This document shows positions 1 through 35,581 of a stretch of 35,581 nt of DNA, piece after piece. This DNA comes from Candidatus Eiseniibacteriota bacterium (GTDB lineage Bacteria; Eisenbacteria; RBG-16-71-46; JACRLI01). Every line of letters starts with the position of its first letter. Positions within the stretch are counted from its first letter, which is position 1. The notes below the pieces were generated by a model. That model made no database searches and was not told where the DNA came from. It saw nothing but the letters and a program-made list of their open reading frames with translations. The DNA lies in assembly GCA_025351485.1 (NCBI GenBank), contig JANXVU010000172.1, positions 1 to 35,581 on the forward strand, written 5' to 3'. The position numbers were made by a program, and so were the translations under genes.

Positions 1-47
1 GTACTAGGGCAGGGATCGTGCCAAGAGGGGGGTGAGGCGGGAGCAAC

Positions 48-77
48 ATTGCAAAGGCTTATATTGCAAAAGTTTAT
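48..77. repeat. Tandem 15-nt direct repeat
   Basis: Two adjacent imperfect 15-nt units, each beginning ATTGCAAA and ending in TTAT, occupy 48-62 and 63-77 and agree at 13 of 15 positions. They lie in the gene-free left edge of the window (1-276), downstream of the minus-strand DinB-like gene. No function can be assigned; a protein-binding site is one possibility. Confidence 0.5.
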
Positions 78-131
78 GGCGCAGATGCTCGGGCGAACCA
101 CCGGGAGAGCCGCCCCGTCACTCCCCCCATA

Positions 132-173
132 ACTGCGCAGCTATCTGCGCACTCAGGTGCGCACTGCGCAGCT
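132..173. repeat. Cluster of TGCGCA palindromes
   Basis: The 11-mer ACTGCGCAGCT occurs at 132-142 and again at 163-173. The self-complementary hexamer TGCGCA appears four times between 134 and 170. This could be an operator cluster for a gene beyond the left edge, or chance enrichment in GC-rich DNA. I see no coding gene in 1-276. Confidence 0.4.
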
Positions 174-208
174 GTGCGCTGTAACTTCAGGCGATGGCAT
201 GTCAAGCG

Positions 209-240
209 GAAGGCCCCGGGGCACACGCCGCGGGGCCTTC
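209..240. terminator. GC-rich hairpin after DinB-like gene
   Basis: A perfect 10-bp stem (GAAGGCCCCG at 209-218 with its complement at 231-240) encloses a 12-nt loop. It lies 37 bp beyond the stop of the minus-strand DinB-like gene and could end its transcript. There is no T-run on either side, so intrinsic termination is uncertain. Confidence 0.4.
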
Positions 241-276
241 GCTGTCTTCATCCATATAGGGGGAGGATCGGCCCGG

Positions 277-840
277 CTAGGAAATTCCAGCTTCTCCGGA
301 CAACCGCTTCAGTGTCTGGATCTGGCCGAAGTGGGCGGCGGCGTGTTCCACCGCGTGAAAGAGCAACCACCTTAGATTGAAGACCCGTTGGTCGCCGTTG
401 GGCCGATCGATCACGGTGCGGCGTTCGAAGTCCGCGAGGGTGAGTTTCCGCAGCGCGGCATTGCTGTGGGCCAGGGCTTTGGCGAGGAGACCTGCAAAGT
501 ACGTGACGTCCTTGTCCGCCAGCGCGGCGGGCGGGTGCGCGCCTGGTTCAAGCGGCATGCCTTCCTCCTCGAAACCGATCCCGAGCACGTCGCGTATGTG
601 CTCCTCCTTGTCGCCCTGCACATACATCTGGATGAACTGGACCTCCGCGCACGCGATGTGCGTGAGCAGCATCCCGATCGTGTTGCCCGCTGGCGTGGAC
701 TGCCACTGGAGCTGCGCGGGCGTGAGTGTTTCGACTGCCTTGCCGATCACGGCATGGATCGCGCCGAGATTGCGGCCTCGGGGCACGCGCAACCCTCGGG
801 CAAATGAATGGTCGTGTCGTGGATCACAGGCATGGGTCAC
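277..840 (-). CDS. DinB-like metal-binding protein, probably frameshifted near its 5' end
   Basis: The product (187 residues from a GTG at 840) resembles the DinB/YfiT four-helix-bundle family, which binds a divalent metal through three histidines. Candidate ligands are H61 in the segment LLTHIACAE, and H166 and H170 in HAVEHAAAHFGQI. Many family members are thiol-dependent transferases or have no known activity; none can be chosen here. The amino end looks wrong. The GTG start overlaps the only good Shine-Dalgarno (GGGAG), whereas an ATG at 833 sits 6 nt after it in another frame. That frame reads MPVIHDTTIHLPEG, then runs into a stop. One extra base near 790-795 would join it to LRVPRGRNLGAIHAV of the main frame. 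A real frameshift or a sequencing error would explain this. The gene lies 79 bp beyond parB and is probably a separate unit. Confidence 0.7.
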   Translation of the reverse strand: MTHACDPRHDHSFARGLRVPRGRNLGAIHAVIGKAVETLTPAQLQWQSTPAGNTIGMLLTHIACAEVQFIQMYVQGDKEEHIRDVLGIGFEEEGMPLEPGAHPPAALADKDVTYFAGLLAKALAHSNAALRKLTLADFERRTVIDRPNGDQRVFNLRWLLFHAVEHAAAHFGQIQTLKRLSGEAGIS

Positions 841-859
841 TCCCGGTTTTGGAAATAGA

Positions 860-891
860 AACGTCCGGTTCCACCGCAGTGGCCGGACGTT
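860..891 (-). terminator. Terminator of the par cluster
   Basis: Read on the minus strand, AACGTCCGG pairs with CCGGACGTT, and the inner CCAC TGCG GTGG also pairs, giving a 13-bp stem with a 2-nt bulge. The T-rich stretch TTTCTATTTCC follows. It lies just past the parB stop codon and is a plausible rho-independent terminator for the rpmH-to-parB gene cluster. Confidence 0.6.
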
Positions 892-919
892 CTTGAAGAT
901 TCAATCGCTGCGCATCGGC

Positions 920-1786
920 TCAGCCGAGCGTAACGCCCAGCTCTTCCATCAGTCGTTCGAGTTCTTCCTGCGAATAGTATTCGAGCTGGATCGCGCCCTT
1001 GGCCGGCGTGCCCTGCACGCGCGCGCGGGTCATGAAGCGGCGCGCGAGTTCTTCTTCCAGGCGCGCCAGTTCCGGCGCCTGGCGGCGGCGGGTCTTGCGG
1101 CCTTTGTGCCGGGGTTTGCGTTCGCGGACGATCTCTTCGATGGCGCGGACGGTCAGGCCCTCTTTGGCGACCTGGTGCGCGGCGGCGATGATCTCGTCGG
1201 CCCCGCCCAGCGCCAGCAGCGCCCGGGCGTGCCCGGCGCTCAGCCATCCGCCCGCGACCATGCCCTGCACTTCTGCTGGTAATTGCAATAGCCGCAAGAA
1301 ATTGGCAACTGTCGCCCGGTCCTTGCCGACGCGATCCGCCACCGCCTGCTGCGTGAGACCGAGCTGCTCGATCAGGCGCTGGTAGGCGCGTGCCTCATCG
1401 ATTGCGTGCAAATTCTCGCGCTGGATGTTCTCGATGAGCGCGAACTCCAGGAGCTGCTCGTCGGGGATGTCGCGGATGATCGCGGGGATTTCGGCAATGC
1501 CCGCGAGGCGCGCGGCCTGCAGGCGGCGCTCCCCCGCGATCAACTCGAACTCGCTCCCGCGCCGGCGCACCACGATCGGCTGGATGATGCCCTGCTGCTT
1601 GATGGAACTGGCGAGTTCTTCCAGGCGCGCGTCATCAAAGTCCGTGCGCGGCTGCATGGGGTTCGCGAGCACCCGGCCTACGGGTATCTTCTCGACCGCG
1701 TCTTCAGGACGGGTCGCGACCGCGGGCTCATCGCCCCCGGGAATTAGAGCGGAGATGCCCCGCCCCAGCGCCTTCCTATGTATCAC
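920..1786 (-). CDS. parB: Chromosome-partitioning protein ParB
   Basis: ParB is a CTP-dependent DNA clamp that loads at parS, spreads along DNA and recruits SMC; with ParA it segregates the origin. The start chosen is the GTG at 1786 (288 residues), because GGGAGG lies 8 nt upstream and the product then begins VIHRKALGRGISALIPG, the usual ParB amino end. Visible parts are the N-terminal CTP-binding domain with the GERR motif at about 85-88, the ENIQREN motif at about 119-125, a helix-turn-helix around 140-165 (LTQQAVADRVGKDRATVANFLRLL), a basic linker (HKGRKTRRR), and a C-terminal dimerisation segment. The start overlaps the parA stop by 11 bp, so the two are translationally coupled. Three parS sites lie 0.8-1.6 kb upstream. 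Confidence 0.96.
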   Translation of the reverse strand: MIHRKALGRGISALIPGGDEPAVATRPEDAVEKIPVGRVLANPMQPRTDFDDARLEELASSIKQQGIIQPIVVRRRGSEFELIAGERRLQAARLAGIAEIPAIIRDIPDEQLLEFALIENIQRENLHAIDEARAYQRLIEQLGLTQQAVADRVGKDRATVANFLRLLQLPAEVQGMVAGGWLSAGHARALLALGGADEIIAAAHQVAKEGLTVRAIEEIVRERKPRHKGRKTRRRQAPELARLEEELARRFMTRARVQGTPAKGAIQLEYYSQEELERLMEELGVTLG

Positions 1787-2540
1787 TTCCGACCACCTCC
1801 CTGGCAAGGCTGCGGTAACTCACGGATCCACTGCAGCCGGGGTCGTAGATCACAGCCGGCTTTCCAAAGCTGGGGGCTTCGCTGAGTCGGACGTTCCTGG
1901 GGATGACAGTCTTGTAAACTCTTTCCGCAAAGAACTTACGGGCCTCTTCTTCCACCTGCTGGCACAGGTTCAGGCGTGCGTCGTACATGGTGAGCAGCAC
2001 GCCCTCCATGCGCAGGGCCGGGTTCAACTTGGCCTGCACCCGGCGCACCACAGCCAGCAGTTGGGTCAACCCTTCGAGCGCGTAGTACTCACACTGCAAC
2101 GGCACGATCACCGAGTCGGAGGCCGTCAAGGTGTTGAGTGTAAGCAGCCCCAGGGACGGCGGACAATCGATGAGGATGTAGTCGTACTCCTCGCGCACCG
2201 GCTCGATCGCCATGCGGAGCCGGCTCTCGCGGTTCTCCATGTTGACGAGCTCGACCTCGGCCCCGGAAAGACGCTGACCCGCCGGCACCAGGTTCAGGTG
2301 CTGGATCCCCGATTCCATGATCGCTTCGCGGATAGGCACGTCCAGGATGAGCACCTCGTAGATGCTCTTTTCCTCGGAGTCGCCAGAAATGCCCAGGCCG
2401 CTGCCGGCGTTGGCCTGGGGGTCGATGTCCAGCAGGAGGACTCGTTTTCCGTCCATGGCAAGGGAGGCGGCCAGGTTGATGGCGGTGGTGGTCTTGCCTA
2501 CGCCGCCTTTTTGGTTCGTTATGGCTACAACCTTGCCCAT
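1776..2540 (-). CDS. parA: Chromosome-partitioning ATPase ParA (Soj)
   Basis: ParA is a deviant Walker-A ATPase that binds DNA non-specifically in its ATP form and provides the gradient along which ParB-parS complexes move; in several bacteria it also modulates DnaA. The protein (254 residues, usual for chromosomal Soj) begins MGKVVAITNQKGGVGKTTTA with signature lysine K11 and P-loop K16. The Walker B region reads YDYILIDCPPSLG. AGGA lies about 7 nt before the ATG. A parS site lies 31 bp upstream of the start codon, so occupancy by ParB could repress the operon. Between parA and rsmG is a 171-bp gap holding that parS and a large fold-back element, so parAB may have its own promoter. Confidence 0.97.
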   Translation of the reverse strand: MGKVVAITNQKGGVGKTTTAINLAASLAMDGKRVLLLDIDPQANAGSGLGISGDSEEKSIYEVLILDVPIREAIMESGIQHLNLVPAGQRLSGAEVELVNMENRESRLRMAIEPVREEYDYILIDCPPSLGLLTLNTLTASDSVIVPLQCEYYALEGLTQLLAVVRRVQAKLNPALRMEGVLLTMYDARLNLCQQVEEEARKFFAERVYKTVIPRNVRLSEAPSFGKPAVIYDPGCSGSVSYRSLAREVVGSDT

Positions 2541-2571
2541 TTCAATCCTTTAAGTATCCGTGTCGGGGTGG

Positions 2572-2587
2572 TGTTTCACGTGGAACA
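2572..2587. promoter_or_regulatory. parS site 1 (TGTTTCACGTGGAACA)
   Basis: The 16-mer differs at one position from the classical parS sequence TGTTTCACGTGAAACA. It lies 31 bp upstream of the parA start. ParB bound here would load onto origin DNA and could repress parAB. Confidence 0.93.
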
Positions 2588-2602
2588 CTTGGGTTCTGCG
2601 AC

Positions 2603-2682
2603 GGTCCCTGGGTGAGTTCAACCCCTCGGCTCAGGCTTCGCTTCGCTCAGATTCGCCGCTGGGTTGAACTCACCCAGGGACC
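2603..2682. repeat. Fold-back element copy 1 (parA-rsmG gap)
   Basis: A perfect 22-nt inverted repeat (2603-2624 and 2661-2682) encloses a 36-nt spacer. The spacer contains the conserved core that begins GGCTCAGGCTTCGC, continues TTCGCTCAGATTCGCC and spans about 2628-2657. The same core occurs at three other places in the window, each flanked by a different inverted repeat. It sits between two parS sites. It could form a hairpin in RNA or a cruciform in DNA, but there is no T-run. Confidence 0.9.
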
Positions 2683-2695
2683 TCGAGCGTCGCTT

Positions 2696-2711
2696 TGTTC
2701 CACGTGGAACA
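2696..2711. promoter_or_regulatory. parS site 2 (TGTTCCACGTGGAACA)
   Basis: A perfect 16-bp palindrome, identical to site 3, that directly abuts the rsmG stop codon (2712-2714). It differs from the common TGTTTCACGTGAAACA by one symmetric base pair per half. Confidence 0.92.
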
Positions 2712-3326
2712 TCAGGCCCGGGCTACTATGAGGGTGGTCTTGGCTATTTCGACCCGTTCGACCCGTACTTCGCGCAGGCCAGCCGTCCGCAGGTCTTCTA
2801 CTATGGCTGGGTGGACCGATTCTTCCAGGGGCGCGTAGATGATGGCGTAGCCGTTGGGGGCCAGGTTGGAGGCGATCCGGCGTGCCAGTTTGGGCTCCAT
2901 GCGCACGGCCCTGACGGTTACGATGTTGAATCGGCGGCCACCGAGACTGGATTCCTCGTAACGCTCATTTAGCACTTCGCCTCGGCCGGGGGCAAGGGTT
3001 TCCAGCGCATCCCGCAGGAACAGGCACTTTTTCCCGGTAGCTTCCACCAGGACGCCGTGCCAGTCGGGCTCTGCGATCATGAGCGGAATAGCGGGGAAGC
3101 CGCCACCCGATCCGATGTCCAGGAGGTCCGCCGTTTCGGGAAGCCCGAGGACCACCGGGGCAATGGAGCTCAGAATGTGCTGCTCCAGGTCCTCCCGGGT
3201 CAGTTTTCGGGACACCAGGTTGATCCGCCGGTTGAAGAGGAGCAAATGGTCTATGAACCGCCCCAGATCTTTCTCCAAACCATCTCTGAAATTGACACTT
3301 AACTGGTCCAATGTAGATCTCAGCAT
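2712..3326 (-). CDS. rsmG: 16S rRNA (guanine-N7)-methyltransferase RsmG (GidB)
   Basis: RsmG methylates N7 of G527 (E. coli numbering) in 16S rRNA using SAM; its loss gives low-level streptomycin resistance in several bacteria. The 204-residue protein has the usual length. SAM-binding motif I reads [15 protein letters not shown] at about 68-82, followed by the acidic [12 protein letters not shown] strand, and VTVRAVR is the later family motif. The start codon overlaps the mnmG stop (ATGCTGA at 3320-3326), so the genes are translationally coupled. The stop codon touches parS site 2. The mnmG-rsmG-parA-parB order is the classical origin-proximal arrangement. Confidence 0.97.
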
Positions 3327-5212
3327 GGCCGCCCCGGGCCTTCTGCTCCGGTGCCATGTTCCACGTGGAACATCCTCAGGAAGCGGGATGCGTGCACCAG
3401 GAGCGCCGATGCGTCCGAGGGAGAGACCCCTTGGATTCGCATGGCCTGGCCCATGGATTTGGGGCGGGTACGCTTCAGCTTTTCCTTGGCCTCGGTCGAG
3501 AGCCCGTGCAGATCGGCGTCAAACAGGGCGTCCGGCAGGGCGTAGCCTTCCATTTTCCCGAGACGTTCAATCGCCCGCTGCTGGCGCCGGATGTATCCCT
3601 CGTACTTCAACCGCACCTCCACGCGTTCTCCCAATTCCACGCTGACGGAACCCCCGAACCCCAGGGCCCGCAGCTGCTCGTAACTTACAGCGGGCTGTCG
3701 CAAAAACTCCTGCCCACTCATGCTCTCGCGCCTTCCGATCAATCCCTCGGAGGCGTCTGCGCCCACGCGAACCTTTCCAAGGCGCACGATCTCGGCTTCA
3801 ACGGCGCAGCGCCCGCCTTCCAGGATCGCGAATTCGTCGTCGGTGATCAGTCCGCGCCCGTGCGCGATTCCACCGAGACGTTCGCCGGCATTGTCATGGC
3901 GCAGCACCAGCCGGTGCTCCGCCTGGGACGTAAAGAGCCGGTACGGCTCGTGCGTTCCGCGCAGCACCAGATCGTCGATCAGAACGCCAATATAGGCCTC
4001 CGAGCGGGAGAGCACCAGCGGCTCCCAGCCCAGGATCTTGAGAGCGGCGTTGGCTCCGGCCATCAGTCCCTGCGCGGCAGCTTCCTCGTAACCCGAAGTG
4101 CCATTGATCTGTCCGGCAAAGTAGAGTCCGGGAACCCGGCGGCTTTCCATGGTCGGATCCAGGTGGAATGCGGGCGGGATGAAGTCATATTCCACGGCGT
4201 ACCCGGGCCTCAGGATCCGCGCATTCGCGAGCCCCGGCAGGGTGCGAACCAGCTCCAGCTGCACTTCTTCCGGCAGCGAAGTGCTGAGCCCGTTCACATA
4301 CAGCTCGTCCGACTCGCGGCCCTCCGGCTCCAGAAAAATCTGGTGAGAGAGTTTCTCCGGGAAGCGCGCGACCTTGTCCTCGATCGAGGGACAGTAGCGG
4401 GGGCCCACACCCGAGATTCGGCCCGTAAACAAAGGGGATTCCGAGAGGTGCTCGCGGATGAACTCGTGGGTCGCTTCCGTGGTGTGAGTCAGGTAGCAGG
4501 GAACCGGGTCCAGCGTGATTCTCTCTGAAAAGTGCGAAAACGGGCGCGGATCTTCGTCGCCCCACTGGGCCTTGAGCTGATCCACTTCCGCCGAAGCGAG
4601 CGAGAGCCTCGGGGAGGTGCCGGTCTTGAGCCGCGCGATCGGAAAGCCCAGTTCGGTGAGCGAATCGGACAGCCCGCGCGCCGCAATTTCCCCGTTCCGC
4701 CCCCCGGAGAAACTACGCATCCCTATGTGAATAAGTCCGTTAAGAAACGTGCCCGTGCAGATGATCACCGCCGCCGCCCGGATCTCCCCACCGGTCCCGG
4801 TCACCACCCCGACCACCCGGCCGCCGTCCACGAGCAGCGCTTCCGCCAGGCCCTGGCGAAACTGAACGCGCTCCGCCCGCTCCACCACCCGGCGCATCTC
4901 CACCTGGTAGGCGCGCTTGTCCGCCTGGGCGCGCGGCGACCACACCGCCGGGCCACGGCTGCGGTTGAGCATCTTGAACTGGATGCCGGTGCGATCGATG
5001 ACCCGGCCCATGGCCCCACCCAGCGCGTCCAACTCGCGCACCAACTGGCCCTTGGCAAGCCCGCCAATGGCGGGGTTGCAAGACATTTGGGCCACGGAGT
5101 CGAGGTTGCCCGTGAGGAGCAGCGTCTCGCACCCGAGGCGGGCCGCGGCCAGGGCCGCTTCGCAGCCGGCATGGCCGGCGCCTATGACAAGGACATCGCA
5201 ATCGCGTTTCAT
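3320..5212 (-). CDS. mnmG: tRNA uridine-5-carboxymethylaminomethyl modification enzyme MnmG (GidA)
   Basis: MnmG is the FAD- and NADH-using partner of MnmE; together they make the (carboxymethyl)aminomethyl group on wobble U34 of several tRNAs. The protein has 630 residues, typical of the long form. The FAD-binding Rossmann motif [10 protein letters not shown] is at 11-20, and the conserved MSCNPAIGG segment with C45 follows. [21 protein letters not shown]-like text lies near 370, and the C-terminal helical domain binds MnmE and tRNA. The last residues include MFHVEH, which is parS site 3 translated. No Shine-Dalgarno precedes the ATG; a -10-like TAGTAT lies 9 nt upstream on the minus strand (5222-5227), so a short-leader transcript is possible. 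It lies 50 bp downstream of mnmE, so the two are probably co-expressed. Confidence 0.97.
3357..3372. promoter_or_regulatory. parS site 3, inside the mnmG coding sequence
   Basis: The perfect palindrome TGTTCCACGTGGAACA lies within the last codons of mnmG and encodes MFHVEH there. Bacteria often carry a parS in this position, so the short C-terminal extension of MnmG is kept for DNA reasons rather than protein reasons. Confidence 0.93.
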
Positions 5213-5262
5213 GGAAGGTGGATACTAGCGGTTTGGGGCCGGGGCGGCCACCGCGGTGCGCG

Positions 5263-6624
5263 CTACTTCCCGATGCAGAAGCGGCTGAAGATTTCGTTGA
5301 GCACGTCGGCGCCGACCCCGATGCCCACCGCTTCATCCAGCGCCGCGACGGCCTCGCGCAATTCGAACGAAGCGGTATCCAGGAGCTCCTTCATTCGGAG
5401 CCGTTCGGCAGCTGCGCCCAGCGCTTCGCGGGCGGCGCGCAGTGCCGTTTCCTGGCGCACCGTTCCCACCAGCACCGGCTCGCGCAGAGAATCGCCCACG
5501 AGGATCCCCCGCAGCGCCTCCACGAGAAGCGCAAGCCCTTCACCGGTCGTGGCGCTGGTGCGCACCGGATCGAGGCCACCGATCGACTCCGCGCTCGCGT
5601 CCGGCGCGAGATCAATCTTGTTCCACGCCACCAGCCCGCGCCGCCCGGCCACCATTTCAGCCAGCGCCTCATCGCCGGGATGGGCCGAAACGCTGGAGTC
5701 CATCACCAGCGCCACCGCGTCGGCCGCGGCGATTTCGCGTTTCGCTCGCTCCATGCCCGCAAGCTCCAGCGAATCCGCGGTGCCGGGGTTGAGCCCGGCC
5801 GTGTCCACGAGCAGCACCGGCACACCGCCGATGTCCAGCGTCTCGCGAAGCACGTCGCGGGTGGTGCCGGGAATTTCACTCACCAGTGCGCGCTCTTCCC
5901 GCAGCAGCGCGTTGAGCAAGCTGGATTTTCCGGCGTTGGGCCGCCCGCACAGCACCACTCGCGCGCCCTCTCGCAGCGCGCGGCCCGCGCCCGAGGTGGC
6001 CAGCAGCTTGTCCACTTCCCCGGCCAGCGCATCTGCCTGGGTGGCGCGTAAATTCCAATCAAAGTCGTCGGGCAGTTGGTCCTGGAAATCCAGGAACGCT
6101 TCGCAGTCCAACAGGATCTCCCGGGTGCGCGCGGCCATGTCCTGGAGCACGCGCGACAGACCGCCCTCGAGCCGGGCGAGCGCCGATTCCCGCGCGCGCG
6201 CGGTCGAGGCCCCCACAAGATCCACCACCGACTCGGCCTGCGCGAGGTCCATGCGCCCATTCAAATACGCGCGGCGAGTGAACTCGCCGGGCTCGGCCAT
6301 CCGCCCGCCCGCCTGGAGCAGCGCCTCCATCAAAGCGCGCGAGGCGGCTCCGCCTCCGTGGACGATGAACTCCACCAGGTCTTCGCCGGTGTAGCTCTTC
6401 GGGGCGCGATAGAGCGCCACCACCACTTCGTCCAGGACGCCGCCGGAGGCGTCCACGACCTGCCCGTGAGAGAGCGTCCAGGCCGGCCGCTCCGCCAAAG
6501 GTTGCCGGCCGCGGAACACTGCGTCCGCCAAAAAAACAGCCCGGCGGCCGCTGACTCGAACAAGAGCCAGGGCCGCCGGGCCTGAAGCGGTAGCCAGTGC
6601 GACGATCGTATCGTCGAGGTTCAT
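5263..6624 (-). CDS. mnmE: tRNA modification GTPase MnmE (TrmE)
   Basis: MnmE is a dimeric, potassium-activated GTPase that uses a folate derivative and works with MnmG to modify wobble U34. The protein has 453 residues. The N-terminal tetrahydrofolate-binding domain starts MNLDDTIVALATASG. A helical domain surrounds an inserted G domain with G1 GRPNAGKSS near 226-234, the switch sequence EIPGTTRD, G3 DTAG near 273 and G4 NKID near 333. The protein ends with the family signature CIGK; its cysteine is conserved. GGAG lies 4-5 nt before the ATG. The gene starts 10 bp after the jag stop, so it belongs to the same operon. Confidence 0.97.
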   Translation of the reverse strand: MNLDDTIVALATASGPAALALVRVSGRRAVFLADAVFRGRQPLAERPAWTLSHGQVVDASGGVLDEVVVALYRAPKSYTGEDLVEFIVHGGGAASRALMEALLQAGGRMAEPGEFTRRAYLNGRMDLAQAESVVDLVGASTARARESALARLEGGLSRVLQDMAARTREILLDCEAFLDFQDQLPDDFDWNLRATQADALAGEVDKLLATSGAGRALREGARVVLCGRPNAGKSSLLNALLREERALVSEIPGTTRDVLRETLDIGGVPVLLVDTAGLNPGTADSLELAGMERAKREIAAADAVALVMDSSVSAHPGDEALAEMVAGRRGLVAWNKIDLAPDASAESIGGLDPVRTSATTGEGLALLVEALRGILVGDSLREPVLVGTVRQETALRAAREALGAAAERLRMKELLDTASFELREAVAALDEAVGIGVGADVLNEIFSRFCIGK

Positions 6625-6634
6625 CGCGCTCCGG

Positions 6635-8104
6635 TTACGCCCCCGGAGGGGTGTAACCCCGACGCTTGGCCTTGGTGTTCCGTCGGAAGGACTTTCCGGT
6701 CGGAGCCTCGGCTTCAGCCTCGACGCGCTCGGGCACCGTCGATTCGATCACGGAGCTATCGATGAGCCGCTGCTCGAGCCTCTTGGACTCTGCGATCTTG
6801 GCCTGGAGTTCCGGGGTCATCTCGACCTGCGGGCCACGGTCGCGGTCGCGGTCCCGATCGCGGTCCCGGCCGCCACCGCGGCGGCCGCCACGATCGCGGT
6901 CCCGGTCACGTCCGCCGCCACCACCGCCACCGCTGCTGCGGCGCGGGCGGTCGAAGTCGGTCGGGAAATCTTCCATGTCCGGCTCCTCGGCAACCGGCGC
7001 GGCAGCGATGGGAGCCACTTCCTCGTCCTCCGCTTCCACCGGGTAGGATCCGTTGGTCTGCGGGGCTTCGGAGGCTGCAATGGTTTCGTCGTCGACCATG
7101 CGCTCGCCGGCGACCGGCGGCTCGTCGAAGTCGTCCGCGCTCAGCGGACGGCGGCCGCGGCCACCGCGACGGCGGCGTCCCCGACCTTCCCGCGACTCGC
7201 GGGCTTCGCCGAACTCGGCGGTGGGCTGCGCATCGGTGTCTTCGGCGGCTTCCTGCTCCGATCCGCGGCGGCTGCGATAGCCGGCCACGTCGAACACCAC
7301 CCGCACGCGGTTGCGCTCGTGCAGGCTCGACATGCGGGTCAGCAGGTGCTCGAAGGCCGTGAGCGTCTCGCCGCGGCGTCCGATAAGGATACCGTCCATG
7401 GGACCGGTCTCCACGGAAAGCCACACGTCGCCCTCACGGTCCTCGGCGGTCACGGCCGCCTCGCAACCCATCAGGCGAAGCATCTCCTCGGCCTTGGTGC
7501 GCACCAGTTCCATGCGCTGCTCCATCGGAAGGGCTTCGGCGCGGGCCGCTGACTCGCGGGCCTCGTCGCGCTCTCCGCGCTCCGGACGGTCATCGGTGTC
7601 CTGGCGGTCCTGGCGCTCCGGACGCTCAGGGCGCGCGGGCCGTTCGCTTCGCGCCTGGACCGGGGCCGCCGCCTTGTCGCGGTCACGGTCGCGGTCACGG
7701 TCACGATCGCGCCCGCCACGCTCGCCTCTTTCGCGGCCGGGCTGGCGTTCACGGTCGCCGCGTCCACCGCGGTCGCCCCGGTCGCGTCCGCCTTCACGCT
7801 GCGGGCGGTCGCTGCTGCCGGCGGCGCGTTCCGGACGTTCGGCCCGCTCGACCTTGGGTGCGTCGGCGAGGTTCTTCAGGGTGGAACGTACGCGCGCGGG
7901 CCGTCCGCCGAACAGGCCCAGAAGCTTGGGCTTGCCCTCGTCCAGCACTTCGATCCGCACCTTGTCCCGGGTGACCCGGAGTTCGGTGCAGGCCTTCAGA
8001 ATTGCCTCTTCGACCGATCCGGCCGTGACCTCGACGCTGTGGCGCTTGGAGGTTTCGCGGGCGGGGCCTCGGTTCCTGTCTCGATTGTAACGGGGTGATC
8101 TCAT
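6635..8104 (-). CDS. jag: Jag/KhpB-like RNA-binding protein lacking R3H, with Arg/Asp and Arg/Gly tracts
   Basis: Jag (KhpB, EloR, SpoIIIJ-associated) is an RNA-binding protein normally made of Jag-N, KH and R3H domains and encoded next to yidC. The start chosen is the ATG at 8104 (489 residues), which has GAGGA 5 nt upstream; an ATG at 8116 overlaps the yidC stop but lacks a Shine-Dalgarno. Jag-N is visible at about 20-75 (SVEVTAGSVEEAILKACTEL, LLGLFGG). A linker of Arg/Asp/Gly and Glu/Arg repeats spans about 85-190. The KH domain spans about 195-280, with the GxxG-type loop DGILIGRRGETL near 236. After it no R3H signature can be seen. Instead there is an acidic stretch, RGRRRRGGRGRR, runs of glycine, and RDRDRD tracts, then a short helical tail rich in K and R. 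The protein is about twice the usual length and probably largely disordered outside Jag-N and KH. Confidence 0.88.
   Translation of the reverse strand: MRSPRYNRDRNRGPARETSKRHSVEVTAGSVEEAILKACTELRVTRDKVRIEVLDEGKPKLLGLFGGRPARVRSTLKNLADAPKVERAERPERAAGSSDRPQREGGRDRGDRGGRGDRERQPGRERGERGGRDRDRDRDRDRDKAAAPVQARSERPARPERPERQDRQDTDDRPERGERDEARESAARAEALPMEQRMELVRTKAEEMLRLMGCEAAVTAEDREGDVWLSVETGPMDGILIGRRGETLTAFEHLLTRMSSLHERNRVRVVFDVAGYRSRRGSEQEAAEDTDAQPTAEFGEARESREGRGRRRRGGRGRRPLSADDFDEPPVAGERMVDDETIAASEAPQTNGSYPVEAEDEEVAPIAAAPVAEEPDMEDFPTDFDRPRRSSGGGGGGGRDRDRDRGGRRGGGRDRDRDRDRDRGPQVEMTPELQAKIAESKRLEQRLIDSSVIESTVPERVEAEAEAPTGKSFRRNTKAKRRGYTPPGA
6836..6930 (-). repeat. Low-complexity tract encoding Arg/Asp/Gly repeats
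   Basis: Hexameric GGTCGC/GGTCCC-like units repeat within the jag gene and encode RD dipeptides and RGG-like stretches. A second such tract covers about 7676-7720. Such tracts expand and contract by slippage, so length differences between strains are likely. Confidence 0.75.
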
Positions 8105-8112
8105 GGGGTTCC

Positions 8113-9762
8113 TCATGAAGCGACCGCCGCCGCGGCGTTCGGATTTGGACGCGGACGGTTCTGCATTTGCTGCAGGGCGGTCAGAATGTTGGTGACGGTC
8201 CAATACAGGACCAATCCCGACGGCAGCCGGTAGAAGATAAACAGCATCACGACTGGCATGATGTAGGCCATCGTGGCCTGCCGCGGGTCCACGGGGGTTA
8301 GCTTCTGCTGCCAGATCATGGTGCCAGCCATGACCAGGGGCAGAATGTGCAGGGGAAACCCTCCGACCGTAGCGAGCACGTCGGGCGCGCTGAGGTCGGT
8401 GATCCAGCCGAAAAAGCCGGCCTGCCGGAGTTCGATGGCGCCGTTGAACAGATTGTACAGGGCGATCATCACCGGCATTTGAACGAGCAGGGGCAAACAG
8501 CCGCCGAAGGGATTCACGTTGTTTTCCTTGTACAACGCGAAGATCTCCTTGTTGAGCCGCTCCTGGTCGTTCTTGTACTTCTCCTTCAGCCGGTCCATCA
8601 CCGGCTGAAGCTCCTGCATCTTGCGCATCGAGCTCATCTGAGCGTTGCTCAGCGGCCACAGGACCAGCCGAAGGGCCACCGACAGCACGATGATCACGAG
8701 CCCAAAGTTGGGCACGAACCGGTGCGTGAGGGTGAAGAACTTCAGCAGTCCGCGGCTCAACGGCGTCATGATCGGCGCCATGAAGCTCCAGAGCCCGCCG
8801 ACATCGAGAAGGCGTGGAAGATTGTGTCCCGCGGCATTCAGTTTCTGATAGTCCACGGGTCCCACGTACATCTCGTAGGCGATCGAGCTCTTGCCCAGCC
8901 ACGGGTACTCGAAGCGGACCCCCGTCTGCTTCGTGTCCGGGTGGCCCAGGGTGGTGACTCCGCCGATAGCCTGTGGGGGAAACAGGAATCCCAGGGCGAA
9001 GTACTTGCTCCGCATCAGCGCCCATTCCACGCTGCCGGAATGGACCTTGGACGGGGCCTTCTTGAATCCTCCGAGGAAGTCCTGCGACAGCTCCGCGCCC
9101 AGCAGGGCGTCGGAGGCTCCGTGCTGGACGTCTTCGGCGGAGTTGGTTTCGGTGTCGAGCTTCCAGGAGCGCCACTGCACCACCAGGCGGTCGTCGGGGC
9201 CGGGGCTCTCCGTCTCCCAGGTCACGCCGCAGGTGTATCCGTCGTCGGGAATGCTGTAGCGAACGCGAAGGAGCGTGCCGGAGGTGTCGCGGGTCTCGTA
9301 GGTGAGGAGTCGGGCGGCCGCGTCGCGGCGGTCTTCGGTCAGCTTGAAGGTGGCCTGGCTGAAGTCGGTCTCGGTCCCCTTGTGGCGCAGGGCCAGCGCC
9401 TCAAGCCCGCTGGAGTCGGGAATCAGCTCCAGGGGGTGCCGGTCGCCCCGGCGGTAGTCTTTCAATACCCAGTCCACCGGGCGGGCGCCGCGGCTGGAAA
9501 AAACGATCCTCCAGGTGCGGGTGTCCACGGAGGTGAGCTGTTCGGGGGCCGGCGCCGACATGGTGGCGGGCGCGGCCGGGGTGAAGTTCGGGGACAGCGT
9601 ACCGGCCGAAGGCTGCGCCGGGGCCTGGGCCGTGCTCGTCTGCTCCCGGACCTGGACCTGGGCAGCCTGCCGTTCAAGGCCGGTGCGTTGAAGCATAAAC
9701 TGCCAGCCGAAAAGAATGACTCCGGCCAGGGCGATGGCAATCAGTAGGCGACGATCATCCAT
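8113..9762 (-). CDS. yidC: Membrane protein insertase YidC
   Basis: YidC inserts and folds inner-membrane proteins alone or with SecYEG. The 549-residue length and layout are those of a diderm YidC: an N-terminal transmembrane helix (LLIAIALAGVILFGWQFML at about 6-24), a large periplasmic beta-domain (about 60-330), then the conserved five-helix insertase core. The core carries the hydrophilic-groove arginine near 365 (VALRLVLWPL), the cytoplasmic coiled hairpin with MSSMRKMQELQPVMDRLKEKYKND, and the NPFGGCLPLLVQMPVMIALY helix. The stop overlaps the possible upstream start of jag; yidD ends 9 bp upstream. It is part of the rpmH-rnpA-yidD-yidC-jag operon. Confidence 0.97.
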   Translation of the reverse strand: MDDRRLLIAIALAGVILFGWQFMLQRTGLERQAAQVQVREQTSTAQAPAQPSAGTLSPNFTPAAPATMSAPAPEQLTSVDTRTWRIVFSSRGARPVDWVLKDYRRGDRHPLELIPDSSGLEALALRHKGTETDFSQATFKLTEDRRDAAARLLTYETRDTSGTLLRVRYSIPDDGYTCGVTWETESPGPDDRLVVQWRSWKLDTETNSAEDVQHGASDALLGAELSQDFLGGFKKAPSKVHSGSVEWALMRSKYFALGFLFPPQAIGGVTTLGHPDTKQTGVRFEYPWLGKSSIAYEMYVGPVDYQKLNAAGHNLPRLLDVGGLWSFMAPIMTPLSRGLLKFFTLTHRFVPNFGLVIIVLSVALRLVLWPLSNAQMSSMRKMQELQPVMDRLKEKYKNDQERLNKEIFALYKENNVNPFGGCLPLLVQMPVMIALYNLFNGAIELRQAGFFGWITDLSAPDVLATVGGFPLHILPLVMAGTMIWQQKLTPVDPRQATMAYIMPVVMLFIFYRLPSGLVLYWTVTNILTALQQMQNRPRPNPNAAAAVAS

Positions 9763-9771
9763 GGATTGGAA

Positions 9772-9993
9772 TCATTTCCTGACAGGGGGCACGGGATCGA
9801 AGCCCCCCGGGTGGAACGGGTGGCAACGCATGATCCTGGAGGCCGCAAGAAGGCTCCCCCGCCACGCGCCGTGGGATTCGATGGCCCCGTAGGCATAGCG
9901 CGAGCATGAGGGATGGAAGCGGCATCCGCCCGGAACGTGCGGCGAAAGCGTGGCCTGGTAGAGGCGGATAAGCCACAGGAAGGGCTGGCGCAT
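9772..9993 (-). CDS. yidD: Membrane protein insertion efficiency factor YidD
   Basis: YidD is a small membrane-associated protein that assists YidC-dependent insertion. The chosen start (ATG at 9993) gives 73 residues beginning [20 protein letters not shown], the normal family amino end. The signature [21 protein letters not shown] follows, with its conserved cysteines and the CSRYA motif, then [13 protein letters not shown]. The reading frame stays open further upstream, but that extension overlaps rnpA and is not family-like. rnpA ends 10 bp upstream. Confidence 0.95.
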
Positions 9994-10003
9994 GGTATGC
10001 GTC

Positions 10004-10360
10004 TCAGGAAAGCAGTCCGGCCCGGACAAGAAGTTGCCGAAGTTCGAGGGCGATGTCGGCGGCCTTGGCCCGGGGACATTCCCGGGTGGCCACAAGGACG
10101 AGGTCGGCGGGTAACTCTATCTCCGTCCTCACCTTTCGAAACGCATCCCGCAGGAGCCGTTTGGCCCGATTGCGCCTCACGGCGTCTCCGACCTTTCGGC
10201 TGGCCACCACTCCCGCCCGAAGGACTTCGCCGGGTTCTTTCCGGAAAGCCACCAGGACCAGGTGGCGGCCTCGCTGGGCCGTGCCGTGATCGTATACGTT
10301 TCGATATTCCGACGCTTGGGTTAGCCGGACCCGGCGCGGCAGGGTTTCAGGCCGCGTCAC
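10004..10360 (-). CDS. rnpA: Ribonuclease P protein component
   Basis: RnpA is the protein subunit that helps RNase P RNA bind and cleave precursor tRNA 5' leaders. The 118-residue protein starts at a GTG. The central family signature is clear at about 52-75: [20 protein letters not shown], containing the RNR motif in the left-handed crossover that contacts the RNA. It lies 20 bp after rpmH, the near-universal rpmH-rnpA pair. No strong Shine-Dalgarno is visible, so its translation may depend on coupling within the operon. Confidence 0.96.
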
Positions 10361-10380
10361 GGTGACTGCTGGCCTTTGAA

Positions 10381-10518
10381 CTAGGAAACCGTCAGACGCT
10401 TGCGGCCCTTGGCGCGGCGCCGGGCAAGGACTTTGCGGCCGTTCTTCGTGCTCATCCGCTCACGGAAGCCGTGGGTCTTCTTCTGGTGGCGGTTGTTCGG
10501 CTGGAAGGTGCGCTTCAA
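10381..10518 (-). CDS. rpmH: 50S ribosomal protein L34
   Basis: L34 is a 45-residue basic protein of the large ribosomal subunit. Translation from the TTG at 10518 gives [20 protein letters not shown] and then [18 protein letters not shown], ending RKRLTVS, very close to E. coli L34. The TTG start is supported by GGAG 8 nt upstream and by the family amino end; no ATG is available before residue 22. It is the first gene of the minus-strand operon that leaves the origin to the left. Confidence 0.96.
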
Positions 10519-10956
10519 CTGAGATTCTCCTTGGACGGCGACACGGCCGACGCATCGAAGGTGTCGGTCGCCGTCGAATTCCGGGCTGCCTCGTGACGAA
10601 TGACGGGCAAGCCCTGGTCATGAATGTGCGCGGGGGCCTCGGGTGGGCCGCTTCCACGCCGCGCCGGCTCCGGACCGAATGGATCTGGAGTGGGCGCGCG
10701 GCGGGGGCGCATCAATGTGCGTCCCCGGAGATGCTTGGCATTGGGCTCAACAGACTTACGGCGCCCCAATGGGAGCGCCGTTCGAACCCGCCATCAGTCT
10801 ATGGGTAAGGGGTGTGGGCGCGCAACAGGGGATTTCGAGCGGCCCTGCACCGGGGTGTTACTGGAGTTGTCGGCTGAAATGGGGTTGAACTGAAGTAAAT
10901 AGTTAAGTGACTGTTTTGCAGTGCTTTATGCTTATGCTCGTGGAAGCCTTTTGGAC

Positions 10957-11048
10957 GGCGAGGTGGCCGGGGGGGATACCCCCCTGGGCTCAGGGTTTCG
11001 CTTCGCTCACATTCGCCCCCGGGGGGTATCCCCCCCGGCCACCTCGCC
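10957..11048. repeat. Fold-back element copy 2 (oriC region)
   Basis: A perfect 28-nt inverted repeat (10957-10984 and 11021-11048) surrounds a 36-nt spacer (10985-11020). The spacer holds the core that begins GGCTCAGGGTTTCGC, continues TTCGCTCACATTCGCC and spans about 10987-11017. The arms include runs of six and seven G/C and share nothing with the arms of the other copies. Confidence 0.92.
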
Positions 11049-11319
11049 TCCGGGGACTTTCGCTTGGCGCCCGGTTCGCTTGCGCAACCCTCGCTTCGGA
11101 TCGGGCTCCCCCTCGACCGCCAGCGCCGAACAGTAGTCTCGCTCCGGCGCCCCCGCAATTGCTCTTGGACTGTCTTATGCTACGAGCGGACTTGAAAACT
11201 CGATTCGAAATCTGAAACCGCGCACGGTTTGCGCAGCTTGTCGGTCGGCGTTGTTCAGGTGTGTGATCGTAGAAACAAATTGCTGTTTGGGAATGTTAAA
11301 ATTGTTTGGTAGTGGTCTG

Positions 11320-11425
11320 GTGTTTTCCACAATCGTCTCTCGATAACTGGGTTTCCTCTATGTTGCGTCGGTTTTTTGAAACGTGAAAGAGCCTGTGTTT
11401 ATTGACGATTTCCGTGTTTTCCACA
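11320..11425. promoter_or_regulatory. Pair of DnaA boxes in a repeated 12-mer
   Basis: GTGTTTTCCACA occurs at 11320-11331 and 11414-11425, in the same orientation and 94 bp apart (nine turns of helix). Its last nine bases, TTTTCCACA, differ from the E. coli DnaA box TTATCCACA by one base. The DNA between them is AT-richer than its surroundings. Confidence 0.7.
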
Positions 11426-11815
11426 TTCGCTTCAAATGACGCGCTTTCGCGTCAAGAAAAATCCTCGGGGCGAAGCTGTGTTGAATTCGCATCTTCCGAA
11501 GAATGCCACGCTCTCTGCAAACTCGCGGTGCTAGTGTCCATCCACTTCGACAACTCACGCGCGCGTCCCGGTTCTCTTCTTCGACTGGATTCGACTTCTC
11601 CGGAGCGCAGGCGCCTGTTGCCGAAGCAGGGTTGTAAGGACGCGAACCGTCAGGTCGGAAACTCTTGATCCTCAACCTGTGCCAGGCATCCGGCCCGGAG
11701 ACTCTCCCGGGCCCAGCGTACACCGACTCCGGCGTCTAGTCCCCGCCACCCGAACGAGGCGGTTGCATTCGGCTTTGGGCGTACTCCGCTCGCGCTGGAG
11801 CTCCCGTGCATGCCG

Positions 11816-11850
11816 GGTTTTCCACCATTGTGGAAAACCTGTGTGCATAA
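11816..11850. promoter_or_regulatory. DnaA-box inverted pair upstream of dnaA
   Basis: GGTTTTCCAC (11816-11825) and its exact complement (11830-11839) form a 10-bp inverted repeat around CATT. This sets a TTTTCCACC and a TTTTCCACA box head to head. TGTGCATAA at 11842-11850 fits TTATNCACA read on the other strand. The cluster lies about 100 bp before dnaA and could serve both origin function and dnaA autoregulation. Confidence 0.7.
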
Positions 11851-11943
11851 GTCGCCGCCCACCTGCTCAAGGACTTAAATCTTTTCACGACAAAGGCTTT
11901 TAGGTTCGGCCCCCCTTCGGGCCGACCGGAGAATCCCCCAACT

Positions 11944-13290
11944 ATGATGCCCGTTGATCACCCTTTGTGGTCGATGATCCTGGATCGTTTGCAGCCGAGG
12001 ATCACCGACCAGGGCTACAGCACGTGGATCCAACCCCTGCGCCCGCTTGAAATCTCTCAGGAAAAGATGGTCCTGGAAGTCCCCAGCCAGTTTTTCGTCG
12101 ATTGGCTCGATTCCCACTATATGGACCACATCCGGACCGCTGCCGCCGAAGTGCTCTCCCCCAACGTGGACATCGTGTTCCAGGTGAACCCGGATCTGGC
12201 CCGCAAACCGGCTCCGGTCATCGAGTTCGAGGAAGAAGACGATCCGCGGACCCTGCTGGATCCCGAGAGTCACCTGAACCGCCAGTTCACCTTCGAGAGC
12301 TTCGTCGTGGGTTCGGCCAACCAACTGGCCGCCGCTGCCGCCAAGGCGGTGGCCGACAGGCCGGGGATCCGGCATAACCCCCTCTTCATCTATGGTGGGG
12401 TTGGGCTGGGCAAGACCCACCTCATGCACGCCATCGGTCAGACGGTCAAAATGCGCCGTCCCGAAGCCAAGGTCCTGTACGTCTCCAGCGAGCGCTTCAC
12501 CAACGAACTGATCTCTTCCATCCAGGCCGGCACCATGCACGAGTTCAAGCAGCGCTATCGCAGCCTGGACGTGCTCCTGGTCGACGACATCCAGTTCCTG
12601 GCCGGCAAGGAGCGCACCCAGGAAGAATTCTTCCACACCTTCAACTCGCTCCATGAGACCTACAAGCAGATCGTCATGTCGTCCGACCAGCCGCCCAAGG
12701 ACATTCCTTCGCTTCAAGATCGCCTGGTGTCCCGCTTCACGTGGGGCCTGGTCACGGACGTTTCGGCGCCGGATCTCGAGACCCGCGTGGCCATCCTGCG
12801 CGGGCGCGCGGAGCGCGAACACGTGTCGCTGCCGGCCGACGTGGCCCTGTTCGTGGCCCACAATGTCACCAGCAACATCCGCGAGCTCGAGGGTTCGCTG
12901 GCCAAGGTGATCGCGTTCTCGCGCCTCACCAACCAACCGCTCACGGTGGGCCTGGCCGAAGAGGTGCTGCAAGACCTGCTTCGCCGCGTGGACCGCCGGG
13001 TGGGCATGCAGGACATCGTGCGCGAGACGTGCCGCTACTTCAGCGTTCCCGAGGACCAGGTGCGGGGGCCGCGCCGCACCACCGAGGTCACCCGACCCCG
13101 GCAGATTTCCATGTACCTGACCCGCTCGCTCACCCGCCACTCCCTGGGTGAGATCGGACAGCACTTCGGGAAGCGCGATCACACCACGGTGATGCACGCG
13201 GTGGACAAGATCTCGGGCCTTCTCGACTCCGATCCGTCCATTCGCGAGGCTGTCACCAAGATCCGGGAACGGCTCGCGGTCACCGAGTAG
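11944..13290 (+). CDS. dnaA: Chromosomal replication initiator DnaA
   Basis: DnaA binds DnaA boxes, forms an ATP-dependent filament and opens the origin. The protein has 448 residues. Domain I is at about 8-85 (WSMILDRLQPRITDQGYSTW). Domain II is very short and acidic (EFEEEDD). The AAA+ domain has Walker A GGVGLGKT at 151-158 and Walker B LLVDDIQFL around 211-219. Domain IV ends with the signature GKRDHTTVMHAVDKI near 408-420. Two adjacent ATGs (11944 and 11947) are possible; the GGAG at 11928-11931 is slightly far from both. DnaA boxes flank the gene on both sides. Confidence 0.98.
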   Translation: MMPVDHPLWSMILDRLQPRITDQGYSTWIQPLRPLEISQEKMVLEVPSQFFVDWLDSHYMDHIRTAAAEVLSPNVDIVFQVNPDLARKPAPVIEFEEEDDPRTLLDPESHLNRQFTFESFVVGSANQLAAAAAKAVADRPGIRHNPLFIYGGVGLGKTHLMHAIGQTVKMRRPEAKVLYVSSERFTNELISSIQAGTMHEFKQRYRSLDVLLVDDIQFLAGKERTQEEFFHTFNSLHETYKQIVMSSDQPPKDIPSLQDRLVSRFTWGLVTDVSAPDLETRVAILRGRAEREHVSLPADVALFVAHNVTSNIRELEGSLAKVIAFSRLTNQPLTVGLAEEVLQDLLRRVDRRVGMQDIVRETCRYFSVPEDQVRGPRRTTEVTRPRQISMYLTRSLTRHSLGEIGQHFGKRDHTTVMHAVDKISGLLDSDPSIREAVTKIRERLAVTE

Positions 13291-13651
13291 CGCGGCAGCG
13301 GGCCCTTGCCTGGCGGGCAAGAATATCTTCAAATATTTTCGCGCCGTGGGCGTGCCGGAGGAATTTGGCTTCGCGCGCCCTGTGGACAACCGTGTGGACA
13401 CCCGTTTCCAAAACCCGTGCACGGCATCGTGGCAGTTGTCCCCGTTTGCACCGCCTGGCGTCCGGCACGAAAGTCTTCCACAAGCCGTGCAGAACCCGTC
13501 GGAAGATGTTCGATGTGTTGTTCACCCCCCGCAGGTGTTTGAACGGACATGACGCGTGGGGGTTGCGGAGTTTTCCCAGTTGTCCACGCACTCTAGTAAC
13601 TACGGTTACTAGGTATCTAAAGAAAAAAGTAAGTAAGTAAAGGGGCGCGCG
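13291..13651. other. Gap after dnaA with DnaA boxes and AT-rich stretch (probable right part of oriC)
   Basis: DnaA-box-like sequences here are of the TTGTCCACA type: TGTGGACAA at 13381-13389, TGTGGACAC at 13393-13401 (12 bp apart, same orientation), TCTTCCACA at 13474-13482 and TTGTCCACG at 13580-13588. Right after the last box come the palindrome CTAGTAAC TACG GTTACTAG (13593-13612) and an AT-rich, purine-rich stretch with AAGT repeats to about 13640. This box-plus-AT-rich layout suggests a DNA unwinding element, but the AT-rich part also directly precedes the cytochrome gene and may be its promoter. Confidence 0.65.
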
Positions 13652-14551
13652 ATGCGTTGGATCCGAAACATCCTGACGGTGCTGATCGTCGTGTTTGCCC
13701 TGGGATTTACTGCGGCCTACCTGGTGAGCGAGAGCAACCTGAACCGGACGTATTCAGCGCCGCAGAGCCACATCGCGATCCCGACCGATTCGGCGTCCAT
13801 CCGCCGCGGCGAGCACCTGTCCAACGCGGTGAGCGGCTGCGTCGGATGCCACGGCGTCGATCTGGGCGGAAGCGTCATGTTCGAGGATCCGCCGATCGGA
13901 CGGATCGTCGCGGCCAATCTCACGCGCGGCAAGGGCGGCATCGGCGAATCCATGACCGATGAAAAGTTTGTCGCGGCGATCCGGTACGGCGTGCGTCACG
14001 ACGGCCGCTCCGTGTGGGTCATGCCCTCGGAAAACTTCAGTCTCTACTCCGACCGGGACCTGGCAGCCCTGATCGCGTACGTGAAGAGCCGCCCGGCGGT
14101 AAACCGGGAACTTTCCCCCCGCGCGATCGGCCCCATGGGTCGGGTGCTGAACGCGACCGGCCAACTGGCATTCCTGACCGCCGCGCGCGTCGAACGAAGC
14201 CAGATCAAGTCCGAGGCGCCGGCCGAGGGGGTGACGCTGGAATACGGCAAGTATCTCGCGGGGGCCGCCGGGTGTAACGGTTGCCATGGGCCGGGACTTT
14301 CCGGTGGAAAGATCGTCGGCACCCCGCCGGACTTCCTTCCCGCACCCAACCTCACTGCGAGCGGCGAAGTCGGTCATTGGTCCGAAGCTGACTTTATCCA
14401 GTTCATCCGTTCGGGCCGCAATCCGGCCGGGCGCCAGATCGATGCGGAGCAGATGCCGTGGAAGATCTATAAGAACATGAAAAATAATGAGTTAGCGGCA
14501 ATCTGGCTCTTCGTTCACTCGGTTCCGGCCAGGGCCGCGGGCACGCGGTGA
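13652..14551 (+). CDS. Membrane-anchored diheme cytochrome c
   Basis: The protein (299 residues) is a periplasmic electron carrier with two covalently bound hemes. An uncleaved N-terminal helix (ILTVLIVVFALGFTAAYLV, about 7-25) anchors it. The heme-binding motifs are CVGCH at 63-67 and CNGCH at 208-212, each near the start of a cytochrome c-like domain. Candidate axial methionines are M124 (WVMPSENF) and M268 (EQMPWKIY). AGGGG precedes the ATG. The partner oxidase or dehydrogenase is not in the window. The position between dnaA and dnaN is odd and suggests insertion beside the origin; it may be transcribed from the AT-rich stretch just upstream. Confidence 0.9.
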   Translation: MRWIRNILTVLIVVFALGFTAAYLVSESNLNRTYSAPQSHIAIPTDSASIRRGEHLSNAVSGCVGCHGVDLGGSVMFEDPPIGRIVAANLTRGKGGIGESMTDEKFVAAIRYGVRHDGRSVWVMPSENFSLYSDRDLAALIAYVKSRPAVNRELSPRAIGPMGRVLNATGQLAFLTAARVERSQIKSEAPAEGVTLEYGKYLAGAAGCNGCHGPGLSGGKIVGTPPDFLPAPNLTASGEVGHWSEADFIQFIRSGRNPAGRQIDAEQMPWKIYKNMKNNELAAIWLFVHSVPARAAGTR

Positions 14552-14800
14552 CGAACCGGGAGCAGATATATCAGAACCATGACTCTTAGCTTGTAAACAC
14601 GGCATCCTGGCAACCCCCGTTCACGGCTCTCGCAAAGGCCCGAAAAACGGGATTCCTAACGGCCCCCAATGGCCCCCCAATCCCCTTGTTTTGAGCTTGT
14701 GGTAACCGGTCTCAAAATACTAAACTTAGCCCGTTGTAGACCCCCTGATGCGCGGAAACGGGTTGGGCCCATTTCTCCCTCCTTCGGAGCGACGGAACGC

Positions 14801-15919
14801 ATGAAGTTTTCCATCCATCAGAAAGACCTGCAAAGGCTGCTCACCGTCGCGGGCGACGGCGTTCCCAAGAAGACCACGCTGCCGATTCTGTCCAACTACC
14901 TGATCGAGGCCCGGCCGGCCGGGGTGCGGATCGCCGCCACCGACCTGGAAATTTCGATCTCCACCTCCGCGGAAACAGCGGTGGAAACTCCGGGCCAGGT
15001 GGCGGTCAACGCCAAGCGGCTCCAGGAGGTTGTGCGGGAACTGGCCAAGGACGAAGTCCACGTGCAGGTCGACGCCGGCAAGTTCAAGATGAAGTGCGCC
15101 CGCAGCGCCTTCGAGCTCTACCCCATGCCGGTCGACGACTTTCCCACGCTGGCCCAGGAGCGGGCCACCTTCAGCGCCAGGCTGCCGGCCAAGACCTTCC
15201 AGGCGCTGGTGGACCTGACCTGCTACGCCGTGTCCACCGACGAGACGCGTCCCGCACTGGGCGGGGTGCTGATCCAGATCACCGACAAGGAGATCCGGTT
15301 CATCGCCACCGACGGGCACCGCATGTCCAAGGCGCACGCCTCCGGCAAGTTCCCGGTGGAAAAGGGCGAGCCGCGCGAGGCGATCATTCCGCCCAAGGCG
15401 CTGATCCCGGTGGCGGCCTGGGCCACCGAGAGCGACCACGAAGTGGAAATGGAGCTCTCCAGCGCCGCCGCCACGTTCAAGGTGGGCGCGACCACGTTGA
15501 CCAGCCGGCTCCTCCAGGGACCGTTCCCGCCCTACGAGTCGGTCATTCCCAAGGACAACAAGAAGCAGCTCATCGTGGGCCGCGAGGCGCTGCTCAGCTC
15601 CATCCGTCGGGTGGCCAAGCTGTCCGACTCGGTGAGCCACCAGATCCGCTTCAGCGTGCGCAAGGACCGGTTGCACCTTTCCGTGAGCACCGCCGACATC
15701 GGCGCGGCCAAGGACGACCTGGAAGCAGCCTACGGCGAGGACGATCTCGAAATCGGTTACAACGCGGTTTATCTTCAGGACATCCTGAAGAGTCTCGACT
15801 CCGACAAAGTGCTGTTCACGCTCAACTCGCCCGTGAGCGCCGGCGTGGTGACCGCGGTGGAGTCCAAGAGGGACGCCACCGCGCTGTGCCTGATCATGCC
15901 GCTCCGTTTACAGGATTAG
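14801..15919 (+). CDS. dnaN: DNA polymerase III beta sliding clamp
   Basis: DnaN is the ring-shaped processivity clamp that tethers DNA polymerases and other factors to DNA. The chosen ATG at 14801 gives 372 residues beginning MKFSIHQKDLQRLLTVAGDG, the normal family amino end; the open frame extends upstream without family likeness. Three clamp-fold domains fit the length. Recognisable segments are TLPILSNYLIEA, ETRPALGGVLIQI, FIATDGHRMSKA and the C-terminal LIMPLRLQD, part of the hydrophobic partner-binding pocket. The 249-bp gap before it (14552-14800) holds no gene; a promoter is likely but not clear. Confidence 0.97.
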   Translation: MKFSIHQKDLQRLLTVAGDGVPKKTTLPILSNYLIEARPAGVRIAATDLEISISTSAETAVETPGQVAVNAKRLQEVVRELAKDEVHVQVDAGKFKMKCARSAFELYPMPVDDFPTLAQERATFSARLPAKTFQALVDLTCYAVSTDETRPALGGVLIQITDKEIRFIATDGHRMSKAHASGKFPVEKGEPREAIIPPKALIPVAAWATESDHEVEMELSSAAATFKVGATTLTSRLLQGPFPPYESVIPKDNKKQLIVGREALLSSIRRVAKLSDSVSHQIRFSVRKDRLHLSVSTADIGAAKDDLEAAYGEDDLEIGYNAVYLQDILKSLDSDKVLFTLNSPVSAGVVTAVESKRDATALCLIMPLRLQD

Positions 15920-15923
15920 GCGC

Positions 15924-16226
15924 GTGCAGGCCGCGGGAGGGGTCCTTCGGGAACTCCTGAAGCACTTCGGCCTGGAGGCGCGACTCGAAGGATTCAAGGC
16001 AGCCGAGTGCTGGCCCGAGCTCGTCGGCCCGGCATTCGCCTCCCGCACCTCGGTCAAGAACTACGAGAACGGCCGCCTCATCATCGAAGCCCACGGGGCA
16101 GCCGTCATGCAGGAGCTTCTCATGATGAGAAGCAGCCTGCTCCGGATCTTCGCCGAACGTTACGGCGTGGGCCTGGTGAAGGAAATCCATTTCGTGCCCG
16201 CCCCAGGCGGACGCACGAGGGAGTAG
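15924..16226 (+). CDS. DUF721/DciA-family protein, probable replicative helicase loader partner
   Basis: The 100-residue protein starts at a GTG 4 bp after the dnaN stop. It matches the DUF721 family, whose DciA members interact with DnaB and promote helicase loading where DnaC or DnaI is absent. Visible family features are the leading helix (GVLRELLKHFGLEARLEGFKAAECWPELVGPAFASRT), the central W, and a KH-like strand pattern (GRLIIEAHGAAVMQELLMMRSSLLRIF). The KH-like fold is compact, so the short length is normal. It occupies the place where recF is usually found between dnaN and gyrB. The symbol dciA is likely but not proven. Confidence 0.85.
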   Translation: MQAAGGVLRELLKHFGLEARLEGFKAAECWPELVGPAFASRTSVKNYENGRLIIEAHGAAVMQELLMMRSSLLRIFAERYGVGLVKEIHFVPAPGGRTRE

Positions 16227-18299
<2,073 letters not shown>

Positions 18300-18308
18300 A
18301 GGAAACCC

Positions 18309-20825
18309 ATGTCCACACCCTTCGACCACCGCCAAAAAGTCGTCCCGGTCAACATCGAGGACGAGATGCGCAATTCCTACATGGACTACTCCATGTCGGT
18401 CATCGTCTCGCGCGCCCTGCCGGATGTGCGCGATGGATTGAAGCCGTCGCAGCGCCGCATCCTGGTCGCGATGAACGACCTGAACCTGGTCCCGGGCCGG
18501 GGATTCCGTAAGTGCGCCAAGATCGCCGGCGACACCTCCGGTAACTACCACCCGCACGGCGAGCAGGTCGTGTACCCCACGCTGGTCCGCATGGCGCAGG
18601 AGTTCAACATGCGCTACCCGCTGGTGGACGGGCAGGGGAACTTCGGTTCGGTCGACGGCGACGCCGCGGCGGCCATGCGTTACACCGAGGCCCGCCTCAC
18701 CCCGATGGCCGCCGAGATGCTGCGCGACCTGGAAAAGAACACCGTCGACTTCAAGTACAACTACGACGAGACCCGCAAGGAGCCCATCGTTCTCCCGAGC
18801 GTGGTGCCCAACCTGCTCCTGAACGGCAGCAGCGGCATCGCCGTCGGCATGGCCACGGAAATCCCGCCCCACAACCTGACCGAGATCGCCGATGCCATCG
18901 TGCGGGTGATCGACAATCCCGAGACCCCGGACGAGGAGCTCCACCGGATCGTCAAGGGCCCGGACTTCCCGACCGGCGGCATCATCTATGGCATGAAGGG
19001 CATCCGGGATGCGTACACCACCGGACGCGGCCTGATCATGGTGCGCGCGCGTGTGGCCAGCGAAGTGAACGCCAAGGACCGCGAGAGCCTGATCGTCACC
19101 GAGATCCCGTACCAGGTGAACAAGACGACCTTGCTGGAGAAGATCGCCGAGATGGTCAAGACCGGGCGGGTCGACGGCATCTCCGACCTGCGGGATGAGT
19201 CCGACCGCGAAGGCATGCGCATCGTGATCGAGCTCAAGAAGGACGCGCAGTCCAAGGTGGTGCTGAACAACCTGTTCAAGCACACCCAGCTGCAGACCAC
19301 CTTTGGCGCCAACGTGCTGGCGCTGGTCAACAACCGGCCCGAGACGCTCAAGCTGCGCCGCATGATCGACCTGTACGTGGAGTACCGCCAGGAGATCGTG
19401 GTGCGCCGCACCAAGTTCGACCTGGAAGAGGCGGAAAAGCGCGCCCACATCCTGGAGGGCTACAAGATCGCGCTGGACAACATCGACGCGATCATCGCCC
19501 TGATCAAGAAGTCCAAGGACACCGAAGCCGCCCGCCAGGGCCTGATGGCCACGTTCGGGCTTTCCGAGATCCAGTCGACCGCCATCCTGGAGATGCGCCT
19601 GCAGCGCCTGACCGGCCTGGAGCGCAAGAAGATCGAGGACGAGTATGCGGCGATCATCAAGCTGATCGCCGAGCTCAAGAGCATCCTGGAAAACCCCGCC
19701 AAGGTGCTGCTCATCATCAAGAACGAAGTGCTGGACCTGAAAAAGCGTTTCGGCGACGAGCGCCGCACCGAGATCGTGCCCGAGGAGAGCGACATCGAGC
19801 TCCTGGACCTGATCCCGAAAGAGGACATGGTGGTGACGATCTCCCACCTGGGCTACACCAAGCGTCTTCCGACCACCGCCTACAAGTCGCAGCGCCGCGG
19901 CGGCAAGGGGTTGATCGGGGCCACCACCAAGGAAGAAGACTGGGTGGAACACCTGTTCATCGCCTCCACGCACAACTACATTCTGTTCCTGACCAACCGC
20001 GGGCGCTGCCATTGGCTCAAGGTGCACGAGATCCCGCAGGCCGGGCGCGCCGCCCGCGGCAAGCCGATCCGGAACATGATCGAGCTCACCGCCGATGAAC
20101 GCGTGAACGCCATCGTGCCGGTCAAGGAGTTCGACGACCAGCACAACATGGTCATGGCCACCAAGTTCGGCGTGATCAAGAAGACCGTCCTTTCCGCCTA
20201 CGGCAACCCGCGCAAGGCCGGCATCAACGCCGTGGACCTGGACGAAGGCGACGAGTTGATCGAAGCCACCATCACCGACGGCACGCAGGACCTGATCCTG
20301 GCCAAGAGGCAGGGCAAGGCCATCCGCTTCCACGAGCAGGAAGTCCGCTCCATGGGCCGTACCGCCCACGGGGTGAAGGGCTGCACGCTGGAAGAGGGCG
20401 ACACCGTGGTCGGGATGGTCGCGGTCAAGCGCGACGCCACGCTGCTCACCGTGACCGAGAACGGCTTCGGCAAGCGCAGCGAGCTCGCCGATTACCGCGT
20501 GAGCCACCGCGGCGGCCTCGGAATCATCACCATCAAGACCACCGACCGAAACGGCGAAGTGATCACCGTGAAGGAAGTGGTGGACGGCGACCAGCTCATG
20601 CTGATCTCCCGCAAGGGCCAGATGATCCGCACGCGGGTCAGGGACCTGCGGGTGATGGGCCGCAACACCGCCGGCGTCAAGCTGATGGAGCTCGACGAAG
20701 GGGACCAGGTGGTGGACGTGACGCGCGCGGTGGCGGAAGAAGAGGAAGACGGGCCGGACGGGGCTGGAGTTGGGGCCGCCGAGACCGACCTCGACGCCGG
20801 CGCGGACGAGACCACCGAGGAGTAG
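18309..20825 (+). CDS. gyrA: DNA gyrase subunit A
   Basis: GyrA carries the DNA-cleaving tyrosine and the wrapping domain of gyrase. The protein has 838 residues. The winged-helix core holds Y125 in [10 protein letters not shown]. The GyrA-box QRRGGKG (about 528-534) in the first blade of the C-terminal beta-pinwheel identifies gyrase rather than topoisomerase IV. The tail is acidic. In the quinolone-determining region the segment reads [17 protein letters not shown], where E. coli has HPHGDSAVYDTIVRMAQ. The residues at E. coli positions 83 and 87 are therefore Q and P instead of S and D. AGGA lies 6 nt before the ATG, and the gene follows gyrB by 9 bp in one operon. Confidence 0.97.
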
Positions 20826-20846
20826 GGGCGAAGTAGCGCAGACAAA

Positions 20847-20878
20847 CGAGAGCCCGGTTCAGCCGAATCGGGCTCTCG
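20847..20878 (+). terminator. Hairpin after gyrA
   Basis: CGAGAGCCCG (20847-20856) pairs exactly with 20869-20878. Three more base pairs and one G-T pair extend the stem to 14 bp around AGCC. It lies 22 bp after the gyrA stop. No T-run follows, so it may act with Rho or as an RNA-stabilising 3' end. Confidence 0.55.
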
Positions 20879-20910
20879 ACATTCACAGGCGGAACTAAGG
20901 AGCAGCAACC

Positions 20911-21450
20911 ATGACCCCCGACGGAAAATTCCTGGATCGCACCACCGTCCGCTTCGAACGCCTGCTCCCCGGCCCCATCGAGCGCGTCTGGGAATACCTT
21001 ACCAAGGCCGAGTTCCTGGCAAGCTGGCTCGCCGACGGCGACGTACCGAAGACGGTGGGGGCCGACGTGGAGTTGAGCCAGCAGACCGACCGGGTGGCCA
21101 TCCGCGTGGGCGGGATCATTTATGGCAAGGTCATGCACTACGAGGCGCCGCACTCGCTGGCCTACACCTGGTCGCACCGGCAGGCGAGCGAACCCCTCGA
21201 AGAGGCTCCCGAGGCCGACACACTGGTGGAGTTCGAGCTGGCCCCGGTGGGGGAAGCGGTCCGCCTGACGCTCACACACTCCCGCTTGCAGCCCGACATC
21301 GACGTCATTCCGCGGGTGGGCGCCGGCTGGCACACCCTGCTCGAGTTCCTGGACGCGCGGCTCACCGGGCGGGAAGCACCGAACTTCCCCAAGTTCTTCG
21401 AGAGCCTGCTACCGAGATACACCGAACAGGTGGACGCGCTGGACCAGTGA
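20911..21450 (+). CDS. SRPBCC/AHSA1-family protein
   Basis: The 179-residue protein matches the AHSA1-type START-like fold, a hydrophobic-cavity protein group often paired with ArsR regulators. The family pattern is clear: FERLLPGPIERVWEYLTKAEFLASWL at about 15-40, then YEAPHSLAYTWSH, EFELAPVGEAVRLTLTHSRL, and a C-terminal helix GAGWHTLLEFLDARL. AAGGAG lies 8 nt before the ATG. No ArsR gene is next to it. Ligand and role are unknown. Confidence 0.85.
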   Translation: MTPDGKFLDRTTVRFERLLPGPIERVWEYLTKAEFLASWLADGDVPKTVGADVELSQQTDRVAIRVGGIIYGKVMHYEAPHSLAYTWSHRQASEPLEEAPEADTLVEFELAPVGEAVRLTLTHSRLQPDIDVIPRVGAGWHTLLEFLDARLTGREAPNFPKFFESLLPRYTEQVDALDQ

Positions 21451-21464
21451 GCCCAACGACGCGC

Positions 21465-21494
21465 TTGACCCGAGCGCCCGCCCGGGTCTAGGCT
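21465..21494 (+). promoter_or_regulatory. Possible sigma-70-type promoter for the DUF2330 gene
   Basis: TTGACC (21465-21470) and TAGGCT (21489-21494) are 18 bp apart, giving a leader of about 109 nt before the ATG at 21610. The spacer holds an inverted repeat (GACCCG and CGGGTC), so the same DNA could instead be a hairpin ending the previous transcript. Confidence 0.4.
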
Positions 21495-21609
21495 GGAGTT
21501 ACCCCACCAACGCCCCCAACCAACCCCTTCCAACCCTTCCCATCACCCGCTCGGACCCCGCAACCGCGAACGCCCTTCCGTCGCCCCATATCCACACAGG
21601 GGGGACACC

Positions 21610-22959
21610 ATGAAACGCCGCATCCAATGCCTGGCCGCGATCGCGCTGCTCCTGACCACCACCGCGGAGGCCCGCGCGTTCTGCGGGTTCTTCGTCGCGC
21701 GCGCCGAGACGCGCCTGGTGAACCACGCTTCCCGGGTGGTGATCGTGCGCGCCGGGGACCACACCGAAGTGACCATGGCCAACGACTACGACGGCAAGCC
21801 GTCGGAGTTCGCCATGGTGATCCCGGTGCCCACGGTGATCCAGGAAGACCAGGTCACGCCGGTCGACACCGCGGTGATCAACCACATGGACGAATACACC
21901 GCGCCGCGCCTGGCCACGCTGGAAGACCCCGATCCGTGCTGGGAGCTCCACCTCCGGGGTGGAAATGCCAGCACGATCACCGTCTTGTCCGATAGGGTTT
22001 CGGCGGCCAGCATGCGCGACGTCAAGGTCGAGGCCCATTACTCCGTGGGCATCTATGACATCCAGGTGCTCAGTTCCAAGAAGAGCGGGTCGCTGCAGGC
22101 ATGGCTGCGCGCCGAGGGCTACCAGATCCCGGACGGGGCGGAGTCGATCTTGAAGAGCTATATCAAGCAGGGCATGAAGTTCTTCGTGGCCCGGATCAAC
22201 CTGAACGAACTGGCCCGCCGGGGCGCCACCCGCCTGCAGCCGCTGCGCGTCACCTACGACTCGAAGAAGTTCATGCTCCCGATCCGCCTCGGCACCGTGA
22301 ACTCCGCCGGCAGCCAGGAACTGCTGGTATTCATAATCACGCCAAGCGGCCGCGTTGAGACCACCAACTATCGCACCGTCCGAATGCCCACCGACCTGGA
22401 CCTGCCGCAGAGCAGCCAGCAGATGTTCACCGCGATCTATCGAGCGGCCTTTGATCGCCAGCTCGCCCGGGAGGACTCCGAGGCGGTGGTGCTGGAGTAC
22501 GCCTGGCCGATGGGACAGTGCGACCCGTGCTCGGCGCCCCGGATTGATCGCGACGAGATGGCCAAGCTCGGGGTGTTCTGGTGGGATCCGGGCATGCCGG
22601 GGTACCGGGAGCGCAACCTGCGGGGCGCTCCGGAGGCAGTTGAGGACCGGCACTATGAACCGTACCGGGCCTTCGTAACCCGGCTTCACCTGGTGTACAA
22701 CGCCAGCCATTTCCCGGAAGACCTGGTGTTCCAGGAGACCGGCGACCGGCAGACCTACCAGTGCAAATACAATCTGCACAAACCCTGGGGAGGCGCCACG
22801 CCGTGCGCGGCCGCAGACCGCTACCACCGGGAGATGCCCTGGAGGCTCAAGCGGGAGGCGGAAAACCTGGCCAGGCTCACTGGGTGGGCGCTGGGGGAGA
22901 CCAATCCCGTCGAATCCGGGCCTCCGAACTCAGGTCGGCAGAACGCGCGGCAGCGTTGA
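21610..22959 (+). CDS. DUF2330 secreted protein
   Basis: The 449-residue protein has a Sec signal peptide (MKRRIQCLAAIALLLTTTAE, cleavage probably after ARA near 24). It then starts FCGFFVARAETRLVNHASRV, the hallmark of DUF2330. Further family features are VVIVRAGDHTEVTMANDYDG, EFAMVIPVPTVI and APRLATLEDPDPC. Cysteines in CDPC and later (YQCKYN, TPCAA) may form disulphides in the periplasm. The biochemical function of DUF2330 is unknown to me. A purine-rich GGGGGGACACC precedes the ATG. The gene stands alone. Confidence 0.88.
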   Translation: MKRRIQCLAAIALLLTTTAEARAFCGFFVARAETRLVNHASRVVIVRAGDHTEVTMANDYDGKPSEFAMVIPVPTVIQEDQVTPVDTAVINHMDEYTAPRLATLEDPDPCWELHLRGGNASTITVLSDRVSAASMRDVKVEAHYSVGIYDIQVLSSKKSGSLQAWLRAEGYQIPDGAESILKSYIKQGMKFFVARINLNELARRGATRLQPLRVTYDSKKFMLPIRLGTVNSAGSQELLVFIITPSGRVETTNYRTVRMPTDLDLPQSSQQMFTAIYRAAFDRQLAREDSEAVVLEYAWPMGQCDPCSAPRIDRDEMAKLGVFWWDPGMPGYRERNLRGAPEAVEDRHYEPYRAFVTRLHLVYNASHFPEDLVFQETGDRQTYQCKYNLHKPWGGATPCAAADRYHREMPWRLKREAENLARLTGWALGETNPVESGPPNSGRQNARQR

Positions 22960-23010
22960 ACAGGAGCCAAATAATCGCAAACCGACCAGTGGACCGCAGA
23001 ACAACCCCTG

Positions 23011-23039
23011 CTGACGCTCCCTTGTGAATTTGGTATCAT
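23011..23039 (+). promoter_or_regulatory. Probable rex promoter
   Basis: CTGACG (23011-23016) and TATCAT (23034-23039) are separated by 17 bp, a good match to a housekeeping promoter. Transcription would begin near 23046. A Rex half-site, TTGTGAA, lies in the spacer at 23022-23028. Confidence 0.6.
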
Positions 23040-23097
23040 AGTTCGATGAAACAGAGTGGGGGCGGCCCGGCGGTCGCCCTCACCCTTGAGTCCCACT

Positions 23098-23115
23098 TTG
23101 TGAAAGATTTCGCAA
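23098..23115 (+). promoter_or_regulatory. Rex operator
   Basis: TTGTGAAAGATTTCGCAA is an inverted repeat with one mismatch and closely matches the Rex consensus (TTGTGAA...TTCACAA). It lies about 80 bp before the rex start codon and about 50 bp after the proposed transcription start. Rex would block its own transcription when NADH is low. Confidence 0.8.
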
Positions 23116-23191
23116 GGAGCGATAGGCCGAGTGCCGCTCCCTGGCGCCCCTCACGGGCGGTCCAGCGGGACAGCGCCTGCCGAACGGCGCC

Positions 23192-23860
23192 ATGAAACTC
23201 TCCCGCATCTCCGACTCCACCGTTCGCCGTCTTTCCAGTTACTGCCGCGTGCTCGAAGAACTCGACCGCGAAGGCCGCCGCATGGTCTCCAGCAAGCGCC
23301 TGGCCGAGCGCGGGGGCGTTTCCAGCGCCCAGGTTCGCAAAGACCTCTCCTATTTCGGCAGCTTCGGCCGCCGGGGGCTCGGCTACAACGTGCCTCGGCT
23401 GCTGGAGGAGATCCGCTCCATCATGGGGTTGAATCGCACCTGGCGGTGCGCGCTGGTCGGCGCCGGGCACATTGGCAGCGCGCTCTTCTCCTACCACGAC
23501 TTCCGGCGACGGGGTTTCGATGTGGTGGCGATATTCGACAACGCCGAGGCGGTCGTGGGCCAGAAGTGGGAAGACTGCGAGATCCAGAACGTCAAGAAGC
23601 TGGTCCCGGAGATCCGCCGCCTGGGAGTCGACATCGGCATCGTGGCCACCCCCGCCCGCGCGGCGCAGGAAGTGGCGGACCTCATGGTGGAGGCCGGGGT
23701 CAGCGGCATCCTGAACTTTGCGCCCCGCAAGCTCGAAGTGCCCAAGGAAATCTCCCTGCGAAACGTGAACATGACCATCGAACTGGAAAGCCTGTCCTTC
23801 GCGTTGCGCGCCTCCGAGACCCGCAGCCGGAAGAAGCGGGCCGTCTCCGTGGATGAGTGA
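23192..23860 (+). CDS. rex: Redox-sensing transcriptional repressor Rex
   Basis: Rex senses the NADH/NAD+ ratio: it binds DNA when NADH is low and releases it when NADH rises, derepressing respiratory and fermentation genes. The 222-residue protein has an N-terminal winged helix (about 5-80; VSSKRLAERGGVSSAQVRKDLSYFG, typical Rex) and a Rossmann domain with GAGHIG at 90-95, then the domain-swap C-terminal helix. The motif GxFGxRGxGYNV is present. No good Shine-Dalgarno precedes the ATG, but the amino end is family-like. The gene overlaps the next one by 8 bp. A Rex operator lies upstream, pointing to autoregulation. Confidence 0.96.
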   Translation: MKLSRISDSTVRRLSSYCRVLEELDREGRRMVSSKRLAERGGVSSAQVRKDLSYFGSFGRRGLGYNVPRLLEEIRSIMGLNRTWRCALVGAGHIGSALFSYHDFRRRGFDVVAIFDNAEAVVGQKWEDCEIQNVKKLVPEIRRLGVDIGIVATPARAAQEVADLMVEAGVSGILNFAPRKLEVPKEISLRNVNMTIELESLSFALRASETRSRKKRAVSVDE

Positions 23861-24728
23861 CGTTTCGCGCCCGCTGACCCGCCGCGAGAGCCTGCTCGCC
23901 GACGGGCTGCTGGTGCTCGTCACCGTCATCTGGGGCATCACCTTCCCGCTCTCCCGGACGCTGCTGAAGCAGATCCAGCCCGACGCGTTCATGGCCGTCC
24001 GCTTCACCCTGGCACTGGCGCTGCTGCTCCCCGTGTGTGGAACCCGCCTGCTGAAGCTGAAAATTCGCGACTGGTGGAACGCCCTGCTGCTGGCCGCGCT
24101 GTTCTTTGCCGGGATCCTGTTCCAGAACATCGGGCTTCCGCTTACCACCTCGACCAACTCCGCTTTTCTCACAGCCCTGTCGGTGCCGCTGGTGCCCTTT
24201 GCGGCCATCTGGCTGCTCAAGACGACCCCGCCCCTTTCTTCGTGGATCGGCTGCGGCATGGCGATGGCGGGTCTCTTGATCCTGACCATCCAGCCCGGCA
24301 TGACCATCGGGCGCGGGGACCTGATCACGCTGGGGACGGCGCTCGTATTCGCCTTCGAAATCGTGCTGGTGACCAAGTTCCTGACCGGCCGCGACGCGGT
24401 GGCCATGAGCACGGCCATGACCCTCTTCTGCGCCGCTTTCGGCTGGATCGGATGCTGGGCCATGCACGACAGTCTGCCTACCATGGCCTTCGCGCTGTCG
24501 ATTCCGATGCTGGTGGTTGGAGTCCTCGCCGGGGGCGGCACGCTGCTCGCCCAGAACTACGGGCAGCAGCACACCACGGCCGTCCACGCGGCCATCATCT
24601 TTTCCATCGAGCCCATCTGGGCCGGGATGTGGTCGCACCTCATCAACGGCGACGTCCTGGGTCCGCGCATCTGGACCGGAGGAGCGTGCATCCTGCTGGG
24701 TGTGGTCGTTTCCGAGCTCTGGCCTTAG
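23853..24728 (+). CDS. EamA/DMT-family transporter
   Basis: The 291-residue protein is a drug/metabolite-superfamily permease. About ten hydrophobic helices can be counted, arranged as two EamA repeats. The first starts LLVLVTVIWGITFPLSRTLL. The second has LITLGTALVFAFEIVLVTKF and ends IWTGGACILLGVVVSELW. Substrate cannot be told. The start codon lies inside rex, so the two genes are translationally coupled and the transporter is probably under Rex control. Confidence 0.9.
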   Translation: MSDVSRPLTRRESLLADGLLVLVTVIWGITFPLSRTLLKQIQPDAFMAVRFTLALALLLPVCGTRLLKLKIRDWWNALLLAALFFAGILFQNIGLPLTTSTNSAFLTALSVPLVPFAAIWLLKTTPPLSSWIGCGMAMAGLLILTIQPGMTIGRGDLITLGTALVFAFEIVLVTKFLTGRDAVAMSTAMTLFCAAFGWIGCWAMHDSLPTMAFALSIPMLVVGVLAGGGTLLAQNYGQQHTTAVHAAIIFSIEPIWAGMWSHLINGDVLGPRIWTGGACILLGVVVSELWP

Positions 24729-24828
24729 TGCAGGGGCGGGGGATGCGTGGTACGCTCCCCCGGACAACGAGACCACGGGCGGGTTACCGCCATGCGCAGG
24801 ACCCAGCCGCCACTGCGGGGGAGACGCG

Positions 24829-25836
24829 ATGAAAAAGAAGGAAGAGAACGGCCGGGTGGTGATGGAAAAGATCGACAGCCGCGTGCTCCGCGCCAATCCG
24901 CTGGGCGACCCGCACGTCCGCACGCTTCCGGTCTACCTTCCGCCCGGGTACGACCGCTCCACCAGGCGCTACCCGGTGATCTACCTGCTGGCCGGGTTCA
25001 CCGGATCCGGGCGCATGATGCTCAACTTCGCCCACTTCAGCGAAGCCATCGACCAGCGGCTTGACCGCCTGATCGGCCAGGGCCTGATGAAGCCGTGCAT
25101 CGTGGTGCTGCCGGACTGCTTCACCTCCTTCGGAGGGAGCCAGTACCTGAACTCCAGGGCCACCGGGCGCTACGCGGACCACTTCATCCGCGAAATCGTG
25201 CCGTTCGTGGACAAGCGCTACCGCACCATGCCCGTGGCGCGCCACCGCGCCGTGGCCGGCAAGTCCTCCGGAGGCTACGGGGCGCTGGTGCATGGCATGT
25301 GGCACCCGGACGTGTTCGGTGCGGTGGCGAGCCACAGCGGGGACATGTACTTCGAGTATTCCTACCTTCCCGACATTCCCAAGGCCGCCACGGAATTCCA
25401 TCGCTGCGGCGGGCCGGCCTCGTGGTTCCGGCGCTTCCAGGCGCTGCACCGCAAGCCCCACTCCACCACGCTCATGCTGAATGTCCTGGCCATGACCGCC
25501 TGCTACTCCCCGAATCCCCGCGGGGAACTGGGTTGCGAGTTTCCGTTCGACCTGGAAACGGGGGAGCTGCGGGACGCGGTGTGGCGAAAGTGGCTGGACT
25601 TTGATCCCGTGCGGATGCTGCCGAAGTACGCGCGCGCGCTGCGGGGACTGCGGCTGCTGTTCCTGGACGCGGGGGTGCGGGACGAGTGGAACCTGCACCT
25701 GGGGGCCAGGATCTTCGTGCGGCGCGCGGCGGCGCTGGGGATCAAGCATGTGTACCAGGAGTTTGATGACGGGCACATGGACATCAGCTATCGCTACGAT
25801 GTTTCGTTACCACTCTTGGCCAAGGCTATCAGTTAG
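24829..25836 (+). CDS. Putative serine esterase (esterase D/PF00756-like)
   Basis: The 335-residue alpha/beta hydrolase resembles the putative-esterase family that includes S-formylglutathione hydrolase, enterochelin esterase and mycolyltransferase-like enzymes. The start (ATG at 24829) has GGGGGAG 6 nt upstream. Family features are LPVYLPPGYDRSTRRYPVIYLLAG near the amino end and the nucleophile elbow GKSSGG with S146. The probable acid is D280 (FLDAGVRDEWN) and the histidine is H316 (DDGHMDIS). There is no signal peptide, so it is probably cytoplasmic. The fold-back element copy 4 starts 33 bp after the stop. Confidence 0.88.
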   Translation: MKKKEENGRVVMEKIDSRVLRANPLGDPHVRTLPVYLPPGYDRSTRRYPVIYLLAGFTGSGRMMLNFAHFSEAIDQRLDRLIGQGLMKPCIVVLPDCFTSFGGSQYLNSRATGRYADHFIREIVPFVDKRYRTMPVARHRAVAGKSSGGYGALVHGMWHPDVFGAVASHSGDMYFEYSYLPDIPKAATEFHRCGGPASWFRRFQALHRKPHSTTLMLNVLAMTACYSPNPRGELGCEFPFDLETGELRDAVWRKWLDFDPVRMLPKYARALRGLRLLFLDAGVRDEWNLHLGARIFVRRAAALGIKHVYQEFDDGHMDISYRYDVSLPLLAKAIS

Positions 25837-25868
25837 CTCGTATGTTGCGCCGGGGGTCGAGGTTTGCC

Positions 25869-25942
25869 GCGCCGGGCGATGATGCATGCCCTGCGGCTCA
25901 GGGCTTCGCATTCGCCTCCGGGCACGCACCGTCGCCCGGCGC
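25869..25942. repeat. Fold-back element copy 4 (esterase-POP gap)
   Basis: Arms of 23 nt (25869-25891 and 25920-25942) are complementary at 20 positions. The mismatches are one T-G and two A-C pairs on this strand. The spacer is 28 nt and contains a shortened core, GGCTCAGGGCTTCGC followed by ATTCGCC; relative to the others about eight bases (TTCGCTCA-like) are missing. The arms are unrelated to those of the other copies. Confidence 0.8.
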
Positions 25943-25984
25943 TAGCGTCCTTCGGTGCTACCATCCTTCTTGAGGATCCCTACC

Positions 25985-28105
25985 ATGATTCGTCAGCGCA
26001 ACCTCTGGCTCCTTCTTACCTGTGGCGTCCTTTCGCTTTCGGCCTCTTTCTCCAAGGCAAAACCCAACTATCCCGGAACTCCGGTTCGGCCGGTTACGGA
26101 CAACTACCATGGCGTGAGCATCGTTGATCCTTATCGCTGGATCGAGGATGCGGCCAATCCGGAGGTGGTGAGCTGGACGGCGGCGCAGAATGAGTTCACT
26201 CGGCAGACGCTGGCGGGATTTGGGGGGCGGGAGAAGTTGCGGAACAGGTTGCAGCTTCCTTTCAGCGTCACCACGGTGAGCTCCCCGATACTTTTTGGAA
26301 AGCGGCTGTTCTACAGCAAGAGATCCCGGCTCCAGAACCAGCCGGTGATCTACTGCCGGGATGGGGCCCAGGGGAGTTCGGTGCTGGCGCTGGATCCGAA
26401 CGGGCTCAGCAGCGACGGCACGGTGGCCATGGACTGGATGCACCCGAGCTCGGAGGGGGCGCGGATCGCCTACGGGACCTCCGCCGGGGGAACCGAGCGC
26501 AGCACGCTGCACGTTCGCGACGTGGTCAGCGGGTCGGACCTGGCCGAGGCGATTCCCAACACGCAGCACTGCTCGCTGGTGTGGGACCCGGACAATAAGG
26601 GCTTTTCCTATTCCCGCCACCCGGCCAAAGGTGAAGTGCCCGAGGGCGAAGACGTGTTCCACGCCCAGATCTTCCATCACACGCTGGGCGCAGATCCCAA
26701 GTCCGACCCGATCGTGTTCGCCGAAGGCAAGCGGGTGATCCAAGAAGAGCGGGCCGTCAGCGGTTCCAGCGACAACAAGTGGGTCTTTGTCACCACCAGC
26801 CTGGACTGGGCCAAGAACGACCTGTACGTGCGCGCGAACGGCTCCAGCGAGCCGTTCCGGACGGTGGCGGAAGGCTTGGACGGCCAGGTCACCGGCGATG
26901 CGTTCGGCGGGAAGCTTTATCTGCTGACGAACGTCGATGCCCCGAAATTCCACGTGGTCACGGTGGATCCGGCCGCGCCGGGCAAGGACCATTGGATCGA
27001 GATCATCCCTCAGCAGACCGGAGTGATCGAAGGCATGACGCTGGCGGGCGACCGGCTGGTGCTGCGGGTCACCGAAGCCGCGGTCGCACACCTGGAGATC
27101 TTCCGGCTCGATGGCAAGCCGGTGGGCGAGGTGCCGCTCCCCGCGATGGGCGCCATCAGCACGGTCGCCGGGAACCCCGAATCCCCGGACCTGTACTTTG
27201 ACTACCGTACCTTCACGCAGCCGACCACGGTGTATCACTACGAACTCGCGACCCGCTCGCTCGCCACGCTGGAGAAGAGCGAGTCCGGGATCGACGCTTC
27301 CGCCTACGAAGTCTCCCAGGTGTTCGTCGCCTCCAAGGACGGCACCCGCGTGCCGATGTTCCTGGTGCACAGGAAGGGCCTCGCGATGGACGGCGCCCGC
27401 CCCACGCTCCTCACCGGCTACGGAGGCTTTGCGGTGACCGAGGATCCGACCTTCCGCGCCACCTGGATTCCGTGGCTGGACATGGGTGGGGTGTACGCCG
27501 ACGCGTGCCTGCGGGGCGGCAACGAGTACGGCCGCGAGTGGCACGAAGCGGGACGGCTCGGAAGGAAGCAGAACGTGTTCGACGACTTCTACGCCTGCGC
27601 CCAGTGGCTCACGGACAACAAAGTCACCGACCGCGGCCACCTGGCGGCGGAAGGCGGGTCCAACGGTGGCCTGCTGGTGGGGGCGGCGCTGACCCAGCGA
27701 CCGGAGATGTTCAAGGCCATCGTGTGCGCTGTTCCGCTGCTGGACATGCTGCGCTTCCAACTCTTTTCGATCGGCCGCTACTGGACCCCCGAGTACGGCT
27801 CCAGCGAAGACTCTACCCAGTTCCAATGGCTGCGCGCCTATTCGCCGTATCAGAACGTGAAGAGCGGCACGGCCTATCCGGCGACGCTTTTCGAGGCCTC
27901 GGAAGGCGACTACCGCGTGGACGCGCTTCACGCAAAGAAGATGGCGGCCCTGGTTCAGGCTTCAACGTCCAGCGACGCCCCGATCCTGCTGCGCATTGAG
28001 AGCAAAGCCGGTCACGGCCAGGGCAAACCCACGGGGAAGCGAATCGAAGAAGGGGTCGACATCTTGTCCTTCCTGATGATGCAGATGGGGATGACGCTGC
28101 CGTAG
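25985..28105 (+). CDS. Secreted prolyl oligopeptidase (S9A)
   Basis: The enzyme cleaves short peptides after proline. The start at 25985 follows GAGGA and gives 706 residues with a Sec signal (MIRQRNLWLLLTCGVLSLSA, cleavage near SFSKA), so it is exported. The mature protein begins with the family segment NYHGVSIVDPYRWIED. A seven-bladed propeller (about 85-430) precedes the alpha/beta hydrolase domain. The catalytic triad is S559 in GGSNGG, D642 in GDYRVD and H677 in AGHGQGKPT, close to porcine S554, D641 and H680. The DxRV motif is kept but the usual HDDRV text is changed to EGDYRV. Fold-back elements lie on both sides of this gene. Confidence 0.95.
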   Translation: MIRQRNLWLLLTCGVLSLSASFSKAKPNYPGTPVRPVTDNYHGVSIVDPYRWIEDAANPEVVSWTAAQNEFTRQTLAGFGGREKLRNRLQLPFSVTTVSSPILFGKRLFYSKRSRLQNQPVIYCRDGAQGSSVLALDPNGLSSDGTVAMDWMHPSSEGARIAYGTSAGGTERSTLHVRDVVSGSDLAEAIPNTQHCSLVWDPDNKGFSYSRHPAKGEVPEGEDVFHAQIFHHTLGADPKSDPIVFAEGKRVIQEERAVSGSSDNKWVFVTTSLDWAKNDLYVRANGSSEPFRTVAEGLDGQVTGDAFGGKLYLLTNVDAPKFHVVTVDPAAPGKDHWIEIIPQQTGVIEGMTLAGDRLVLRVTEAAVAHLEIFRLDGKPVGEVPLPAMGAISTVAGNPESPDLYFDYRTFTQPTTVYHYELATRSLATLEKSESGIDASAYEVSQVFVASKDGTRVPMFLVHRKGLAMDGARPTLLTGYGGFAVTEDPTFRATWIPWLDMGGVYADACLRGGNEYGREWHEAGRLGRKQNVFDDFYACAQWLTDNKVTDRGHLAAEGGSNGGLLVGAALTQRPEMFKAIVCAVPLLDMLRFQLFSIGRYWTPEYGSSEDSTQFQWLRAYSPYQNVKSGTAYPATLFEASEGDYRVDALHAKKMAALVQASTSSDAPILLRIESKAGHGQGKPTGKRIEEGVDILSFLMMQMGMTLP

Positions 28106-28136
28106 TTTCGGCGCTGTAGTTCCTTCCTTTGAAGCC

Positions 28137-28216
28137 GGCCGGGCGCCGGTACAAGTTCCTGGGCTCAGAGCTCGCTTTGCTCGCATTCGCCCCGGAACTT
28201 GTACCGGCGTCCGGCC
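28137..28216. repeat. Fold-back element copy 3 (after POP)
   Basis: Arms of 23 nt (28137-28159 and 28194-28216) pair at 22 positions plus one G-T pair. The 34-nt spacer holds the core GGCTCAGAGCTCGC, then TTTGCTCGCATTCGCC, spanning about 28162-28191. It lies 32 bp after the prolyl oligopeptidase stop. The rest of the 28106-28382 gap shows no gene. Confidence 0.88.
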
Positions 28217-28382
28217 TCCCGCATATGGACCGTCGGGGGTGCAATTCCGGATCGCTCCGCCGGCCTACCGTAATCTCCTCTTCCCGCCATTCTCCTGCCT
28301 CGGGCCCTCGGGCCCCACAACTTGTTGGACACAATCGGGTAATGGGCTTAAGTACGCCCGGGCCTGGGCCGAAAATGGCTCT

Positions 28383-30749
28383 ATGGATAATCTTGAGCCG
28401 CAGGGCGAGACATCTCGAATTGCTGAACTCCGGCGGCTTCGGATCCTGGACACCCCACCGGAGCCCGAGTTCGACCAGCTCGTGGCGCTGGCCCGGCAGA
28501 TCTGCGAGGTGCCCATTGCCCTGGTGAGCCTGGTGGACCGGGACCGGCAGTGGTTCAAGGCCGAGGATGGCCTGGGCGCCTGCGAGACCCCGCGTAGCCA
28601 GTCGTTCTGCCAGCACGCGCTCGCCCTGGGAGGCATCCTGGAAGTCCCGGACTCCCACCAGGACCCCCGGTTCGCCGGCAATCCACTGGTCCTGGGTCCC
28701 CCGCACATCCGCTATTACGCCGGAGCGCCGCTGCGCGCGCGTTCCGGCCACGTGCTGGGAACTCTTTGCGTGATCGACCGCATTCCCCGCGAACTAACGC
28801 CGGCACAGCGCACCGCGCTGCTGGTGCTCGCGGCCCAGGTGGTTGCCCAGATCGAGCTGCGCTCCATGTTGCTGGAAACCCGCGAGGCGGCCCTCGAGCG
28901 CGACCGGTTCTTCAATCTTTCCGGCGACCTGATGTTCGTGGCCGACTACGAAGGCCGGTTCGTGCGCGTGAACCCTGCGTTCGAGCGTGTGTTCGGCTAC
29001 GAAACCGGAGAACTCGAAGGGCAGCGCGTCCTGGATCTCGTGCACCCCCGGGACCGCCGAGAGACGCTCCGCGAGTGGACGCTGCTCTCCCACGGAGAGG
29101 AAATTCACGGCTTCGAGAACCGCTGCCGACGCAACAGTGGCATGTACCGGTGGCTGAACTGGAACGCCGTGCCGCTTCCGGAACTGCGACTGGTCTATGC
29201 GGCGGCCCGGGATGTCACGGAGATGCGCGAGAGCGACGAAAGCCGCAGGCGCATGTTCGACGAGTCCCCCGACTTGATCTGCACCGCGGGCCTCGATGGC
29301 TTTCTGCGCGAGGTGAATCCGGCGTTCGAGCGCACCCTGGGATACCCCGCGGTGGATCTGCTCGCGCGGCCGTTCACCGAATTCGTGCATCCCGACGACC
29401 TCGAGGGAACCGGGCTCGCGCTCCAGGCGCTCGCGGGCGGAGCCAGCATCGTCCAGTACCGCAATCGCCTGGTGCGCAAGGACGGTTCGGTTCGGGTGAT
29501 CGAGTGGAATGCACAGCCCTCGCACAACCCTGAACTGTTGCACGCCACCGGACGCGACATGACCTTCAAGCAGCAGACGGAGCAGGAGTTGACCGCCCAC
29601 ACCCAGCGCCAGGAGGCGATCGCCCGCTTCGGACAAAGAGTGATCGCCGGCGCCGCGGCCGAGGACCTCCAGCTGGAGGCGGTCTCCATGGTCCGCTCTG
29701 CGCTCGGCAATGCCAGCTGCGCGATCTTCCAGACCCTCTCGCACGGGGACCACCTGCTCATGACGGCCTCGGACGGCTGGCTTCCCGAACAGGTGGGCTC
29801 GCTCCGCATCGCGGCGAACCGGCAGTCCATCCAGGGAACCGTGGCCCTGACCCGCGAACACTTCATCTCCCACGACCTCAAGAAGGACCTGGAGCGATTC
29901 CCCGGCTCCTTCGCGCTCGGCGAGACCGGGGTCCGAAGCACGATCTGCGTGCCGCTCCAGGCCCGCAAGCGCTCCCTGGGAGCGCTTGCAGCCTTCTCGG
30001 AGACGGCGGGCCGCTTCAGCGACCAGGACCTGTTCTTCCTGCAGAGCATTGCCCACGCTCTGAGCAGCTCGCTGGAGCGGGCGCTGGTGGAGGAGGAGCG
30101 GCGCACCGCCGAGGAGGCGCTGCGCGAGAGCGAGGAGCGCTATCGCTCGGTGATCCGCACCATGGGCAGCGGCGTGGTGCTTCAGGACAAGGACGGAGTG
30201 ATCCGGACGTGGAACGAAAGCGCGGAACGCATCCTGGGGCTTACCTTCGAGCAGATGATGGGGCGCTCCTCGATCGATCCGCGCTGGCGCGCGATCCGCG
30301 AGGACGAGTCCGACTATCCCGGCGACGAACATCCGGCCATGGTGACCCTGCGCACCGGGAAGCCGCTGTCGGGGGAGCTGATGGGGGTCTGCAAGCCCGA
30401 CGGAAGCCGGGTGTGGATCGAGATCAACACCCGGCCGCTGATGCACGAGGTGGATGATGCGCCCGCGGGAGTGGTGTGTTCCTTTGCCGATGTCACGGCC
30501 CGGCGCGAGCTGCAGGTGACCCTGGCCGCCCGGGTCGCGGAGCTGGAGGCGGCCCTGAAGCGAGAAGAGGAACTGCGCGAGCTCCTGCCGATCTGTTCCT
30601 ACTGCAAGCGCATCCGCGACGACCAGAACTACTGGCAGCAGGTGGAGGAGTACATCACGCGCCACACCGGCTCGCGGCTCAGCCACTCATTCTGCCCGGA
30701 CTGCTACGAAAAGCACGTCGTCCCGATGATCCCGCCCAGGTCCGCCTGA
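28383..30749 (+). CDS. GAF-PAS-PAS-GAF-PAS sensor protein with C-terminal CxxC/CPxC motif, no kinase domain
   Basis: The 788-residue soluble protein strings together sensory domains: GAF at about 15-160 (IAELRRLRILDTPPEPEFDQL is the usual start of such GAFs), PAS at about 170-285, PAS at about 290-405, GAF at about 415-570 and PAS at about 578-705. A short coiled segment follows (LAARVAELEAALKREEEL). The end carries a conserved module, LPICSYCKRIRDDQNYWQQV ... HSFCPDCYEKH, with C738, C741, C771 and C774 spaced like a metal site. This module is found at the end of many PAS and receiver proteins, and its role is unknown to me. There is no histidine kinase, GGDEF or other output domain. No Shine-Dalgarno precedes the ATG, so the start is tentative. 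Confidence 0.88.
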   Translation: MDNLEPQGETSRIAELRRLRILDTPPEPEFDQLVALARQICEVPIALVSLVDRDRQWFKAEDGLGACETPRSQSFCQHALALGGILEVPDSHQDPRFAGNPLVLGPPHIRYYAGAPLRARSGHVLGTLCVIDRIPRELTPAQRTALLVLAAQVVAQIELRSMLLETREAALERDRFFNLSGDLMFVADYEGRFVRVNPAFERVFGYETGELEGQRVLDLVHPRDRRETLREWTLLSHGEEIHGFENRCRRNSGMYRWLNWNAVPLPELRLVYAAARDVTEMRESDESRRRMFDESPDLICTAGLDGFLREVNPAFERTLGYPAVDLLARPFTEFVHPDDLEGTGLALQALAGGASIVQYRNRLVRKDGSVRVIEWNAQPSHNPELLHATGRDMTFKQQTEQELTAHTQRQEAIARFGQRVIAGAAAEDLQLEAVSMVRSALGNASCAIFQTLSHGDHLLMTASDGWLPEQVGSLRIAANRQSIQGTVALTREHFISHDLKKDLERFPGSFALGETGVRSTICVPLQARKRSLGALAAFSETAGRFSDQDLFFLQSIAHALSSSLERALVEEERRTAEEALRESEERYRSVIRTMGSGVVLQDKDGVIRTWNESAERILGLTFEQMMGRSSIDPRWRAIREDESDYPGDEHPAMVTLRTGKPLSGELMGVCKPDGSRVWIEINTRPLMHEVDDAPAGVVCSFADVTARRELQVTLAARVAELEAALKREEELRELLPICSYCKRIRDDQNYWQQVEEYITRHTGSRLSHSFCPDCYEKHVVPMIPPRSA

Positions 30750-30754
30750 CCCCT

Positions 30755-30769
30755 GCGGCGACCCGCCGC
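30755..30769. terminator. Short hairpin between convergent genes
   Basis: GCGGCG (30755-30760) and CGCCGC (30764-30769) form a small GC stem in the 22-bp gap between the GAF/PAS gene and the convergent flavin reductase-like gene. It may serve both transcripts, but it is short and has no T-run. Confidence 0.3.
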
Positions 30770-30771
30770 CG

Positions 30772-31380
30772 CTAGCCCCTGGAAACCTTCGGCCTCACCA
30801 GTTCAAAGATGTCCCGCACCCGGCAGTACTGCATGCCGCCGAGGCGCCCCACGGCGTGCAGCGCGGCCGTGTCCACGCGCTTCTTGTCCGCAATCCACAG
30901 GTCGTCGCGGACGTGCGCCACCAGCAGTTCGGCCAGGATCAGCGTGTTGGGGCTGCGCCCGATTTCCCGCAAATCCATGGCCCGGCATTCGAAGCAGACC
31001 GGAGATTCCTTCACCCGGGGCGGCTTGATCCGCTCGGAGGGGATCGGGGTGAGGCCCGCCACCTCGAATTCGCTCACTCCGTAGGGATGATCTCCGCTCG
31101 CCAGGTTCATTGCCTCGGCGATCTCTTCGGTCACCATGTTGAGCACGAACTCGCCGGTCTCGCGGATGTTGCGCGCCGTGTCCTTCAACCCGTCTTCGCG
31201 CGGCTCCACCGACACGGCGATCATCGGCGGGTTGCTCCCGGCGGCCATGAAGAACGAGAACGGCGCCAGGTTCACCGAGCCGTCCACGCCCTGGGTGGAC
31301 AGGAACGCGATCGGCCGCGGCACGATGGCGCTGATCATCAGGCGGTAGGCGTCCGACTGGTTGCCCCCATCCATGTCCAT
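30772..31380 (-). CDS. Flavin reductase-like (FMN-binding split-barrel) protein
   Basis: The 202-residue protein matches the flavin reductase-like domain family, small FMN-binding oxidoreductases. The amino end reads YRLMISAIVPRPIAFLSTQG, the typical motif, followed by VNLAPFSFFMAAGSNPPMIAVSV and the NIRETGEFVLNMV strand. The family segment FECR lies near 135. Start is the ATG at 31380; a GTG 6 nt upstream overlaps the stop of the M20 peptidase gene, so the genes are adjacent and probably co-transcribed. The substrate is unknown. Confidence 0.9.
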   Translation of the reverse strand: MDMDGGNQSDAYRLMISAIVPRPIAFLSTQGVDGSVNLAPFSFFMAAGSNPPMIAVSVEPREDGLKDTARNIRETGEFVLNMVTEEIAEAMNLASGDHPYGVSEFEVAGLTPIPSERIKPPRVKESPVCFECRAMDLREIGRSPNTLILAELLVAHVRDDLWIADKKRVDTAALHAVGRLGGMQYCRVRDIFELVRPKVSRG

Positions 31381-31385
31381 CCGCA

Positions 31386-32750
31386 CTACCAGCCCCCGTC
31401 CATCACCAGCGCTCCGTGCAGCACGCCGTCCAGGTAGTCCTGGATCCGGAAGTTCTCGTTGGGCGAGTGCACCCGGCCGCCCTCCCAGCCGATGCCGAAC
31501 GTGCTCACTGGCACTTTCAGATATTCGATGAAAGAGCTCATCGGCCCCGAGCCGGGGACGATCGGCCACACCGAGGGCTCCTTGCCGTAGGCGACGCGGG
31601 CCATCTCGATGCATCGGCGCACGAACGGGTTTGAGAGGTCGGTTCGCGCCGGCGTTCCGCCATCCTCGATCACCTGCACCTCCACGTCGTGGAACCCGTG
31701 CTTCTCCAGGTGCGCGCGCATCAGAGGAGCGATCCGGGCGGGGTCCTGGTCGGGCACCAACCGGATGTCCAGCTTGGCTCGCGCCTCCGCCGGGAGCACC
31801 GTCTTGCTCCCTTCGCCGCTGTAGCCCGAGCTGATCCCGTTCACGTTGAGCACCGGCTCGAAGATGAGCCGCTTCATGTACTCGCGGCCGGTGAGCCCGC
31901 CCAGCATGCGCTGGATGTTGTGGTTCTTGCGCATCGGGATGCTGTCGTCGCCCAGGGCGTCCAGGGCCGCGTTGTCCTCGGGCGTGAGCGCCCGGATGCC
32001 GTCGCGGAAGCCTTCGATGGTCACGGTGCACTCGGCGTCCATCATGGAAGTGAGCGCCTGCGAGAGCCGGGTGGCGGCGTTGGGAACCACCGCCCCATAC
32101 ATGGAGTGCAGGTCGCGGTCCACCGTTCGCGCCACCAGGTCCAGGCACACCACGCCCTTCATGCCCCCGTAGATGAGCGGCCGGTCGTGGATGTCCACCG
32201 TGCCGAACTCCCAGATGCACGCATCGCACTTGAGCCGGGCCGCGTGGTCGCGCACGAAGTTCCCGATGCTGGGGCTGCCGATCTCTTCTTCGCCCTCCAC
32301 CACGAACAGGATCCGGTGCGGGATCTTTCCGCGCACCGCCTTGACCGCGCGCAGCGCGGCCAGGCGGGAGATCAAGTGGCCCTTGTCGTCGATCGCACCG
32401 CGCGCGTACATGGCGCCGTCGCGCTCGGTCAAGACGAACGGGTCCGATTGCCACAGGTCCAGCGGCTCGGGGGGCTGCACGTCGTAATGGTTGTAGAACA
32501 GCACCGTCTGAGCGCCCTCACCCATCTCGGCCACCACGACGGGGGCCGAGCCGGCCGTGTACTCCTCGGTCTTGAATCCTTCCTCCTCGAGCAACCGCCG
32601 CACCTCGGCCGCCGCCTCGGGCAGCGCGCGCTTCTGGGCGCTGATGCTGGGGATCGCCACCAGCCGGGCGAGTTGCTCGCGGGAACGCGGGAAATCGGCC
32701 AGGACGGCTTCGCGGTAGCGCTTGAGGGTGTCGGGATCGATCGGCGGCAT
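31386..32750 (-). CDS. M20-family metallopeptidase (dipeptidase-like)
   Basis: The enzyme is a dizinc exopeptidase or deacylase of the M20 family. The ATG at 32750 has GAGGAG 5-6 nt upstream and gives 454 residues. Metal-binding and catalytic residues can be seen: H88 and D90 in YNHYDVQPPEP, D121 in GAIDDKG, E155 and E156 in EGEEEIGS, and the late histidine in GRVHSPNEN. A lid or dimerisation domain is inserted in the middle. The length and the HYDVQPPEP motif suggest the carnosinase/CNDP-like subgroup. No signal peptide is seen with this start. It starts an operon with the flavin reductase-like gene. Confidence 0.94.
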   Translation of the reverse strand: MPPIDPDTLKRYREAVLADFPRSREQLARLVAIPSISAQKRALPEAAAEVRRLLEEEGFKTEEYTAGSAPVVVAEMGEGAQTVLFYNHYDVQPPEPLDLWQSDPFVLTERDGAMYARGAIDDKGHLISRLAALRAVKAVRGKIPHRILFVVEGEEEIGSPSIGNFVRDHAARLKCDACIWEFGTVDIHDRPLIYGGMKGVVCLDLVARTVDRDLHSMYGAVVPNAATRLSQALTSMMDAECTVTIEGFRDGIRALTPEDNAALDALGDDSIPMRKNHNIQRMLGGLTGREYMKRLIFEPVLNVNGISSGYSGEGSKTVLPAEARAKLDIRLVPDQDPARIAPLMRAHLEKHGFHDVEVQVIEDGGTPARTDLSNPFVRRCIEMARVAYGKEPSVWPIVPGSGPMSSFIEYLKVPVSTFGIGWEGGRVHSPNENFRIQDYLDGVLHGALVMDGGW

Positions 32751-33003
32751 GGGGACTCCTCGAAGGTGAAAAGGAACGATCCGGGCGTTGGATCCGGGGA
32801 GTGTACACGCCACGGCCGGGCGAGGCCAGCAGAGCGTAAGCACATGCTAAAAAGCCGTTTACAGCGATATTGCTCTGAGACCGGCCCGAACGAACGTGAT
32901 TCTGCTATGGTAACGGCGTGTTTCACCCCGGCTGCGGGGATCCGATCCGCCCCAACCGTGGTAAGTGCTTTCACGACACAGACCCCTTTCCCAGGAGATA
33001 TCG

Positions 33004-33684
33004 ATGAAGAAACTGCTCGCCATCACCGCCGCCATCACCCTGATTTCCCTGAGCTCCACCGCCCACGCCCAGTTCTTCGGCCAGATGGGCCCCCTTGGTC
33101 CCACAGCCGAGCACGGCATCGAGATGGTTGGTGTGTACGCTGGATTCGCCACCAGCACCATCGGCGCCACCGGACAGGTCCGCTTTGGCATCGGCAGTCC
33201 GGACTGGGACCTGGGCGTGCAGGGTGGACTGGCCAAGATCAGCAACGGCGGCCCGACGGCGTTCGGCGCGGCCGTGGATCTGAAGGGCGCGCTCGCCCGT
33301 CCGGCCGGCAACAAGGAAGTCGCGCTGGGCGGGGACCTGGGCGTCTCGTTCGGACACACGGGCGGCACCTACTCGGCCACGGACATCACCATTTCGGCGG
33401 TCCCGGGAGTCAGCATTCGGCACGCCCTCGGGAGCGGAGCCTCGGTTTCCGGATGGGCCGGAGTTGGATTCGAATGGAGCCACACTTCGGTCAGCGGCAC
33501 GACCGTGGACGGTGTCGATGTGAGCGGCGGCAGCTCCTCGGGCACGTCCGGAGTGCTGCGGGCGGGCGGCGAATATGGTTTCTCCAAGAGCATGGGCATC
33601 GCGGCGGAATTCAACCACTCCTTCGCCTCGGGCGGCGGCAATGCGTTCATGGCCGGCATCAACTTTGGCATGGGCGGCAAGTAG
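33004..33684 (+). CDS. Secreted QFFGQ-type beta-rich protein, possible outer-membrane barrel
   Basis: The 226-residue product has a clear signal peptide (MKKLLAITAAITLISLSSTA, cleavage after AHA) and a mature start QFFGQMGPLGP. The rest is a string of glycine-rich amphipathic strands (VGVYAGFATSTIGATGQVRF, VSGWAGVGFEWSHTSV) resembling small outer-membrane barrels. It ends FMAGINFGMGGK, whose last strand is close to the terminus. GGAG lies 7 nt before the ATG. The gene at 34962 has the same signal-plus-QFFGQ start and overall design, so the two are paralogues. No family name can be given. A terminator follows. Confidence 0.8.
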   Translation: MKKLLAITAAITLISLSSTAHAQFFGQMGPLGPTAEHGIEMVGVYAGFATSTIGATGQVRFGIGSPDWDLGVQGGLAKISNGGPTAFGAAVDLKGALARPAGNKEVALGGDLGVSFGHTGGTYSATDITISAVPGVSIRHALGSGASVSGWAGVGFEWSHTSVSGTTVDGVDVSGGSSSGTSGVLRAGGEYGFSKSMGIAAEFNHSFASGGGNAFMAGINFGMGGK

Positions 33685-33708
33685 CACCGCAACCCATCTG
33701 TCAATTCA

Positions 33709-33744
33709 GGGGCCGCCGGGTCGAAACCCGGCGGCCCCTTTTTT
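33709..33744 (+). terminator. Rho-independent terminator
   Basis: A perfect 13-bp stem (33709-33721 with 33726-33738) around CGAA is followed by six T residues (33739-33744). It lies 24 bp after the stop of the secreted QFFGQ gene and is the best intrinsic terminator in the window. Confidence 0.95.
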
Positions 33745-33755
33745 GTCCGGTCCGC

Positions 33756-33784
33756 TTGACGCTGCTGCGATTCCCGCCTAGCCT
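33756..33784 (+). promoter_or_regulatory. Promoter for a probably leaderless NTF2-like gene
   Basis: TTGACG (33756-33761) and TAGCCT (33779-33784) are 17 bp apart. Transcription would begin about 7 nt after the -10 hexamer, exactly at the ATG at 33791. No Shine-Dalgarno is present. A strong terminator lies just upstream, so the gene needs its own promoter. Confidence 0.6.
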
Positions 33785-33790
33785 GCCCGC

Positions 33791-34222
33791 ATGTCCGACA
33801 TCACCCCTGAGCTCCGCCGGAAGCGGGAAGCCATTGTTCTCGAGCACATGACCGCCGAGAACGCGCACGAGTTCGAGCGCTGCATCGGCGCCTTCCATCA
33901 CCCGCGCTACGAGATCATCGCCACCGGCGAGGCGTGGGATGGGCACGACGGCGTGAACGAACTGCTGTTGCAGAATGTCACCGCGTTTCCCGACTTCAAG
34001 TTCGAGCCGCAGTCGACCCAGCACGGCGAGCACGCCGTGTTCGTCGAAGGCCGCTTTCGCGGCACCCACCGGGGAGAGTGGCGCGGGATCCCGGCCACCG
34101 GGCGCGCGATCGACTTCCCGCTGATCATCGTCTTCATGTTCGAGGACGACCGCATGGTGTGCGAGCGGACGTACTTCGACCTGCTCACGATCCTTCGCCA
34201 GCTCGGCGTGGCCCCGGTCTAG
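33791..34222 (+). CDS. NTF2-like (SnoaL/ester cyclase-type) protein
   Basis: The 143-residue protein matches the SnoaL-like ester-cyclase group of cone-shaped NTF2-like folds. Family features are the leading helix (REAIVLEHMTAENAHEFERC), HPRYEIIATGE, the segment GVNELLLQNVTAFPDFKFEP, and FRGTHRGEWRGIPATGRAIDFP. Some members act on polyketides, but most are uncharacterised, so no reaction is assigned. It probably starts at the first base of its transcript, and a cupin gene follows 17 bp later. Confidence 0.88.
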   Translation: MSDITPELRRKREAIVLEHMTAENAHEFERCIGAFHHPRYEIIATGEAWDGHDGVNELLLQNVTAFPDFKFEPQSTQHGEHAVFVEGRFRGTHRGEWRGIPATGRAIDFPLIIVFMFEDDRMVCERTYFDLLTILRQLGVAPV

Positions 34223-34239
34223 ACCGGACGAAAGCCACC

Positions 34240-34803
34240 GTGATCCCGATTGGCACCTCCATCGACAGCCCCCAGACCGGGGAGCGGTTGATCTTTCGGT
34301 CCACGCACGATTCCTCCAACGGAGAGCTGTTCCAGGCCGAGCTCATCGTCCAAGCCGGGCCCTACATTGTTCAGTCGCACATCCACCCGAACCAGGAAGA
34401 GCGCTTCGTGGTGCTGGAGGGGAAGTACGGCTGGGCGATCGGCAGGGAGCGGGGAGTGGCCGAGCCGGGAGAGACACTCGTCTGCCCCAAAGGAACCCCG
34501 CACAGCCAGTGGAATGCCGGGGACCGGCCCATGCGGATCTACTACGAGCACCGGCCCGCGCTGACCTCCGCCGAGATCTTCTTTGAAACCCAGTTCGGGC
34601 TCAGTCGCGAGGGCAAGCTATCACCTACTGGGGAGATCCAGTTGCTGCAGGCGGCGGTGCTGATCCCGGAGGTTGGGGACTTCCTGAGGCCGGCGTCCAT
34701 CCCCATGTTCCTGCAGGACGCGCTGTTCGCCCCGCTGGCCGCCATCGGACATTGGCGGGGATATCAGGCCCGGTACGATAAGTACCACGCTGGAAAGTAC
34801 TAA
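34240..34803 (+). CDS. Cupin-domain protein
   Basis: The 187-residue product from a GTG at 34240 has a cupin_2 barrel in its first two thirds. Motif 1 includes SHIHPNQEERFVVLEGKYGW, supplying two histidines and a glutamate. Motif 2 includes GTPHSQWNAGDRPMR with the third histidine. The C-terminal part has helical, hydrophobic stretches (PMFLQDALFAPLAAIG). No ATG is available near the amino end; GTG is the first sensible start. Being 17 bp after the NTF2-like gene, it is probably co-transcribed with it. Metal and substrate are unknown. Confidence 0.85.
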   Translation: MIPIGTSIDSPQTGERLIFRSTHDSSNGELFQAELIVQAGPYIVQSHIHPNQEERFVVLEGKYGWAIGRERGVAEPGETLVCPKGTPHSQWNAGDRPMRIYYEHRPALTSAEIFFETQFGLSREGKLSPTGEIQLLQAAVLIPEVGDFLRPASIPMFLQDALFAPLAAIGHWRGYQARYDKYHAGKY

Positions 34804-34826
34804 AAAAGCGCCTCCCGAACCCGCCC

Positions 34827-34855
34827 TTGCCCATCGCCGCCGCCCGCGCTAGCCT
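34827..34855 (+). promoter_or_regulatory. Probable promoter of the second QFFGQ gene
   Basis: TTGCCC (34827-34832) and TAGCCT (34850-34855) are 17 bp apart, giving a leader of about 100 nt. The -10 hexamer is identical to that at 33779. Confidence 0.5.
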
Positions 34856-34961
34856 TACCCCGTAGCCCCAGCCCGCCAGCGCCATGGACGGCGTGATCGC
34901 GCGGCGAGCTTCCGAACTGCAGAGCTCGGAATCCACCACCCCCGACACGGAGGTTTCTTCC

Positions 34962-35581
34962 ATGATTCGACGCATCCTGCCTTTGCTGCTGCTGGGGGCC
35001 GCGCTCGCGGCCATCCTGCCTTCTTCCGCCCGCGCGCAATTCTTCGGCCAGACCGGTCCCCTGAGCGCGCTTCCAGGCGACGCCAAGTCCTGTGGCGTCT
35101 TCCTGGGTTCCGGCCGCGGCAGCATCGACCCCATGGCCGAACTACGCACCAGCTACTCCGCCCACGGCACGCTGGGCCTCCAGGGCACGGTTGAAAACAA
35201 GATCTTCGGCCTGCAGGCGGACGCCCGAACCGGCCTCATGCACACCGACGGCGACTATCCGTTCGAACTTGGGGGCCAGCTGGCCGCTGGGCTCCTGACG
35301 GGTGGCGGCCAGACCGGCATCTACGCGCAGATTGTCCCGGGCATGAGCCTTGAGTGGGATGCGGGCTTTGGGCAAAGCGCAGCTGTCTACGCCGGGCTTG
35401 GGTTCCGCGTTACCGCCTCGAACAAGCGCGTCGGCCAGGGCGATGGCCTGTGGCGCCTGGGCGGTCGACTGCAGTACTCCAATGAAGTCGGAATGGGCGC
35501 AACCTTGGAAGATCTGGCCGGCAGTGCGCACCTGTTGGTTGGAGCGGACTTCAGGTTCGGCGGCGGTGGGAACAAGCCGCC
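34962..35581 (+). CDS. Secreted QFFGQ-type beta-rich protein, second copy, open at the right edge
   Basis: Translation from the ATG at 34962 (GGAGG 7 nt upstream) stays open to the end of the window, at least 206 residues. A signal peptide (MIRRILPLLLLGAALAAILP, cleavage after SARA) precedes QFFGQTGPL, nearly the same mature start as the protein at 33004. Further on are amphipathic glycine-rich strands (LGLQGTVENKIFGLQAD, AVYAGLGFRVTA, HLLVGADFRFGGGG), which suggest a small outer-membrane barrel. The frame is near its natural end, since the last strand matches the final strand of the paralogue. The stop lies outside the window. Confidence 0.75.
   Translation, partial: MIRRILPLLLLGAALAAILPSSARAQFFGQTGPLSALPGDAKSCGVFLGSGRGSIDPMAELRTSYSAHGTLGLQGTVENKIFGLQADARTGLMHTDGDYPFELGGQLAAGLLTGGGQTGIYAQIVPGMSLEWDAGFGQSAAVYAGLGFRVTASNKRVGQGDGLWRLGGRLQYSNEVGMGATLEDLAGSAHLLVGADFRFGGGGNKP

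Follow-up and report, generated by a model that had tools for sequence, protein, structure and literature searches.

The jag locus

The window analysed here, a stretch of DNA of 35,581 nucleotides taken at its full length, contains the gene order yidC-jag-mnmE-mnmG-rsmG, which is the classic order around jag (khpB/eloR). Adjacency to yidC and mnmE, by which Jag/EloR/KhpB loci are recognized (PMC10117718), was found at this locus. The coordinates of the genes and of the segments of the Jag protein are collected in Table 1. An alternative in-frame ATG at 8116 extends the protein by 4 residues, to 493 aa, and forms an ATGA overlap with the stop codon of yidC; this ATG is probably the true start. 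The source genome (G000) is a single MAG of 186 contigs and 3.44 Mb that is 98.55% complete, and the window gene, lying in its native yidC operon, is the only KhpB of that genome. Because the locus, the Jag_N domain and the KH domain all agree, we assign the protein as the KhpB orthologue of this genome. The most fitting description is that of an R3H-less KhpB variant, not of a canonical member.

Table 1. Coordinates of the genes of the jag locus, of the segments of the window Jag protein and of the two jag genes compared with it
Feature	Residues	Position	Strand	Basis or remark
jag (khpB/eloR) CDS		6635-8104	(-)	489 aa plus stop
Jag_N	26-73	7886-8029	(-)	Pfam PF14804, 59.3 bits (cut-off 25); AF2 pLDDT 92-97
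Mixed-charge Arg-rich linker	81-192	7529-7864	(-)	AF2 pLDDT about 46-55 over most
Linker RD tract GGRDRDRDRDRDRD	about 130-143	7679-7720	(-)	composition
Type II KH	193-275	7280-7528	(-)	PF13083; AF2 pLDDT about 95
Stub helix YRSRRGSEQEAA...	276-297	7214-7279	(-)	AF2 helix, falling confidence
Basic patch GRGRRRRGGRGRR	307-319	7148-7186	(-)	composition
Acidic disordered stretch	324-385	6950-7135	(-)	AF2 pLDDT < 50
Gly/Arg/Asp tail block	386-425	6830-6949	(-)	AF2 pLDDT mostly < 50
Predicted C-terminal helix	431-455	6740-6814	(-)	AF2 pLDDT about 82-84
Basic end SFRRNTKAKRR	472-482	6659-6691	(-)	sequence
yidC		8113-9762	(-)	5' of jag in the operon; PF02096 + PF14849
mnmE		5263-6624	(-)	3' of jag, next gene
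mnmG		3320-5212		after mnmE
rsmG		2712-3326		after mnmG
jag of G111 (L174)		2028-2690	(-)	between yidC and rsmG
jag of G245 (L182)		3082-3915	(+)	order yidC-jag-mnmE-mnmG

Folded domains of the window protein

An earlier sequence-only reading of this DNA had called the Jag_N and KH domains clear, and our searches bear this out. The Jag_N match lies far above its cut-off. The KH match, over residues 199-269, reached 27.8 bits (E 2.4e-6), just short of the gathering score of 32.1. The loop IGRRGET is unbroken, with GxxG at residues 242-245 (7370-7381), and I241, G242 and G245 are invariant in the KH alignment. In our own alignment, Leu254 of the window KH domain aligns with EloR L239, the site of contact with KhpA. 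The NCBIfam model Jag_EloR (NF041568) was matched only over model positions 2-143 of 203, with 91.7 bits against an equivalog cut-off of 145, a strict cut-off that an R3H-bearing member of the class (L012, genome G001) also fails at 134.1 bits and that L018 passes at 156.6 bits.

AlphaFold2, run with an input alignment of 35 Firmicute-type Jag sequences, predicted Jag_N and KH confidently and a tail that is mostly disordered. Foldseek matches of the protein were the KhpB structures 3GKU, 9LRG and 9LRI together with the KH domain of ribosomal protein S3. A canonical KhpA gene, at 72 bits, is present in the same genome.

Absence of the R3H domain

The same reading had noted that the R3H domain normally found at the end of Jag is not visible, and four tests agree that it is absent. 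Pfam detected no R3H in jag even at E ≤ 10. A profile of R3H was made from members of the class and Clostridia-type Jags and extended over the fetched loci (127 R3H sequences). With filters off, this profile found no R3H in the six frames of positions 5001-8500, where the best hit was an 11-residue chance match (E 0.86); the jag tail scored below 0 bits against it, and no match was obtained in the C-terminal half. A hidden or frameshifted R3H is ruled out by this search. Searched in six frames, the entire genome (3.44 Mb) likewise yielded no R3H, which rules out its relocation to another gene; the same search does detect R3H in 41 of the 47 genomes of the class. The AlphaFold2 model contains no R3H fold. 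A second, full Jag elsewhere in the genome, which would have told against the loss, was also looked for and none was found, the remaining KH matches being KhpA, an RNase Y-like protein and an S3-like protein.

The point of loss can be placed closely. Homology stops at about YRSRR, and the predicted stub helix occupies the place where helix 1 of R3H would begin. In the window gene the R3H region has been lost directly after KH.

Composition of the linker and tail

The acidic stretch, RGG segments and RD tracts are as the sequence-only reading had described them. The whole protein contains 5 RGG and 18 RD motifs. The linker between Jag_N and KH consists of 28% Arg and 27% Asp plus Glu, with a net charge of +2 and a charged fraction above 50%. 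After KH, residues 281-385 are acidic and rich in Ala and Pro, with a net charge of -19 even when the basic patch is counted. The Gly/Arg/Asp block that follows holds 38% Arg, 20% Asp and 32% Gly and includes two RD tracts (RDRDRDRGGRRGGGRDRDRDRDRDRG, 399-424). Over the whole tail the net charge is -10. Most of residues 298-430 are predicted to be disordered, with a pLDDT below 50 over most of 298-425. Composition and AlphaFold2 pLDDT together identify disorder with Arg-rich multivalent segments in this protein.

The tail has the G+C pattern of coding sequence (0.78/0.57/0.78 by codon position) in the same frame as the neighbouring genes. The RD tracts use varied synonymous codons (CGC, CGT and CGG; GAC and GAT) and therefore do not appear to be a recent repeat expansion, although picking pure RD runs biases this comparison. 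In the source genome (RD)4 occurs in jag and at one other site only. That site (L165, G000:C46:56739-56762) belongs to a small protein whose N-terminus is signal-like and whose last residues are EDRDRDRDRD.

In f9 and f10 the tails of Jag (L005, L018, L157, L028, L034 and L153) share a conserved basic end, [WF]G(R/K)(R)x(R/K)(P/A)... The end of the window protein, SFRRNTKAKRR, bears a weak likeness to this [WF]GRRxRPxxxRR end, a likeness that 87 of 5000 shuffles equalled in score; a relationship between the two is suggestive only.

Comparison within the class

Comparison with orthologues shows the window gene to be exceptional, since R3H was present by six-frame search in 41 of the 46 other class genomes. 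The six without R3H are G000, G017, G029, G034, G036 and G038. In four of these (G017, G029, G034 and G036) Jag_N is absent as well. Two of the four, G034 (100% complete) and G036, belong to family f11 and have apparently lost the whole jag gene. G038 was rejected as a second R3H-less member, as jag is cut off there by the end of the contig, just where R3H begins. The source genome is thus the only one in the class with a contig-complete jag and no R3H. Because the only other R3H-less jag is contig-broken, we take this lineage, known from one MAG, to be a real exception. In three other genomes (G009, G004 and G010, loci L007, L022 and L024) the contig ends within the Arg-rich jag linker and R3H lies on another contig; it seems that this repetitive linker breaks assemblies.

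Arg-rich disorder is distributed differently among the families. The Jag proteins of f2 have an Arg-rich linker of 156-354 residues between Jag_N and KH, keep R3H, and stop soon after that domain. Those of f10 and f6 have a short linker and carry an Arg-rich tail of 186-215 residues behind R3H, and in f9 an Arg-rich linker and an Arg-rich tail occur together with R3H. The Jags of f8, f5, f3 and f4 have no Arg-rich tail. Several families thus combine Arg-rich disorder with R3H, and the tail therefore probably predates the loss of that domain.

The order to which the source genome belongs was sampled with 21 genomes, 20 of them in f2, the source genome being the sole member of f1 compared. A tree of Jag_N plus KH (140 columns, long branches) is too short to fix the position of the window protein, whose branch is long and does not group with f2 of the same order. 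At the f2 loci (L009, L012, L020 and others) the KH loop has changed from LIGxxGET to LLTGxxGE(V/T), while R3H and a very long Arg-rich linker are kept. In the sister family it is KH, not R3H, that has diverged.

Independent parallels in a wider census

A wider census covered 232 genomes, each at least 90% complete, 104 of which have Jag_N. Genomes with Jag_N and no PF01424 match were inspected one by one. Two of them, G111 and G245, which are unrelated to the window lineage, carry at the native jag locus a Jag that lacks R3H and whose Arg-rich tail comes immediately after Jag_N and KH. The tail of the G111 protein contains 25% Arg and 19% Gly and has a net charge of +13. R3H is found at 68-76 bits in all 18 other genomes of its family with jag, and basic tails are already present there; within the family R3H was lost in G111 alone. 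The NCBIfam match of the G111 protein stops at model position 140, near the 143 of the window protein. Its KH loop is also degraded (LLSDKGG), whereas the 18 family-mates keep GxxG, so that RNA binding could be fading in G111 rather than being replaced. The G245 Jag, from a single genome with no relatives in the comparison, combines a strongly acidic linker (net -22) with a short tail, RSRRRR (GGRSRRRRESPKP). Deletion of R3H with an Arg-rich tail kept or grown has occurred independently at least twice and probably three times.

Other candidates were rejected. The long frames of G063, G198, G134, G185 and G075 are read as FapA-type (DUF342) proteins, and in G112, G238 and G161 the class profile detects a divergent R3H at 19-29 bits. 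Two census genomes have a degenerate Jag end of about the length of R3H. Short frames with Jag_N only were seen at L173 (G098, 77 aa) and L180 (G227, 65 aa); both genomes are small and nearly complete and belong to one family.

Interpretation and alternatives

In the common Jag architecture, Jag_N, KH and R3H are joined by variable unstructured linkers (PMC10117718). In Streptococcus pneumoniae, EloR L239 contacts KhpA I61, and EloR without R3H still binds KhpA in a two-hybrid assay (PMC6403258). Disordered regions rich in Arg and Lys are stated in a review to add multivalency for RNA condensation (PMC13269538), and acidic clusters curb non-specific RNA binding in Nop15 (PMC8348266). With this background we lean slightly towards a reading in which the window protein is a KhpA-partnered KhpB whose mixed-charge Arg tail would have taken over the generic RNA contact of the lost R3H. 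The KH domain would pair with KhpA and provide a limited choice of sequence, and the generic contact with RNA that R3H makes elsewhere would come from the linker and tail, both mixed in charge and rich in Arg. The acidic block may damp non-specific binding, and RNA-dependent clustering would be possible. The tail would have come first, R3H would then have become dispensable, and it would finally have been lost.

The proposal of the sequence-only reading that disorder replaces R3H is plausible from the sequences compared, and it gains weight from the two independent parallels in G111 and G245. Yet the R3H-bearing Jags of f2, f6, f9 and f10 already have Arg-rich disorder, and for that reason the order given above fits better than one in which R3H was lost and disorder filled in. 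Several points weigh against our preferred reading: the protein is known from one MAG and one family member, its whole tail is net negative, the KH loop of G111 is degraded and the tail of G245 is short. As a generalization, we put forward only tentatively, and as a doubtful proposition, that the R3H folds of KhpB may have been swapped repeatedly for disordered Arg-rich tails (in the window lineage, G111 and G245), a pre-existing basic tail making the fold redundant and disorder functionally replacing a folded domain.

The main alternative is that R3H was lost without replacement. The KhpA-KH heterodimer would then suffice, and the Arg segments would serve for spacing, partner binding or association with the ribosome or YidC, or would be near-neutral low complexity. 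We regard this as possible though unlikely. Relatives with R3H also have Arg-rich segments, which therefore need not be a substitute, KhpA binding survives in R3H-less EloR as cited above, and other lineages have Jags in which R3H is degenerate and KH is not followed by an Arg-rich tail (L172, L179, L175, L181 and L176). Against these stand the Arg-rich tail found directly after KH in three of three outright deletions of R3H and the near exclusivity of (RD)4 to jag in the source genome.

The window protein has a long branch in the tree, and the two f11 genomes have neither Jag_N nor R3H, as would be expected if jag were on its way out here too, its constraint relaxed after the need for KhpB activity was lost. 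We consider this improbable, as the frame of 489 codons is intact, GxxG and Jag_N are conserved, the start overlaps the stop of yidC, and KhpA is kept. An artefact of assembly or binning, in which the R3H segment was dropped from the draft or the gene is chimaeric, could be suspected in a single MAG of 186 contigs, especially since contigs of relatives often stop within or close to the Arg-rich linker and so break jag (G004, G009 and G010). Such an origin is very improbable: jag is an open frame with the character of coding sequence and has the right spacing to yidC and mnmE, the assembly is continuous across it, R3H lies on no other contig, and G111 and G245 show this architecture again.

Significance and comparison with known systems

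KhpB is among the few candidate global RNA chaperones in bacteria without Hfq or ProQ, and the contribution of R3H to KhpB is not settled. Natural R3H-less KhpBs with KH, KhpA and an Arg-rich tail offer a ready-made domain-swap experiment. With them, the question of whether disorder can replace a folded RNA-binding domain can be tested directly in a small protein whose partners are known and whose relatives have solved structures (3GKU and 9LRI). In the literature searched, mostly outside subscription journals, we did not find any KhpB described that combines the loss of R3H with an Arg-rich tail.

The nearest known systems are the KhpB/EloR/Jag proteins of Firmicutes (S. pneumoniae, Enterococcus and Clostridium symbiosum, PDB 3GKU), with which the window protein shares the operon, Jag_N, an unstructured linker, KH with GxxG, and KhpA; the C. 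symbiosum structure is its best match in the PDB. Unlike these proteins it has no R3H, and its linker and tail are Arg-rich with RD and RGG tracts. The KH region also superposes on KhpB/EloR of Thermus thermophilus (PDB 9LRG, and 9LRI with RNA) over about 105 columns at 26-28% identity. The Thermus chains have 147-158 residues, and the part left unaligned is read as R3H. A resemblance of type only, with no homology, is seen to the condensing Rho of Bacteroides thetaiotaomicron (PMC13269538), which likewise carries charged disordered basic and acidic blocks on a folded RNA-binding core. The eukaryotic Arg-enriched mixed-charge domains of Greig et al. 2020, as they are cited in PMC13269538, have a similar alternation of Arg and Asp, an analogy of composition only.
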